This document shows positions 1 to 64,000 of a DNA stretch of 64,000 bases, piece after piece. The notes beneath the pieces are model-generated. The model was not told where the DNA came from, ran no database searches, and saw only the letters and a program-made list of their open reading frames with translations. How positions within the stretch are numbered: the first letter of the stretch is position 1; every line of letters begins with the position of its first letter. Source of the DNA: Alphaproteobacteria bacterium (lineage in GTDB: Bacteria > Pseudomonadota > Alphaproteobacteria > ATCC43930 > CGMCC-115725); assembly GCA_028871055.1 (NCBI GenBank), contig JAGWON010000004.1, positions 1-64,000 of the forward strand. The letters are read 5' to 3'. A program made the translations under genes and the position numbers.

Positions 1-360
1 ACCTTCATCCTCTCGACCAAGGAAGACCATATCGCGCCGTGGCGATCGACCTATGTCGCGACACAACTCTATGCCGGACCGGTGACTTTCGTGCTCGCCG
101 CCTCGGGCCATATTGCCGGCGTGGTCAATCCGCCCGGCAAAGCGAAATACGGCCACTGGACGAACGACAAGCTGCCGAAGGATCCCGAGGCGTGGCTCAA
201 GGCAGCGCAATTCCACGACGGCTCGTGGTGGCCGCGCTGGGAGGAGTGGGTGAAGCAGTTCGCCGCTGGCGAGGTCGATGCGCGGAAGCCGGGCGACAGC
301 AAGCTCAAGCCGCTCGCCGACGCGCCAGGCACCTACGTGATGGTGAAATCGCAAGCGTAG
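1..360 (+). CDS. phaC: class I poly(3-hydroxyalkanoate) synthase, C-terminal part
   Basis: The reading frame is open from base 1, so the gene starts upstream of the window; only about 119 C-terminal residues are present. PHA synthase polymerises (R)-3-hydroxyacyl-CoA into storage polyester at the granule surface. Two parts of the catalytic triad are recognisable: the Asp in STKEDHIAPW and the His in ASGHIAGVVNPP. The family tail follows, with a Trp-rich GSWWPRWEEW segment and an APGTYVMVKS ending. The nucleophilic Cys lies outside the window. The stop is TAG at 358-360, and a DUF1330 gene follows 9 bases later on the same strand. Assignment is secure; the substrate-length class is inferred from the tail type. 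Confidence 0.9.
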   Translation, partial: TFILSTKEDHIAPWRSTYVATQLYAGPVTFVLAASGHIAGVVNPPGKAKYGHWTNDKLPKDPEAWLKAAQFHDGSWWPRWEEWVKQFAAGEVDARKPGDSKLKPLADAPGTYVMVKSQA

Positions 361-369
361 AAGTCTTGG

Positions 370-666
370 ATGGCAGCCTACGTCGTCAGCGATACCGAAA
401 TCGTCGACCGTGCCCTCGGCGAGCGCTATCGCGATCTTGCGCAAAAGAGCATCGCCAAGTACGGCGGACGCTATATCGTTCGCGGCGGCGACGTCACTAC
501 GGTCGAAGGCGGCTGGCAACCCAAGCTGTTTGTCATCGTCGAATTTCCCAGTATGGCACGGGCACGCGAATGGTATCGCTCGCCTGAATATGCCGAGGCG
601 CTCAAGCTCCGGCAAACCGCGCTCCGGCGCCGGCTGATTTTCGTCGAGGGTGTACCGCCAGCCTAA
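370..666 (+). CDS. DUF1330 family protein
   Basis: A 98-residue protein of the DUF1330 family, a small dimeric ferredoxin-like (alpha/beta barrel) fold without an established reaction. Family features are the YGGRYIVRGGDV segment, a VIVEFPS strand, and the EWYRSPEY motif near the C-terminus. It lies 9 bases after phaC and may be co-transcribed with it, although the ATG has only a weak ribosome binding site. Its 3' end overlaps the convergent MAPEG gene by 4 bases. A second member of the same family sits at 52697-52978, so the genome carries at least two paralogues. Function unknown. Confidence 0.85.
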   Translation: MAAYVVSDTEIVDRALGERYRDLAQKSIAKYGGRYIVRGGDVTTVEGGWQPKLFVIVEFPSMARAREWYRSPEYAEALKLRQTALRRRLIFVEGVPPA

Positions 667-1073
667 AGTGTCGCGTTCCGGACGAAGCACCAGATCAGCA
701 GCCCACCACCGGCCGCCAGAACGAGAAACGTCAGGTTCATACCGACGAAGCGGCCGGCTGACGCTTCTGCCGAGCGCGTCAAGCCCCAGGCATGCAGAAC
801 CCGACCGAGCACGAGAGCGATGCCGAGCGTATGCACGATCCAGGCGTGATAGCCGGCGGCCTCGACGACGACGATCACGAGCAACACCAGCGGCGTGTAT
901 TCGGCGAAATTCGCCTGAACGCGGATCGCGCGTTGGAGATCGGCGTGACCGCCGTCACCAAACCACGTGTGGCGTGCGGCCCTCAGACGGATGACCAACA
1001 CGCTCAGCACGAAAAAGATCAGCGCGCACAGGCCGACATAAAGCGGCGAGACGATCAGCGCGTGCGCGATCAT
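663..1073 (-). CDS. MAPEG family membrane protein
   Basis: A 136-residue integral membrane protein with four predicted hydrophobic helices, matching the MAPEG fold (membrane-associated proteins in eicosanoid and glutathione metabolism). Family signatures include the FGDGGHADLQRAIRVQANFA segment with the conserved RxQxN pattern after helix 1, and GRVLHAWGL before helix 3. Bacterial members are often glutathione-dependent, but the substrate here cannot be told. The ATG is preceded by a GGAGAG-type site. It lies 18 bases downstream of argC on the same strand and may be read through from it. Confidence 0.85.
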   Translation of the reverse strand: MIAHALIVSPLYVGLCALIFFVLSVLVIRLRAARHTWFGDGGHADLQRAIRVQANFAEYTPLVLLVIVVVEAAGYHAWIVHTLGIALVLGRVLHAWGLTRSAEASAGRFVGMNLTFLVLAAGGGLLIWCFVRNATL

Positions 1074-1091
1074 CCCCCCGCTCTCTCCGCT

Positions 1092-2054
1092 TTACCGCCG
1101 TTCCAACGCGAGGCCCGCGGTCTCGGGCAGGCCCAGCATCAGGTTGAGGTTCTGGACCGCGGCGCCCGCCGCGCCCTTGCCGAGATTGTCGAGCAGCGCC
1201 ACGAGCCGCGCCTGGCGCGTCGCGTCGGAGCCAAAAACATAGAGCTTCATGCGGTTGGTGCCGTTGAGCGCCTCGGGCTCGAGCGTCTTGAGCGTCGCCG
1301 CTTCCTCGAGCGAAGCCACTTCGATGAACGCCGCACCGGCATAGGCGCGCGCCAGCGCCGCATGAAGGTCCGTGAGCGTGGGCGAAGCCGGCAGAGCGTT
1401 CAGCTGCAACGGCACCTCGACGATCATGCCCTGGGCGTAGCGACCGACGGCCGGCGCGAAGAGCGGACGCTGCGTCAGGCCGGCGTGCAATTGCATCTCC
1501 GGCACATGCTTGTGCGCAAGGCCGAGCGCGTAAATGCGATAAGGCGCCTTGGTGTAGTTGGGCGCCGTCGTATCCTCGAATTCGGCGACCATGCTCCTGC
1601 CGCCGCCGGTATAACCGGAGACGGCGTTGACGGCGACCGGCCAGTTGCGCGGCAGCAGCTCCGCCTCGACCAGCGGCCGCACCAAGGCGATGAAACCGGT
1701 CGGATAACAGCCGGGATTGGCGACCCGGCGGGAATTCGCGATCGCGGCGCGCTGTTCGGCCGACATCTCGGGAAAGCCGTAGGTCCAGCCGCGCTCGGTG
1801 CGATGCGCCGTCGATGCGTCGATGACGCGCACCGAGTTGCTCTCGACGAGCGCCACGGCTTCGCGCGCCGCATCGTCGGGCAGGCACAGGATCACCAGGT
1901 CGGCGCCGTTCAACAGCTCGCGGCGGGCGCCCGCGTCCTTGCGCCGAGCCGGATCGATCGAGACCAGATCGAGGTCGCGCCGCGTCTTGAGCCGGCGGTG
2001 AATCTGCAGGCCGGTGGTGCCGGCCTCCCCGTCGATGAACACCTTGGGAGCCAT
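1092..2054 (-). CDS. argC: N-acetyl-gamma-glutamyl-phosphate reductase (type 2)
   Basis: ArgC reduces N-acetylglutamyl-5-phosphate to the semialdehyde with NADPH, the third step of arginine synthesis. At 320 residues it matches the shorter type 2 form. The N-terminus reads [17 protein letters not shown] (Rossmann Gly-rich loop), and the catalytic Cys116 lies in [10 protein letters not shown]. The gene follows rplM-rpsI on the same strand, as in many alphaproteobacteria, but a good terminator between rpsI and argC (2081-2113) suggests separate transcription. The downstream MAPEG gene is 18 bases away. Confidence 0.95.
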
Positions 2055-2080
2055 CGGGAACCTTTCACATAATCGCGCGC

Positions 2081-2113
2081 AAAAGAAAAGGGCACCGGCT
2101 TGCGCCGATGCCC
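2081..2113 (-). terminator. intrinsic terminator of the rplM-rpsI operon
   Basis: On the minus strand a 10-base stem GGGCATCGGC pairs with GCCGGTGCCC (one G-T pair) around a short GCAA-type loop and is followed directly by TTTTCTTTT. It lies just after the rpsI stop and before argC, where a rho-independent terminator would end the ribosomal protein transcript. Confidence 0.85.
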
Positions 2114-2137
2114 TGCATGCGTGAACCGCAGGTGGAA

Positions 2138-2623
2138 TCAGCGCTTCGAATACTGGAAGCGGCGGCGCGCCTTGGCGCGACCGTACTTCTTGCGCTCGAC
2201 GACGCGGCTGTCGCGGGTGAGGAAGCCGCCGGCCTTGAGCACGCCGCGCAGGCCCGGCTCGAAATAGGTCAGCGCCTTGCTGATGCCGTGGCGGACCGCG
2301 CCGGCCTGGCCGGAGAGGCCGCCGCCGGTGACGGTGCAGACGATGTCGTACTGGCCGACGCGCTGACAGATCGCGAACGGCTGGTTCAAGAGCATGCGCA
2401 GCACTGGCCGCGCGAAATAGGTCTGGCTGTCTTTGCCGTTGACGTTGATGACGCCCTTGCCTGGCTTGAGCCAGACGCGCGCGACGGCATTCTTGCGCTT
2501 ACCGGTGGCGTAGGCGCGGCCCTGCGCGTCGAGCCGCGGCTTCGCTTCCTCGGCCGCTGCTGCCGCCGTCTTGATCAGCTGCGCGCTCTGCGCCTCGCGG
2601 AGGGATTGTTGCAGGTCGGCCAT
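2138..2623 (-). CDS. rpsI: 30S ribosomal protein S9
   Basis: uS9 of the small subunit, whose C-terminal tail reaches the P-site tRNA. The protein is 161 residues, with an N-terminal extension of about 30 residues common in alphaproteobacteria. Recognisable parts are the [16 protein letters not shown] core, [19 protein letters not shown], and the basic [15 protein letters not shown]-terminus typical of S9. It starts 2 bases after the rplM stop, so the two are translationally linked. Confidence 0.98.
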
Positions 2624-2625
2624 GC

Positions 2626-3093
2626 TTACCTCTTGTTCTTCCGGTTCATCGCCGCGATGTCGAGCTTCTGCGGCTGCTGCGCCTCGTGCGGATGGCTCGA
2701 TCCCTTATACGCGAAGAGATGGCGCATCATCTTCCGGCCGAGAGGACCGCGCGGCATCATGCGCTCCACCGCCTTGACAATGACGCGCTCGGGATGCTGG
2801 CCGGCCAGGATCGAGCCCTTGGTCAGCTCTTTGAGGCCGCCGGGATAGCCGGTGTAGTGACGATTGAGGCTCTGCTTGGCCTTGTTGCCGGTGAGCGCCA
2901 CCTTCTCGGCGTTGACGACGACGACGTTGTCGCCGCAATCCATGTGCGGCGTGTAGCTCGCCCTGTGCTTGCCCTTGAGCCGCGTGGCGATGAGCGACGC
3001 CAGCCGGCCGAGCACCAGGCCGTCGGCGTCGATGAGCAGCCACTTCTTGTCGAGTTCCTTGGGCTTGAGCGAAACGGTCTGGCCGGCGTGCAT
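2626..3093 (-). CDS. rplM: 50S ribosomal protein L13
   Basis: uL13 of the large subunit, an early assembly protein. The 155-residue length is normal. Signatures include [18 protein letters not shown] near the N-terminus, the [18 protein letters not shown] strand region, and [20 protein letters not shown]. It is the first gene of a two-gene operon with rpsI (gap 2 bases), with a near-consensus promoter about 30 bases upstream of the start. Confidence 0.98.
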
Positions 3094-3120
3094 GGTTTGT
3101 CTGTCCCCGCGAAGGCGCGC

Positions 3121-3149
3121 ACCCTAGGGAAAGAGCCCGGCCGCGTCAA
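3121..3149 (-). promoter_or_regulatory. sigma-70 type promoter for rplM-rpsI
   Basis: On the minus strand TTGACG (3149-3144) and TAGGGT (3126-3121) are separated by exactly 17 bases. The -35 box matches 5 of 6 consensus bases. Transcription would start about 20 bases before the rplM ATG at 3093. Confidence 0.7.
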
Positions 3150-3175
3150 GCTTTAAGGCCGGGTATTATGATACC

Positions 3176-3610
3176 TTAGCTGGCTTCATCGCCCTTGTCG
3201 GGCGGCAGCGAATAGGTGGCGGTGACGTGGGCCACCATGGTCGGATCGCCTTCGGAAAACAGCTCGGCCTCGCCCACCGCCAAGCGCTTGCCCAGCTTCA
3301 AGAGCCGCGCCTCGACGATAAGCGCCATCGGCGGTGGCTTGCGCAGGAAATTGATCGTCAGGCTGGTGGTCACCGCGAGCTCTTTCTTGCCGACCGCGGC
3401 CAGCACCGCGCCGTAGATCGCGAGATCGGCGAGGCCCATCATCATCGGCCCGCTGATCGTGCCGCCCGGACGGAGGAAATCGGCGCGGTACGGCAGGCGG
3501 AAAATCGCCCGCTCGCGCGTTAGCTCCACCGTCTCGACGCCGAGCGTCGCGGCGAAAGGCGCACCCTCGCGCAGCAGCGCCTCGAATTCGGCCGCGGTGA
3601 TGCGCGTCAT
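3176..3610 (-). CDS. PaaI-like hotdog-fold thioesterase
   Basis: A 144-residue hotdog-fold protein of the PaaI/YbgC-type acyl-CoA thioesterase group. The family helix lies in the RPGGTISGPMMMGLADLAIY segment, where PaaI enzymes carry their G-G-x-x-x-x-D-type active site, followed by a central strand TTSLTINFLRKP. The substrate cannot be read from sequence. It starts 4 bases after the HpnL-like gene and is the last gene of that minus-strand set. Confidence 0.8.
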   Translation of the reverse strand: MTRITAAEFEALLREGAPFAATLGVETVELTRERAIFRLPYRADFLRPGGTISGPMMMGLADLAIYGAVLAAVGKKELAVTTSLTINFLRKPPPMALIVEARLLKLGKRLAVGEAELFSEGDPTMVAHVTATYSLPPDKGDEAS

Positions 3611-3614
3611 CGCC

Positions 3615-4613
3615 TCAGCGCACTTCCTTGCTGGCGCGCAGCTGACGGCCGGCGCGCAAAGCGCGCCGCCCCTCGGTTCCCTGCCACACGAGCAAGGCCG
3701 GCACGCCGATGGTCAGGTCGCGGCCACGCTTCAACAGCGACAGCGCCAGCGCGATCTCGGGCGACAGGCCGAACAGCGCGCCGAGCACGACGTAGGCGCC
3801 TTCCTGCACGCCGACGGCGTTGGGGACGAAGAAGGCAAAGCTGCGCAGCGCATAGAGCAGGCTCTCGATGGTCAGCACGGCGCCGATGCCCAAGGGCACG
3901 CCCATGAGGTGGAGCGCGATCCAGGCCTCGATGCCGTTGGCGAACCAGCCGGCGAGATGGAGGACGAAGCCGAGCTGCGGGCCGACCATCCGCATATACA
4001 TCATGTGGATGTGATGGTTGAGTGCACGCGTATGCTCAGCCGCGTCCGGCAGCCAGCGCGGCGCAAGCCGTTCCGCCAGACGCTCGACCACGCCCATGCC
4101 GCGCCGCTGCACGAAGATGAAGGCGAAAACGGCGAAGACGGCGACGATCAGCCCGACGCCCAGCGACTTGGCGATCGCAGCATTGGGACGAAACCAGACC
4201 AGCAGGCCGAGGCCGACCGCGGCGTAGACGAGCTGCGCCAGCGTCTCGAGGGTGACGTCGACGACGGTCGAGGCTAAGGACAGGGTTCCCGGCAGGCCGG
4301 CGATCGTGACGGCGCGCGCGCCCATGGCGAAGCCGCCGAGCTGCGACAGCGGCAGCACCTCGGCGCCGGCATCGCGCACGATCCGGCCCCAGATCAGCGC
4401 GCCGGGACCGACCGATCGCGGCGGCGGCAGCACCGTGTACCACGCGACGCCCAGCAGCCCGAGCAGCCCGAGGTGGTACAGGCAGACGACGGCGAAGCCG
4501 CTCCAGCGGATCGCGCGCAGCGCGCTCCACACGTCGCCGAAGCCGTAATAGCCGACGATGAAGGTGCCGAGCAGCAATCCGAGGATTGCCGCGACGATGC
4601 TGACGATCCGCAT
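3615..4613 (-). CDS. hpnL: HpnL-like polytopic membrane protein (LPG synthase/YbhN transmembrane family)
   Basis: About 332 residues, with multiple hydrophobic helices throughout. The C-terminal block (RSFAFFVPNAVGVQEGAYV, then a GLSPEIALALSLLKRGRD-like run and VPALLVWQ) and the central STVVDVTLETLAQLVYA match the HpnL branch of the lysylphosphatidylglycerol synthase transmembrane family, linked to hopanoid lipid biology. The start at 4613 is chosen because its ATG overlaps the upstream stop as TGATG; an upstream in-frame start at 4640 would lie inside the previous gene. No other hopanoid gene is in the window, so the HpnL name rests on sequence resemblance only. Confidence 0.75.
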   Translation of the reverse strand: MRIVSIVAAILGLLLGTFIVGYYGFGDVWSALRAIRWSGFAVVCLYHLGLLGLLGVAWYTVLPPPRSVGPGALIWGRIVRDAGAEVLPLSQLGGFAMGARAVTIAGLPGTLSLASTVVDVTLETLAQLVYAAVGLGLLVWFRPNAAIAKSLGVGLIVAVFAVFAFIFVQRRGMGVVERLAERLAPRWLPDAAEHTRALNHHIHMMYMRMVGPQLGFVLHLAGWFANGIEAWIALHLMGVPLGIGAVLTIESLLYALRSFAFFVPNAVGVQEGAYVVLGALFGLSPEIALALSLLKRGRDLTIGVPALLVWQGTEGRRALRAGRQLRASKEVR

Positions 4614-6358
4614 CACGCCGGATCGCGGCGAAAGCTCCACAGCCGCAGGCTGGAGAGCGCGACGTCGGCAAGCTTCGGCAAAAAGCTGGGCCGCAGCAGG
4701 CCTTGGTCGAATTCCTTCATGCGGCGGGCGTTCTCGCCGTAGCAGTCCTCGAGGAAGCGGCGGAAGGTGAAGCCTTCGAGGAAGACACTGGCCTGCGTCG
4801 CCGAGAAATCCTTGCCGTCGTTCCGTTGCGCGCCGCGCCGCGCGGTGCCGACCAGACGCTTCAACGCGCGGTAATAGTAACGCAGGCTGGTCAGGCCGCG
4901 CCGCCAGGCCGAGGCCCGGCCGCGTCGCGCCTCGTTGTAGGCCATCCAGTTGACGAAGAAGACGATGTGGCGCGTCTCCTCGTACATCAGCGTCTCGAAG
5001 ATCGCGAACATGGAGTCCGGCAGGAACCCGGCCTCATGCGCGATCTTGAACACGCCGAATCCCAAGAAGGAGTCGACGCATTCGCCGAAGCCGAAATCCT
5101 TGAACGCGGTCACGATGTCGTCGGGCAGTTTGTCGAGCGGGTGCTCCTGCACGTCGATGCCGTAGCGCCGGATCATCACCCGGATGAGTTCGGCGTGGCG
5201 CGCCTCCTCGAAGCCTTGCAGCGCGATCGCCTCCTTGAGCACCGGATCATCGACCGTCTCGGTGAACTGCTTGACGATGGCGCCGGCGCGCAGCTCGGTG
5301 TGCAGCACCTCCTGCCAGAACGGCACCCCACGCAGGCGGGCGAGCGCCGCGTCGTCGAGTTCCGGCCACGGCAGCGTCTCGGGCTCATAATCCTGATAGG
5401 TCGCCTTGAAGTGCTGGCAGAACAGGTCGCGATGCGCCGCGCTGCCGAGCTCGACCGTCTTCTTTCCGCCACGCATGAAGCGCCGTGCGAACCGCACCAG
5501 CCGCGGCACGACAGTCGGCCGCAGCAGGCGCGGATCGTAGCCGGCAAGTCGCCGGTCGTTCTCGGCGAGGCAGAGGTCCATGAGCTCCGCCGCCGGGAGC
5601 TCGACGCCGACCGACTTGCTGCCGGTCACGGTGAAGTTGTTGTCGGCGTCGGGCGCGCCGCCGATGCCGCGGGCGATGCCGATGCGCTCCCAGATCAGGA
5701 ACGCCCACACGCCGAGCACCTTGAGCGCGAACCACGGCCGCCGCCACCACTTCATGTTGCGCTTGTGCCAGGCGACCCAGTTGACGAAGAAGAGGATGTG
5801 CCGGCCTTCCTCCTGCATCACCGGCTCGAAGGTGTCGACCAGCGCGGGCGGAAAATAACCCGAGCGCTTGGCGACCTCGAACAGGCCGAAGGCGAAGAAG
5901 CTGTCGATGCATTCGCTGTATCCGGTGACCATGAAGGCCCATTCCGGATCGCGTGGCGTGAGATAGGGCGGCTCCGCCGCGAGCTTGATGCCGTAGGCCT
6001 GCACCATGTTGGCAAGCACCTCCTTGTGCCGGCCTTCCTCGAAGCCGTTGAGGTCGATCGCCTCCTTGAGGAGCTCGTCGGACACGGTCTTGCCGTAGGT
6101 CACGACGCGGAGCCGCGCCTTGCCCTCGGTCTGCACGGCGATGTCCCAGATCGGCAGCGAGACCAGCCGCTCGCGCGCGTCAGGGTCGAGCTTCGGCCAG
6201 TCGATCACCGCCGGCTTGTAGGGATCGAAGGTGTCGAGCAGCATTCGGCAGAACAGTGTCTTGTGCTGCTCGCTACCGGGGCGGACAGGCCCCGGCCCGC
6301 CTTCCTGGCCGCGCCAGATCCGTGCCGCGCGGTCGGCGTCTGCGACCGATGAATCCAC
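4613..6358 (-). CDS. tandem-duplicated ferritin-like (di-iron type) protein
   Basis: A 581-residue protein made of two homologous halves offset by about 277 residues. HKTLFC (32-37) matches HRDLFC (309-314); GFEEGRH (105-111) matches GFEEARH (382-388); EEGRHILFFVNW (183-194) matches EETRHIVFFVNW (460-471). Each half carries a Glu (78; 355), an E-x-x-H (108/111; 385/388), another Glu (149; 426) and a second E-x-x-H (184/187; 461/464), the ligand pattern of four-helix di-iron proteins. The residues are seen; iron binding is inferred and the reaction unknown. The start is GTG with GGGA 7 bases upstream. The stop overlaps the HpnL-like start, so the two are translationally coupled. Confidence 0.85.
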   Translation of the reverse strand: MDSSVADADRAARIWRGQEGGPGPVRPGSEQHKTLFCRMLLDTFDPYKPAVIDWPKLDPDARERLVSLPIWDIAVQTEGKARLRVVTYGKTVSDELLKEAIDLNGFEEGRHKEVLANMVQAYGIKLAAEPPYLTPRDPEWAFMVTGYSECIDSFFAFGLFEVAKRSGYFPPALVDTFEPVMQEEGRHILFFVNWVAWHKRNMKWWRRPWFALKVLGVWAFLIWERIGIARGIGGAPDADNNFTVTGSKSVGVELPAAELMDLCLAENDRRLAGYDPRLLRPTVVPRLVRFARRFMRGGKKTVELGSAAHRDLFCQHFKATYQDYEPETLPWPELDDAALARLRGVPFWQEVLHTELRAGAIVKQFTETVDDPVLKEAIALQGFEEARHAELIRVMIRRYGIDVQEHPLDKLPDDIVTAFKDFGFGECVDSFLGFGVFKIAHEAGFLPDSMFAIFETLMYEETRHIVFFVNWMAYNEARRGRASAWRRGLTSLRYYYRALKRLVGTARRGAQRNDGKDFSATQASVFLEGFTFRRFLEDCYGENARRMKEFDQGLLRPSFLPKLADVALSSLRLWSFRRDPA

Positions 6359-6458
6359 CGAAGGTCCCTTTCCTTAGACCGCCGCGGTCATATTACCCAA
6401 ACCCGAGACCGGACATGAGCCAAATCGCCGCGCCGGAGCCGCTCTCGCTGGGCCCGAA

Positions 6459-7385
6459 TCAGCGCGCCGCCGGTGCCGCGCCGGCTGTTGCGGCGGTGGT
6501 CCGGCGGTCGGCGCGAATGTGCTCGAGATAGGCCACGATGTCGCGCCGCGCATTCGCCTCGAGCACCTTGATCGGCATTTTGTTGCCCGGCACGAGGGCC
6601 TGCGGGTCGGCCAGCCAGCGGTCGAGATTGGCGACGGTCCAGGCGAGACTCGCGTGCCGCAACGCCGGCGAATACGGATAGCCCGGCGCGCTGCCGGCGG
6701 CACGGTCGAACACGGTGCCGAGCGGCGGCCCGATCTTCACGCGGTCGAGCGCATGACATCCCGAGCAGCGCTCAGCGAAGAGCTTCGCGCCCCGCACCGG
6801 ATCGGGCGGCGCGTTCGGGTCGAAGCGCGATAGGTTCTCGATATCGTCGGGCTTCTCGGCGCGGAAGAAGGTGTAGGACAACGTGATCGTGTCGACATCC
6901 TTGGCTTCGGGATCCTTGTCGAGCGCCGGATCGACGAAGAAGTCGACCGGCATGGTCACGGTCTTGCCGGGCGCCAGCAGCTCGTCGCTGAAGCAGAAGC
7001 ACTGGATCTTGTCGAAATAGAGACCGATCTTGGCCGGCGTCACGTTGAAGGTGGCATGGCCCACGGTCGGCGTGGTGCCGGTATTGGTGGCGGAGAAATA
7101 GACGAGCTTCTCCTCGCCGAGATGGACCTTGACCGATTCCTGGAGCGGGGCGAAGCGCCACGGCAAATCGGGGGCGACCGACGTGCTGAAGCGGACGGTG
7201 ACGACGCGGCGCGAGATCGTGCCGGCGTCGGCCACCACGCGCTGCGTCGTGCCGTTATAGCCGGTCGCGGCGCAGAACAGGCGATAGAGCGGCACCGAGA
7301 ACGCGACCAGCGTCAGCATCGCGACGAGGATGCCGCCCAGCACGACGACCGTTCGCACGTTGCGCTGTCTGCGACCTGCGGCCAT
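6459..7385 (-). CDS. ctaG: Cox11/CtaG copper chaperone fused to a C-terminal cytochrome c domain
   Basis: Residues 1-190 are a complete Cox11, the membrane-anchored copper chaperone for the CuB site of cytochrome c oxidase: one N-terminal transmembrane helix (about 12-31), the conserved LFCAATGYNGTTQ with Cys38, and the copper motif KIQCFCF with Cys129 and Cys131. From about 192 a class I cytochrome c domain follows without interruption: GAKLFAERCSGCHALD gives the haem site (Cys207, Cys210, His211), and Met270 in GNKMP is the likely sixth ligand. Normal Cox11 is about 190-200 residues, so this is a true extra domain. No other cytochrome oxidase gene is adjacent. The ATG at 7385 is the only reasonable start. 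Confidence 0.9.
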   Translation of the reverse strand: MAAGRRQRNVRTVVVLGGILVAMLTLVAFSVPLYRLFCAATGYNGTTQRVVADAGTISRRVVTVRFSTSVAPDLPWRFAPLQESVKVHLGEEKLVYFSATNTGTTPTVGHATFNVTPAKIGLYFDKIQCFCFSDELLAPGKTVTMPVDFFVDPALDKDPEAKDVDTITLSYTFFRAEKPDDIENLSRFDPNAPPDPVRGAKLFAERCSGCHALDRVKIGPPLGTVFDRAAGSAPGYPYSPALRHASLAWTVANLDRWLADPQALVPGNKMPIKVLEANARRDIVAYLEHIRADRRTTAATAGAAPAAR

Positions 7386-7610
7386 CGCGCCGCTACCTCG
7401 ACCCGCTCATGTTGGGCACGCCGTCCGCGCCTGTCATGTCAGTGATTTTTGATTGCATTGCTGCCGTGATCATAGCGCCGGTTACAGGCGCCGCACGCGT
7501 CGAGAGCGTGGCGCGGTGTCGCAGAATTCCGCCCTTTCTGCACTATTCATGAAGGATATTTCATCTCGTACGATGGCGGCCGCGGTTGCGCCCAAAATTC
7601 ACGCCCCGCG

Positions 7611-7640
7611 TGGACAAAACCCAGCTTGGTCGCATATAAT
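7611..7640 (+). promoter_or_regulatory. strong sigma-70 type promoter for the small secreted protein gene
   Basis: TGGACA at 7611-7616 (5 of 6 consensus) and a perfect TATAAT at 7635-7640 are separated by 18 bases. The start point would fall near 7647, giving a leader of about 25 bases before the ATG at 7672. This is the best promoter-like match noticed in the window. Confidence 0.7.
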
Positions 7641-7671
7641 CAGTCGAATTCATTGGTCTAGTGGGGTTCCC

Positions 7672-8001
7672 ATGCGCTCTGGCCTTCTGGCGTCCGTTGT
7701 GTTCGCGGCTCTCGTTGCGGCCGCGCCGGTATCGTTCGCGTTCGAGGTGCAGCACACGCCGAACAATTCGGGTCCTGGCGCCAATTTCAGCAATAATCCG
7801 GACAGCCAAAGCGACAGCATGTCCGCCAACCTCGCGGGCAACAATACCGGTAACAGCCCGATCCTGCATTTCGGCAACACATCGATGAGCTTCAGCGGCG
7901 GCAACGGTGGCTCGAACAACACCTACGGCATGTCGCCGGCGTATCGGGAACAGTTCATGGGCGGTCCCGATCAGATCGGCAGCGCGATTTCGCCGCGGTG
8001 A
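7672..8001 (+). CDS. small secreted Asn/Ser/Gly-rich protein
   Basis: A 109-residue protein starting with a clear signal peptide: MRSG, a hydrophobic core LLASVVFAALVAAAP, and a likely cleavage after VSFA, leaving a mature chain of about 86 residues. The mature part is rich in Asn, Ser and Gly (NNSGPGANFSNNPDS, GGNGGSNN) with few charged residues and no Cys. The ATG at 7672 is preferred over an in-frame ATG at 7453 because a strong promoter lies between them, GTGGGG precedes it, and the signal peptide begins exactly there. I do not recognise a family. A small surface or matrix protein is a guess. Confidence 0.65.
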   Translation: MRSGLLASVVFAALVAAAPVSFAFEVQHTPNNSGPGANFSNNPDSQSDSMSANLAGNNTGNSPILHFGNTSMSFSGGNGGSNNTYGMSPAYREQFMGGPDQIGSAISPR

Positions 8002-8005
8002 CGTC

Positions 8006-8083
8006 ATGAACCCGCCCGCGCGGGAACAGGCCGTGCCGGCGAAGGCGGTCTGCCCATTCTGCGGCGCACCGCTGCTCGGTTAG
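8006..8083 (+). CDS. possible 25-residue peptide with a CPFCG zinc-knuckle pair
   Basis: A short ATG-to-TAG frame begins 4 bases after the secreted-protein stop and encodes a basic peptide ending in VCPFCGAPLLG. The CxxC followed by Gly is the knuckle of zinc ribbons, but a second pair is missing. It could be a translated microprotein, a truncated zinc-ribbon gene or chance. No clear ribosome binding site is seen. Confidence 0.2.
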   Translation: MNPPAREQAVPAKAVCPFCGAPLLG

Positions 8084-8188
8084 CGTACCAATCTCCTCGA
8101 CGACGTCGCGGTTGCGCACTCGGCCAGCGCCTGACTGGAGCCGGCGGTCGCCGCGCCGCGATTCATCGATGCAACGAACCGGCGGCTG

Positions 8189-8560
8189 ATGATCGATCTC
8201 GCCTTTGCCATAGTTGTTGCCGCTGCGCTCATGGGCACCGGTCTCGCGGTGCTCTACGCGCGCGGACCGGCGGCCAAGCGGCCCCATGCGGTGATTCCGC
8301 TCGTGCACGGCGCTTTGGGCGCGGCCGGCTTCGTTCTGCTGATCGCCGTTTTGCGCCACGGCCTACCGGCAACCGATACCGGCACCGGCGACTTCGGCGT
8401 CATCGCCGGCGCGCTGTTCGGTCTGGCGCTGGCTTTCGGCGGCTTGATTGCATTCGCGGCGTGGCGCGGTCGTCGGCCGGCCGGCCTGCTGGTCGCAACC
8501 CATGCCGGCGTCGCGATCGCCGGCTTCGTGGTGCTGCTGACGCTGGTTGTGTTGCGGTAG
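8189..8560 (+). CDS. small four-helix membrane protein
   Basis: A 123-residue very hydrophobic protein with four predicted transmembrane helices (about 4-24, 37-57, 69-89 and 98-122) and short polar loops. His residues at helix ends (PHAVIPLVHGALG and ATHAGVAIAG) are the only notable polar positions in the membrane part. I do not recognise the family. It stands alone, about 100 bases from the preceding small frame and 120 bases from the MFS gene. Steady third-position GC makes it a likely real gene. Confidence 0.6.
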   Translation: MIDLAFAIVVAAALMGTGLAVLYARGPAAKRPHAVIPLVHGALGAAGFVLLIAVLRHGLPATDTGTGDFGVIAGALFGLALAFGGLIAFAAWRGRRPAGLLVATHAGVAIAGFVVLLTLVVLR

Positions 8561-8683
8561 AGCGGCGCATTCCCGCACGCCGGACCCTCGACTCTCGTAT
8601 TTTTCGCTTTTGGCGTAGAATAATCGGAGAACGAAACAACAATAAATTCCGGTGTCTCATTCCGGAAACACAATGGGGGAATT

Positions 8684-10060
8684 ATGGCTGACGCACAACG
8701 ATCCCACGAAGTCCAGGTCGTACAGGTTTCGCACCTGATCGACGAACGCGGCCTCAGCTCGATCAACATCATGCTGATCGTGTGGTCGCTGTTCATCGTT
8801 TTCATCGACGGCTACGACATCAGTGCCATCAGCTTCGCCGCGCCGCCCATTGCCAAGGCCTGGCACATCGCCAATCGCGGTGCGTTCGGGCCGGTATTCA
8901 GCGCCAGTCTCGTCGGCATCCTCGTCGGTTCCGGCCTGTTCGGCTACATCGGCGACCGGCATGGCCGCAAGAAGGCGCTGATCGGCTCGCTCGTCACCTT
9001 CGGCGTCTTCACCTGGATCGCCGCCTATTCGACGAGCTTGAGCCAGATTTTCTGGCTCCGCCTCGTCGCCGGCATCGGCATCGGCGGCGTGATCCCGAAC
9101 GTCGTCGCGATGAACATCGAGTTTGCGCCTCGCCACCTCCGCTCCACGCTCGCCATCATCGCGGTCGGTCTGGTGCCCGTCGGCGGCGCCATCCCGGGTG
9201 TCGTCACGGCGACGCTCGTGCCACAGCACGGCTGGCCGATCATTTTCCTCATCGGCGGGATCGCGCCACTGGTGATCGCGGCCGTGGCGCTGTTCGCGCT
9301 GCCGGAATCGATCAAGTACATGGCGATCCATGAGGGCCATCGCCAGGACATGGAGCGGTTGATCGCGGTCATCCGGCCGGACATCAAGGTCGCACCCAAC
9401 GCGCGCTTCGTGGTCGAGGACGAGAAGCAGTATCCGGGCTTCAATCCGAAATATCTCTTCCGCGACGGGCTCCATCTGATCACCCCGCTGCTGTGGCTGC
9501 TGTTCGCGCTCAACCTGATGGGTTATTTCTTCCTGCTGAGCTGGACGCCGCTGCTGTTGACGGCGTCGAAGCTCCCGTTGCAGGTCGCGGCGGCCGCGGG
9601 AACCGCGCTGCAGGTCGGCGGCACGGTCGGCGCCTTCGCGATTTGCCGATCGGTCGACAAATACGGCTTCAGGCCGATCGCGCTGCTGTTCGTCCTGGCC
9701 GTTCCCGTCGTCGGTTCGATCGGGTTCATCGGGCTCGGTGGCTCCGTGCCGGCGCTGGTCGTGGTTTCTTTCTTTGCCGGCTTTTGCGTCCTCGGCGTCC
9801 AGTCGGCGATCAACGTCGCCGGTGCGATGGTCTATCCGACGTCGCTGCGCGCCAACGGGTCGGGCTGGGAGCTCGGACTCGGTCGCATCGGATCGATCGT
9901 TGGACCGCTGGTCGGCGGGGTGTTCGTCATGCTGCCGATTCAGCAGCTCTACATGTGGTCCGCCCTGCCCTTCGTCGTCGGTGCCGTCATTTGCTACATC
10001 ATTTCCCGGCTGAACGAGGCCCGGCTCGAGGGCCGGTTGGGCCAGCCGGCGGTGCAGTGA
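8684..10060 (+). CDS. MFS transporter, aromatic acid:H+ symporter (AAHS)-like
   Basis: A 458-residue twelve-helix major facilitator protein. The DGYDI motif in helix 1 is the hallmark of the aromatic acid:proton symporter subfamily (PcaK/BenK type), and GYIGDRHGRKKAL after helix 2 is the MFS signature loop. PESIKYM closes the N-terminal half and RANGSGWELGLGRIGSIVGP is the matching late motif. A 4-hydroxybenzoate or benzoate-like substrate is inferred, which would fit the pca genes at 59-63 kb, but they are far away. The ATG follows GGGGGAATT. No regulator or catabolic gene is adjacent. Confidence 0.85.
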   Translation: MADAQRSHEVQVVQVSHLIDERGLSSINIMLIVWSLFIVFIDGYDISAISFAAPPIAKAWHIANRGAFGPVFSASLVGILVGSGLFGYIGDRHGRKKALIGSLVTFGVFTWIAAYSTSLSQIFWLRLVAGIGIGGVIPNVVAMNIEFAPRHLRSTLAIIAVGLVPVGGAIPGVVTATLVPQHGWPIIFLIGGIAPLVIAAVALFALPESIKYMAIHEGHRQDMERLIAVIRPDIKVAPNARFVVEDEKQYPGFNPKYLFRDGLHLITPLLWLLFALNLMGYFFLLSWTPLLLTASKLPLQVAAAAGTALQVGGTVGAFAICRSVDKYGFRPIALLFVLAVPVVGSIGFIGLGGSVPALVVVSFFAGFCVLGVQSAINVAGAMVYPTSLRANGSGWELGLGRIGSIVGPLVGGVFVMLPIQQLYMWSALPFVVGAVICYIISRLNEARLEGRLGQPAVQ

Positions 10061-10171
10061 CCGGCTGATCTCTGCGCACTCCGGGGCTGCGGGAACGGCC
10101 GCAGAATTCCTCTTTCGGCCGGGCGCAGGCGCGCTTACGGTTGGGCGGAATCTGACGGAGGTCTCGCCATC

Positions 10172-10975
10172 ATGGATGCGCGCGACAAATCGCCGGCTCA
10201 CGACGCGATCCTGCTACGGCGCGACGTCGACGGCATCGCCTGGCTGACGCTCAACCGACCGGCGGCACGCAACGCGCTGTCGGTTGCGCTGATGGGCGCC
10301 TTACAGGACGCACTCGATGCCCTTGCGCGCGACGACGCGATCAAGGTCGTGGTGATCGGCGCCAACGGGCCGGGCTTCTGCGCCGGCCACGATCTGCGCG
10401 AAATGCGCGCCAATCCCGGCCGGCAGCATTACGAAGCGGTATTCCGGCAATGCGCGCGACTGATGACCAGCATCGTCCGGCTGCCCAAGCCGGTGATCGC
10501 GCGCGTGCACGGCGTCGCCACCGCCGCAGGCTGCCAGTTGGTGGCGAGCTGCGATCTCGCCGTGGCCGCGGCGGAGGCGCGCTTCGCGACGCCCGGCGTC
10601 AATATCGGCCTGTTCTGCTCGACGCCGATGGTGGCGCTGTCGCGCGCCGTGCCGCGCAAGGCGGCGATGGAGATGCTGCTCACCGGCGAGCTGATCGGCA
10701 CCGACGAGGCGCAGCGTCTCGGCCTGATCAACCGCGTCGTGCCCGGCGAAGCGCTCGACGAAGCGGTTGCCGAGCTGGCGCGCACGATCGCGGCCAAGTC
10801 GCCGCTGGTGCTCAAGATCGGCAAGGAGGCGTTCTACCGCCAAGCCGAGCTCGATCTCGACGAGGCCTACGCCTATACCAGCGAGGTGATGGTCACCAAC
10901 ATGATGGCGCGCGACGCCGAGGAAGGCATCGACGCCTTCCTGCAAAAGCGCCCGCCCCGATGGGAGAACCGGTGA
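10172..10975 (+). CDS. enoyl-CoA hydratase/isomerase superfamily protein, ECHDC3-like
   Basis: A 267-residue crotonase-fold protein. The oxyanion-hole regions are present (FCAGHDLREM and HGVATAAGCQLVASCD). The two catalytic glutamates of classical enoyl-CoA hydratase are absent: the first position is Gln122 (GCQL) and the second Gly142 (TPGVNIGLFCSTP). That combination is the ECHDC3-type pattern, so it may not hydrate enoyl-CoA. It is the first gene of an operon: its TGA overlaps the GTG of the next gene, whose own stop overlaps metY. A second metY-linked acyl-CoA function is inferred, not shown. Confidence 0.85.
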   Translation: MDARDKSPAHDAILLRRDVDGIAWLTLNRPAARNALSVALMGALQDALDALARDDAIKVVVIGANGPGFCAGHDLREMRANPGRQHYEAVFRQCARLMTSIVRLPKPVIARVHGVATAAGCQLVASCDLAVAAAEARFATPGVNIGLFCSTPMVALSRAVPRKAAMEMLLTGELIGTDEAQRLGLINRVVPGEALDEAVAELARTIAAKSPLVLKIGKEAFYRQAELDLDEAYAYTSEVMVTNMMARDAEEGIDAFLQKRPPRWENR

Positions 10976-11451
10976 ACCACGACGCGTACAGCGACGACTA
11001 TCTGCGCGGTATCCTGCGCCGCGTGCGCACCATCGCCATAGTCGGCGCCAGCGAGAACTGGAACCGGCCGTCCTATTTCGCGATGAAGTATCTCCAAACC
11101 AAGGGCTATCGCGTCATTCCAGTCAATCCGGGCGCCAGCGTGCCGGAAATCCTCCGCGAGAAGGTCTACAAGTCGCTGGCCGAAATCCCCGATGCTATCG
11201 ACATGGTTGACATCTTCCGGCGCAGCGAGGAAGCGGCGGCGATCGTCGACGCGGCGATCGCGAAGGGCGCCAAGGTCGTGTGGATGCAGATCGGCGTGCG
11301 CGACGACGCTGCGGCGCGGAAGGCGGAAGCGGCCGGCCTCGAGGTGGTGATGAACCGCTGTCCCAAGATCGAGTACTCGCGGCTGTGCGGCGAGCTCGGC
11401 TGGAGCGGCGTCAACACCGGCATCATCTCGGCCAAGCGCCGCCGGCTCTGA
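10972..11451 (+). CDS. CoA-binding domain protein (YccU family)
   Basis: About 159 residues forming a single Rossmann-type CoA-binding domain: TIAIVGASENWNRPSYFAMK at the N-terminus, YRVIPVNPG, then a DMVDIFRRSE segment and the Cys-containing MNRCPKIEY near the end. Start choice: GTG 10972 overlaps the upstream stop as GTGA and has GGGAG 5 bases before it; an in-frame ATG at 10960 is possible but lacks such a site. The stop overlaps the metY start as TGATG. CoA_binding_2 proteins next to O-acetylhomoserine sulfhydrylase genes are a recurring arrangement; the role is unknown. Confidence 0.85.
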   Translation: MNHDAYSDDYLRGILRRVRTIAIVGASENWNRPSYFAMKYLQTKGYRVIPVNPGASVPEILREKVYKSLAEIPDAIDMVDIFRRSEEAAAIVDAAIAKGAKVVWMQIGVRDDAAARKAEAAGLEVVMNRCPKIEYSRLCGELGWSGVNTGIISAKRRRL

Positions 11452-12752
11452 TGGCGGACGCGCGGAAGCCGGCAGCGCCGGGCTTCGAGACGCTGGCGGT
11501 CCACGCCGGCGCCTCCCCCGATCCCGCGACCGGCGCGCGCTCGACGCCGATCTACCAGACGACCGCCTATGTCTTCGACGACGTCGACCATGCCGCCTCG
11601 CTTTTCAACCTCCAGACCTATGGCTACCTCTATTCGCGGCTGACGAATCCTACGGTCTCGGTGCTCGAGGAGCGCGTCGCCGCGCTCGAAGGCGGCCGCG
11701 GCGCGATCTGCGTCGCCTCGGGCCACGCGGCGCAGGTGCTTGCGTTCTTCACTTTCATGGAGCCGGGCGATCACTTCGTCGCCGCCAACAAGCTCTATGG
11801 CGGCTCGATCACCCAGTTCGGTCGCAGCTTCAAGAAATTCGGCTGGGAGGCGACGCTGGTCGATCCCGACGAGCCGGAGAATTTCCGCCGTGCGATCACG
11901 CCGCGCACCAAGGCGATCTTTGTCGAGAGTCTCGCCAATCCGAGCGGCGTCGTGGTCGATCTCGAGCGCGTGGCGCGGATCGCGCACGATGCCGGGCTGT
12001 TGTTCATCGTCGACAACACCATGGCATCGCCTTATCTGTGTCGGCCGTTCGAGTGGGGCGCGGACCTCATCGTCCATTCGACCACCAAGTTCCTGTCCGG
12101 GCACGGCAACGCCATGGGCGGCGCCGTCATCGACAGCGGCAAGGTCGATTGGGCGAAAAATCCGAAATTCAAGTCGCTGACCGAACCCGAGCCTGCCTAT
12201 CACGGGCTGCGCTTCTACGAGACCTTCGGCGACCTCGCCTTCACCGTGCACGGCCACGCCGTAGGCCTGCGCGATCTCGGCGCCACCATGGCGCCGGTCA
12301 ATGCCTTCCTCACCATTACCGGCATCGAGACGCTGGCGCTGCGTATGGAACGCCACGTGGCGAACGCGCTGGCGGTGGCGCGGTACCTCGAGCGCCATCC
12401 GGCGGTTGCCTGGGTATCGCATGCCGGTCTGGCGTCGAGCCCCTATCACGGGCTGGCGAAGAAGTATCTACCGAAGGGCACCGGCCCAGTCTTCACCTTC
12501 GGCCTCAAAGACGGTTACGATGCTGGCGTGAAGCTGGTCGAGGGCGTCAACCTGTTCTCGCATCTCGCCAACGTGGGCGATACGCGATCGCTCATTCTGC
12601 ATCCGGCCTCGACCACGCACCGGCAATTGACGGCCGAGCAGCAAGCCGCCGCCGGCGCCGGGCCGGAAGTCGTACGATTGTCGATCGGTATCGAGAGCGT
12701 TGCCGACCTCATCGCCGATCTCGATCAGGCACTCGCCTCGGCAGGGCACTGA
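11451..12752 (+). CDS. metY: O-acetylhomoserine sulfhydrylase
   Basis: A PLP enzyme of the Cys/Met metabolism family that makes homocysteine from O-acetylhomoserine and sulfide in methionine synthesis. The length, 433 residues, fits MetY rather than the roughly 390 of MetB/MetZ. FETLAVHAG at 12-20, PIYQTTAYVF, YSRLTNPTVSVLEER and the PLP lysine Lys213 in VHSTTKFLSGHG are all present, and the C-terminus holds VGDTRSLILHPASTTH. The ATG 11451 overlaps the stop of the CoA-binding gene (TGATG), so translation is coupled. It closes the three-gene operon. Confidence 0.93.
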   Translation: MADARKPAAPGFETLAVHAGASPDPATGARSTPIYQTTAYVFDDVDHAASLFNLQTYGYLYSRLTNPTVSVLEERVAALEGGRGAICVASGHAAQVLAFFTFMEPGDHFVAANKLYGGSITQFGRSFKKFGWEATLVDPDEPENFRRAITPRTKAIFVESLANPSGVVVDLERVARIAHDAGLLFIVDNTMASPYLCRPFEWGADLIVHSTTKFLSGHGNAMGGAVIDSGKVDWAKNPKFKSLTEPEPAYHGLRFYETFGDLAFTVHGHAVGLRDLGATMAPVNAFLTITGIETLALRMERHVANALAVARYLERHPAVAWVSHAGLASSPYHGLAKKYLPKGTGPVFTFGLKDGYDAGVKLVEGVNLFSHLANVGDTRSLILHPASTTHRQLTAEQQAAAGAGPEVVRLSIGIESVADLIADLDQALASAGH

Positions 12753-12768
12753 CGCGGCGTCAGGGTTT

Positions 12769-13203
12769 TCAGCGTGACCGACGCGCCGTCGTTCCGCGCC
12801 GCGACCGCCGGTGCCGGCCGCGATAGTTTGCGACCTCGACCAGATTGCCGTCGGGATCGCGGAAATAGATCGAGCGCATCGGTCCCAAGGCGCCGGTCTT
12901 CGGCACCGGCCCCAGCTCGATCGGCACGCCGCAATCCACGAGACGCGCGACGATCGCGTCGAGCGGCGTCGCCGCAATCAGGCAGAAATCGCCGGTGCCT
13001 GGCAGCGTCCGGCGCGCCTTGGGCTCGAATTCGTGTCCGGCTCGGTGCAGGTTGATTTTCTGTCGGCCGAAGGCGAGCGCGACCCGGCCGACGAATTCAA
13101 CGCGCTTCAAACCGAGCGTCCGCTCGTAAAATCGGCAGGTCGCATCGATATCGGCGACGGTCAGCACGAAATGGTCGATGCGGTCGATTCGCGGTTGACT
13201 CAT
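12769..13203 (-). CDS. VOC family (glyoxalase/bleomycin resistance-like) protein
   Basis: A 144-residue two-module vicinal oxygen chelate protein. IDHFVLTVADIDATCRFYER opens the first module with a candidate metal His, and a HRAG segment holds another; the second module contains IYFRDPDGNLVEVANY with the usual metal Glu. The start at 13203 has AGGA 6 bases upstream and begins MSQPRIDRIDH; a longer frame from 13218 is less likely. VOC proteins range from dioxygenases to resistance proteins, so no substrate is given. Its 3' end faces metY, 16 bases away. Confidence 0.85.
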   Translation of the reverse strand: MSQPRIDRIDHFVLTVADIDATCRFYERTLGLKRVEFVGRVALAFGRQKINLHRAGHEFEPKARRTLPGTGDFCLIAATPLDAIVARLVDCGVPIELGPVPKTGALGPMRSIYFRDPDGNLVEVANYRGRHRRSRRGTTARRSR

Positions 13204-13289
13204 CGGAAATCCTACCACGGCTTTGTCACGCGACGCGGAGGTGACAGTTCGGTGACATACGCGTTTGCCGAACGAATTGGAGCCGATCC

Positions 13290-14027
13290 ATGCTTCGGTT
13301 GGGACTGTCGTGGATCAATACCTTCGACGCGACGGTCATTCAATTCTTCGACCAGTTCGCCGACAAGGGCGTCACCTTCAATCTGTTGGTGCGCGACGTC
13401 GGTGATTCCCACCTGCTCAAGGGCGGGTTGTTCATGGCGTTTCTTTGGTGGGCGTGGTTCAGAACCGGCGGCGATGCCGCTGCCCGCCGCCGTTACGTCG
13501 TGTTATCGATCATCGGCGCGCTTGCCGTGGTCGTCGCCGCGCGCACGCTGCAACTGACGCTACCGTTCCATGATCGGCCGCTGTACGCGGCGGCGAATTT
13601 TGTCATGCCGATCGGCGTCGATCCTGCGAATCTGAGCCATTGGAACTCGCTGCCGAGCGATCACGCCGCGCTGTTCTTCGCGCTGTCGCTCGCGGTCTGG
13701 TACGAGGCGCGCGCGCTGGGCTATCTGGCCATGGCGTGGACTCTCATCGTGGTCTGCCTGCCGCGGCTCTACCTCGGCTACCATTACGCCAGCGACATCG
13801 TCGCCGGCGCCATCCTCGGCCTGGTCATGATGGCAGCCATTCAGCACTATCTGCGAAATTGGAAGCTCGTTGAGGGGGTCGTGCAATGGGAAACCGGTCA
13901 TCGCGCGGCGTTTTACGGTCTGGCTTTCTTCGTGACCTACGAGACAACAATCCTGTTCTACGATGTCCGTGAACTCGTCACCGACAGCATGCACGTGGTC
14001 AAGGCGGTGCTGATCGCGCTGGCATAG
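13290..14027 (+). CDS. PAP2 superfamily membrane phosphatase
   Basis: A 245-residue polytopic membrane protein with the type 2 phosphatidic acid phosphatase motifs: SLPSDHAALFF (phosphate-binding Ser and catalytic His) and RLYLGYHYASDIVAG (Arg, His nucleophile and Asp). The substrate may be a phosphatidic acid, undecaprenyl pyrophosphate or another lipid phosphate; sequence alone does not decide. The C-terminal 50 residues extend beyond the usual domain and include another hydrophobic stretch. It stands alone and converges on cutA, 5 bases apart. Confidence 0.88.
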   Translation: MLRLGLSWINTFDATVIQFFDQFADKGVTFNLLVRDVGDSHLLKGGLFMAFLWWAWFRTGGDAAARRRYVVLSIIGALAVVVAARTLQLTLPFHDRPLYAAANFVMPIGVDPANLSHWNSLPSDHAALFFALSLAVWYEARALGYLAMAWTLIVVCLPRLYLGYHYASDIVAGAILGLVMMAAIQHYLRNWKLVEGVVQWETGHRAAFYGLAFFVTYETTILFYDVRELVTDSMHVVKAVLIALA

Positions 14028-14032
14028 CGGCG

Positions 14033-14368
14033 TCAGATGTGCGCCACCGCGACCTCGCTGCGCACCCAGTCGAGATACGGCGCATATCCGGCAGCGACCG
14101 GTATGGCTTCGATGCAGGGGCAGTCGTAGGAATGCAACGCCTTAATCCGGGCGATCAGCTGCTCGATGCGGTCCGCCGTCGTCTTCACGATCAGCAGCGC
14201 CTCGCTGTCCTGCTGAATTTCGCCCTGCCACCAATAGAACGAGCGCACGTTGTCGAGCACATTGGCGCAGGCGGCGAGCCGCTCTTTGACAAGCGCAATG
14301 CCGATCTCCTCCGCCTGGACGCGCTCGCGCGCCGTCGCGTAAACGAACATCACCGTCTCCGCCGGCAT
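14033..14368 (-). CDS. cutA: divalent cation tolerance protein CutA
   Basis: CutA1 is a small trimeric ferredoxin-like protein linked to copper tolerance. The 111-residue chain shows the family core ERLAACANVLDNVRSFYWWQ (residues in the LAAC..N pattern), ALLIVKT, and LHSYDCPCIEAIPV. The start at 14368 is chosen because GGGAGG lies 5 bases upstream and the family N-terminus begins there; a longer frame to 14479 is rejected. Confidence 0.92.
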   Translation of the reverse strand: MPAETVMFVYATARERVQAEEIGIALVKERLAACANVLDNVRSFYWWQGEIQQDSEALLIVKTTADRIEQLIARIKALHSYDCPCIEAIPVAAGYAPYLDWVRSEVAVAHI

Positions 14369-14477
14369 GGTTGCCTCCCGTTTTCGGTCACGCGCCCGCG
14401 AGCCGTCGGCTCGCTTTGCGCGCCTGCCCCCGTCCGCTACCATGGCGCGTCCGCACGACGACATCCAGGGGATGGAC

Positions 14478-14777
14478 ATGTCCGAGGATTCGAAGCCGGC
14501 CGTGCCGGAAAGACCGCCGCGAGCGCCGAGCCCGACCGCGAATCAGCGGGCTTGGCTACAACGCGGCCTGACCGAGCCAGGCGGCAAGCTGCCGCTGTTC
14601 GATGCCCGGGGCCGCGAGGTCGATCACCGTACCATCCAGGCCTGTCTCGATGCCGGCTGGGCCGAGCCGTGGTTCGCCAATCCGCTCAACCCGGCAATGC
14701 AGATCTGCCGATTGACTGAAAAGGGTCGCGCCGTCGCGGAAGGACGCCGCACTAGACGTCATACGAAAGATGAATAG
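14478..14777 (+). CDS. small conserved alphaproteobacterial protein of unknown function
   Basis: A 99-residue hydrophilic protein. The central part (LTEPGGKLPLFDARGREVD, CLDAGWAEPWFANPL, ICRLTEKGRA) resembles short conserved proteins I recall from alphaproteobacteria, with a winged-helix-like 'CRLTEKG' ending. The start is taken at ATG 14478, with CAGGGG upstream; in-frame ATGs at 14472 and 14442 are alternatives. No function known. The T-rich stretch after the stop may mark transcript end, but no hairpin is seen. Confidence 0.65.
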   Translation: MSEDSKPAVPERPPRAPSPTANQRAWLQRGLTEPGGKLPLFDARGREVDHRTIQACLDAGWAEPWFANPLNPAMQICRLTEKGRAVAEGRRTRRHTKDE

Positions 14778-14833
14778 GAAAGCTTAACAGGCTGGATTTT
14801 CGTTATTTTTTGTGACGCGGCGGATCGAAAAGA

Positions 14834-14910
14834 TGGTCGGAGCGGTGAGATTTGAACTCACGACCCTCAGCACCCCATGCTGATGCGCTACCAGGCTGCG
14901 CTACGCTCCG
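14834..14910 (-). tRNA. tRNA-Pro (GGG)
   Basis: Read on the minus strand, this is a full cloverleaf: acceptor stem CGGAGCG pairing with CGCTCCG, a D-arm with AGCCTGGTA, anticodon stem TCAGC/GCTGA with loop ATGGGGT, and a T-arm with GTTCAAATC. The anticodon GGG is at 14876-14874 and reads CCC (and CCU by wobble) proline codons. The 3' CCA is encoded (14836-14834). The 77-base length is normal. Confidence 0.97.
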
Positions 14911-14934
14911 GCCGGCCGTCCTGTGGGGCGGATA

Positions 14935-15378
14935 CTAGCTCCCGTCCCGCAACTTCTTCAATTCCTCGCGCAACGCGATGAGGTCGCGGCGCAGATCGAA
15001 CAACTCGCGCCGCATGTCGTCCACCTTCTCGCCCTCGCGCGCCGCGACGGTAGTTGGCAGCGTCAGCCGCGGAATCTCGTCGGTCTTGAGCGCCCCTTCG
15101 CGCAGCAGCTTTTGCACGCCCTTGATGGTGTAACCCTGCTCGTAAAGACACTGGCGGATGCGGCGCAGCAACGCCACATCGTCCGGCCGGTAATAGCGGC
15201 GGCCGCCGGCGCGCTTCAGGGGCCTGACTTGCGGGAATTTCGACTCCCAAAAGCGTAAGACGTGCTGCGGCACCTCGAGCTCGGTTGCGACCTCGCTGAT
15301 GGTGCGGAAAGCATCTGCCGACTTGCCGCGCCCCGTGGCTGGCGGCGGCGGCATCATTTCGGGCAGGCGCATGTTCAT
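14935..15378 (-). CDS. MerR family transcriptional regulator
   Basis: A 147-residue MerR-type regulator: a winged helix-turn-helix (about 25-95) with [37 protein letters not shown], and [14 protein letters not shown], followed by a C-terminal coiled-coil (about 115-147) ending in [12 protein letters not shown]. No Cys effector site is visible. Its start overlaps the ihfA stop as ATGA, the order conserved in many alphaproteobacteria. The target is unknown. Confidence 0.88.
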
Positions 15379-15701
15379 GCCGCGCCGGTCCCGCTATCCG
15401 CTTTCGACAGGGCGCCGTTGATCTGATCCTTGAGCACGTGCGAGGCGCGGAAGACCAGGACGCGTCGCGGATTGATCGGCACCTCTTTGCCGGTCTTCGG
15501 ATTGCGGCCGATGCGGCGGCCCTTCTTGCGGACCGCGAAGCTGCCGAAACTCGAAACCTTGACCATCTCGCCGCGGGCAAGCGCTTCGGCGATCTCGTTC
15601 AACACCGTCTCGACCAGCTGGGCCGATTCGTTACGAGAAAGTCCGACCTCCTGATAGACGGCCTCGCTCAATTGCGCACGCGTGACCGTTTGCCCCGCCA
15701 T
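15375..15701 (-). CDS. ihfA: integration host factor subunit alpha
   Basis: A DNA-bending HU/IHF family protein of 108 residues. The alpha-type N-terminus [19 protein letters not shown], the [17 protein letters not shown] core, and the [14 protein letters not shown] arm that wraps DNA (with the intercalating Pro) are present. The start has GGGGAGG five bases before it and a promoter is visible upstream. Pairs with IhfB, which is not in the window. Confidence 0.95.
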
Positions 15702-15737
15702 GCCGGCCTCCCCTGCAATCTGGCCCTGAATTTGGAA

Positions 15738-15766
15738 AACCTAACGCGAGGGCGGAAGTTTTGCAA
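15738..15766 (-). promoter_or_regulatory. sigma-70 type promoter for ihfA-merR
   Basis: On the minus strand TTGCAA (15766-15761) and TAGGTT (15743-15738) are spaced by 17 bases and lie about 37 bases upstream of the ihfA ATG. This suggests ihfA can be transcribed separately from the fabH gene upstream, which ends at 15840. Confidence 0.5.
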
Positions 15767-15839
15767 TTACAGCGATTTGGCCACTGATCTTGAACCCTGG
15801 GGATAACTGCCAAGGCCGCACGCCAGCAGGGTTTCCGCC

Positions 15840-16835
15840 CTACCAGCGCACCAGTCCGGCGCCCCAGGTGACGCCGCCGCCCATCGCCTCGACCAATACC
15901 AGCTGACCCGGCTTGATACGGCCGTCGGCGGTCGCCTCGGCGAGCGCCAGCGGCACCGAGGCTGCCGAGGTGTTGGCATGGTGATCGATGGTCATAACCA
16001 CCTTCTCCGCCGGCAGCCCGAGCCGCCGACCCATGCTGTCGATGATTCGTTTGTTGGCCTGATGCGGCACCAGCCAGTCGATGTCGGCAGCGATCAGTCC
16101 GTTCGCCGCCAGTGCCTCATCGACCACGGCCGCCAGACGCTCGACGGCGAGGCGGAAGACCTCCTTGCCTTCCATTCGCAGATGGCCGACGTGGCCGTTG
16201 AGCGACGGACCGCCGTCGACGTAGAGGATGCCGTAATTGCCACCGTCGGAATGAAGGTGGGTCGACAGCACGCCGCCCTCCATGTTGGAGCCGGATCCGG
16301 CGCCGGCATGACCGTTCGTAGCCTTGGCCTCGAGCACCAGCGCCCCCGCCCCGTCGCCGAACAGCACGCAGGTGCCGCGATCGGTCCAGTCGAGGATGCG
16401 CGAGAAAGTCTCGGCGCCGATTACCAGCGCACGACGCGCCTGTCCGCACTTGAGAAAATTATCTGCCACCGCCAGCGCGTAGATGAATCCGGTGCACACC
16501 GCATGGACGTCGAAGGCTGCGCCACCGGTCATCCCGATTCGCGCTTGGACTTTGGTTGCCGTCGCCGGAAAGGTGTTGTCGGGTGTCGCCGTCGCCAGCA
16601 CCAGGAGGTCGATGTCGCCGCCCTCGAGGCGCGCCGCCGTCAGCGCGCGCTCGGCCGCCTTGACCGCCAGATCGGAGGTCAGCTCCCCGTCTGCCGCGAT
16701 GTGGCGCTGACGAATGCCGGTACGCTGCACGATCCAGGCGTCCGAGGTGTCGAGCGTCTTCGCGATCTCGTCGTTGGTGACGATGCGTTCGGGCAGATAA
16801 CCGCCGCAACCGAGAACGTGCGAGCGGAAGTTCAT
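15840..16835 (-). CDS. fabH: beta-ketoacyl-ACP synthase III
   Basis: FabH condenses acetyl-CoA with malonyl-ACP to start fatty acid synthesis. The 331-residue chain has the full catalytic triad: Cys114 in [10 protein letters not shown], His258 in VPHQANKRI and Asn288 in [17 protein letters not shown] near residue 40 and the C-terminal GGGVTWGAG are family features. The ATG at 16835 overlaps the plsX stop (TGATG); an apparent N-terminal extension to 17105 would lie inside plsX and is rejected. Confidence 0.96.
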
Positions 16836-17884
16836 CACAACGCCGCGGTCGTCTTGTCGGGCGCGGCGGCGGCCGCCAGCTGCAGGACCTCTTCGTGTAC
16901 CTTGTCGAGGAAGCCGTTCATCGCCATGTCGGTGGCGACGCCGATCGCGTTGGCGAAACCGAGCTCGTCGGTCGAGCCGTGGCTCTTGACGCAGATGCCC
17001 TGGATGCCGAGAAACACCGCGCCGTTGTAGCGCCGCGGATCCATCCGCTTGCGCAGCTTCGCGAGCGAGCGATAGGCAAAGAGATAGCCGAAGCGCGCCG
17101 ACCACGAGTTGGTGAAAGCCGCGCGCAGGAATTCGGCGAAGAGCCGCGCGGTACCTTCGGCGGTCTTGAGCGCGACGTTGCCGGTAAAGCCGTCAGTGAC
17201 GACCACGTCGACCGTGCCCTTGGCGATGTCGTCGCCTTCGATAAAGCCGTGGAAATGGACCGGCGCGCCCGGACCGCGCAGGCGCACCGCCGCGCCGCGA
17301 ACCGCATCGTGCCCCTTCTGCTCCTCGGCGCCGACGTTCAACAGGCCGACGCTCGGCTCGGCGATGCCGAGCACCGTGCGGCTGAACACGTCACCGAGCA
17401 ATGCGAACTGGACCAGATTCTCGGAATCGCAGTGCACGTTGGCGCCGAGATCGAGCATCACGCTTTCGCCGCGCTGCGTCGGGAAAAACGAGGCGATCGC
17501 CGGCCGGTCGATGCCGGGAATCATTTTGAGCGCAAATTTGGCCATCCCCATCAGCGCGCCGGTGTTACCGGCCGAGACGACGCAGTCGGCCTCACCCGAG
17601 GCGACGGCATCGATCGCGAGCCGCATCGATGAGCGCCGGCCACCGCGCAGCGCGACCGACGGTTTCACGTCGTCGGTGATGAACTCGTCGGTGTGATGGA
17701 CGATCGCACGCGGCGCGAGCGCCGGCAGCTTGGCGAGACAGGCGCGGATACGCTCTTCCACGCCATAAAAGAGGAATTCGGCCTGCGGGAACCGCTGCTG
17801 GGCGATCGCCGCGCCTTTGACGACAATCTCGGGCGCATGTTCGCCGCCCATCGCATCGAGCGCAATGACGATACGTCCGGTCAA
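16835..17884 (-). CDS. plsX: phosphate acyltransferase PlsX
   Basis: PlsX converts acyl-ACP to acyl-phosphate for phospholipid synthesis. The 349 residues begin [20 protein letters not shown], the invariant family start, and include [15 protein letters not shown] and [11 protein letters not shown]. The start codon is TTG at 17884, with GGAG 8 bases upstream; no ATG is available at the right place. It sits between rpmF (28-base gap) and fabH (TGATG overlap) in the classic rpmF-plsX-fabH order. Confidence 0.96.
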
Positions 17885-17912
17885 GCGTGGTCTCCGACTG
17901 CCGCGGCGCCTC

Positions 17913-18101
17913 TCACGCCGTTTCCGTCTTCACCGAAATCACTTCGCGCTCGTCGTAATGCCCGCACGCAAGGCAGACATGATGCGGACGCTTGAGCTCG
18001 CCGCAGTTCGGACACTCGACATAGCTCGACGGCTTGAGCGCGTGATGGGCGCGGCGCATGTTGCGACGCGACTTGCTGGTCTTTTTCTTCGGTACGGCCA
18101 T
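17913..18101 (-). CDS. rpmF: 50S ribosomal protein L32
   Basis: A 62-residue ribosomal protein bL32. It begins [20 protein letters not shown] and holds a four-Cys zinc knuckle ([18 protein letters not shown]). The start at 18101 is the family start; a 25-residue extension upstream is rejected because it crosses a terminator-like hairpin. Followed by plsX 28 bases downstream. Confidence 0.97.
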
Positions 18102-18112
18102 GGGATCACTCG

Positions 18113-18138
18113 AAAAAAAGGCGCCCCGCGGAGGGGGC
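18113..18138 (-). terminator. terminator- or attenuator-like hairpin between yceD and rpmF
   Basis: On the minus strand GCCCC (18138-18134) pairs with GGGGC (18127-18123), followed by GCC and seven T residues (18119-18113), ending 11 bases before the rpmF ATG. It has the form of a rho-independent terminator inside a normally co-transcribed gene set. Confidence 0.5.
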
Positions 18139-18185
18139 TTGAACGTCTCAGTAGCCAAAAAACCGCGCCGCCGCAACCCCGCTAG

Positions 18186-18716
18186 CTAGTCTTTGGAATC
18201 GTTCTTGTTTCTCAGTGGCGCCAGCACCTTGAATGGCGACTCGACAGCGGGATCGGCACCGGCGGTGACGTTCACCGCCGCCGTGCCCGGTGCATGTGGA
18301 AACGGGTCGAGCGCGAGCGACAATTGCTGCGCCACCGCCTCGCCGATATCGATCGCGCCGCCGGCGATCGGCTCGATGGTCTCGGCCGCGCCGTCGAGCG
18401 TGACCTCGCGTGCTTCGGCGCCCGCGCCGTAAAGCACGGTGAAGCCTTCGGCGACATGGTTCCGGACCGGCTCGAGCGTGACGACGCAGCTCTGCGTGAC
18501 GTCCGCGGCAAACTCGGCCTCGAGACGGACGAGTCCGCCGGCGATACGACCGAGCCGCACCACGGCTTCAAGCTTGTCGAGGCCGAGCAGGCCGAAACGC
18601 GCCGCGAGCGCGGTGCGCTCCGCCGCGTTGGCGATGATCTCAAAGTGCTGCTCGCCGCGGCTAAGCCGCGAAAGTTCGACCGGGCGGGCAAATTCGGTTC
18701 CGGAACGAGCGTCCAT
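18186..18716 (-). CDS. yceD: DUF177 (YceD family) protein
   Basis: A 176-residue member of the DUF177/YceD family, widely found just upstream of rpmF and linked to 23S rRNA maturation in plants and bacteria. Recognisable are FAADVTQSCVVTLEPV, with the conserved Cys region, and the DIGEAVAQQLSLALDPFPHAP segment; the last residues PFKVLAPLRNK are typical. The ATG 18716 follows the chaperone stop by one base, with GGGAGG overlapping the end of that gene. A longer frame from 18914 is out of place and rejected. Confidence 0.88.
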   Translation of the reverse strand: MDARSGTEFARPVELSRLSRGEQHFEIIANAAERTALAARFGLLGLDKLEAVVRLGRIAGGLVRLEAEFAADVTQSCVVTLEPVRNHVAEGFTVLYGAGAEAREVTLDGAAETIEPIAGGAIDIGEAVAQQLSLALDPFPHAPGTAAVNVTAGADPAVESPFKVLAPLRNKNDSKD

Positions 18717-18717
18717 C

Positions 18718-19242
18718 TCAGGCCTCCCTGGCAAGGGGCAACTCGCCCGACAGCAGCACCGCAACCGGCGCCGCATCGAGCGCCTGCGCCTGATGACGCA
18801 GGTAATTTGCCGCGGCCGCGACCTGGCCCGAATTCGGCGTCGCGGTGCCGTAGAGATTGCGGCGCAGCGCATCCTCAAGGTTGGCATCACCGGCAAGACC
18901 GTGCTCGTAAGCAAGGATCCGGCCGTAGAACGCCTTGGCCATGGTCTTAACCTGCCGGCCGACGCCCAGATCGCCGGTGCCCATCTCGCGCAGGTTACGG
19001 TCGAGGTCGGCGAACATGGTGTCGAACAGCGCCTGGGCGAATTCGACGCACTCGTTCGAATGCTTCAGCCGGCGCAAGGCAAGAAACGCATGCAACGCAA
19101 TCAGCTCAAACCGTCCGTCGAGCGTGTCCGGCACCCCCCATTTTTCATAAAACACCGGCGCACGCCCGGCCGCGACGATGGCGCCATAGAGCGCCTGGAC
19201 GGCACTGCGGGATTTACGGTGGAAGAGCGCGGCGAGCGGCAT
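18718..19242 (-). CDS. ubiquinol-cytochrome c chaperone (CBP3/UQCC1 family)
   Basis: About 174 residues, starting MPLAALFHRKS. The family assists cytochrome b and bc1 complex assembly. Signatures are the YEKWGVPDTLDGRFELIALH core, FAQALFDTMFADLDRNLREM, and GDLGVGRQVKTMAKAFYGR. The start at 19242 is preferred to 19317, which would overlap the divergent bamE. It is the first gene of the chaperone-yceD-rpmF-plsX-fabH series. Confidence 0.9.
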   Translation of the reverse strand: MPLAALFHRKSRSAVQALYGAIVAAGRAPVFYEKWGVPDTLDGRFELIALHAFLALRRLKHSNECVEFAQALFDTMFADLDRNLREMGTGDLGVGRQVKTMAKAFYGRILAYEHGLAGDANLEDALRRNLYGTATPNSGQVAAAANYLRHQAQALDAAPVAVLLSGELPLAREA

Positions 19243-19306
19243 GGTTGGAAAGGCCCGCCATTGAATAATCGGGCGCTTCAAGGTACAAGATTTTGTCGAG
19301 ATTGGG

Positions 19307-19801
19307 ATGATTTTCAAGCCTGTTCATCACCGTTTGTTGCGCTGCGCCGCGGCTGTCGCGTGCGCGACACTGCTCTTCGCCTGTCAGCCGACTGTCGACC
19401 AGCGCGGCAACTCGCCCGAGGCTGATCGGCTGGCGCAGATCCAGCCGGGCAAGACCGACAAGGCCACGGTCACGCGCCTCCTCGGTTCGCCGTCGAGCGT
19501 CGCCGAGTTTGATCCCAACGTCTGGTACTACATCAGCGCCAAGACCGAGGATATCGCCTTCCTGAAGACCCAAACGCTCGACCAGAACGTGGTCAAGATC
19601 ACCTTCGACAAGAAGGGCGCCGTGCAGTCGATCCAGAAGAAGGGCCTGCAAGACGCCGAGGCGATCACGCCGAATCCGAACGCGACGCCGTCTCGCGGCC
19701 GCGAGTTTTCGTGGATCGAGGAGTTCCTCGGCAACTTCGGCCGCTTCGTCAGCAAGAACCGCCCGCAGGGAGCCAGCGGCGGTAGCGGCGGCGGACCGTA
19801 A
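19307..19801 (+). CDS. bamE: outer membrane protein assembly factor BamE (SmpA/OmlA lipoprotein)
   Basis: A 164-residue lipoprotein of the BAM complex. The N-terminal signal ends in the lipobox LLFAC with lipidated Cys26. The SmpA/OmlA domain follows: IQPGKTDKATVTRLLGSPSS, then VWYYISAKTEDIAFLK and VVKITFDKKGAVQSIQ. The C-terminal Gly/Ser-rich tail is less conserved. Divergent from the bc1 chaperone; a possible promoter TTGAAT-17-TACAAG (19261-19289) lies just upstream. Converges on hppA 14 bases apart. Confidence 0.93.
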   Translation: MIFKPVHHRLLRCAAAVACATLLFACQPTVDQRGNSPEADRLAQIQPGKTDKATVTRLLGSPSSVAEFDPNVWYYISAKTEDIAFLKTQTLDQNVVKITFDKKGAVQSIQKKGLQDAEAITPNPNATPSRGREFSWIEEFLGNFGRFVSKNRPQGASGGSGGGP

Positions 19802-19815
19802 CCGGCCGCGCCGCT

Positions 19816-21912
19816 TCAGTGCGTCGCGGCTAGCACCGCTAGCAGCAGGATCGCCACGATGTTGGTGATCTTGATCATTGGGTTGACCGCCGGACCCGCC
19901 GTATCCTTGTAAGGGTCACCGATGGTATCGCCGGTCACCGCGGCCTTGTGCGCATCGGAGCCCTTGCCGCCGTAATGGCCCTCCTCGATATACTTCTTGG
20001 CGTTGTCCCAGGCGCCGCCACCCGAGGTCATCGAGATCGCGACGAAGATGCCAGTGACGATGGTGCCGAGCAGCATGGCGCCGAGGGCGCTGAAGCCCGC
20101 GCCCTGCCCGCCGATCGCCGAGACCACAAAGAACAGCACGATTGGCGCGCCGACCGGCAGCAGCGACGGCACGATCATCTCCTTGATCGCCGCACGGGTC
20201 AGCAGGTCGACGGCGCGGCTATAGTCAGGCTTCGCCTTGCCCGCCATGATGCCCTTGATCTCCTTGAACTGGCGGCGCACCTCGAGCACCACTGCGCCGG
20301 CGGCGCGGCCAACCGCGGTCATGCCGAGCGCGCCGAAGAGATAGGGCAGCAAGCCGCCGATGAAGAGCCCGACCACGACATACGGGTTCTGCAGGGTGAA
20401 GTTCACGTCGACGCCCGGGAAATAGTGACTCAGGTCGTTGCTGTAGGCGGCGAACAGCACGAGCGAGGCAAGGCCCGCCGAGCCGATGGCGTAACCCTTG
20501 GTCACCGCCTTGGTGGTGTTGCCGACGGCGTCGAGCGCGTCGGTGATCTTGCGCACGTCCTTCGGCAAATCGGCCATCTCGGCGATGCCGCCGGCGTTGT
20601 CGGTGACCGGTCCATACGCATCGAGCGCCACGATCATGCCGGCCAGCGCGAGCATGGTGGTCGCGGCGATGCCGATGCCGAACACGCCCGCGTAAAGATA
20701 GGCGACGATGATGCCCGCGCAGATCACGACGACCGGCAGCGCGGTCGCCTCCATCGAGACCGCCAGGCCCTGAATCACGTTGGTGGCATGACCGGTGATC
20801 GAGCTGTTGGCGATGCTCCGCACCGGACGGTACGCCGTCGATGTATAGTATTCGGTGATCCACACCAGCAGGCCGGTCACCGCTAGACCAGTGAAGGCGC
20901 AGACGAGGAGCCCGCCGCCGGTGATGGTACCGCCGGTCAGCGCGATCGGCTGGCCGTAACCCACCAGCAGCGCAATGACGCCGGCGATCGCCGTGGCCGA
21001 GAGCACGCCGGCGGCGATGACGCCCTTGTAGAGCGCCATCATGATCTGGCCGCCCGGCCCGAGCCGCACGAAATAGGTGCCAATGACCGAGGCGACAATG
21101 CAAACGGCGCCGATCGCGAGCGGCAGCAGCATCATGGTGTCGCGCAGAAAGCCCTGGAAGAAGATCGCGGCCAGCAGCATGGTCGCGACCTGCGTCACGA
21201 CGTAGGTCTCGAACAGGTCGGCCGCCATACCGGCGCAGTCGCCGACGTTGTCGCCGACGTTGTCCGCAATCACCGCGGGATTGCGCGGATCGTCCTCGGG
21301 AATGCCGGCCTCTACCTTGCCGACCAGATCGGCGCCGACGTCGGCGCCCTTGGTGAAGATGCCGCCGCCGAGGCGCGCGAAGATCGAGATCAGCGACGCG
21401 CCGAAGGACAACGCGACCAGCGCCTCGAGGATCGGACGCGGATCGTCGATCGGCAACGTCGAGCGCAGGAAGATGTAATAGACGCCGACCGCAAGCTGCC
21501 CGAGGCCGACCACGAGCATGCCGGTGACGGCCCCGGCGCGAAAGGCGAGCTTAAGCCCCGCCGCGAGACCGCCGCGCGCCGCCTGGGCTGTGCGCAGGTT
21601 CGAGCGCACCGAGACGTTCATGCCGATGAAGCCGGCGGCGCCCGACAGCACGGAGCCGATGAGGTAGCCCACCCCGCTCCGCCAGCCGAGTGCGAAGAAC
21701 AGGACGACGAAGATCACGACGCCGACCATGGCAATGGTGCGGTACTGGCGGCCGAGATAGGCCTGGGCGCCTTCCTGGATCGCGGCGGCGATCTCCTTCA
21801 TGCGGTCGGTGCCGGGATCGGCAGCCAGCACCAGACGCGCCGTGACGATGCCATAAAGCACCGCAATGAGGCCGGCGCCGATCACCAGCCAATACCAGGA
21901 GGCCATGGTCAT
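19816..21912 (-). CDS. hppA: K+-independent H+-translocating pyrophosphatase
   Basis: A 698-residue membrane pyrophosphatase with about 16 helices that couples PPi hydrolysis to proton pumping. The substrate site is intact: DVGADLVGK (191-199), DNVGDNVGD (217-225), and the C-terminal [14 protein letters not shown]. Lys468 in [10 protein letters not shown] marks the K+-independent subfamily, where the K+-stimulated group has Ala. The ATG at 21912 has AGGGG upstream. It is a single gene; the neighbouring thiL is about 137 bases further upstream. Confidence 0.96.
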
Positions 21913-22049
21913 GTCGAAAATCCCCTAAGCTTCGCTCGGTCAGGCTTTTAAGGCGCGCGGAACATGCCAGAACGTAACGGCCGAGGCAATCGCCGCGGCG
22001 GGCCGTGTCCCTGAGGAATTTATCGCGATTCGACCGGCTCCACGGCGGC

Positions 22050-23030
22050 TCAGAAATGGCGGTAGCCGGTGCGTCCGAACCGCATCGCGCGACCGCGCGC
22101 GTCGAGCACCCGGACTGCGTGGCCTTCGACCACGCGTCCCACCGCCGTGACGCGCACGCCGGCCGCACGGGCGGCGGCGGCGACGCGTGCCGCCGCTGCC
22201 GCCGGCGCGGTGAAGACGAGCTCGTAATCGTCGCCGTGGATCAGAGCCGCACGGATGCGCCGTGGCGAGCGGGCGATGACCTGGTGGGCGGCGACCGAGA
22301 GCGGCACCCGTGCCGCCTCGACGATTGCGCCGACACCCGATGCCGCGCAAACGTGGCCGAGATCGGCGACCAGCCCATCGGAGATATCCGCCGCCGCGCG
22401 TGCGACGCCGGCAAGACGTCGGCCCAATTCCAGGCGCGGCTCGGGCAGGCGATAGCGCCGCGCCAGATAACGCCGTGCCGCCGGGCCGATGCCCTTGAGC
22501 CGCCCCGTGATGACGGCAAGGCCGAGCGCCGCGTCGCCGAGCGTCCCCGAGACATAGACGACATCGCCCGGCCGCGCGCCGCTACGCAGCACCGCCCTCC
22601 CCTTCGCCACGCGGCCGATCGCCGCCAGCGACAGCACAGTCGGTCCGCGTGTCGCGTCGGAATCGCCACCGAACAGGCCGAGCCGGTACTTGCGCTGGTC
22701 GGCGGCGAGGCCGCGCGCGAAAGCGGCAAGCCAGCGATCATCGCGCGCCTTGGGCAGCGCCATGGTCAGCAGGTAACCCACCGGCGTCGCGCCCTTGGCG
22801 GCAAGATCCGACAGGTTGACGCGCAGCAGCTTGCGCGCAACATCGCCCGGCGGATCGTCGGGAAAGAAATGGATGCCTTCGACGATGGCATCGGCCTTGA
22901 GCACGTATTGCTCGCCGTGGCGGCCGGCGATCAGCGCCACGTCATCGCGCAGCGCGAGGCCGCCCGGCAGCGCGAGCGGCGCGAAGAAGCGCGCGATGCG
23001 CGCGAACTCACCGAGCGGCTTCGCCGCCAC
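22050..23030 (-). CDS. thiL: thiamine-monophosphate kinase
   Basis: ThiL phosphorylates thiamine monophosphate to thiamine diphosphate. About 326 residues: ALRDDVALI (Asp-rich metal site), KADAIVEGIHF, RKLLRVNLSDLAAKGA, GLFGGDSDAT, and DISDGLVADLGH are all family motifs. The likely start is GTG 23030, overlapping the nusB 3' end by 23 bases; no other good start lies nearby. Last gene of the rpiB-to-thiL operon, in the common alphaproteobacterial order nusB-thiL. Confidence 0.92.
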   Translation of the reverse strand: MAAKPLGEFARIARFFAPLALPGGLALRDDVALIAGRHGEQYVLKADAIVEGIHFFPDDPPGDVARKLLRVNLSDLAAKGATPVGYLLTMALPKARDDRWLAAFARGLAADQRKYRLGLFGGDSDATRGPTVLSLAAIGRVAKGRAVLRSGARPGDVVYVSGTLGDAALGLAVITGRLKGIGPAARRYLARRYRLPEPRLELGRRLAGVARAAADISDGLVADLGHVCAASGVGAIVEAARVPLSVAAHQVIARSPRRIRAALIHGDDYELVFTAPAAAAARVAAAARAAGVRVTAVGRVVEGHAVRVLDARGRAMRFGRTGYRHF

Positions 23031-23520
23031 GGGAACGCCCCATCTCCTCGGGCCGCAGATCGTGTGCCATCCGGTCGAGCACGCCGTTGACCAGTCCCGG
23101 CTCTTTCTCGGCGAAGAACGCATGCGCGATGTCGATGTATTCGTTGATGGCGATCTCCGGCGGCACGTCGCGGCGGTGCGTCAACTCGTAGGCGCCGACG
23201 CGCAGGATGGCGCGCAGCACCGCATCGAGCCGCGCCAGCGGCCAGTCGGGCGACAGTGCCGCTGCGATGGCGCGGTCGAGCGCGTCGCGTTGTGCCGCGG
23301 CGCCGCGCGTCAGATCGGCGAACAGCGCACGGTCGGCTTCGCCGAAATCGGGTTCCTCGCGCGGCGCATCGGGCGCCAACCGATGCGCCAGGAATTCGTC
23401 GACCACGGTGTCGGCCGGTACGCCCGCGAGCTCTATCTGATAGAGTGCCTGCACGGCCGCGAGGCGCGCCGCCGTACGCTTGCGTACCGGCGGCCGCGGC
23501 GGTTTGGCGGCCGCGCTCAC
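23008..23520 (-). CDS. nusB: transcription antitermination protein NusB
   Basis: NusB, with NusE/S10, binds boxA RNA during rRNA antitermination. The 170-residue protein has the basic N-terminus KRTAARLAAVQALYQIELAG and the DAVLRAILRVGAYELTH, EIAINEYIDIAHAFF core. The start is GTG 23520, overlapping the ribH stop as GTGA; a longer frame to 23703 lies inside ribH. The C-terminus runs into thiL. Confidence 0.93.
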   Translation of the reverse strand: MSAAAKPPRPPVRKRTAARLAAVQALYQIELAGVPADTVVDEFLAHRLAPDAPREEPDFGEADRALFADLTRGAAAQRDALDRAIAAALSPDWPLARLDAVLRAILRVGAYELTHRRDVPPEIAINEYIDIAHAFFAEKEPGLVNGVLDRMAHDLRPEEMGRSRGGEAAR

Positions 23521-23954
23521 CGCCGGGCCTTGAGTTTCTGCCTGAGCGCGATCATCGCGAGGCAAGCGCGCGCCGCTTCGCCGCCCTTGTCCTTCTCGTC
23601 GACGCGCGCTCGCGCGAACGCCTGGTCGACGTTCTCCACCGTCAGCACGCCGAAACCGATCGCGTGGCCCGCCGCCGCCAGCGTCTGAATGCCGCGCGCA
23701 CATTCCTGGCAGACGTGGTCGTAATGCGTGGTCTCGCCACGGATGACGCAGCCGAGCGCGACGTAGCCGTCGTATTTCCGGGTGGCGGCGGCGAGCGCGA
23801 TGGCGGCTGGAATCTCGAACGCGCCCGGCACCGTCACGCTGTCGTAGCGAACGCCCGCCGTGTCGAGCGCGGCTTCGGCGCCTTTCAGCAACGCGTCCGA
23901 AATATGCGCGTAATAGCGCGCTTCGACGATCAGCACCGACAGTCGCCGGGCCAT
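23517..23954 (-). CDS. ribH: 6,7-dimethyl-8-ribityllumazine synthase
   Basis: RibH makes lumazine from the butanone phosphate and aminouracil precursors. The 145-residue chain includes VPGAFEIPAAIALAA, GCVIRGETTHYDHVC (catalytic His), and GFGVLTVENVDQAFAR. Only 1 base separates it from the ribBX stop, and it overlaps nusB by 4 bases, so these genes are translationally coupled. The ribH-nusB order is typical. Confidence 0.96.
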   Translation of the reverse strand: MARRLSVLIVEARYYAHISDALLKGAEAALDTAGVRYDSVTVPGAFEIPAAIALAAATRKYDGYVALGCVIRGETTHYDHVCQECARGIQTLAAAGHAIGFGVLTVENVDQAFARARVDEKDKGGEAARACLAMIALRQKLKARR

Positions 23955-23955
23955 G

Positions 23956-25068
23956 TCAGGATTCCAGGACGATGGGACGGCGTTCGACGACGGAGAGGCC
24001 GTAGCCTTCGAGGCCGACGATGGTCTGCGCCGTATTCGACAGCAGGATCATGTCGCGCACGCCGAGATCGAGCAGAATCTGTGCGCCGATGCCGTAGTCG
24101 CGCAGCTGCGGCACGGTCTTTCCGGTTTCCAGAAAGCCGCGGACGCGCTCCGACAGCGCGGTCGGCATGGGTTCGCGCAGCAACACGACAACGCCCCGCC
24201 CCGCCCCGCCGATCATTTCCATCGCGCCCTGGAGCATGCCAGCGCGGCCGCTGCGCAGATTTCCGAGCGCATCGTCGAGCACGTTGACGGCGTGCATGCG
24301 GACCAGCACCGGTTCGGGCGTGCGCACATCGCCCTTCACCAGCGCGATATGCTCGGCATACGCGATCTTGTTGACGTAGACGTGCATGTCCCAGGCGCCG
24401 CCGTGCGCACTCGCGAGGTCGGCCGAGACCTTGCGCTCGACGATGCGGTCGTGGCGGCGACGATAGGCGATGAGGTCGGCGATGGTGGCGACCTTGAGTC
24501 CGTGGTGCTGCGCGAAGGCGATCAGGTCGGCGCGGCGGGCCATGGTGCCGTCATCGTTCATGATCTCGCAGATCACGCTGGCGGGAATGAGCCCGGCGAG
24601 CCGCGCAATGTCGACGGCGGCCTCGGTGTGGCCCGTGCGCACCAGGACGCCGCCGTCGCGCGCCATCAGCGGAAAGACGTGGCCGGGCGTGACGATATCC
24701 TGCGGCCCCTTGGTCGGATCGATCGCCACCGCGACGGTGCGCGCGCGATCCGGCGCCGAAATCCCGGTAGTGATCCCGTCGCGCGCCTCGATCGAGACGG
24801 TGAAGGCGGTCTGCAGCCGCGACTCGTTGTGCCGCGCCATCAGTGGCAGCTTGAGCTGTTCGACGCGTTCGTGGGTCAACGTCAGGCAGATCAGCCCGCG
24901 CCCGTGCTTGGCCATGAAGTTGATCGCGTCGGGCGTCGCCATCTGTGCCGGGATGACGAGATCGCCCTCGTTCTCGCGATCCTCGTCGTCGACCAGGATG
25001 AACATCTTGCCGTTGCGCGCGGCGTCGATGATCTCCTCGATCGGCGAGGCGACTTCGACGAAGCTCAT
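23956..25068 (-). CDS. ribB: 3,4-dihydroxy-2-butanone 4-phosphate synthase with degenerate GTP cyclohydrolase II-like domain (RibBX type)
   Basis: Residues 1-205 are a full RibB: the acidic metal loop DDEDRENEGD at 27-36, TPGHVFPL and TGHTEAAVD (144-153). Residues about 208-370 follow the GTP cyclohydrolase II fold (VRMHAVNVLDDALG, DYGIGAQILLDLGVRDMILL), but the three zinc Cys of RibA are missing (HAVNVLDD and RSGRAG replace HSECLTGD and RCDCG types) and the RQEGR-type catalytic segment is REPMP. This is the proteobacterial RibBX variant with a non-GCHII domain, so GTP cyclohydrolase II must be encoded elsewhere. ATGA overlap with ribE. Confidence 0.92.
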   Translation of the reverse strand: MSFVEVASPIEEIIDAARNGKMFILVDDEDRENEGDLVIPAQMATPDAINFMAKHGRGLICLTLTHERVEQLKLPLMARHNESRLQTAFTVSIEARDGITTGISAPDRARTVAVAIDPTKGPQDIVTPGHVFPLMARDGGVLVRTGHTEAAVDIARLAGLIPASVICEIMNDDGTMARRADLIAFAQHHGLKVATIADLIAYRRRHDRIVERKVSADLASAHGGAWDMHVYVNKIAYAEHIALVKGDVRTPEPVLVRMHAVNVLDDALGNLRSGRAGMLQGAMEMIGGAGRGVVVLLREPMPTALSERVRGFLETGKTVPQLRDYGIGAQILLDLGVRDMILLSNTAQTIVGLEGYGLSVVERRPIVLES

Positions 25069-25658
25069 GCCGGCTCTCGCGCGAGGAGGCGCGCAACATA
25101 GCGCGCGATCACGTCGAGTTCGAGGTTGACCTTGTCGCCCGACTGGAGATCGCCGAGCGTCGTCTCAGCGCGGGTGACTGGGATAATATTGACGCCGAAG
25201 CGGCGGCCCTCGACCTCATTCACCGTCAGCGACACGCCGTCGAGCGCGACCGAGCCCTTGGGCGCGATCGAAGCCTCACAGCCGCGCGGCACCTCGAAGC
25301 CGAGGCGCAAGGAGTCGCCGTCCGGCCGACGCGACACGAGCTCGGCCATGGCGTCGACATGGCCGAGCACGATGTGGCCGCCGAGTTCGTCGCCCAGCCG
25401 CAGCGCGCGCTCGAGATTGACTTGCGTGCCGATGCGCCAGGCGCCAGCGGTGGAGCGCGCGCGGGTCTCGGCCGAGACTTGCACCGCGAACCAGCCATCG
25501 CCCTTCTCGATCGCCGACAGGCAGACGCCGGCGCAGGCGATCGAACCGCCCGGCGCGAGGTCGGTCAGGTCGAGCGCAGTGGCAATTTCGAACACCGTGT
25601 CGGCTGCCGTACTCACGGCCTGGATGGTGCCTCGGTCGGCAATGATTCCGGTAAACAT
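25065..25658 (-). CDS. ribE: riboflavin synthase alpha subunit
   Basis: Dismutates two lumazines to riboflavin. The 197 residues contain the duplicated lumazine-binding barrels: MFTGIIADRGTI and GGSIACAGVCLSAIE in the first, ELGGHIVLGHVDAMAEL and KGSVALDGVSLTVNEVEG in the second. It overlaps ribBX by 4 bases and follows ribD by 22 bases. No FMN riboswitch is seen in that short gap. Confidence 0.96.
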   Translation of the reverse strand: MFTGIIADRGTIQAVSTAADTVFEIATALDLTDLAPGGSIACAGVCLSAIEKGDGWFAVQVSAETRARSTAGAWRIGTQVNLERALRLGDELGGHIVLGHVDAMAELVSRRPDGDSLRLGFEVPRGCEASIAPKGSVALDGVSLTVNEVEGRRFGVNIIPVTRAETTLGDLQSGDKVNLELDVIARYVARLLAREPA

Positions 25659-25680
25659 GGCAATACCTTAGGCCGCCACC

Positions 25681-26778
25681 TTAAGCTGCGCGGCGGAGGG
25701 TTTCTAGCACATCCTCGCCGATGCTTTCGATGCCGACGCGGACGAAGCGCGGCGCGTGGGCCGGAGCCTCGATGCCGAGCGCGGCCAGGGTCGGCACGCC
25801 GTCGCCGCCGATCAGCGACGGCGCGCGGAACCAGGCAATCCGGTCGATCAGGTCGGCGCGCACCAACGCGGCGGCGAGCGTCGCGCCGCCTTCGACCAGC
25901 AATCGCGTGATGCCTTTCCTGGTAAGCGCCGCGAGTGCCGCGGCAAGATCGGTCTCGCCGCCGGGCATCGCCGGCACATCGATAATCTCGACGCCGCAAT
26001 CCGCCAGCGCGGCGCGGCGCTCACCGGCGATGCCATGGCGAACGATGAACCAGGTCGGCGCGCGCTTCGCCTCGGCGACGACGCGGGCCGTCAGCGGCAC
26101 CCGCAACCCGCCGTCGATCACCACGCGTACGGGGCTGCGCTCGGTCAATCCCGGCAGGCGGCAAGTCAGCTCGGGATCGTCGGCGATGATCGTGCCGCTG
26201 CCGACTATCACCGCGTCATGCGTCGCGCGCAGCAGGTGGCCACGCGCCCGCGCCGCCTCGCCAGTGATCCACCGGCTTTCGCCCGAGGCGACCGCCAGCC
26301 GTCCGTCGAGCGAAGTCGCAAGCTTCAACGTCACCGATGGCCGGCCACGCTGGATCGCCGAGAAGAAGCCGGCGTTGAGCTCGGTCGCCTCGGCGGCGCA
26401 GAGACCAGTCTCGACGTCGACCGAAGCGGCGCGTAACGCCGCCAGGCCTTTTCCGGACACGCGTGGATCGGGATCTTCGATAGCGACGACGGCGCGACGA
26501 ATGCCCGCGGTGATCAGGGCGTCGGTGCAGGGCGGCGCTTTGCCGTGATGGCAGCACGGCTCGAGCGTGACATAGGCGACGGCGCCCTTCGCGCCGCGCT
26601 TCGCGCGCGCTAGTGCCTCGGTCTCGGCGTGCGGCCGTCCGCCTTTCTGCGTCCAGCCCCGCCCGACGACGGCGCCATCCCTGACGATGATGCAGCCGAC
26701 GCTCGGGTTCGGCCACGATTGGCCGAGGCCGCGCTGCGCGAGCGCCAGCGCCGCGCGCATGATGCGGGCATCGCTCAT
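25681..26778 (-). CDS. ribD: bifunctional riboflavin deaminase/reductase RibD
   Basis: Two domains: an N-terminal zinc deaminase (about 1-145) with HAETEAL and the PCCHHGKAPPC zinc site, and a C-terminal reductase (about 146-365) with SLDGRLA and LVEGGATLAAALV. It converts the pyrimidine intermediate in two steps. The length of 365 is normal and both active sites look intact. Located 10 bases after nrdR and 22 bases before ribE, as in the standard alphaproteobacterial glyA-nrdR-ribD-ribE order. Confidence 0.96.
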   Translation of the reverse strand: MSDARIMRAALALAQRGLGQSWPNPSVGCIIVRDGAVVGRGWTQKGGRPHAETEALARAKRGAKGAVAYVTLEPCCHHGKAPPCTDALITAGIRRAVVAIEDPDPRVSGKGLAALRAASVDVETGLCAAEATELNAGFFSAIQRGRPSVTLKLATSLDGRLAVASGESRWITGEAARARGHLLRATHDAVIVGSGTIIADDPELTCRLPGLTERSPVRVVIDGGLRVPLTARVVAEAKRAPTWFIVRHGIAGERRAALADCGVEIIDVPAMPGGETDLAAALAALTRKGITRLLVEGGATLAAALVRADLIDRIAWFRAPSLIGGDGVPTLAALGIEAPAHAPRFVRVGIESIGEDVLETLRRAA

Positions 26779-26788
26779 CGCCGGGCCT

Positions 26789-27247
26789 TCAGTCGCGATC
26801 GGCGGTCAGGCGGTCGATGAACTCGCCGAAATCCTTGGCCTCGCGAAAATTGCGGTAAACCGACGCGAAGCGGACATAGGCGACGGGGTCGAGTGTCGCC
26901 AGCATCTCCATCACCAACTCGCCGATCATGTCGCTCTTGATCTCGGTCTCGCCGGAGCTTTCGAGCTGGCGAACGATGGAGTTGATCGCCCGCTCGACGC
27001 GCTCGCCCTCGACCGGGCGCTTGCGCAGCGCAATCTGGACGGACCGCGCCAGCTTGTCGCGCTCGAACGGTTCACGCTGGCCGTTCTTCTTGATCACGGT
27101 GAGCTCGCGGAGTTGCACCCGCTCGAAAGTGGTGAAGCGCGCCGCGCAGTTGGGGCACAGCCGTCGACGCCGGATCGAGGCCCGGTCGTCGGTCGGCCGC
27201 GAGTCCTTCACCTGGGTATCTTCGCATCCGCAGAACGGACAGCGCAT
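26789..27247 (-). CDS. nrdR: transcriptional repressor NrdR
   Basis: Represses ribonucleotide reductase genes in response to ATP/dATP. The 152 residues start [20 protein letters not shown], with the second zinc pair CPNCAARF, and continue into the ATP-cone domain ([16 protein letters not shown]). No NrdR box was identified in the window. It follows glyA by 11 bases and precedes ribD. Confidence 0.97.
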
Positions 27248-27258
27248 CGTTTCCTCTC

Positions 27259-28557
27259 CTAGGGGTAGACCGGAAAGCGCGCGCAGAGCGCCCGCACGCG
27301 CTTCTTCACCGCCGCCTCGATAGCGCCGTTGCCGGCATCGCCGTTAGCGGCGAGCCCGTCGAGCACTTCGACGATGAGCTCGCCGATCTGGCGAAACTCG
27401 GCCTGGCCGAAACCGCGCGTGGTGCCAGCCGGGCTGCCGAGGCGGATGCCCGAAGTGACCGTCGGCTTTTCCGGATCGAACGGAATGCCGTTCTTGTTGC
27501 ACGTGATGCCGGCGCGCTCGAGCGCGACTTCGGCGGCGCGGCCGGTCAGCTTCCTAGGCCGCAGATCGACCAGCATCAGATGCGTGTCGGTGCCGCTCGA
27601 AACGATGGCGAGCTGGCGCTCGGCCAGGGTCGCCGCCAGGATGCGAGCATTGTCGACGACCGCACGGGCGTAAGCCTTGAACTCCGGTTGCAGGCATTCG
27701 CGCAGCATCACCGCCTTCGCCGCGATGACGTGCATGAGCGGCCCGCCCTGCAATCCGGGAAAGATGGCTGAGTTGATCTTCTTGCCGATCTCTTCGTCGT
27801 TCGCGAGAATCATGCCCCCGCGCGGGCCGCGCAGGGTCTTGTGCGTCGTCGTGGTCACGACGTGGGCATGAGGCAGCGGCGACGGATGCGCGCCGCCGGC
27901 GACCAGGCCGGCAAAATGCGCCATGTCGACCATGAGATAGGCGCCGACCGCGTCGGCGATGCGGCGGAAATGCGCGAAGTCGATGACGCGCGGATAGGCC
28001 GAGCCGCCGGCGATGATCAGCTTCGGCCGGTGCTCGCGCGCCAGCCGTTCGACCTCGTCCATGTCGATGCGGGCGTCGTCGCGGCGCACGCCGTAGTGGA
28101 TCGGCTTGAACCATTTGCCCGATAGATTGACCGGCGAGCCGTGCGTCAAGTGACCGCCGGCGGCGAGCGACATGCCCATGAACATGTCGCCGGGCTGGAG
28201 CAGCGCCAGGAAGACCGCCTGGTTCGCCTGGGAGCCGGAATGCGGCTGCACGTTGACGAAGCCGCAGCCGAAAAGCTTCTTCGCGCGATCGATCGCGAGC
28301 TGCTCGGCCTGGTCGACGAACTCGCAGCCGCCGTAATAGCGCCGACCCGGATAGCCCTCGGCATATTTGTTCGTGAGCACCGAGCCCTGCGCTTCGAGAA
28401 CGGCGCGCGAGGCGAGGTTCTCCGACGCGATCAGCTCGATCTGGTCCTGCTGGCGCTTGAGCTCGCGGCCGATGGCCGCGGCAAGATCGGGATCGGCCTC
28501 GGCGAGCGTGGCAGAAAAGAAACGGTCGGCGGCGGGAGCGGGCCTGGTCGCGGTCAT
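27259..28557 (-). CDS. glyA: serine hydroxymethyltransferase
   Basis: Interconverts serine and glycine with tetrahydrofolate, giving one-carbon units. The 432-residue chain has the PLP lysine in [25 protein letters not shown] and [15 protein letters not shown]. The start at 28557 overlaps the rpiB stop as ATGA; a 29-residue extension is not supported. Confidence 0.97.
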
Positions 28558-29003
28558 ACGTTGGCTTTCACTGGCGAGAATTTGGCGACGCGCCGCGCAT
28601 GGCGGCCGCCTTCGAACGGGGTCGAGAAGAACACCTTGATGCACTCCTTGGCGAGCTCGGGTCCGAGGATGCGGCCGCCGAGCACCAGCACGTTGGCGTC
28701 GTTGTGCTGGCGCGCGAGGCGCGCGGTCAGGCCGTCGTGGACGAGCGCCGCGCGCAGGCCGCGATGGCGGTTGGCCGCCATCGACATGCCAATGCCGGTG
28801 CCGCAGGCGAGCAAGCCCCAGCGCGCCCGCCCCTCCTCCATCGCCCGGGCGACGGCTTCGGCGAAATCAGGATAGTCGACGGACTCACGGCTGTCGGTGC
28901 CGAGATCGAGCACGCCGAAGCCGAGCGCGCGCAACTCCGGCAACAACGCGCATTTCAGGTCATATCCGCCGTGATCGGCGGCGACGGCAACGGTGTCGGC
29001 CAT
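28554..29003 (-). CDS. rpiB: ribose-5-phosphate isomerase B
   Basis: RpiB/LacAB-type isomerase of the pentose phosphate pathway, 149 residues. ADHGGYDLK near the N-terminus, the [20 protein letters not shown] catalytic segment with its active Cys, and the [16 protein letters not shown] motif are present. It is the first gene of the nine-gene operon down to thiL; the promoter should lie in the 248-base divergent region shared with mucR. Confidence 0.95.
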
Positions 29004-29187
29004 GGCCCCTGGAGACGGTCCCGAATCCGGCGGCGAATCTACCAGATATCGGCCAACAAAGTCAGCCGCATACCATCCGTCGCATTATCCCCGTGACTCA
29101 CAGGGCGGCTGTCCGGATCCGCGGGCGCCTCCTCACCAACGTCAACCGTATCAATTCTGTCAAAGCGACCGGAATTACTGGGTTCGT

Positions 29188-29217
29188 TTGACATAAACCG
29201 CGCGGCCGCCATATACC
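29188..29217 (+). promoter_or_regulatory. sigma-70 type promoter for mucR
   Basis: A perfect TTGACA (29188-29193) with TATACC (29212-29217) after 18 bases lies about 35 bases before the mucR ATG. MucR/Ros proteins are known to regulate themselves, so this region may also carry operator sites, but no clear repeat was found. Confidence 0.55.
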
Positions 29218-29251
29218 AGCCCGATACTTTCCCGAATAGAGGCAGCACGTT

Positions 29252-29680
29252 ATGACCGACGACGCGCCCAAGCCGATCAGCGACGATTTCCTGCGCATGA
29301 CGGCGCAAATGGTCGCCGCCTATCTGCGCAAGAACAGCGTGCCGACGGGACAGATCACCGAGGTGATCAACTCGATCTATAGCTCGCTCCGCGCGATCGA
29401 CGGCCGTGCCAACGCGCCCACGGCTGCGGAACTCAAGCCGGCCGTGCCGATCAAGAAATCGGTGACGCCGGAATACGTCATCTGCCTCGAGGACGGGCGC
29501 AAGCTGAAGATGCTGAAGCGCCACCTGCGCACGGAATACAACATGACGCCCGAACAGTACCGCCAGAAATGGGGCCTGCCGGCGGACTATCCCATGGTGG
29601 CACCCAATTACGCCAAGCAGCGCTCGGCCTTCGCCAAGGAGATCGGCCTCGGCAAGGGCGCCGGCAAGAAGCCGAAGTAA
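29252..29680 (+). CDS. mucR: MucR/Ros family transcriptional regulator
   Basis: A 142-residue zinc-finger-type regulator. The N-terminal helices (DFLRMTAQMVAAYLRKNSV) match the oligomerisation part, and the DNA-binding part has VICLEDGRKLKMLKRHLRTE then MTPEQYRQKWGLP and YPMVAPNYAKQRS. Of the Ros zinc ligands only Cys78 and His91 are obvious; the second Cys is Asp81 and the last His is lost, as in the Ml-type members. It may bind DNA with a modified or no metal site. The last residues GKGAGKKPK are basic. Converges on livK 5 bases away. Confidence 0.93.
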   Translation: MTDDAPKPISDDFLRMTAQMVAAYLRKNSVPTGQITEVINSIYSSLRAIDGRANAPTAAELKPAVPIKKSVTPEYVICLEDGRKLKMLKRHLRTEYNMTPEQYRQKWGLPADYPMVAPNYAKQRSAFAKEIGLGKGAGKKPK

Positions 29681-29685
29681 TCCGC

Positions 29686-30801
29686 CTACTTCTTGAGCTC
29701 GGCGTAGGTCCCGTCTTTCCAGTCGTAGACCACATAGTCGGGTCCGATCACGTCGCCCTTGGCGTTGAAGCCGATAGTGCCAATCACCGTCCTGAACCGG
29801 TTAGCCTTCATTGTCTTCGACAGGTCCGCGACTTTGATCGAGTGGGCCTTCCGAGCCGCCTCGGCGAACACCTGTATCGCCGCGTAGGTGTAAAGCGTAT
29901 AGCCTTCTGGATCGTAGTTGGCGGCCTTGAACTCCTTCACGACCGACCGCGCCGCCGCCAGGTTGCGCGGATCCGGCGGGAAGGTCATCAGCGTGCCGGT
30001 GCCGGCCTCGCCGGTGATCTTCCATAGATCGGTCGTCACCAAGGCGTCGCCGCCCATGAGCACTGCGTTCAGTTCCTGCTCCTTCGACTGGCGCACGATC
30101 AATCCGGCCTCGCGGTAATAGCCGCCGAAGTAGATCGCCTTGACGTTGGCCGCCTTCATCTTGGAGATCAGCGCCGAGAAGTCGCTGTCGCCCGCGTTAA
30201 TCGAATCATGGACCGCGGGCCTCATGCCGTGCACCGCCATCGCCTTGATCGTCTCGTCGGCGAGGCCCTTGCCGTAAGTCGACTTGTCGTCGATCACCGC
30301 GACCGGCTTGCCCTTGAAGCGGGCGGCGATGTAGTTGCCGGCGATCTTGCCTTGGCTATCGTCGCGGCCGCAAACGCGGAACACGTTGATCCAGCCCTTG
30401 GCGGCTGCGTCGTCGGTGAGGGCGGGATTGGTGGAAGCCGGCGTGATCTGGAGGATGTTGCTGTCGGCGTAGACCGCCGAGGCCGGAATCGAAGTGCTCG
30501 AGCAATAGTGGCCGGCCACGAAAACGACGCCCGCGTTAGCGAGTTGGTTGGCGACGCTCACCGCCTGCTTCGGATCGCAGGCGTCGTCGCCAACGGTCAA
30601 CGCCAGCTTGTGGCCGAGCACGCCGCCGTGGGCGTTGATGTCCTTGACCGCCATTTCAGCGCCGCGCCGCATCTGTACGCCGACTTCGGCGTTGGAGCCA
30701 GTCATCGGTCCGACCGTCGCGATCTTGATGTCCTGGGCATAAGCACCCGCCGATAGCGCGGCAAACGTCGCCACCAGAAAAATCCGAACTGTCCAACGCA
30801 T
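29686..30801 (-). CDS. livK: branched-chain amino acid ABC transporter, periplasmic binding protein
   Basis: A 371-residue periplasmic binding protein of the Leu/Ile/Val type. The signal peptide runs MRWTVRIFLVATFAALSAGAYA with likely cleavage after AYA. DIKIATVGPMTGSNAEVG and GHYCSSTSIPASAVYAD are family segments. The start has GGGGAGG 5 bases upstream. It is the last gene of the livHMGFK set, 47 bases after livF. Confidence 0.93.
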   Translation of the reverse strand: MRWTVRIFLVATFAALSAGAYAQDIKIATVGPMTGSNAEVGVQMRRGAEMAVKDINAHGGVLGHKLALTVGDDACDPKQAVSVANQLANAGVVFVAGHYCSSTSIPASAVYADSNILQITPASTNPALTDDAAAKGWINVFRVCGRDDSQGKIAGNYIAARFKGKPVAVIDDKSTYGKGLADETIKAMAVHGMRPAVHDSINAGDSDFSALISKMKAANVKAIYFGGYYREAGLIVRQSKEQELNAVLMGGDALVTTDLWKITGEAGTGTLMTFPPDPRNLAAARSVVKEFKAANYDPEGYTLYTYAAIQVFAEAARKAHSIKVADLSKTMKANRFRTVIGTIGFNAKGDVIGPDYVVYDWKDGTYAELKK

Positions 30802-30848
30802 GAGAACCTCCCCGGTTGATCGCAGCTTAGCAAACGGCAGTCGGTTGG

Positions 30849-31580
30849 TTAAGCGGCGCCGCGCGCGCCGCCTTCAATATAAGCCGCCCGCACCTCCTCG
30901 TTGGCCAAGAGCTCGGCCCCGGTGCCGGATAGGACGATGCTGCCGGTCTGCAGCACATAAGCCCGGTGCGCCATCCTCAGGGCGTGATGGGCGTTCTGTT
31001 CGACCAGCAGGACCGTGATCTTCTCTTCGGCGTTGATCGCGCGGATGACGCCGAAGATCTGCTTGGCGACCAGCGGCGCGAGCCCGAGCGACGGTTCGTC
31101 CAGCAGCAACAGCCGCGGCTGGCTCATCAGGGCGCGGCCGATCGCCAGCATCTGCTGCTCGCCGCCAGAGAGCGTCCCGCCGCGTTGGTGGCGCCGTTCG
31201 CCCAGGATCGGGAACAGCTCGAAGACGCGCGCGCGGTCGCGGTCGAAGCGCTCGGGCGCGGCGGTGGTCGCGCCGATCTGGAGGTTTTCGAGCACCGTCA
31301 TACGCGGGAAGATGCGCCGCCCCTCGGGCGCCTGCGAAATGCCGAACCGCACGATGGCGAAGGTCTGGAGGTTCGTGATGTCGCGGCCGTCGAACACGAT
31401 CGTGCCCGCAGCGGCGCGCGGCCGGCCGCAGATCGTCATCAGCAGGGTCGACTTGCCGGCACCATTGGCGCCGATCAGCGCGACGATCTCGCCGGCACCG
31501 ACGGTCAGGTCGACGCCCTTCAGCGCTTCGATCTGTCCGTAGGCCGCGCGCAGGCCTGAAATTTTGAGCAGCGCGCTCAA
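30849..31580 (-). CDS. livF: branched-chain amino acid ABC transporter ATPase LivF
   Basis: A 243-residue ABC ATPase. GANGAGKSTLL is Walker A, LSGGEQQMLAIGRALM the signature, and LLLLDEPSLGL Walker B. FGISQAPEGRRIFPRMTV marks LivF rather than LivG. The start is TTG 31580, overlapping the livG stop as TTGA with AGGAGG 5 bases upstream, which decides the start. Confidence 0.95.
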   Translation of the reverse strand: MSALLKISGLRAAYGQIEALKGVDLTVGAGEIVALIGANGAGKSTLLMTICGRPRAAAGTIVFDGRDITNLQTFAIVRFGISQAPEGRRIFPRMTVLENLQIGATTAAPERFDRDRARVFELFPILGERRHQRGGTLSGGEQQMLAIGRALMSQPRLLLLDEPSLGLAPLVAKQIFGVIRAINAEEKITVLLVEQNAHHALRMAHRAYVLQTGSIVLSGTGAELLANEEVRAAYIEGGARGAA

Positions 31581-32377
31581 TCGCCCTCCTCGCCGAGATA
31601 GGCCTTGATCACGGCCGGATCGCGACGCACCTCGGCCGGCGAAGCGTCGGCGACCTTCTTGCCGTAATTGAGTACGATGACGTGGTCGGAAATGCCCATC
31701 ACCACGGTCATGTCGTGCTCGATCAGCAGGATGCCGATGCCGAAGCGATCGCGGATCAAGACCAGGAACCGCGCGAGGTCTGCGCTCTCGTGCGGATTGA
31801 GACCAGCGGCCGGCTCGTCAACGCAGAGTAGCCGGGGTCCGGTGCACATCGCGCGCACGATCTCGAGCTTGCGTTGCGCGCCATAGGGCAGATTGCCGGC
31901 AACCTCGTCGGCGCGCCCGGTCAGATCGATCAGGTCAAGCCACTCCCGTGCGCGCACGATGGCTGCACGTTCAGCGTCTTGGTGACGCTTAAGTCCGAGC
32001 AACCCGCCGAGGTTGTAGCCGCTGGCACGGGTGAGCGCGACGTGCTGGGCCACGACGAGGTTCTCGAGCACGGTCATGCCGGCAAAGAGACGCACGTTCT
32101 GGAAGGTTCGCGCGACGCCCGCATCGCGCGCAATGCGATAGCCTTTCAGGCGTTCGAGCTGGAAATTCCTGTCATCCTGCGTCAGCACCAGACTGCCGCC
32201 AGTCGGCCGATAAAAACCGGTGAGGCAGTTGAAGACGGTGGTCTTGCCGGCGCCGTTGGGTCCGATGATGGCGGTGATCTCGCGCCGGTAAGCGGTAAAC
32301 GAGAGATCGTCCACCGCGACCACACCGCCGAAGCGCATCGACAGGTTCTCGACAGCGAGCAGTGATTGTCGCGTCAT
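31577..32377 (-). CDS. livG: branched-chain amino acid ABC transporter ATPase LivG
   Basis: A 266-residue ABC ATPase: GPNGAGKTTVFNCLTGFY (Walker A and the LivG-specific extension), VARTFQNVRLFAGMTVLENL, and LLCVDEPAAGLNPHES (Walker B). The signature is the less usual LPYGAQRKLEIVRAM, normal for LivG. Overlaps livM (ATGA) and livF (TTGA). Confidence 0.95.
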   Translation of the reverse strand: MTRQSLLAVENLSMRFGGVVAVDDLSFTAYRREITAIIGPNGAGKTTVFNCLTGFYRPTGGSLVLTQDDRNFQLERLKGYRIARDAGVARTFQNVRLFAGMTVLENLVVAQHVALTRASGYNLGGLLGLKRHQDAERAAIVRAREWLDLIDLTGRADEVAGNLPYGAQRKLEIVRAMCTGPRLLCVDEPAAGLNPHESADLARFLVLIRDRFGIGILLIEHDMTVVMGISDHVIVLNYGKKVADASPAEVRRDPAVIKAYLGEEGD

Positions 32378-33612
32378 GTCTGATCGAGCCGCACCGACGG
32401 CGCGCGGACGGTGAAGAGGCCGCGCGGCCGCCAGATCATGATCGCCACCATCGCCGCGCCGAAAATGAGCATGCGGTATTGTGCAAACTCGCGGCCGAAT
32501 TCCGGCAACGTCGCCAGGATCACCGCCGCCAAAGCGACGCCTAACTGGCTACCCATCCCGCCGAGCACCACAATCGAAAGAACAGTCGCGGATTCCTGGA
32601 AGTTGAAGCTCTCCGGACTGATGAAACCGGCGCGCGCCGCAAACAGCACGCCGGCGAAACCGCCAGTCATCGCACCGGTCGCGAAGGCCGAGAGCTTAAT
32701 CGTCGTCGGATTGAGGCCGAGAGCGCGGCAGGCGATTTCGTCCTCGCGCAACGCTTCCCACGCGCGGCCGACCGGCAATCGGCGAATGCGCAGGCTGAAC
32801 CAATTGATGATCAGCGCCACGGCCAGGGCGACATAATACAGCCAGATCAGGCGCTGGATTGGATCATAGGCAATGCCGATGACGTGATTGAACGTCGTCA
32901 CGCCGGCTGGCGCGCCGGGCGCGATTGGCATGCCGAAAACCGTCGGACGCGGTATGTCGCCGATGCCATTCGGGCCGCCGGTCATCGAGGTCCAATTGTT
33001 GAGCACGATGCGCACAATTTCACCGAAGCCGAGCGTGACGATCGCGAGGTAATCGCCGCGCAGACGCAACACCGGTATGCCCAGTAGGATTCCGGCCGTG
33101 GCCGCGGTCACGCCGGAGAGCGGTAGCATTTCCCAGAACGACAAGCCAAACCACTGGACCGCAAGCGCGAAGGAGTAAGCACCAACGGCGTAGAATGCGA
33201 CGTAGCCGAGATCGAGGAGCCCGGCGAGCCCGACCACGACGTTCAGGCCCCAGCCGAGAATGACGTAGATCAGGGCCAGCGTCGCCAGGTCGATCGATCG
33301 TCGCGACGCGAACGGCAGCACCGGCAGCAGCACCGCGAACACGATCAAGGCGGCGGCGGCAAGCTTCACGAATTTGCCGTCGGATACAGCGGTGCTGCGC
33401 GACGCGCGCTGCCGCAGATGGAAACGCTGCGGCAGGAGGCCAAGCAGCAGCCGCCCGGCGAAAACCGCGGCACCCGCGATCGCGACCCACGGAAACCGCG
33501 TCGTGAACCCGACGCCGCTCTCGGCCGTCTCGAAACCGATCAACGGGAAGGCGAGAGCGAGCGCGACCAGCGCCGCGAGACCGGCATCCTTAAGCCGCGG
33601 CGCGGCGCCCAT
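32374..33612 (-). CDS. livM: branched-chain amino acid ABC transporter permease LivM
   Basis: A 412-residue permease with about 10 helices. GWGLNVVVGLAGLLDLGYVA is the LivM motif, and GRAWEALREDEIACRALG the EAA-type loop that contacts the ATPase. The N-terminal 100 residues are a longer hydrophobic and basic extension seen in a subset of LivM. ATG 33612 overlaps the livH stop (TGATG); a frame to 34338 would read through livH and is rejected. Confidence 0.93.
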   Translation of the reverse strand: MGAAPRLKDAGLAALVALALAFPLIGFETAESGVGFTTRFPWVAIAGAAVFAGRLLLGLLPQRFHLRQRASRSTAVSDGKFVKLAAAALIVFAVLLPVLPFASRRSIDLATLALIYVILGWGLNVVVGLAGLLDLGYVAFYAVGAYSFALAVQWFGLSFWEMLPLSGVTAATAGILLGIPVLRLRGDYLAIVTLGFGEIVRIVLNNWTSMTGGPNGIGDIPRPTVFGMPIAPGAPAGVTTFNHVIGIAYDPIQRLIWLYYVALAVALIINWFSLRIRRLPVGRAWEALREDEIACRALGLNPTTIKLSAFATGAMTGGFAGVLFAARAGFISPESFNFQESATVLSIVVLGGMGSQLGVALAAVILATLPEFGREFAQYRMLIFGAAMVAIMIWRPRGLFTVRAPSVRLDQT

Positions 33613-34526
33613 CACACTTTCTCGACCTCCGGCCGGCCAAGGAGGCCGGTCGGCCGGAACATCAGCACCAGGATGAGCACCGCGTAAACGGCGACGTCCT
33701 TGTATTCGGACGGGCAATAACCCGACCAGAGGGCCTCGATCAGACCTATCAGCAGGCCGCCGAGCACCGCGCCGGGCAGCGAGCCGATGCCGCCCAGCAC
33801 CGCCGCGGTGAACGCTTTGACGCCGGCGAGGAAGCCGATGAAGAAATCGATCACGCCGTATTGCAGCGTTACCATCAGGCCGGCGACCGCAGCGAGCGCC
33901 GCGCCGATGACGAAGGTGAGCGAGATGGTGCGGTCGACATCGATGCCGAGAAGCGCCGCCATGGTCATGTCTTGCTCGGTGGCGCGTTGCGCCCGGCCGA
34001 GCGGCGTCAGCTGAATGACCGCCGTAAAAACGACCATCAGGAGCAGGGTCACGCCGACGATGATCAGCTGCAGCCAGCTCACGCTCACCATGAAGCCCCC
34101 GCTCTGCATCAGCTCGAAGCCGCCCGTGATCATCGGCGGCAGGGTTTTCTCGTGCGCGCCTTGGACGAGCAGGACGTAATTCTGCAGGAAGATCGACATG
34201 CCGATCGCCGAGATCAGCGGTGCGAGGCGGAACGAGCCACGCAACGGACGATAGGCGATGCGCTCGACCGCCCAGCCGTAGACTGCGGTCAGCGCCATCG
34301 CGAGCAGCAGCACCAGCAACAGCGCCAGCGGGAGCCACGTGACGCCGAGCACGCCGAGCACGACGAAAAAGATGAGCGAGATGAAGGCGCCGATCATGAA
34401 GATCTCGCCGTGGGCAAAATTGATCATGCCGACGATGCCGTAAACCATCGTGTAACCGATGGCGATCAGTGCATAGATCGCGCCGAGCGTCAGCCCGTTG
34501 ACGAGCTGCTGAAGAAAATAACCCAT
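33612..34526 (-). CDS. livH: branched-chain amino acid ABC transporter permease LivH
   Basis: A 304-residue permease with about 8 helices: QQLVNGLTLGAIYALIAIGY, GIVGMINFAHGEIFMIGAF (the LivH hallmark) and GRAQRATEQDMTMAALLGID (EAA-type loop). The ATG 34526 has GGGGAGG close upstream; a 52-residue extension to 34682 is rejected. It is the first gene of the livHMGFK operon, divergent from msrQ with a 150-base gap. Confidence 0.94.
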   Translation of the reverse strand: MGYFLQQLVNGLTLGAIYALIAIGYTMVYGIVGMINFAHGEIFMIGAFISLIFFVVLGVLGVTWLPLALLLVLLLAMALTAVYGWAVERIAYRPLRGSFRLAPLISAIGMSIFLQNYVLLVQGAHEKTLPPMITGGFELMQSGGFMVSVSWLQLIIVGVTLLLMVVFTAVIQLTPLGRAQRATEQDMTMAALLGIDVDRTISLTFVIGAALAAVAGLMVTLQYGVIDFFIGFLAGVKAFTAAVLGGIGSLPGAVLGGLLIGLIEALWSGYCPSEYKDVAVYAVLILVLMFRPTGLLGRPEVEKV

Positions 34527-34676
34527 GCCCCTCCCCGCGCGGCGGGCAACCGGGCCTCGCCGCGGCGGCCGCTCAAGGTAAATGCGCGCCCCCGGCCGGA
34601 GCAAGCCTGCCGCGCTCCGTGATTTGTGATCGAAAGTGCCTGGGCGGCCGGCGCCGGGCACGTTAGATAAGGAACC

Positions 34677-35531
34677 ATGCAACCCGTCAAGCGGCCCTGG
34701 CGCGATTACAGCGGCCGCGTTTCGCCCCTCAAGACCGCGGTCTTCATCGGCTTGTTCCTGCCGGGGCTATGGGTTGCCTACAAATTCGCCACCAATCAGC
34801 TGGGTGCCCGTCCGCTGAACGAAGCGCTGCTCGAGATCGGCCAGTGGACCCTGCGCATCCTGTTCCTCGCCCTGACGGTAACGCCGCTGTCGCGGATGCT
34901 GGCCTGGCCGCGGCTCAATCTGGTGCGGCGCATGCTGGGCGTCGCCGCCTTCGCGTATATCGCCACGCATCTCGGGCTTTATACCGCGAGCCAGGACTTC
35001 AATCTCGGCACGGTCGTCAACGAAATCCTCAAGCGCGTTTACCTGTCGATCGGCATCGTCGCCTGGCTTGGTCTCGCCGCGCTCGCCGCCACTTCGACCG
35101 ACGGCATGGTCCGACGCATGGGAGCGCGACGCTGGCAGGCGCTTCACCGCTTCGTCTATCTGATCGGCGTCTTCGGCCTGGTGCATTTCTTCCTGCAAAC
35201 CAAGCTCAACGAATGGGAGCCGATCGTGATGATTGGCCTGTTCTCATGGCTGATGGGCTGGCGCGTGCTGGCCTGGGCCTATGGTCGCCGGCCGGCGCCG
35301 CTGTGGAGCGTCGCACTACTGAGCCTCGCCGCCGGACCGGCCACCGCCCTGTTCGAGGCGTTTTATTTCAATCTTGGCATGCACGTGCCGATCATGCGTG
35401 TGCTCATGGCCGATCTTTCGCTCGAGACCGGGGTGCGGCCGGCCTGGGTCGTGTTCGGCATCGTCGCAGCGGCGACGGTGGCCGCCTACGGGCGCGCCGC
35501 GCTGCACCGCCCGCGTCTCAAGCCGGCTTGA
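34677..35531 (+). CDS. msrQ: MsrQ-like haem-binding membrane protein (ferric reductase-like)
   Basis: A 284-residue polytopic protein of the ferric reductase-like transmembrane group. The pattern [22 protein letters not shown] (with haem-ligand His), and another [13 protein letters not shown], match MsrQ, which feeds quinol electrons to the periplasmic methionine sulfoxide reductase MsrP. No msrP is adjacent. The C-terminal third, with [17 protein letters not shown] at the end, is longer than the typical 200-residue MsrQ by about 80 residues. AAGGA precedes the ATG. Confidence 0.8.
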
Positions 35532-35574
35532 AGGCCGGTTGCCAACGGCGCGATTTCGAACTAAGAGGAGCGTC

Positions 35575-36804
<1,230 letters not shown>

Positions 36805-36829
36805 CAACGCGAGTTTCCGCTCGCGCGAC

Positions 36830-38134
36830 TTAGCCCTGCCCCCAGGTCGCGACCATCAGGATCGTGGTGCCGGCCATCGCCAGCGTCGCCACCCAACCTG
36901 CCGCCGCCAAGGGCGCCGGCAGCACCAACTCGCCCATGACGCGGCGATTGCGCGCCAGCAGCATGGTCGCCAGCATGAGCGGTGTCACCGCGACGCCGTT
37001 CAATACGGCGCTCCAGAACAACGCCTTGATCGGGTCGAGCGGGGTCAGGTTCATACCGAGGCCAAGTGCCGTGGCGGTGGCGATCGCCCCGTAGAACGCC
37101 TTGGCGTTCATCGGCCGGCGGGCGAGACCGACCGGCCAATGCAGTGCCTCGCCGAGCGCATAGGCGGCGGAGCCAGCCAACACCGGCACGGTCAATAATC
37201 CGGTGCCGATAATGCCGAGCGAGAACACCGCGTAGGCGAAGGGTCCCGCGATCGGTCGCAGCGCCTCGGCCGCCTGCGACGAGGTGTCGATGTTCGTCAC
37301 GCCGTGGGTATGGAGTGTAGCGGCAACGGTCACGATGATGAACCAGCCGATGAGGTTGGAAAGGAACATGCCGATCCAGGTATCGACCCGAATGCGATGA
37401 AACTCGGCCACGGCATCCACCGATGAGCGCAGCAGCGGATGGGCGTGGCGGTCGCGGCGTTCCCTTTCCGCTTCGTCGGAGGATTGCCAGAACAACAGAT
37501 AGGGACTGATCGTGGTGCCGAGGACGGCTGTCAGGGCGAACGCCGAATCGAGCGTGATTGTCGGGCGGAACGTCGCGTCGATGACGGTACCCCATGGCAC
37601 GTTGACCGCGAGCGCCGCGGCGACATAGGCCAGAAGCGACATCGCCGTCCATTTCAGCAGACCGATGTAGCGCGCATAGCGCATATAGACTTCGGCTACG
37701 ACGCAGAACGCCGCGAACGCAGCGATATAGAGAAGCCGCGGCCCACCGACCAGCATGTGCACGACGTCGCCCATCGCGCTCAGGTCGGCGCCGATATTGA
37801 ACAAGTTAGCGCCGATCAGCAGCCACACCGCGCCGTGGAGCAACGCCGGGTGATAGTGGCGGCGCATGTTGCCGGCGATGCCGTGGCCGGTGACCCGGCC
37901 AATGCGGGCGCAAATTTCCTGGATCGCCGCCATCAGCGGAAAGCTAAAAAGCATCGTCCAGGCGAGGCCGTAGCCGAGCTGGGCGCCGGCCTGGGAATAC
38001 GTCGCGATGCCGCTCGGGTCGTCGTCCGACGCGCCGGTGATCAGGCCTGGCCCCAGGATCTGCCAGATGTGCCGCTTGCCGGAAGCGCCGTGCGGCGAAT
38101 GATTCGGTACAGCGCGCCCGCGGGTCATGCGCAC
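36830..38134 (-). CDS. NRAMP-family metal transporter with altered metal-site motifs
   Basis: A 434-residue protein with about 11 helices. Helix 1 carries [17 protein letters not shown], where canonical Nramp proteins have DPGN (here Asp39-Pro40-Ser41-Gly42), and helix 6 has [12 protein letters not shown] in place of the usual A-x-x-MPH. The metal-ligand Asn and Met are therefore both replaced. It belongs to the Nramp-related lineage in which such changes may mean a preference other than Mn/Fe (for example Mg), but this is inferred. Start is GTG 38134, or ATG 38128 two codons later. Converges on gcdH. Confidence 0.85.
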
Positions 38135-38205
38135 AGCATGGCGGCAAACGCTCCGGCGTCAATCGTCACGCCGACTCGGAGCCACTTGCAAGCGGCGCGG
38201 CACCG

Positions 38206-38242
38206 AGAAAAGAAAACGGCCGGCCCCGCTGGGGACCGGCCG
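38206..38242 (-). terminator. intrinsic terminator after the MarR/LdtR-like gene
   Basis: On the minus strand CGGCCGG-T-CCCC and GGGGCCGGCCG form an 11-pair stem with one bulged base and a 3-base AGC loop, followed by TTTTCTTTTC (38216-38207). It sits downstream of the MarR gene stop (38268). Confidence 0.9.
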
Positions 38243-38267
38243 CGATCGCGGATGACGAAGGTTCCGC

Positions 38268-38747
38268 TCAGGCGGCCGTGGTGAACGCCAGATTGCGCGC
38301 ACCGAGCTCGACGGCCTGAGTCCAGAAGCGCTCGAGCCGGCGCAGCGTCTTGTGCGATTGGCTAAGCTCCTCGGCCGTCAACACGCCCTGGCCGAGCGCG
38401 GCGATATGCCGCTCGTGCATGGCGTTGAGCTTCTCGTGCAGCGCCAGACCCTTCTCGGTGAGGCGGACACGGACCGAGCGGCGATCGTGCGGCGAACGCT
38501 CCTGCACAATATAGCCGTTCTCCAGCATTTTCTTCACATTGTAGGAAACGTTGGAGCCGAGATAACAACCGCGCAGCGTCAACTCGCCTACGGTCATTTC
38601 CATATCGCCGATATTGTAGAGGATCATCGCCTGCACGTTGTTGATATCGTGCACGCCATTGGTATCGAGCTCGAGCTTCACCACCTCGAGGAACTGGCGG
38701 TGGAGACGCTCGACCAGCGCGATCACGTCCATATAGGCGGTTTGCAT
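38268..38747 (-). CDS. MarR family regulator, LdtR-like
   Basis: A 159-residue winged-helix protein. MTVGELTLRGCYLGSNVSYN is the recognition-helix region, and ERSPHDRRSVRVRLTEKGLA the wing with the MarR DxR signature. The HDINNVQAMILYNIGD block and YLGSNVSYN resemble LdtR, which controls an L,D-transpeptidase and stress genes in Rhizobiales. Transcribed alone: a strong terminator follows it and mmsB upstream ends 69 bases before its ATG. Confidence 0.85.
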   Translation of the reverse strand: MQTAYMDVIALVERLHRQFLEVVKLELDTNGVHDINNVQAMILYNIGDMEMTVGELTLRGCYLGSNVSYNVKKMLENGYIVQERSPHDRRSVRVRLTEKGLALHEKLNAMHERHIAALGQGVLTAEELSQSHKTLRRLERFWTQAVELGARNLAFTTAA

Positions 38748-38816
38748 TGCTGCCTCGGCTTACTGTGTTTGGACTCGTTACCGAGGATTTTAAGGGTCCA
38801 CGGGTTAATACATCAT

Positions 38817-39707
38817 TTAAGCGAAACTCTCCGGAGCATCGGCGATAAATCTGTACATCACGGAAAAGTCACGGGCGGCGAGGCCCGTCTCGCTTAACCG
38901 CTGGTAAAGGTCGGCGGCCCGACGGCCGAGTGGCGTCGCCGCGCCGGCGCTGGCCGCGGCCTCCATCGCCAAAGTCAGGTCCTTCAGCATCATCGCCGCG
39001 GTGAAGCCCGGCTGGTAATCGCGGTTGGCGGGCGACGTCGGCACCGGCCCCGGCACCGGACAATAGCTCGTCATCGACCAGCATTGGCCCGACGACTTGG
39101 ACGAGATGTCGAACAGCTTCTGCTGCGCGAGCCCGAGCTTGTCGGCGAGATTGAACGCCTCGCTCACCGCGATCATCGAGATGCCGAGGATCAGATTGTT
39201 GCAAATCTTCGCCGCCTGGCCCGCGCCCGACGCGCCAGCATGCACGGCCGTCTTGCCCATCGCCTGGAGTACCGGCAACGCGCGTGCGAACGCCGCGTCG
39301 CCGCCGCCGACCATGAAGGTGAGCGTCGCCGCGGCCGCACCGGCGACGCCGCCCGAGACTGGCGCGTCGAGCATGTCGAAACCGCGCTTCTGCGCCTCCG
39401 CCGCGACGGCGCGCGCGGTCGCCACGTCGATCGTCGAGCTGTCGATCAGCAGCGCGCCCTTGGCTGCGCTCGCCAGCACGCCACCGGCGCCGCGATAGAC
39501 CTCGTCGACATGCTTGCCCGCCGGCAGCATGGTGACGATCAGCTCTGCATCCTTCACCGCGCCGGCGACGCTTGCAGCGCGCGCGCCGGAAAAGTTGTCG
39601 AGCGCGGTCCGGATCACGTCGAAGCCGGTCACCGTGTGACCCGCCTTCAACAGGTTGGCCGCCATCGGCCCGCCCATGTTGCCGAGCCCGATGAAACCGA
39701 TGCGCAT
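38817..39707 (-). CDS. mmsB: 3-hydroxyisobutyrate dehydrogenase
   Basis: Oxidises 3-hydroxyisobutyrate to methylmalonate semialdehyde, a late valine step. 296 residues: GFIGLGNMGGPMAANLLKAG (NAD site), DAPVSGGVAGA (substrate) and catalytic Lys167 in GQAAKICNN. GGGGAGG lies 6 bases before the ATG and overlaps the stop of the preceding gene. Third in the operon after isobutyryl-CoA dehydrogenase and the HIBYL-CoA hydrolase. Confidence 0.95.
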   Translation of the reverse strand: MRIGFIGLGNMGGPMAANLLKAGHTVTGFDVIRTALDNFSGARAASVAGAVKDAELIVTMLPAGKHVDEVYRGAGGVLASAAKGALLIDSSTIDVATARAVAAEAQKRGFDMLDAPVSGGVAGAAAATLTFMVGGGDAAFARALPVLQAMGKTAVHAGASGAGQAAKICNNLILGISMIAVSEAFNLADKLGLAQQKLFDISSKSSGQCWSMTSYCPVPGPVPTSPANRDYQPGFTAAMMLKDLTLAMEAAASAGAATPLGRRAADLYQRLSETGLAARDFSVMYRFIADAPESFA

Positions 39708-39718
39708 GCGTTCCTCCC

Positions 39719-40789
39719 CTAGGAAAAGTGCAACTCGCGCGCGCCCAGATTCTTGAAATAGCCCGCGACCTCGGCCGCGCTCACTTCAGCGAGCGCGGCG
39801 TGTTGCCATTTCGGCGCGTTGTCCTTCTCGACCAGCAAGGCGCGAATGCCTTCGAAGAAATCGTGGCCCGCCATGACGTGCTGGGTCAAACGGTATTCGA
39901 GGGTCAGCGCCTCCTCCACGCTCATGCCCTTGCCGAGCTGCAATTGATGGAACGTCACCTTGAGCGAGATCGGCGATGCGCGCGCGATCGCTTCGCGTGC
40001 CTCCGTGGCCCAGGCGGACGTCTCACGGTCCAGCGTGGCGACGATCGCCTCGACCGAACGCGCCGCGAACACCCGGTCGATGTCTTGTTGGAATCCGGCG
40101 AGCGTGGACGTGCCCGCGTCGCCGGCGAAGCGCTCGAGCACGGCGTCGACCTGCGCGCGCGCATTGCCCGCTTCCCACGCAACGGCCGACAACGCATCGA
40201 TCAGTGCGGGCAGCTTGGCGCTCGCGACGTAATGGGTCGCGAAGCCGCAATAAAGCGCGTCGGCGGCGCCGATGCGGCGGCCGGTCAGCGCAAGATAGAG
40301 CCCCAGCCGGCCCGGGCACAGATTGAGAAAGCGGCTGGCGCCGACATCGGGAAACAATCCGATATGGACTTCGGGCATTGCGAACAGCGTCTTCTCGGTG
40401 GCGACCCGGTGCGAGCCGTTGACCGCGATCCCGGCGCCGCCGCCCATGACGATGCCGTCCATCAGCGCGACGTAGGGTTTCGGAAAACGATGCACCCGCG
40501 AAATCAACAAGTATTCTTCCCGGAAGAAGTCGGTCTTGTAATCGCCGGTGCCGGTCGGGCTCGTGCGCGTGTCGTAAATCGCGCGCACGTTGCCGCCGGC
40601 GCAAAACGCGCGGCCGCCCTCGCCCATCACTACGATCGCGTGCACTGCCGGATCCACGCCCCAGGCGACGAGTTGCGGGTCGAACTTGCGGTACATCGCG
40701 AGCGACAGCGTGTTGAGCGCCTTCGGACGGTTGAGCCGAACCACGCCGAGCCCGCCGCGGCGATCGAAGATGATCTCTTCGGCGGTCAC
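39719..40789 (-). CDS. 3-hydroxyisobutyryl-CoA hydrolase (enoyl-CoA hydratase family)
   Basis: Releases 3-hydroxyisobutyrate from its CoA ester in valine breakdown. About 356 residues, longer than simple crotonases as expected for HIBCH. FCAGGNVRAIYD and the MGGGAGIAVNGSHRVATEKT segment with MPEVHIGLFPDVGASRFL are conserved; the Glu of MPEV is a catalytic candidate. Start GTG 40789 lies 4 bases after the previous gene's stop; a frame to 41026 extends into it and is rejected. Confidence 0.92.
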   Translation of the reverse strand: MTAEEIIFDRRGGLGVVRLNRPKALNTLSLAMYRKFDPQLVAWGVDPAVHAIVVMGEGGRAFCAGGNVRAIYDTRTSPTGTGDYKTDFFREEYLLISRVHRFPKPYVALMDGIVMGGGAGIAVNGSHRVATEKTLFAMPEVHIGLFPDVGASRFLNLCPGRLGLYLALTGRRIGAADALYCGFATHYVASAKLPALIDALSAVAWEAGNARAQVDAVLERFAGDAGTSTLAGFQQDIDRVFAARSVEAIVATLDRETSAWATEAREAIARASPISLKVTFHQLQLGKGMSVEEALTLEYRLTQHVMAGHDFFEGIRALLVEKDNAPKWQHAALAEVSAAEVAGYFKNLGARELHFS

Positions 40790-40793
40790 CGCG

Positions 40794-41942
40794 CTATCGG
40801 TTCCTCTCCGAGAGCAATCGGCGCGCGATGATGACGCGCATGATCTCGTTGGTGCCTTCGAGAATCTGGTGGACGCGCAGATCGCGCAGATAGCGCTCGA
40901 TCGAATACTCTTTGATGTAGCCATAGCCGCCGTGAAGCTGGAGCGCCTCGTTGACGACGTCAAAGCCGGCATCGGTGGCGAGACGCTTGGCCATGGCGCA
41001 TTGCGTCGACGCCTCGGGATCGTCACGGTCGAGGGCGCAGGCGGCGCGTTGCACCATCAGCCGTGCGGCGTCGAGTTCGGTCGCCATGTCGGCGAGGCGG
41101 AACTGCAAAGCCTGGAACTCGGACAGCGCCTTGCCGAACTGCTTGCGCTGGCCCATGTGCGCCTGCGCCGCCTCGAGGCAGGCGCGCGCGCCGCCGATCG
41201 AACAGGCGCCTATATTGATGCGCCCGCCATCGAGCCCCATCATGGCGATCTTGAAGCCCTCGCCTTCCGCGCCGAGCCGGTTCGCCGCCGGCACCCGGCA
41301 GTTCTCGAACATCACCGTCGTCGTCGGCTGCGAGTTCCAACCGAGCTTCTTCTCCTTCTTGCCGAAGGCGAGGCCCTTGGTGCCTTTCTCAACCAGGATG
41401 CACGAGATGCCGCCCGGCCCATCGCCGCCGGTGCGGCACATCACGGCATAGACGTCGGATGCGCCGCCGCCCGAAATAAAGGCCTTGGTGCCGTCGAGCA
41501 CATAGTCGGCGCCGTCCCGGCGGGCGCGGGTTTTGAGCGCGGCCGCGTCCGAGCCCGAGCCCGGTTCGGTGAGGCAATAGCTCGCGCAATGCGCCATGCT
41601 GACGAGCTTGGGCAAAAACTTGGTGCGCTGCGCGTCGCTGCCGAAGCGATCGGTCATCCACGCAACCATGTTGTGGATCGAGAGGTAGGCGGCGGTCGAC
41701 GGACAAGCTGCGGCAAGCTCTTCGAAGACGAGCGTCGCCTCGAGCCGGCCGAGCCCGGCGCCGCCTGAAGCCTCGCGAACGTAAATGCCGGCGAAGCCCA
41801 GCGCCGCCGCCTTCCTGAGCGCCTCCACCGGGAAGATGCATTCTTCGTCCCATCGGGCGGCGTGAGGCAGGAACTCGGCGCGGGCGAATTCCTGCGCCGT
41901 GTCGCGGATCGCGCGCTGTTCCTCGGTGAGGGCGAAATCCAT
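40794..41942 (-). CDS. isobutyryl-CoA (acyl-CoA) dehydrogenase
   Basis: A 382-residue acyl-CoA dehydrogenase, closest in pattern to the ACAD8 isobutyryl-CoA group, turning isobutyryl-CoA into methacrylyl-CoA. YCLTEPGSGSDAAALKTRA and FISGGGASDVYAVM bind FAD; the catalytic base is Glu362 in HQILEGTNEIM. The N-terminus MDFALTEEQRAIRD supports the start at 41942. First of the valine operon; no enoyl-CoA hydratase for methacrylyl-CoA is nearby. Confidence 0.9.
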   Translation of the reverse strand: MDFALTEEQRAIRDTAQEFARAEFLPHAARWDEECIFPVEALRKAAALGFAGIYVREASGGAGLGRLEATLVFEELAAACPSTAAYLSIHNMVAWMTDRFGSDAQRTKFLPKLVSMAHCASYCLTEPGSGSDAAALKTRARRDGADYVLDGTKAFISGGGASDVYAVMCRTGGDGPGGISCILVEKGTKGLAFGKKEKKLGWNSQPTTTVMFENCRVPAANRLGAEGEGFKIAMMGLDGGRINIGACSIGGARACLEAAQAHMGQRKQFGKALSEFQALQFRLADMATELDAARLMVQRAACALDRDDPEASTQCAMAKRLATDAGFDVVNEALQLHGGYGYIKEYSIERYLRDLRVHQILEGTNEIMRVIIARRLLSERNR

Positions 41943-42127
41943 GGCGTCAGCTTGGGCGGCGGGCGAGCCAGGACATCGGCTTGCGATCGTCGGCGTCGCC
42001 GCCGTCGGGCGCAACTACAAGCGCCGCAACGACCGCTGCCAGCCTCACCTTCACACGCATGCGTCCTCCCCCGGCCCGATGCTAGCTCGCTCGCGGCGGA
42101 ACGCAATATCCGGGCTACAGTGACGCC

Positions 42128-42616
42128 ATGCAACCGCTCGCAATAGCCCAACTGCTGTTTCTGCTGACTCTGGCGAACGGCACGCCGGTCGTGGCCCGGT
42201 GGCTGTTACGCGACCGCTGGGCGTGGCCGCTGGACGGCGGCGTCAAGTTCGTCGACGGCCGCCCGCTCCTCGGCGCCACCAAGACCGTGCGCGGCATCGC
42301 TCTGGCGCTCGGCATCACGGCGGCTGCGGCGCCGCTCGTCGGCGTTTCAACCGCGATCGGTCTCCAGCTCGCCGGCGCGGCGATGCTCGGCGATCTGCTG
42401 TCGAGCTTCGTCAAGCGGCGGCTCGGCTTGCCGCCGAGCAGCCGCGCCATCGGCCTCGATCAGATTCCGGAAGCGCTGCTGCCCGCCCTCGTCTGCCAGC
42501 AAGCGCTGGCGCTCGACGCCGCCGATATCGTCGCCGCGACGGCAATCTTCTTCATCGGCGAAGTGGTGCTGTCCCGCCTGCTCTATCGCTGGCGCATCCG
42601 CGAGCGGCCGTATTAG
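42128..42616 (+). CDS. CarS-like CDP-archaeol synthase family (DUF46) membrane protein
   Basis: A 162-residue membrane protein of the family that contains archaeal CDP-archaeol synthase (CarS) and related bacterial proteins. LANGTPVVARWLL, PLDGGVKFVDGRPLLG, TKTVRG, and the signature GDLLSSFVKRRLGLPPSSRA followed by GLDQIPEALLP are conserved. In bacteria the substrate is not settled; it may be a cytidylyltransferase for another lipid alcohol or phosphatidate-like. The base composition matches its neighbours, so no sign of recent transfer. Confidence 0.85.
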   Translation: MQPLAIAQLLFLLTLANGTPVVARWLLRDRWAWPLDGGVKFVDGRPLLGATKTVRGIALALGITAAAAPLVGVSTAIGLQLAGAAMLGDLLSSFVKRRLGLPPSSRAIGLDQIPEALLPALVCQQALALDAADIVAATAIFFIGEVVLSRLLYRWRIRERPY

Positions 42617-42623
42617 CCGGCGC

Positions 42624-45663
<3,040 letters not shown>

Positions 45664-45682
<19 letters not shown>

Positions 45683-46563
45683 GTGAGCTCGTGCTTGTTG
45701 TGATGGAGATGCAGGAGCCGCGCGCCCGGGATCCGGGCGAAGCGCTGCGCGATCTCGAAATCGGTCGCGCCCTGGAATTTCACGGTGCAGACGAAGCGCC
45801 GCACGGTCCCTGCCCTCATCCACTTCTCGATCAGCGCATAGAGACGCGATGGGTAACATATCACGTCGGAGAACAGCCAATCGACCGGACCGATCGCGTC
45901 GGGCTCGAGCGCGAAAGCGCTCTGCCGCAAAACCGTAACGTTGGGCAGCTGCGTGACAGAAGGCGCGAGCGGCGCCTTGTCCACCGCCATCACGCGCGCG
46001 CCCAGCCGCGCCAGCACCCAACTCCAGCCGCCGGGGCTGGCGCCGAGGTCGAGGCAGGTCTCGCCCAGATGCGGACGCTCGCCGATCAGCGTGAACAGCT
46101 CCCACAGCTTCAGGTAGGCGCGGCTCGGTGCTGTCTTGTCCTCGACGAAGCGCGCCTCGCCGTTGGGAAAGGGACTCGAGCACTTGGCCGCCGCCAGCAC
46201 CGTATCGGCATCGAGCAGCGTCCACGAGCCGAGCGGCGCCGTTGGCGCCGGCACGCCGAAGCGCAGCGGCTTGGCCGAAACCTTGGTCAGCTTCTCGACG
46301 ATCAGCGCGGCGCGCCGGTGATATGCCGTCGGATAGAGCACCCAGTTGCGCTGGATGGCACGTAGCTGCTTGGCGGCATCGCCAATCGACGCGATCGTGA
46401 GCCGCCGCGGCGCGTGCCAGACGTTGGCGACCCACGCGACCGGGCGCGGCGGACCCTCGGCGATGACGAGCCGGCCATGCGTTTCGCGCACGGCGGCGCC
46501 GAGCTCGTGCTTGAGGTCGTTGACGAAACCGGCAGGCGCGAGGTAGCCCGTCGTCTCAGCCAC
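45664..46563 (-). CDS. RlmM-like SAM-dependent 2'-O-ribose methyltransferase
   Basis: A 299-residue Rossmann methyltransferase. CLDLGASPGGWSWVLARLGA is the SAM site (about 170-189). The K-D-K-E tetrad of ribose 2'-O-methyltransferases appears as Lys152, Asp233, Lys262 and Glu292. The domain order resembles RlmM, which modifies C2498 of 23S rRNA, although it is about 65 residues shorter than the E. coli protein, mainly at the N-terminal RNA-binding side. The start is GTG 46563, overlapping the preceding hydrolase by 8 bases. Confidence 0.85.
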
Positions 46564-47401
46564 GCAGGAAGTTCCGTACGCAGGCGATCTGGTCGGATAC
46601 GGTCAGCGACGGCGCGTGGCCCATGCCGGAGAACTCGACCAGCTTGGCGCGCGGCCCGCGCCGCGTCATCGCTTCGGCGTCGGCGCGGCGCAAGATGTCG
46701 CTATCGGCGCCGCGCAGCACCAGCGTCGGACAGGTGATGGCGTCGTAAGCGTTCCACAGCTTGACGTCGCGCACGAACCATCCCCGCTTGAAGGGCACCG
46801 CGATCTTGGGATCGTAGTTGAAGCCGAGCGTGCCGTCGGGCTTCGACCGCGCGCTCTGCTCGGCCATGCGGCGCCAGGTGCCGTCCGTCAGCATGCCGAA
46901 GCCGGCGAAGACCCAGCGCAGCGCCGCCTCCAGCTCGGCGAGGTCCTTGAAGCTGGGATCGCGGCCGACATAGCGGCGGATGCGTTTCAAACCCGCTTTG
47001 GCGATTAAGGGCCCGACATCGTTGATCACCAGCTTGCGGATGGGATTGTTGCGCTGCGCCGCCAGCGCCATGCCGACGATGCCGCCCATCGAGGTGCCGA
47101 CGATGTCGATCCGTTCGACGCCGAGCCGCGCGATCAGCGCAGCCACGTCGGCGGCATAGGTCTCGGTGACGTAATCGTGTGGATCGGCGAGCCAGTCGCT
47201 CTTGCCGCGGCCGGGGAAATCGAGCGCGACGACGCGAAACTCGGCGCTCAGGCTCTCGGCCAGCACGTCGAAATCGTGACCGTTGCGCGTCAGCCCATGC
47301 AGGCACAGGACCGTCGGCGCATCCGCCGGCCCGGGCCATTCGTAATAGGCGAGCCGGTAGAAACCGCGGCGGCCGAGGCAGGCGAGACTCCGCTCGATCA
47401 T
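46556..47401 (-). CDS. alpha/beta fold hydrolase
   Basis: A 281-residue alpha/beta hydrolase. LCLHGLTRNGHDFD (oxyanion), LDFPGRGKSDWLADPHDY, the nucleophile Ser104 in VGTSMGGIVG, an Asp in LRGADSDIL and the His in GMGHAPSL form the usual triad. Relatives include esterases and C-C hydrolases; no assignment is made. First of three overlapping minus-strand genes (8-base then 19-base overlaps). A longer frame to 48535 lies opposite the CoA-transferase and is rejected. Confidence 0.87.
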   Translation of the reverse strand: MIERSLACLGRRGFYRLAYYEWPGPADAPTVLCLHGLTRNGHDFDVLAESLSAEFRVVALDFPGRGKSDWLADPHDYVTETYAADVAALIARLGVERIDIVGTSMGGIVGMALAAQRNNPIRKLVINDVGPLIAKAGLKRIRRYVGRDPSFKDLAELEAALRWVFAGFGMLTDGTWRRMAEQSARSKPDGTLGFNYDPKIAVPFKRGWFVRDVKLWNAYDAITCPTLVLRGADSDILRRADAEAMTRRGPRAKLVEFSGMGHAPSLTVSDQIACVRNFLRG

Positions 47402-47509
47402 GGCACCAGCTTGCGCCGTCAGTGATCGAGCGATCAAGGATTGGACGGCGGGCGGCTCCTGGGCTAAGACCACGGGCCAAGAATCGGAACCGAGAGGAAC
47501 GAACAAAGG

Positions 47510-48661
47510 ATGGCCATCAAAGGGCCGCTCACGAGCATCACCGTCGTCGACCTGTCGCGCATCCTCGCCGGACCCTACTGCACCTTCCTGATGGCCGAGC
47601 TCGGCGCGCGCGTCATCAAGGTCGAGGCGCCGCCCAAGGGCGACGACGCGCGCGAATACGGTCCGTTCAAAGGCGGCAAGTCGACCTATTTCTCCTCGGT
47701 CAATCGCGGCAAGCAGTCGATCGCGCTCGACCTCAAGAAATCCGCCGATCAGCGCATCTTCGAGGCGTTGCTCGCGCGGGCCGACGTGCTGGTCGAGAAC
47801 TTCCGCCCCGGCACGATGGAGAAACTGGGCTACGGCTGGACGGACTTGCACGCGCGCTTTCCCAAGCTGATCTATGCCGCCGCCTCGGGCTTCGGTCACA
47901 GCGGGCCGTGGTCGATGCGTCCGGCTTACGACATGGTGGTGCAGGGCATCGGCGGCCTGATGTCGATCACAGGACATCCCGGCCAGCCGCCGGTGCGCAA
48001 CGGGATGTCGATCGGCGATATCGGCGCCGGTCTTTATACCGCGGTCGCGGTCAATGCCGCCCTCGTCCACCGCGAACGCACCGGCGAGGGCGCGAAGGTC
48101 GACGTCGCGATGTTCGATTGCCAGCTCGCGCTGCTCGAGAACGCGATCATGCGCTATACCGTCACCGGCGAGGTGCCGGGACCGCTCGGCGCGCGCCATC
48201 CGACCATCACGCCGTTCGAGGCCTTCGCCACGTCCGACGGCTACGTCATCATCGCCGCCGGCAACGACGTTACCTTCGGCCGGCTCGCCGCCGCGCTCGG
48301 CCAGCCGGCGTTGGCGCAAAACCCCGATTACGCCAGTAACGAGAAGCGGCTTGCCAACCAGCCCAAGCTCAAGGCCGAGATCGAGAGCGTGCTGAAGCGC
48401 AAGCCGACAGCGCATTGGCTCATCGCGTTCGAGCAGGCGGGCATTCCGGCCGGCCCGATCAACAATGTCAAGCAGGCGATCGAGCATCCGCAGGTCGCGC
48501 CGCGCAACATGCTGGTGACGGTCGAGGATCCGCAATCAGGCACGCTCAGGCTCGTCGGCAATCCGATGAAGATCTCGGGCATGGCCGATCCCGCAACGCG
48601 CGACCCGGCGCCCGACCTCGACGCCGATCGCGCCGCCATCCTCAAGGAGTTGGGGCTTTAA
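47510..48661 (+). CDS. class III CoA-transferase (CaiB/BaiF family)
   Basis: A 383-residue family III CoA-transferase. DLSRILAGPYCTFLMAELGA at the N-terminus, RGKQSIALDLK, ENFRPGTMEKLG and the catalytic Asp170 in MSIGDIGAG are present. Typical donors are acetyl- or succinyl-CoA and acceptors organic acids; the true substrate is unknown. Next to the aldehyde dehydrogenase 60 bases downstream, which may supply or use the same acid. Divergent from the hydrolase operon (108-base gap). Confidence 0.9.
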   Translation: MAIKGPLTSITVVDLSRILAGPYCTFLMAELGARVIKVEAPPKGDDAREYGPFKGGKSTYFSSVNRGKQSIALDLKKSADQRIFEALLARADVLVENFRPGTMEKLGYGWTDLHARFPKLIYAAASGFGHSGPWSMRPAYDMVVQGIGGLMSITGHPGQPPVRNGMSIGDIGAGLYTAVAVNAALVHRERTGEGAKVDVAMFDCQLALLENAIMRYTVTGEVPGPLGARHPTITPFEAFATSDGYVIIAAGNDVTFGRLAAALGQPALAQNPDYASNEKRLANQPKLKAEIESVLKRKPTAHWLIAFEQAGIPAGPINNVKQAIEHPQVAPRNMLVTVEDPQSGTLRLVGNPMKISGMADPATRDPAPDLDADRAAILKELGL

Positions 48662-48721
48662 GGCCCGCCTTGCCCTGGCCTAAGATCGGCGCCAAGCCGT
48701 AGTCCCAGGGAGGGCAAACCG

Positions 48722-50221
48722 ATGCTGCAAAATCGCCTCGAGCCCGTGCTCGATCCGCGCGCGTTGGCGCGGGAGATGTCGAACAAGCTGCTGATCGACG
48801 GCGCGATGGTGCCGGCGGTTTCGCGCAAGACCTTCAAGGTGGTGAATCCGGCGACGCAGGAGACCGTGAGCGAAGCCGCCGACGGCGCGGCGGCCGACGT
48901 CGATGTTGCGGTCAGCGCCGCGGCCAAGGCGCAGAAGGCCTGGGGCAAGATGGCGCCGCGCGAGCGCGGCCGGCTGGTGCAGGAATGCGGCCGCATTCTC
49001 AACGACCACGTCGAGGAGTTGGCGCGTCTCGTCACGATCGAGACCGGCAAGGCGATCCGCACCGAAAGCCGCGTCGAGGCTGGCGTCTTCGCCGATATCT
49101 TCGTGTTCTATGGCGGCCTCGGCTCGGAGCTCAAAGGCGAAACCGTGCCGTTCAAGCCCGGCATGCTGACCATCACACAGCGGGAGCCCATCGGCGTCGT
49201 CGGCGCGATCATCCCCTGGAACGCGCCGCTCCTGCTGATGGCGCTCAAGGTTGCGCCGGCGATGGTCGCCGGCAACACGGTCGTGCTCAAATCCGCCGAA
49301 GAAGCGCCGCTTACCGTCTTGCGCGCCTGCCAAATCATGAACCAGGTGCTGCCACCCGGCGTGCTCAACATCCTGTCGGGCGACGGACCGCAATGCGGCG
49401 CGCCCTTGGTCGCGCACAAGGGCATCGGCAAGGTCACGTTCACCGGCTCGGTCGAGACCGGCAAGCTCGTGTACGGCGCGGCATCCCAAAAATTGATTCC
49501 CGTGACCCTCGAGCTCGGCGGCAAGAGCCCGATGATCGTCATGGGCGACGCCGATCTCGACAAGGCGATCGACGGCGCGATTGTCGGCATGCGCTTCACC
49601 CGCCAGGGGCAGAGCTGCACCGCAGCGTCGCGGATCTTCGTCCATGAATCGATCCACGACGCGTTCGTCAAGCGACTCAAGGCCAAGGTCGACGCGATGA
49701 AGATGGGCGATCCGCTCGACGAGAAGACCGACATCGGCACCATCATCTCGAAGCAGCAATACGACAAGGTTGTGTCGTACATCCGATACGGCGAGAACGC
49801 TCCGGGTGCAACGGCGCATCGCTGCTCGTCCATGCCGGCCGACGCCAAGCTCGCCAAGGGCTATTTCGTGCAGCCGGTGATCTTCACCGGCATCGCCAAC
49901 GACAACAAGCTGGCGCGTGAGGAGATTTTCGGTCCGGTTGCCTGCGTCATCAAGTTCAAGGACTACGAGGAGGCGATTCGCCAAGCCAACGATACCGAAT
50001 ACGGCCTCGCCGCCACGATCTGGACGCGCGACCTCAAGACCGCGCTCGACGCGACCCAGCGGCTCGAAGCCGGCCTCGTCCAGGTCAACCAGAACCTGGT
50101 GGTGCAGGCCAACATGTCTTATGGCGGCATCAAGAATTCCGGCCTTGGCAAGGAAGCCTCGCTCGAGGCGATGCTCGAGCATTTCACCCGCAAGAAGACG
50201 ATCGTTTTGAATTTGGGGTAG
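48722..50221 (+). CDS. NAD(P)-dependent aldehyde dehydrogenase
   Basis: A 499-residue aldehyde dehydrogenase. The active site is complete: Asn167 (PWNAP), Glu264 (LELGGKSP), Cys299 (GQSCTA). It has GSVETGK for the cofactor and EEIFGPV near the C-terminus. Not MmsA or PutA type by motif; substrate unknown. GGGAGG lies 8 bases before the ATG. Same strand as the CoA-transferase, likely one unit oxidising an aldehyde to an acid that is then CoA-activated. Confidence 0.9.
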   Translation: MLQNRLEPVLDPRALAREMSNKLLIDGAMVPAVSRKTFKVVNPATQETVSEAADGAAADVDVAVSAAAKAQKAWGKMAPRERGRLVQECGRILNDHVEELARLVTIETGKAIRTESRVEAGVFADIFVFYGGLGSELKGETVPFKPGMLTITQREPIGVVGAIIPWNAPLLLMALKVAPAMVAGNTVVLKSAEEAPLTVLRACQIMNQVLPPGVLNILSGDGPQCGAPLVAHKGIGKVTFTGSVETGKLVYGAASQKLIPVTLELGGKSPMIVMGDADLDKAIDGAIVGMRFTRQGQSCTAASRIFVHESIHDAFVKRLKAKVDAMKMGDPLDEKTDIGTIISKQQYDKVVSYIRYGENAPGATAHRCSSMPADAKLAKGYFVQPVIFTGIANDNKLAREEIFGPVACVIKFKDYEEAIRQANDTEYGLAATIWTRDLKTALDATQRLEAGLVQVNQNLVVQANMSYGGIKNSGLGKEASLEAMLEHFTRKKTIVLNLG

Positions 50222-50240
50222 ACTGCATTGCGGTTGTGCG

Positions 50241-50353
50241 TGCTTCGAGACGCGCGGCTCGCGCCGCGCTCCTCAGCATGAGGAAACACCGTGAGGGCAT
50301 TAAGAAAAGTTCCTCATCCTGAGGAGGCTGCGAAACCGCCGTCTCGAAGGACG
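50241..50353. repeat. inverted pair of REP-like palindromic units
   Basis: Unit A (50241-50284) holds TGCTTCGAGACG...CTCCTCAGCATGAGGA; unit B (50311-50351) holds TCCTCATCCTGAGGAGG...GTCTCGAAGGA. Unit B matches the reverse complement of unit A with a few changes and a 3-base deletion. Each unit also has a short internal palindrome around CCTCA.TGAGG. Together they form a large potential hairpin between the aldehyde dehydrogenase and acylase genes. Such elements recur in Rhizobiales and Rhodospirillales genomes. No second copy was noticed in the window. Confidence 0.7.
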
Positions 50354-50357
50354 GACG

Positions 50358-52700
50358 ATGCCGAGCCAGCCTAGAACCGGCCGCCACGCAATCCGCGTCC
50401 TGGCGGCAGCGCTGGTCGCGCTCATCCTGTTGGTGGTCGGCAGCTGGTTCTATCTCCGCAGCTCGCTGCCGCAGACCAGTGGCACCGTCGTGGTCAGCGG
50501 ATTGAGCGCGCCCGTGACGGTCACGCGCGACGCGCACGGCATTCCGACCATCGTCGCTGAGACCGACGCCGATGCCGCTTTCGCGCTCGGCTATGTCCAC
50601 GCCCAGGACCGCCTGTTCCAGATGGACCTGATGCGGCATTACGGCGCCGGCCGCCTCGCCGAGTGGTTCGGCGCGAAGGCGGTGCCGGTCGACCGCTTCA
50701 CCCGCACGCTCGGCCTCTATCGCGCGGCCGCGGCGCAAGCCGGGCATCTGGCTCCCGCGGTGCGCAGCATCCTCGACGCCTATGCCGCCGGCGTGAACGC
50801 GTGGATCGCCACGCACCGCGGCGCACTGCCGCCGGAGTATGAGGTCCTGCGCGTCGGCATCGAGCCGTGGAAACCAGCCGACACGCTGGTCTGGGGCAAG
50901 GTTATGGATCTGCAGCTCACCGCCAATTTCCGCGGCGAGCTGCTGCGTGCGCGCATGCTGCAGCGGCTGACGCCGGCCGAGCTCGACGTGCTCTACCCGC
51001 CCTATCCCGACGATGCACCGGTGACCGGCGCGCACGCGGCGCTCGACGGCCGATTGCTCGACCGCCTCGCCGCCGCCTTGCCGCCGGGCTCCGCCGCGCC
51101 GACGCGCGCCTCGAACAATTGGGTCGTCGCCGGACAGCACACGGTCTCGGGCAAGCCGTTGCTCGCCAACGACACCCATCTCGGCCTGTCCTCGCCCGGC
51201 GTGTGGTACCTAGCGCGAATCGAGGTCGGCGGCCGGGTGCTTGCCGGCGTCACCGCGCCGGGCACGCCCTTCATGGTCGTGGGCCACAACACGCGCATTG
51301 CCTGGGGCTTCACCACCACCGGCAGCGACGTCGAGGATCTGTTCGTCGAGCAGACCGATCCGCACGATCCGGCGCGCTATCTCGCGCCTGGCCGTACCCT
51401 GCCCTTCGTCACGCGGCAGGAGACCATCCGCGTCCGCGGCGGCGCCCCCGTAGTCCTGACGGTGCGCGCGACGCGGCACGGGCCGGTGATCTCGGACCTG
51501 GCGAACTGGAACGCCGGCGACGGCAGGGTGCTCGCACTGGCCACGACCTGGCTCGTCGATGACGATCGCACGCCGAACGCGCTGTGGAACTTGTCGCGCG
51601 CCGGCAGCTGGGCCGAGTTCCGCGCGGCGCTGCGCGACTTCGTGGCGCCGCAGCAGAACATCGTCTACGCGGACGTCGACGGCAACATCGGCTTCATCGC
51701 GCCGGCGCGCGTGCCGATCCGCGCCAAGGGCAACGGCTGGTTGCCGGCGCCGGGCGCGAGCGGCGCATACGACTGGACCGGCTTTGTGCCGTTCGATGAT
51801 TTGCCGCAGGAATTCGATCCGCCGTCCGGGCGCCTGGCGACCGCCAACAACCGGATCGTCGCCCAGGGCGATTTCTATCTCGGCAGCGATTGGGATTTGC
51901 CCTATCGCATCGAGCGCATCCTGACGCTGCTCGACACCGTGCCGAAGCAGAGCCCGACGACGGCCGCTGCGATGCAGGCCGACGTGCTGTCGCCGATGGC
52001 GCGCGCTCTGCTGCCGCTGATGCTGCGCGGCTTACCGCACCTAGCGCGCGACGAGACGGCCATCGCACGGCTCGCCACGTGGGATGATCGCATGGACCGA
52101 ATGCGGAGCGAGCCGCTGATCTTCGCGGCATGGCTGCGCGAAACCACCCGCGCGCTGTTCGCCGCCAAGCTGGGCCCGCTCTTTCCCGATTACTGGGCGG
52201 TGCGCCCGAACGTCGTGCGCGACATTCTGGTCAACCATCCAACATGGTGCGGCGTGGCGGGATGCCCGGCGCTACTAGGGCACGCGCTCGACCGCGCGCT
52301 GGACGATCTCCGGCGACGTTACGGCGACGACATGGCGGCCTGGCAGTGGGGCGATGCCCATCGGGCGATCTTTGCTCACCCGGTGTGGTCGCGCCTGCCG
52401 CTGTTGCACGCCTCCCTGACGCCAGCGATCGCCGCGCCCGGCGCGAGCGACACGCTCGACGCTGGTGCGTTCGCGTTCGCCGACGAGGCGCAACCCTTTG
52501 CCGACCGCCTCGGCCCGGTCATGCGGGTGATCGTCGACATGGCGCATCCCGCCGCGGCGCGGTTCATGATCGTGCCCGGTCAATCGGGCAATCCGCTGTC
52601 GCCACACTGGGCCGACCTGCTGACACCCTGGCGCAACGTGCGCTATGTCGCGTTCAGCGACGATATCAGCGGCGGACGTCTCGTCCTTATGTCGCGTTAG
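50358..52700 (+). CDS. penicillin acylase family N-terminal nucleophile hydrolase
   Basis: A 780-residue precursor of the penicillin/AHL acylase family, which autocleaves into alpha and beta chains. One N-terminal hydrophobic helix (about 11-33) anchors or exports it. DAHGIPTIVAETDADAAFALGYVHAQDRLFQMDL lies in the alpha part; the expected nucleophile is Ser252 in TRASNNWVV, exposed after cleavage of the preceding linker. NDTHLGLSSPGVWY follows. Substrates could be penicillins, acyl-homoserine lactones or other amides. Its 3' end overlaps the DUF1330 gene by 4 bases. Confidence 0.9.
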   Translation: MPSQPRTGRHAIRVLAAALVALILLVVGSWFYLRSSLPQTSGTVVVSGLSAPVTVTRDAHGIPTIVAETDADAAFALGYVHAQDRLFQMDLMRHYGAGRLAEWFGAKAVPVDRFTRTLGLYRAAAAQAGHLAPAVRSILDAYAAGVNAWIATHRGALPPEYEVLRVGIEPWKPADTLVWGKVMDLQLTANFRGELLRARMLQRLTPAELDVLYPPYPDDAPVTGAHAALDGRLLDRLAAALPPGSAAPTRASNNWVVAGQHTVSGKPLLANDTHLGLSSPGVWYLARIEVGGRVLAGVTAPGTPFMVVGHNTRIAWGFTTTGSDVEDLFVEQTDPHDPARYLAPGRTLPFVTRQETIRVRGGAPVVLTVRATRHGPVISDLANWNAGDGRVLALATTWLVDDDRTPNALWNLSRAGSWAEFRAALRDFVAPQQNIVYADVDGNIGFIAPARVPIRAKGNGWLPAPGASGAYDWTGFVPFDDLPQEFDPPSGRLATANNRIVAQGDFYLGSDWDLPYRIERILTLLDTVPKQSPTTAAAMQADVLSPMARALLPLMLRGLPHLARDETAIARLATWDDRMDRMRSEPLIFAAWLRETTRALFAAKLGPLFPDYWAVRPNVVRDILVNHPTWCGVAGCPALLGHALDRALDDLRRRYGDDMAAWQWGDAHRAIFAHPVWSRLPLLHASLTPAIAAPGASDTLDAGAFAFADEAQPFADRLGPVMRVIVDMAHPAAARFMIVPGQSGNPLSPHWADLLTPWRNVRYVAFSDDISGGRLVLMSR

Positions 52701-52978
52701 GCTTCGACGATGTAGAGGCGACCTTTCGACGCCTTCTGCCGGACCTTCACCGCCGCTTGATAGTCGGGCGAGTGGTAGAATTTTTCCGCCGCTTCGACGC
52801 TCGGAAACTCGACGACCACGATCCGCTTCGGCTTCTCGCCCTCGAGTGCGACGGTGCGGCCGCCCCGCACGATGAACTTGCCGCCATGGCGCGGGATGGA
52901 TTCGCCCGCCATCTTCTTGTAAGGCTCGTAGGCGGCGGCATCGGTGACTTCGATTTCCGCGACCAGATAGGCCGTCAT
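52697..52978 (-). CDS. DUF1330 family protein
   Basis: A 93-residue DUF1330 protein, paralogous to the one at 370-666 (both carry G-G-[RK]-[FY]-I-V-R-G-G and a VVEFPS strand with a FYHSPDY or WYRSPEY motif). Function unknown. GGAGGAA lies upstream of the ATG. Convergent with the acylase gene, overlapping it by 4 bases. Confidence 0.87.
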   Translation of the reverse strand: MTAYLVAEIEVTDAAAYEPYKKMAGESIPRHGGKFIVRGGRTVALEGEKPKRIVVVEFPSVEAAEKFYHSPDYQAAVKVRQKASKGRLYIVEA

Positions 52979-53158
52979 GCGCTTCCTCCGTGCGATGCGG
53001 CGGCGAGTCTAGCGCGATCCCACGACGCTTTTCTACTCGGCCGCGCGCGAGTTTGCCCGCGACTGCCGTGACATCGAGTCGGAGAAATGTCATGCGACAT
53101 GGCTTGCGCAGCCGCCGCAGCGGCGACCATAATCAAGCGATTCCAGGGGTTTGTTTTC

Positions 53159-53944
53159 ATGCCCGAAGGCCGCACGGATCAAGTCCAAGGCGTCATCAGA
53201 AAAGCGACGCGGCCGCGCATAACCACCGCGCTGGCGCCACTGCACCATTTTTTTGCCACAAGCGTTCTGCCCTGCCCCTATGTCGAAGGTCGGTTCGAGC
53301 GCAAGCTGGTGGTCGAGCTGTGCGGCTGCGACGCGCCGGCTTTCTATAACGATCTGTCGCGCGCGGGATTCCGCCGCAGCCATTCGCTCGCTTATCGCCC
53401 CGCCTGCGCCGGCTGCGCGAGCTGCGTGCCGGTGCGGATTCCGGTCGCCGATTTCGTCGAGAGCCGATCGCTGCGCCGCATCCGCAACCTGAACCGCGAC
53501 CTCGGCGCGAGCGTCACCACCGCGCGCGCCGACCACGACCAGTTCCGGCTGTTCCAGCGCTACCAGCATTCGCGCCACGCCGAAAGCGACATGGCGGCGA
53601 TGAGCTACGGCGATTATCGCGCCATGGTCGAGGACACGCCGCTGACCACGGCGCTCGTTCGGCTGCGCGACCGCGCCGGCGACGGCGCGTTGCGCGGCGC
53701 CTGCCTCACCGACCTGCTCGATGACGGCGTCTCGGCCGTCTACAGTTTCTACGATCCGGCCGAAGCCAAGCGCGGGCTCGGCACCCTACTCATCCTGTCG
53801 CTGGTCGACGAGGCGCGGCGGCGGCGCTTGCCTTTCGTCTATCTCGGCTATTGGATCGCCGAGAGTCCGAAGATGGCTTACAAGGCGCGTTTCCGCCCGC
53901 TCGAGGCGCTGCGGCCGGAAGGCTGGCAACGGATTTTTAGTTAG
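53159..53944 (+). CDS. bpt: aspartate/glutamate leucyltransferase (Bpt, N-end rule)
   Basis: Transfers Leu from tRNA to proteins with N-terminal Asp or Glu, tagging them for ClpS/ClpAP decay. The family features CPYVEGRFERK, the Cys-rich YRPACAGCASCVPVRIPV, and NRDLGASVTTARADHDQF with YSFYDPAEAKRGLG..SLVDEA-type C-terminal blocks are present. The start at ATG 53159 gives about 261 residues; an in-frame ATG at 53087 gives 285, somewhat long for the family. GGGG lies 9 bases before the chosen ATG. Confidence 0.9.
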   Translation: MPEGRTDQVQGVIRKATRPRITTALAPLHHFFATSVLPCPYVEGRFERKLVVELCGCDAPAFYNDLSRAGFRRSHSLAYRPACAGCASCVPVRIPVADFVESRSLRRIRNLNRDLGASVTTARADHDQFRLFQRYQHSRHAESDMAAMSYGDYRAMVEDTPLTTALVRLRDRAGDGALRGACLTDLLDDGVSAVYSFYDPAEAKRGLGTLLILSLVDEARRRRLPFVYLGYWIAESPKMAYKARFRPLEALRPEGWQRIFS

Positions 53945-54125
53945 CGCGACCGGTATCCGAGAGAACACCCGACGTCTCATGGCCGCGATCACAGAGCGCC
54001 GTGTCGGCGGCGTTCGAGTCGCCACGAATTCCGACAAAGCTGTAAAACTGAAGCCATATGCAGCTTACTTAAAGTGAGGTGTCACTTGGGTCGACTCGAA
54101 CGAGAACATTGATATTAAAGTAAAC

Positions 54126-57100
54126 TTATTCCGCCGCCTGCCGATAGCCGAGTCGCTGCAAACACCGGTCGATCCACAGCGCCGTGAGGTTCTCCGCAAG
54201 CGTGTTCTGCTCGAGTCGTTGGCCCAGAACGTCGAAATCCACGCGCTCGAGCGGCTGGTCCTGGTTGAAACAGGAGAACACGACGGTTTCGGCGCCGGTT
54301 ATCGGGTCCTTTTGCACCTGCAGGCACTGGGCGCAGATTTCCTTCATCATGCATTGCATCGGTGAGTTGATCGACGCGATGCCGACCGTATGGGGCTTGA
54401 GATAGGGTTTGAGCGTCTCGGCGCGCGCCCGCGCCACCGCCGCCATCATGGCGTCCGAACCGATGACGATCAGCCGGTCGACCTGTTGCAGCGGAATCGG
54501 CGCCGGACCGAGCCGGCCCGCGCCGTAGCCTTCGAGCGCCGCGACGATGTTGCCGACGAAAGTACGGTCCTGCGGCCGCGTCGCCGTGAAGCCCGGCGCC
54601 TGATCGCAGCACCACACCACGATATCGGCGCAGGATTCGATCTCCGCCACCTTGTAGCGGTCCTGCATGTGTTTGTAGCCGGCGAAATAGAGCACGCGTG
54701 AGCCCACCTCGCGCAGCGCCTTGCCGATCGACAGCAGCACCGCATTGCCGAGTCCGCCGCCGATCAGAAGAACGGTCTCGCCGCCCGGAATTTCGGTCGG
54801 CGTTCCGGTCGGACCCATCAGGATGATCGGCTCGCCCTTCTTGAGCAGCGTGCACAGGTCGGACGAACCGCCCATCTCGAGCACGATGGTCGACAGCAAC
54901 CCGTTCTCGTGATCAACCCACGCGCCGGTAAGCGCCAGACCCTCCATCGCCAGGCTGGTGCCGTCGACCTTAGGCGCGAGCCGCTCGTAGTTCTGCAGCC
55001 GATAGAATTGGCCGGGATGGAAGGCGCGCGCGGCGATCGGCGCCTTGACCACGACCTCGACAATGGTTGGCGTCAGCCGCTGCACCTCGTGCACCGTCAC
55101 GCGCAGCTCGCGATTAAGCTTCGTCATCAGGAGCTCGGGCGACGGCGCCGATGGCGGGCGCCGCGCGAGCATGCGGCTGACCACCGGATAGCCCTGTTTG
55201 GCGCTGGCCATCGCCTTGACCACGTTACCGGCGAACGATGGATGCAGGTCACCGAAGAAACTGATGGCGCGGCCGTCGTCGCGATGGCTGATCAGCACAC
55301 GCACCTGCGACGGCTTGGCAACTCGCTCGGGAGTTACCGGACGGCCGTCCTCGTCGTACGCCTGGAAGTACCTACCGTCGAAGGCGACGTTGAAGGGGTC
55401 CTCGCGGCCGAGAACGGTATTGGGCTGGGTTCCAGCGGCAACCAGAATCGTGCGCGCTGGCAGAGTGACGCGCTCGTCAGTCGCGATCAATTTGCCGATC
55501 GCGTCGTCATGGCGCCATTTCTGGAGGGTGAGTGCCGTGACGTGATCGAAGCGGTCGACTTCCACCGCCTCAGGCGCGAGCATTTCGGCGAAGCGGATGC
55601 CTTCCTCCATCGCCTTGGCGACTTCCTCGTGGTTGAGGGTGTAGCTCGGCGCGTCGACCAGGCGGCGGCGATAGGCGATGGTGACGCCGCCCCAGGAATC
55701 GATCAGCGAGGCGAGCCGCGGCGGACGCCGCTCCCGCGCTGCGGCGGCGCGTTCGGCCCGGAGCGCGCGGCCATGGGCGATGAACTCGGCGGCCGTCACC
55801 GTGTCTTCTTCGCTCCACTCGGCGCGCACCGCCGCTTCGCCGCGTTCCGCCACCAGCGTCTCGTAGCGCGCCAGGAATTTCTCGACCTGGACGGCGTAAT
55901 AGGCGAGCGATTCCGTAGCCGTGTCGATCGCCGTCAGGCCGCCGCCGATCACCACCACGGGCAGCCGGACTGTAAGGTTGGCGATGCTGCCGGTCTTGGC
56001 CGCGCCGGTGAGCTGCAACGCCATCAGGAAGTCCGAAGCCTGACGCACGCCGCGCGCCAGCCCGTTCTTCATCGGCACGATCGTCGGCCGGCCGGCCCCC
56101 ATGCACAGGGCAATATGGTCGAAGCCCAGGGCGAAAGCGTCGTCGACGGTGAGCGTGCCGCCGAAGCGCACGCCGCCGAACATGGTGAATGCGCTGCGCC
56201 GCTCGAGCAGCAGGCGGATGATCTTGAGGAAATTCTTGTCCCAGCGCACCGTGATGCCGTATTCGGCGACGCCACCGAAGCCGGCCATGAGCCGGGTGTC
56301 GAGCGGTTCGCGGATCTCGGCGATGTCGCGCACGGGCTTGAACGGATGACGCTCACCGGCAACGTCGACGCCGGAGAGCTCGACCGGCAGCGGCTCGATC
56401 TTGAGCCCGTCGACGCCCATCACCGTGTGACCATCGTTCATCAGGTGATGCGCCAGGGTGAATCCAGCCGGTCCCAGACCCACCACCAGCACCTTGTAGC
56501 CCGTCGGCGCCTTCGGCAGCGGCCGGCGCAGGTTCAAGGGATTCCAGCGTGTCAGCAGGCTGTAGATCTCGAAGCCCCACGGCAGATCCAGCACGTCCTT
56601 CAGCGTGCGGGTCTCGATCTGCGGAATATCGACCGGCTCCTGCTTCTGATAGATGCAGGCCTTCATGCAGTCGTTGCAGATGCGGTGGCCGGTGCTGGCG
56701 ACCATCGGATTGTCGACGATAGCGATGGCGAGCGCGCCGAGCGAGTGGCCGCGCGCCTTCACCATGTTCATCTCGGACACCTTCTCCTCGAGCGGGCAGC
56801 CGGCGAGCGTCACGCCGAAGATGCTCTTCTGGAACGTGTCGCTCTTTTTCTCCTTGAGCCCGTGCGAACAGCTGTCCTTGCCCTGCTCGTGGCACCAGAT
56901 GCAGTAGTTGGCCTGGTCGAGTGCGCCCAGGAGATCGGTGCCCGGATCGGTGAGCCCGAAGCCGTCGCGCGGACGCCACCGCGTCGGCGGATAGCGATCG
57001 ACGGAAACGCCTTCGGCCGCGACCTTCTCGACCGGGACGAGGTTCATCGGATCGAGCTTGTGCGGCTGCCTGAACAGCACGCCGGCATGGTGCGCCGCTC

Positions 57101-57650
57101 GACCGGAAGGCGACAGCGTCGCCCACGCGGCGTAGCGCGATGCCCGCTCAAGCGCGGCGGCGTTGGCGCCTTCGTCGTCGAGCCAGCGCGCGACGTGCCT
57201 GGCGAAGCTCAGTTCCGTCAGCGGTTCGCCGAACAGACCGGCGAGCTCGGCAGCAAGTCCCAGACCATCGAGCGCCGCTGCCTGCTCGGTCGTCACGCCC
57301 TTCACCGCCCGGCGTTGAACGAAGAGCCGCTTGACCGTATGCATCGGCGCGAGATCGTCGTGCCGCGCCTGAAGCTCGCGCACCGCCGCGGCGATGCCGA
57401 ACAGCCCGCCGATGAAATCCTCGACATGCGGCGCCAGCTCGATCAGCAGCGCCGATTCGTCCTGTCCTGCGAGCGCACCGGGATTCGTGCGCGCCGTAAC
57501 CAGACGATCACGCAATGTCGCCTCGACCGCGGCGAGATGCTTCAGGAACGCGTCGTCCACCTTCGCCAAGCCCTCGCGGCGATAGAGATCGCCGAAGGCT
57601 AGGCCGTATTTCAGCTCAAGTTCGGCCATTGCTCGCAGTATCGGTGGCAT
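54126..57650 (-). CDS. 1174-residue multidomain iron-sulfur flavoprotein resembling fused NfnB and NfnA
   Basis: Domains in order: about 1-240 has no recognised match; 250-335 carries GltD/NfnB-type [4Fe-4S] motifs (Cys250, 253, 261, 285 with GCP; then GHRICNDCMKAC with Cys325, 328, 332 and EPVDIPQIE); 386-830 is a GltD-like flavoprotein with VLVVGLGPAG (388-396) for FAD and VVVIGGG (566-571) for NADPH; 845-1135 resembles PyrK/NfnA: PGQFYRLQN (879-887), GGGLGNAVLL (964-973), and a C-terminal ferredoxin cluster with Cys1100, 1106, 1109 and 1127, then RVDFDVLGQR. The start may also be ATG 57629. Electron bifurcation is inferred, not shown. Confidence 0.88.
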   Translation of the reverse strand: MPPILRAMAELELKYGLAFGDLYRREGLAKVDDAFLKHLAAVEATLRDRLVTARTNPGALAGQDESALLIELAPHVEDFIGGLFGIAAAVRELQARHDDLAPMHTVKRLFVQRRAVKGVTTEQAAALDGLGLAAELAGLFGEPLTELSFARHVARWLDDEGANAAALERASRYAAWATLSPSGRAAHHAGVLFRQPHKLDPMNLVPVEKVAAEGVSVDRYPPTRWRPRDGFGLTDPGTDLLGALDQANYCIWCHEQGKDSCSHGLKEKKSDTFQKSIFGVTLAGCPLEEKVSEMNMVKARGHSLGALAIAIVDNPMVASTGHRICNDCMKACIYQKQEPVDIPQIETRTLKDVLDLPWGFEIYSLLTRWNPLNLRRPLPKAPTGYKVLVVGLGPAGFTLAHHLMNDGHTVMGVDGLKIEPLPVELSGVDVAGERHPFKPVRDIAEIREPLDTRLMAGFGGVAEYGITVRWDKNFLKIIRLLLERRSAFTMFGGVRFGGTLTVDDAFALGFDHIALCMGAGRPTIVPMKNGLARGVRQASDFLMALQLTGAAKTGSIANLTVRLPVVVIGGGLTAIDTATESLAYYAVQVEKFLARYETLVAERGEAAVRAEWSEEDTVTAAEFIAHGRALRAERAAAARERRPPRLASLIDSWGGVTIAYRRRLVDAPSYTLNHEEVAKAMEEGIRFAEMLAPEAVEVDRFDHVTALTLQKWRHDDAIGKLIATDERVTLPARTILVAAGTQPNTVLGREDPFNVAFDGRYFQAYDEDGRPVTPERVAKPSQVRVLISHRDDGRAISFFGDLHPSFAGNVVKAMASAKQGYPVVSRMLARRPPSAPSPELLMTKLNRELRVTVHEVQRLTPTIVEVVVKAPIAARAFHPGQFYRLQNYERLAPKVDGTSLAMEGLALTGAWVDHENGLLSTIVLEMGGSSDLCTLLKKGEPIILMGPTGTPTEIPGGETVLLIGGGLGNAVLLSIGKALREVGSRVLYFAGYKHMQDRYKVAEIESCADIVVWCCDQAPGFTATRPQDRTFVGNIVAALEGYGAGRLGPAPIPLQQVDRLIVIGSDAMMAAVARARAETLKPYLKPHTVGIASINSPMQCMMKEICAQCLQVQKDPITGAETVVFSCFNQDQPLERVDFDVLGQRLEQNTLAENLTALWIDRCLQRLGYRQAAE

Positions 57651-57769
57651 GACCGCAGGTTAAAACCCCAAATTTTGTGTGGAAGAACGATAATACCAGT
57701 CCCGATAGTGGAGTTTTCTTTACTGGAGCGCGACGGAATCGGGAAGACGCTGCGCGATTTTGCCGCGTC

Positions 57770-59353
57770 TCAGTATCCGAGCGCCATGCCGTCCTTGCGC
57801 GGGTCCGATCCGCCTGTGAGCGTGCCCGTCGCGTGATCGATCCGGATCGCCTGCGCGCCGCCCAGCGGCTTCTCCGGACGGACGACCGTGTGACCGCGGC
57901 GCGCCAATTCTGCCGCCACCGCGTCGGATACGCCGCGCTCGAGCTGCAGCACGCCGCCGATGGCGAAGCTGCGCGGCTCTTCAGCCGCCGCTTGCGGGTC
58001 CATGCCGCGATCGAGAATCTGCGACAGGTAATGCGCGTGGCCATTGGCTTGGTAATGCCCGCCCATGACGCCAAAGGGCATCACCGCGCGTCCGTCCTTC
58101 ATCAGCATGCCCGGAATGATGGTGTGCAACGGCCGCTTGCCGGGCGCGATGGCGTTCGGATGACCGGGCGTGGTGCGGAAGATCTTGCCGCGGCTGTGCA
58201 GCAGCACGCCGCTTCCCGGCGCCATGATGCCGGTGCCGAATTCGTCGAACAGTGAATTGATGAACGAGACGCAATTGTGGTCGCGGTCGACGATGCAGAG
58301 ATAGACCGTGTGCTTGTGCTCGGCGAATTCGAGCGCCGAAGACAGACCGGCGCGGTCCATCCGGATTCCGGTGCGTACGTCCCGTGCCCAATCCTCGGAC
58401 AGCAGCCGCTCGACTGGCACCTTCACCAGCCGCGGGTCGCCGAACACGGTATCGCGCTCGGCATAGGCGGCTTTCGCGGTCTCGGCCAGCAGGTGAATCC
58501 GGTCGGCATCCGACAGCTTGCCCTCTCCGAGTTCGTAGCCGGCGAGGACGCGCAGCATCATCAGCGCGGCGAGGCCCTGGCCGTTGGGCGGACATTCGAA
58601 GACGCCGTGCCCGCGATAATCCGTCGAGATCGGGGTGCACCACTCCGTCCGTTGCGCGGCGAGGTCGTCGAGCGTGTGCAGGCCGCCGAGCGCGGTCAGC
58701 TTGCGTACGATGTCCTGCGCCACCGGGCCCTCGTAAAAGCCCTTGCGCCCGTGCTCCGCGATGCGCTGCAGCGTCTCGGCCAGCGCCGGAAACGTCAATG
58801 TGTCGCCGACGCCGGGCAGCTTGCCGTCGGGCTTGAGGACCTTGGTCGCGTCGGCATCGTGCTCGAATTGCGCGTGCGCGAAGGCGAAATCGAAGGCGAC
58901 GCGCGGCGTCAGGCGCATGCCGGTTTCGGCCAGGCGGATCGCCGGCTGCAACAGCTCCGCCCAATCCTTGCTGCCGTATTCGGCGTGCAGCACGGTCCAG
59001 GCATCGACCGCGCCGGGCACGGTGACGGCATGCGGTGAGCGTGCCGGAATTTCCTTGAAGCCGCGCTCGGCGTACCACGACACGGTCGCCTCAGCCGGCG
59101 CGCGGCCCGAGCCATTGAGCGCCTTCGGCGCGCCCGCTTGCGGCGAATAGAGCACGAAGCAATCGCCGCCGACGCCGGTCATCTGCGGCTCGACGACGCA
59201 GAGCAGCGCCGATGCCGCGATCGCCGCGTCGACCGCGTTGCCGCCGGCGCGCAACACCTCGATCGCGGTGAGCGTGGCCAGAGGGTGGGATGTCGCCGCC
59301 ATCGCCTCGCCCGCGATCGCGGGCGAGCGGCGCGGCTGGTGGAAATCACGCAT
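57770..59353 (-). CDS. gamma-glutamyltransferase family protein
   Basis: A 527-residue Ntn-hydrolase of the gamma-glutamyltransferase family. The small-subunit nucleophile is probably Thr349 in KHTVYLCIVD, aligned with the TTHYSVVD-type position. SHPLATLTAIEVLRAGGNAVDA and GVGGDCFVLYSP open the large subunit; PNGQGLAALMML and a late FGVMGGHYQANGHAHYLSQI are also typical. It lacks an obvious signal peptide, and the family includes cytosolic acylases and glutathione enzymes; the substrate is not assigned. Divergent from pcaC (145 bases). Confidence 0.87.
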   Translation of the reverse strand: MRDFHQPRRSPAIAGEAMAATSHPLATLTAIEVLRAGGNAVDAAIAASALLCVVEPQMTGVGGDCFVLYSPQAGAPKALNGSGRAPAEATVSWYAERGFKEIPARSPHAVTVPGAVDAWTVLHAEYGSKDWAELLQPAIRLAETGMRLTPRVAFDFAFAHAQFEHDADATKVLKPDGKLPGVGDTLTFPALAETLQRIAEHGRKGFYEGPVAQDIVRKLTALGGLHTLDDLAAQRTEWCTPISTDYRGHGVFECPPNGQGLAALMMLRVLAGYELGEGKLSDADRIHLLAETAKAAYAERDTVFGDPRLVKVPVERLLSEDWARDVRTGIRMDRAGLSSALEFAEHKHTVYLCIVDRDHNCVSFINSLFDEFGTGIMAPGSGVLLHSRGKIFRTTPGHPNAIAPGKRPLHTIIPGMLMKDGRAVMPFGVMGGHYQANGHAHYLSQILDRGMDPQAAAEEPRSFAIGGVLQLERGVSDAVAAELARRGHTVVRPEKPLGGAQAIRIDHATGTLTGGSDPRKDGMALGY

Positions 59354-59498
59354 GTCGGGGCGGATGCATGGCACCGCAGCCGGAGCAGGGCAAGTGGAAA
59401 AGCGCTTTGGCAAACATGCCATGCCGCTTGTCGCGCGCCGCTTCATTCCCTAACGTCGCCATCCGGCAGGTTTCAACGCAATCAGAAGGAGGACAAGC

Positions 59499-59891
59499 AT
59501 GGCCACCGATATCAATACGCCACTCTTCACCAAGGGCCTCGGCGTGCGCCGCGAGGTTCTCGGCAAGGAGTACGTCGACAAGTCGCTCGCCGACGCCGAC
59601 GAATTCATGATGGCCTTCCAAAAGCTCACCACCGAATGGTGCTGGGGCGAGATTTGGTCGCGGCCGGGCCTGCCGCGCAAGACGCGCTCGATGCTCAATC
59701 TCGCGATGCTGTCCGCGCTCAACCGGCCCGGCGAACTCAAGCTTCATCTGCGTGGCGCGCTGACCAACGGCGTCACTATCGAGGAGATCAAGGAGATTTT
59801 CCTCCAGGTCGGCATCTATTGCGGGATCCCGGCGGCGCTCGAAAGCTTCAAGACCGCGCGCGAGGTGCTCAAGGAGCGCGGCAAGGCCTGA
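59499..59891 (+). CDS. pcaC: 4-carboxymuconolactone decarboxylase-like protein
   Basis: A 130-residue member of the carboxymuconolactone decarboxylase family. The EWCWGEIWSRPGLPRKTRS start, LAMLSALNRPGELKLHLRGA and VGIYCGIPAALESFK match PcaC, which turns 4-carboxymuconolactone into beta-ketoadipate enol-lactone. The PcaF-like thiolase next to it supports that reading. AGAAGGAGG precedes the ATG by 7 bases. Confidence 0.8.
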   Translation: MATDINTPLFTKGLGVRREVLGKEYVDKSLADADEFMMAFQKLTTEWCWGEIWSRPGLPRKTRSMLNLAMLSALNRPGELKLHLRGALTNGVTIEEIKEIFLQVGIYCGIPAALESFKTAREVLKERGKA

Positions 59892-60002
59892 GATCGGTTC
59901 GCAGCCATCGCTCCGGCGCAGACCCCACTGGTCATTTCGCGCCTTGCCCGGACGCGCGGCGGTGCCTAGTTTCTGCCGTGCCGGAGGCTTGGGAGACCTG
60001 CC

Positions 60003-61217
60003 ATGATGGACGCCTATATCTACGACGGTTTGCGCACGCCGATCGGCCGGCATGCCGGAGCACTGGCGCCGGTGCGGCCGGACGATCTGCTCGCCGGCGT
60101 CATCGCCACCGTCGTCAAGCGCAATCCGTTCAAGGCCGAGCAATATGAGGATGTGATCGCCGGCTGCACCAACCAGGCAGGCGAGGATGCGCGCAACGTC
60201 GCGCGCCATGCCGCCCTGCTCGCCGGTCTGCCGGTCGAGACCGCCGGGCAGACGGTGAACCGCCTATGCGGCAGCGGCCTCGCCGCCGTGCTCGACGCCT
60301 CGCGCGCCGTCACCTGCGGTCAGGGCGAGCTGTTCGTCGCCGGCGGCGTCGAGAGCATGAGCCGTGCGCCCTTCGTCATGCCGAAGGCGGAGAGCGCTTA
60401 TAGCCGCGACGCCCGGCTGTTCGATTCCACCATCGGCGCACGCTTTCCCAATCCAAAGGTGGCGAAGCAGTTCGGTCAGGACACCATGCCCGAGACGGCC
60501 GACAACGTCGCGCGCGAGCACGGCATCTCGCGTCTCGACAGCGATCGCTTCGCCCTCGCCTCGCAGGAGAAATACGCCAAGGCCAAGGCGGCGGGCTTCT
60601 ACACCGGCGAACTCATGCCGGTGATCGTCGCTGGCGCCAAGAAGGGCGTGGCCGTCACCGTCGATCAGGACGAGCATCCGCGGCCGAACACCACGTTCGA
60701 ACGGCTGTCGGAGCTCAAGCCGCTGTTCGCCGACGGCGTCGTCACCGCCGGCAACGCCTCGGGCATCAACGACGGCGCCGCGGCGCTCATCGTCGGCAGC
60801 AAGCAGGTAGGCGAAAAATTGGGCAAGGCACCGCTGGCGCGCGTCGTCTCGGGCGCCGTCGCCGGCGTGCCGCCGCGCGTCATGGGCCTGGGCCCCGTGC
60901 CGGCGTCGCAGAAGGCCCTGAAGCGCGCCGGTCTCACGCTCAAGGACATGGACGTGATTGAGCTCAACGAGGCCTTCGCCAGCCAAGTGCTCGGCTGCCT
61001 CAAGCTGCTCGGCCTGCCGTTCGACGACAGCCGCATCAATCCGAACGGCGGCGCGATCGCCATCGGCCATCCGTTGGGCGCCTCCGGCGCAAGGTTGGCC
61101 TTGACTGCGATGCGCGAGCTCGAGCGGCGCCAGGGCCGCTATGCGCTCGTCACCATGTGCATCGGTGTCGGCCAGGGCATCGCCGCGGTTATCGAACGCG
61201 CGAACGGCAAGGCGTGA
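60003..61217 (+). CDS. pcaF: 3-oxoadipyl-CoA thiolase (PcaF-like)
   Basis: A 404-residue thiolase. The start MMDAYIYDGLRTPIGR, VNRLCGSG with the nucleophile Cys89, GGVESMSRAPFVMPKAESAY, GHPLGASGARL (His) and CIGVGQG (second Cys) are all in PcaF style. It splits beta-ketoadipyl-CoA to acetyl-CoA and succinyl-CoA. The stop overlaps the next gene as GTGA. pcaI/pcaJ-like genes lie downstream on the other strand. Confidence 0.85.
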   Translation: MMDAYIYDGLRTPIGRHAGALAPVRPDDLLAGVIATVVKRNPFKAEQYEDVIAGCTNQAGEDARNVARHAALLAGLPVETAGQTVNRLCGSGLAAVLDASRAVTCGQGELFVAGGVESMSRAPFVMPKAESAYSRDARLFDSTIGARFPNPKVAKQFGQDTMPETADNVAREHGISRLDSDRFALASQEKYAKAKAAGFYTGELMPVIVAGAKKGVAVTVDQDEHPRPNTTFERLSELKPLFADGVVTAGNASGINDGAAALIVGSKQVGEKLGKAPLARVVSGAVAGVPPRVMGLGPVPASQKALKRAGLTLKDMDVIELNEAFASQVLGCLKLLGLPFDDSRINPNGGAIAIGHPLGASGARLALTAMRELERRQGRYALVTMCIGVGQGIAAVIERANGKA

Positions 61218-61639
61218 GCGTCGCCGACGCCGCCGGTGCATCCGAGGAACCCGCGGACCGTCTGTTCGCAGCGCTCCGCCGCCTGTGCGCCGACGGCACG
61301 CTGTCCCTCCGCATCGACTACAGCAAGTTGTCGCATCTCGACAGTCCGGTCGGCTCCGAGGCCGACGGCAACATCTGGGCCTATGGTGGCCTCGCCCTGA
61401 CCATCACCGCATGGTGGTTCCACCGCTGGCAGGCGGCGGCCGGCATCGCCGTCGCCAGCGTCATCGCCTATTTCACGCTCGGCCGCCTCTACATGCGCCG
61501 TCGCATTCGCCGTCGCGTCGAAGACAAGGCGCTCGGCGACATCGCGCTCTGGCGTCGATTGCGGAAGTTCGGCGGCGTCGCACTGGTGCCGAGCGTCGGC
61601 GAAGAATGCGCGGCGCCGCAAGGTACTGGATGGCGCTGA
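61214..61639 (+). CDS. conserved hypothetical membrane protein
   Basis: About 141 residues; starts at GTG 61214 overlapping the thiolase stop (GTGA). The N-terminal half (LFAALRRLCADGTLSLRID) is soluble; two close hydrophobic helices follow (WAYGGLALTITAWWF and GIAVASVIAYFTLG), then a basic stretch YMRRRIRRRVEDKALG. A small alphaproteobacterial protein of this kind is familiar to me, but has no known function. Its coupling to the thiolase may be incidental. Confidence 0.65.
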   Translation: MSVADAAGASEEPADRLFAALRRLCADGTLSLRIDYSKLSHLDSPVGSEADGNIWAYGGLALTITAWWFHRWQAAAGIAVASVIAYFTLGRLYMRRRIRRRVEDKALGDIALWRRLRKFGGVALVPSVGEECAAPQGTGWR

Positions 61640-61663
61640 TGCGGAGTCTCGATAACTGAGGAC

Positions 61664-62341
61664 CTATACCGCCGGCGCGGCGAGTTTCTTCCAATCGTTG
61701 GCAAGCGTCAGCGGCGGCTCGGTGAGCTTCTGCAGCACCGCAAGGTCGAGACCGTCGACCATCTCGCGCACCAGCAACCCGTCCTTGGTCACGTCGATCA
61801 CCGCGAGGTTGGTGTACACGCGCTTGACGCAGGCCTTGGCGGTCAGCGGATAGCTGCACGTCCGCCTGAGGCGCGGCGCGCCTTCCTTGGTGGTGTGCTC
61901 GACCAACACGCGCACTTCTTTCGCGCCGGCCGCGAGGTCCATCGCGCCGCCGACGCCGGGCGGCGCGTGCGGATCGTTGGTCGTCCAATTGGCGAGATCG
62001 CCGTTCTCGGCCACCTCAAACGCCCCCAACAGCGCCAAGTCGAGGTGGCCGCCGCGGATCATCAGAAAGGCGTCGTTGTGATGGAAATAGCTGCCGCCCG
62101 GCACCAGCGTGACGAGCTGCTTGCCGGCGTTGATAAGATCGGGGTCCTCCTCGCCCTTCTTGGGCGCTGGTCCGGTGCCGAGCACGCCATTCTCGCTGTG
62201 GAAGACGATCTCGCGGCCCTTCGGTATGTAATCGCCGCACAGCGTCGGCAGGCCGATGCCGAGGTTGACATAGGCGCCTTCGGGAATGTCCTGCGCGGCG
62301 CGCCACGCCATCTGACGGCGCGACAAGGGCTGCAAACTCAT
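61664..62341 (-). CDS. pcaJ: 3-oxoadipate CoA-transferase subunit B
   Basis: A 225-residue type I CoA-transferase beta subunit. EGAYVNLGIGLPTL at 21-34, the catalytic Glu50 in FHSENGVLG, GEEDPDLINAGKQ, GGAMDLAAGA and CVKRVYTNLAVIDV are in PcaJ/ScoB style. It activates beta-ketoadipate with succinyl-CoA together with PcaI. The start overlaps the stop of the membrane protein gene upstream as ATGA, so all three genes are coupled. Confidence 0.87.
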   Translation of the reverse strand: MSLQPLSRRQMAWRAAQDIPEGAYVNLGIGLPTLCGDYIPKGREIVFHSENGVLGTGPAPKKGEEDPDLINAGKQLVTLVPGGSYFHHNDAFLMIRGGHLDLALLGAFEVAENGDLANWTTNDPHAPPGVGGAMDLAAGAKEVRVLVEHTTKEGAPRLRRTCSYPLTAKACVKRVYTNLAVIDVTKDGLLVREMVDGLDLAVLQKLTEPPLTLANDWKKLAAPAV

Positions 62342-62844
62342 TTCCGCATCTCTTCCGGCGATCTGAGGCCGAGCATGACCGCCCAGGCGTTCACTATCAC
62401 GGAAACCAGGAAATCGACAAAGGCGGCGGTGACCAGGTAAAGACCCCAGCCTGCCCCGAAGAACAGCGCTGCGCCGCCGACCACGCCCGTTAGGTAACCG
62501 GCCATGTAGGCGATCGCGATCGACAGCACCGAGCCGCCTCGCCGGCCCAATTCGCGGTCGCGGATGAACGCGCGGTGGGTGAAGGTGATGGGGATCGACA
62601 GGCCGAGCAGATTGACCGCGCAAATTTCCAGACCGAGCAACGTCATCGGTTGCGGCGCCAGAATCGCCGTTGCCTGGACCAGAAGCGCCAGTAGGTGCAG
62701 CGCAATATTGCGGGCGCGATGACGGTAGACCTGGTTGGCGATGATGTCGTCGAGGTGCAGCGACGTTGCGACGAACAGCAAGCCGATCAGCGCCGCCGCC
62801 GAGCTGCCGAGCATGACATAAAGGTCGTGCCAGGCTTCCAGCAT
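62338..62844 (-). CDS. four- to five-helix membrane protein inserted between pcaI and pcaJ
   Basis: A 168-residue protein, mostly hydrophobic with four to five helices; a short LGSSAAALIGLLFVATSLHLD at the start, TFTHRAFIRDREL in one loop and SPEEMRK at the end. I do not recognise the family by motif. Both ends overlap its neighbours (TGATG at the pcaI stop, ATGA at the pcaJ start), which fixes start 62844. A link to uptake or sensing of the pathway's acid is inferred only from this context. Confidence 0.8.
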   Translation of the reverse strand: MLEAWHDLYVMLGSSAAALIGLLFVATSLHLDDIIANQVYRHRARNIALHLLALLVQATAILAPQPMTLLGLEICAVNLLGLSIPITFTHRAFIRDRELGRRGGSVLSIAIAYMAGYLTGVVGGAALFFGAGWGLYLVTAAFVDFLVSVIVNAWAVMLGLRSPEEMRK

Positions 62845-63506
62845 CACGCCACCTGGACCACGCGGTCGACGAAGATGCTCGGCGTGACGATGGCCTCGGG
62901 ATCGAGCGATCCCAGTTCGACGATTTCCTTCACTTGCACCACGGTCAGGTCGGCGGCGGTCGCCATCACCGGATTGAAGTTCCGCGCCGACTTCCGATAG
63001 ACGAGATTGCCCCACCGGTCGGCCTTGAGCGCGCGGATCAGCGCGACGTCGCCTCTGAGCGGCTTTTCGAGCACATAGGTCTTGCCGTCGAATACGCGCG
63101 TCTCTTTGCCCTCGGCCAGCTGCGTGCCGGCGGCGGTCGGCGTGTAGAAGCCGCCGATCCCTGCCCCGGCCGCGCGCAGACGTTCGGTGAGCGTACCCTG
63201 TGGCACCAGATCGAGCTCGATCGAGCCGGCCTTATAAGCCGCCTCGAAGACGTGCGGATCGGCGGTGCGCGGATAGGAGCAGATCACCTTGCGCACGCGG
63301 CCTTCCTTGATCAGCCGGGCGATCCCGGTCTTGCCGGTGCCCGCGTTGTTGGCGACGACGGTGAGATTGCGTATGCCGAGATCGAGCAGCGCCTCGGTGA
63401 GCTCGGTCGGCTCGCCGACCGTGCCGAAGCCGCCGCACAGCACGGTCGCGCCATCCCTTATCCCGGCCACCGCAGCGGCTAGGTCCTTCACGCGCTTGTC
63501 GATCAT
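62844..63506 (-). CDS. pcaI: 3-oxoadipate CoA-transferase subunit A
   Basis: A 220-residue alpha subunit of a type I CoA-transferase. GATVLCGGFGTVGEPTEL near 19-36, NNAGTGKTGIARLI, VPQGTLTERLRAAGAGIGGF (with the TPT motif after it) and TPSIFVDRVV match PcaI. The start directly abuts the stop of the beta-keto acid cleavage enzyme (0-base gap). Its partner PcaJ is separated by one membrane protein gene. Confidence 0.87.
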   Translation of the reverse strand: MIDKRVKDLAAAVAGIRDGATVLCGGFGTVGEPTELTEALLDLGIRNLTVVANNAGTGKTGIARLIKEGRVRKVICSYPRTADPHVFEAAYKAGSIELDLVPQGTLTERLRAAGAGIGGFYTPTAAGTQLAEGKETRVFDGKTYVLEKPLRGDVALIRALKADRWGNLVYRKSARNFNPVMATAADLTVVQVKEIVELGSLDPEAIVTPSIFVDRVVQVA

Positions 63507-64000
63507 CTAGAAACTGACCCGGTCTCCGCCCTTGAGCGCGAGCATGTCGCGCGCCTCCTTGGGCGTGGCGATTTCGAGCGACAGGTTTTCGAGGATGGCA
63601 CGGATGCGTTTCACCTGCTCGGCGTTGTTCCTGGCGAGCTGGCCCTTGCCGATATAGAGCGAATCTTCAAGCCCGACGCGGACGTTGCCGCCCATGATCG
63701 CGCCCATGGTGATGAGCGGCAATTGATGGCGCCCGGCCGCCAGGATCGACCAGTAGTACTGCTCGCCGAACAGCTTGTCGGCGACCGTCTTCATGTGGAC
63801 GACGTTCTCGGGATCAGCGCCGATGCCGCCCAGGATGCCGAAGATCGTCTGCACGAAGAGTGGGGGCTTGACCAGCTTGCGGTCGAGGAAATGGGCCAGC
63901 GTGTAGAGATGGCCGACGTCGTAGCATTCGAACTCGAAGCGCGTGCCGTGTCCCTCGCCCAGCTCTTTCAGCGTGCGCTCAATGTCCTTGAAGGTGTTCT
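63507..64000 (-). CDS. beta-keto acid cleavage enzyme (BKACE), C-terminal part
   Basis: The frame is open to base 64000, so the N-terminus lies beyond the window; about 164 C-terminal residues are shown. FEFECYDVGHLYTLAHFLD, KPPLFVQTIFGILGGIGADP and MGGNVRVGLEDSLYIGKGQL are the conserved metal and substrate regions of the BKACE/Kce family. The enzyme takes a beta-keto acid plus acetyl-CoA to acetoacetate plus an acyl-CoA. Next to pcaIJ and pcaF, beta-ketoadipate is a plausible substrate (products succinyl-CoA and acetoacetate), which is inference. TAG stop touches the pcaI start. Confidence 0.88.
   Translation of the reverse strand, partial: NTFKDIERTLKELGEGHGTRFEFECYDVGHLYTLAHFLDRKLVKPPLFVQTIFGILGGIGADPENVVHMKTVADKLFGEQYYWSILAAGRHQLPLITMGAIMGGNVRVGLEDSLYIGKGQLARNNAEQVKRIRAILENLSLEIATPKEARDMLALKGGDRVSF

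Follow-up and report, generated by a model that had tools for sequence, protein, structure and literature searches.

A rare fusion of the copper chaperone Cox11 to a class I cytochrome c and its possible role in the assembly of cytochrome oxidase

Why would a copper chaperone for cytochrome oxidase carry an electron carrier of its own? The question is raised by a single open reading frame at 6459..7385 on the minus strand of the window (the whole stretch of 64,000 nucleotides analyzed here), which encodes 308 amino acids from its ATG without an internal stop. The original prediction, made from the sequence alone, had read this frame as Cox11 running directly into a class I cytochrome c. Both ends and the uninterrupted frame were borne out exactly, the strand being the only detail to be added, and the residues that it had named (Cys38 and the CFC motif at 129 to 131 in Cox11, CSGCH at 207 to 211 and Met270 in the cytochrome) are all found where it had placed them. 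Matches to Pfam, NCBIfam and the PDB, together with full-length orthologues, identify the gene as a Cox11-cytochrome c fusion.

At the N terminus, a basic segment precedes a transmembrane helix at residues 12 to 32 (7290..7352; this and all following features lie on the minus strand). The best 19-residue hydropathy value, 2.68, starts at residue 13, and an AlphaFold2 model features a helix from residue 2 to 41, with low confidence beyond residue 30. As in other Cox11/CtaG proteins, this single N-terminal helix would leave the Cox11 domain in the periplasm. Residues 30 to 175 (6861..7298) cover the complete Pfam CtaG_Cox11 profile (PF04442, 1 to 148 of 148; 185 bits against a cutoff of 25; E value, 1.1e-54), exceed the NCBIfam Cox11 equivalog cutoff (200.2 against 162) and match 1so9 in Foldseek (E value, 9.9e-12). 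The domain holds both the membrane-proximal third cysteine of Cox11, Cys38 (7272..7274), located after the membrane helix, and the predicted Cu(I)-binding motif Cys129-Phe-Cys131 (6993..7001). All three cysteines are invariant in 11 homologues, and the predicted ligands of the Cu(I) dimer (Cu2S4) of Cox11 are present in the fused protein.

The C-terminal part, residues 198 to 289 (6519..6794), is a class I cytochrome c domain according to Pfam (Cytochrom_C, PF00034, profile positions 3 to 88 of 90; 32.7 bits against a cutoff of 21.3) and to PDB sequence and fold matches, with Foldseek TM-scores of about 0.8 to cytochromes c. The CSGCH at 207 to 211 (6753..6767) is the predicted haem c attachment motif with the proximal histidine, and Met270 (6576..6578), which aligns with the PGTKM region of cytochrome c, is the predicted distal ligand. 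In the 11 homologues Cys207, Cys210, His211 and Met270 are invariant, the only variation being in the two residues inside CxxCH. Genes of the CcmC/CcmF type for haem c are present in the window's genome. A linker of about 20 residues (176 to 197; 6795..6860), seen in the alignment and of low pLDDT in the model, connects the two domains and conserves L185, R187, F188 and P194. The AlphaFold2 model, built from the 11 homologues (mean pLDDT, 73.7; pTM, 0.61), separates cleanly into one part that resembles the solved Cox11 structure 1so9 and another that resembles cytochromes c in Foldseek; since it is a monomer with low confidence at about residues 177 to 188 of the linker, it does not fix the placement of the haem relative to the copper site. 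Likewise, the PDB sequence search returned 1so9 (E value, 1e-45) and otherwise only class I cytochromes c (down to 2e-15).

The search for this architecture in other genomes, which had been suggested along with the prediction, found it in 11 of the 39 genomes of the host's family, in four genera, and the whole protein is also present, at 58 to 84% identity, in five named metagenome-assembled genomes of the species collection. Because the whole protein recurs in independent genomes, it is neither a chance reading frame, which the domain scores also exclude, nor an assembly or sequencing join between two genes, the artifact against which the original prediction had warned. Beyond the family, non-exhaustive sampling of the class (385 genomes) and of the phylum (398 genomes) yielded a single further full-length match, G517, from a second alphaproteobacterial family (f171), which marks the architecture as rare among the sampled genomes for a search that is sensitive to related cytochromes and that fusions with an unrelated cytochrome would escape. 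In G365, from a third family (f16), the Cox11 and cytochrome parts lie on either side of a run of N, an assembly gap that fits a fusion without proving it. A candidate second fused type in G736 turned out to be an ordinary soluble cytochrome c. The fusion is therefore confirmed as real, rare and conserved.

Does the Cox11 part still look like a working chaperone? All 12 fused proteins retain 32 of the 38 alignment columns that are at least 95% conserved in nonfused Cox11, every cysteine included. Two differences between fused and unfused proteins are consistent: Glu135 (6981..6983), located three residues past CFCF, is constant in all fused proteins where 96% of the other compared Cox11 sequences have glutamine, and His110 (7056..7058) is likewise constant where threonine or glutamine is usual. 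However, the same pair occurs in an unfused orphan Cox11 from Aurantimonas sp. VKM B-3413 (L053), so it is not specific to the cytochrome, and position 135 is not universal either, since S. meliloti CtaG has threonine there. In the Aurantimonas locus (5827-7164), the gene lies immediately upstream of a PCuAC gene, so the pair may mark PCuAC-linked Cox11 instead of the cytochrome fusion.

The genomic surroundings of the fused gene also point toward copper. It lies outside the cox operon, away from the slot between ctaB and COX3 that holds the operon's ctaG. In all eight family genomes outside the window's genus, Sco and/or PCuAC genes are found directly upstream on the same strand. Where both are present, the order is Sco-PCuAC-fused gene, and the genes often overlap or are separated by a few bases, as illustrated by the 4-bp overlap in G030 and the 1-bp gap in G031 between the fused gene and the chaperone gene upstream of it. 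Sco and PCuAC are both established as copper chaperones for cytochrome oxidase. The fused gene of the window itself stands alone, next to a downstream gene (4613..6358) for a 581-amino-acid protein whose two halves are 36% identical and which matches no Pfam family at an E value of 1e-3. The same duplicated protein is the neighbor in both other carriers of the genus, and adjacency in these three genomes is its only link to the fused gene; its conserved ExxRH-type motifs allow the guess of a ferritin-like diiron fold.

If the fused protein is a chaperone, which oxidase does it serve? On contig C16, the window's genome (G000) holds a canonical operon, COX2-COX1-ctaB-ctaG-COX3. This genome thus encodes a canonical and a fused Cox11 and yet only one heme-copper oxidase, and the single COX1-family match and single COX2 match leave a chaperone for a second oxidase unsupported. 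With a canonical Cox11 beside the only oxidase, the fused copy may be superfluous in this genome. A canonical Cox11 also accompanies the fused gene in G034, G020, G029 and G517, in the last case within a canonical cox operon; G029 has one operon with an empty ctaG slot and another with an unfused Cox11. Three of the eight family genomes outside the window's genus, G031, G032 and G037 (rated 70%, 100% and 100% complete, respectively), have the order COX1-ctaB-small ORF (about 45 codons)-COX3 without ctaG, and the fused protein is the only Cox11 found. Given that CtaG is essential for the aa3 oxidase in Caulobacter and that its loss is not bypassed by added copper (PMC12617631), it is most likely the fused protein that takes this role in these three. 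Still, an empty slot alone is no proof of replacement: G036, from the window's genus, G026 and G009 (assemblies 95 to 98% complete) have an empty ctaG slot in their A1 cox operons (L132, L137 and L144) and no Cox11 detected genome-wide, reflecting either another route to CuB or genes missing from the assemblies. Even in an operon as strongly conserved as this one, the ctaG slot can thus become empty while the fused copy persists elsewhere in a Sco-PCuAC cluster.

Next, we considered how the fusion arose and whether its cytochrome is maintained. The 13 fused cytochrome domains, including that of G365, group as a single clade (support, 100/98) apart from the other cytochromes c in the comparison; the fusion thus has one origin. 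The Cox11 parts cluster too, but this cluster includes the gap-cut G365 copy (L186) and, on a long branch, the Aurantimonas protein, which may be related to the fused clade without being fused itself. The simplest history suggested by these trees would be one fusion event followed by inheritance within the family, with a probable transfer of the fused gene between families. No intermediate state, with a separate cytochrome gene beside an unfused sister Cox11, was found; the sisters lie in ordinary cox operons. In five of six close pairs, dN/dS is about 0.08 to 0.18 in both domains (0.31 in the sixth), and in the linker it is 0.03 to 0.2 in most pairs, values that place Cox11, cytochrome and linker alike under purifying selection; selection is relaxed in the last 18 residues. 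The low dN/dS of the cytochrome indicates that the domain is maintained, and together with the invariance of its ligands it excludes a degenerate passenger.

The original prediction had left room for the architecture being already well described, and in the open-licence PubMed Central papers searched we found no description of a Cox11-cytochrome c fusion. Fusions described there include CtaA-CtaB, as well as COX2-cytochrome c and b-c1 (PMC4013037). With Cox11/CtaG proteins (S. meliloti CtaG, the protein of structure 1so9, and the Cox11 of R. sphaeroides and P. denitrificans), the fused protein shares the transmembrane anchor, the Ig-like periplasmic domain, the third cysteine, the CFC motif, the equivalog score and the conserved core; it differs in its C-terminal cytochrome, its location outside the cox operon and its His110 and Glu135. 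The nearest precedent, likewise joining an assembly factor for an oxidase copper site to a c-type cytochrome, is a Sco-cytochrome c fusion of Pseudomonas putida, reportedly described by Banci et al. in 2011 (J Biol Inorg Chem 16:391, as cited in PMC3817396) with a proposed role in electron transfer. Sco, however, has a thioredoxin fold and acts mainly on CuA, whereas Cox11 has an unrelated fold and acts on CuB. Here the chaperone part is Cox11, and any linked Sco is encoded by a separate gene. The cytochrome domain has the CxxCH, the methionine ligand and the fold of class I cytochromes c and c2 (Methylobacterium cytochrome cH, Rhodopila c2, mitochondrial c) but lacks a signal peptide of its own and is tethered to the C-terminal side of Cox11. 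In membrane-anchored cytochrome cy and the subunit II-cytochrome c of caa3 oxidases, a cytochrome c is also kept at the oxidase by an anchor; in their case the anchor is either a simple helix or a subunit of the oxidase, and here it is a copper chaperone.

What, then, could the tethered haem do? The copper that Cox11 handles is Cu(I). With its single high-potential electron, a His/Met cytochrome c can in principle reduce thiolate-bound Cu(II), whereas reduction of a protein disulfide takes two electrons at low potential, for which such a cytochrome is a poor reductant. Of the two roles offered by the original prediction, reduction of copper would therefore fit a His/Met cytochrome and reduction of the cysteine ligands would fit it badly, and this chemistry leads us to favor a donation of electrons to copper or to the haem a3-CuB site as it forms; in the main rival reading, the recipient is CuA. 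The architecture, the intact ligands, the single origin, the purifying selection, the chaperone operons and the pattern of replacement are the basis for a reading to which we give about even chances, namely, that the protein functions as a CuB chaperone and that its tethered cytochrome relays single electrons to copper or to CuB/haem a3; we infer the copper transfer, the haem attachment and the direction of electron flow. According to this proposal, a membrane-anchored Cox11/CtaG with a class I cytochrome c at its periplasmic C terminus would bind Cu(I) with its CFC motif and pass it to CuB of the aa3 oxidase, having taken over from the operon-encoded CtaG in some relatives. The Ccm system would haemylate the cytochrome, the normal respiratory chain (bc1 or a soluble cytochrome c) would reduce it, and the one-electron relay would hold copper as Cu(I), or reduce CuB/haem a3, during loading and insertion. 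It is tempting to go one step further and to suppose, although we lean somewhat against it, that CuB assembly is redox-gated, with the chaperone's own cytochrome reducing copper or the nascent haem a3-CuB site at the moment of insertion; the delivery of copper would then be linked to the flow of electrons through the respiratory chain. The route of copper to the buried CuB, its oxidation state on arrival and the source of any electron are open questions, several of which are listed as unanswered in the literature (PMC6696091). Where the fused protein is apparently the sole Cox11, its covalently tethered and optically visible carrier would make a redox step at CuB directly testable.

Alternatively, the cytochrome might dock at subunit II and feed CuA and haem a, not Cox11's copper, with the Cox11 part holding it beside a new oxidase for a first turnover or for quality control. 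Sequence and fold matches indeed place the domain with the c2/mitochondrial cytochromes, the type that donates electrons to aa3 oxidases, and human COX11 associates with freshly synthesized COX2 (PMC9232578). We nevertheless consider this rather unlikely, as the linkage to Sco and PCuAC genes speaks for metal loading and most of the mitochondrial docking-face lysines near the methionine ligand are absent from the fused cytochrome by our reading of the sequence; its net charge of 0 to +6, compared with +4 for the soluble cytochrome of the window's genome, is compatible with docking but does not discriminate. It is also conceivable that no electrons pass to the copper site and that the fusion serves coexpression, anchoring of the cytochrome, stability or dimerization, given that respiratory cytochromes are commonly found fused to membrane proteins (PMC4013037) and that a canonical chaperone coexists in the five genomes named above. 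Conservation of the full haem ligation and of the linker across four genera, and purifying selection on the cytochrome equal to that on the chaperone, make this an improbable explanation. That the cytochrome keeps the Cox11 cysteines reduced in place of Cox19 or TlpA seems very improbable, because its single high-potential electron suits a disulfide poorly and bacterial monomeric Cox11 is reported to have no intramolecular disulfide (PMC9232578), even though the mitochondrial Cox11 cysteines are redox controlled (PMC9232578) and Bradyrhizobium TlpA reduces Sco and CoxB (PMC6696091). The preferred reading remains the electron relay to copper or CuB/haem a3.

A few further observations were made at related loci. 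In G517 (L202, 8116-12359), the fused gene lies between genes for a Crp-type regulator and a glycosyltransferase of family 20, without Sco or PCuAC. Plasmid pMVF16-3 of Microvirga sp. VF16 (L088) carries a Cox11-like gene away from a cox operon, with neighbors that we named by eye as ccdA-like, thioredoxin-like and Rieske-type genes, and G011 holds a second, divergent orphan Cox11 (L108, 9101-9679) in addition to its canonical copy. Finally, a small ORF of about 40 to 50 codons (MDERQKRQRSRNRALL...FYVLAMVR) is conserved between ctaB and ctaG/COX3 in the cox operons of the family, at L093 820-946, L127 6500-6700, L143 5790-5965 and equivalent positions.
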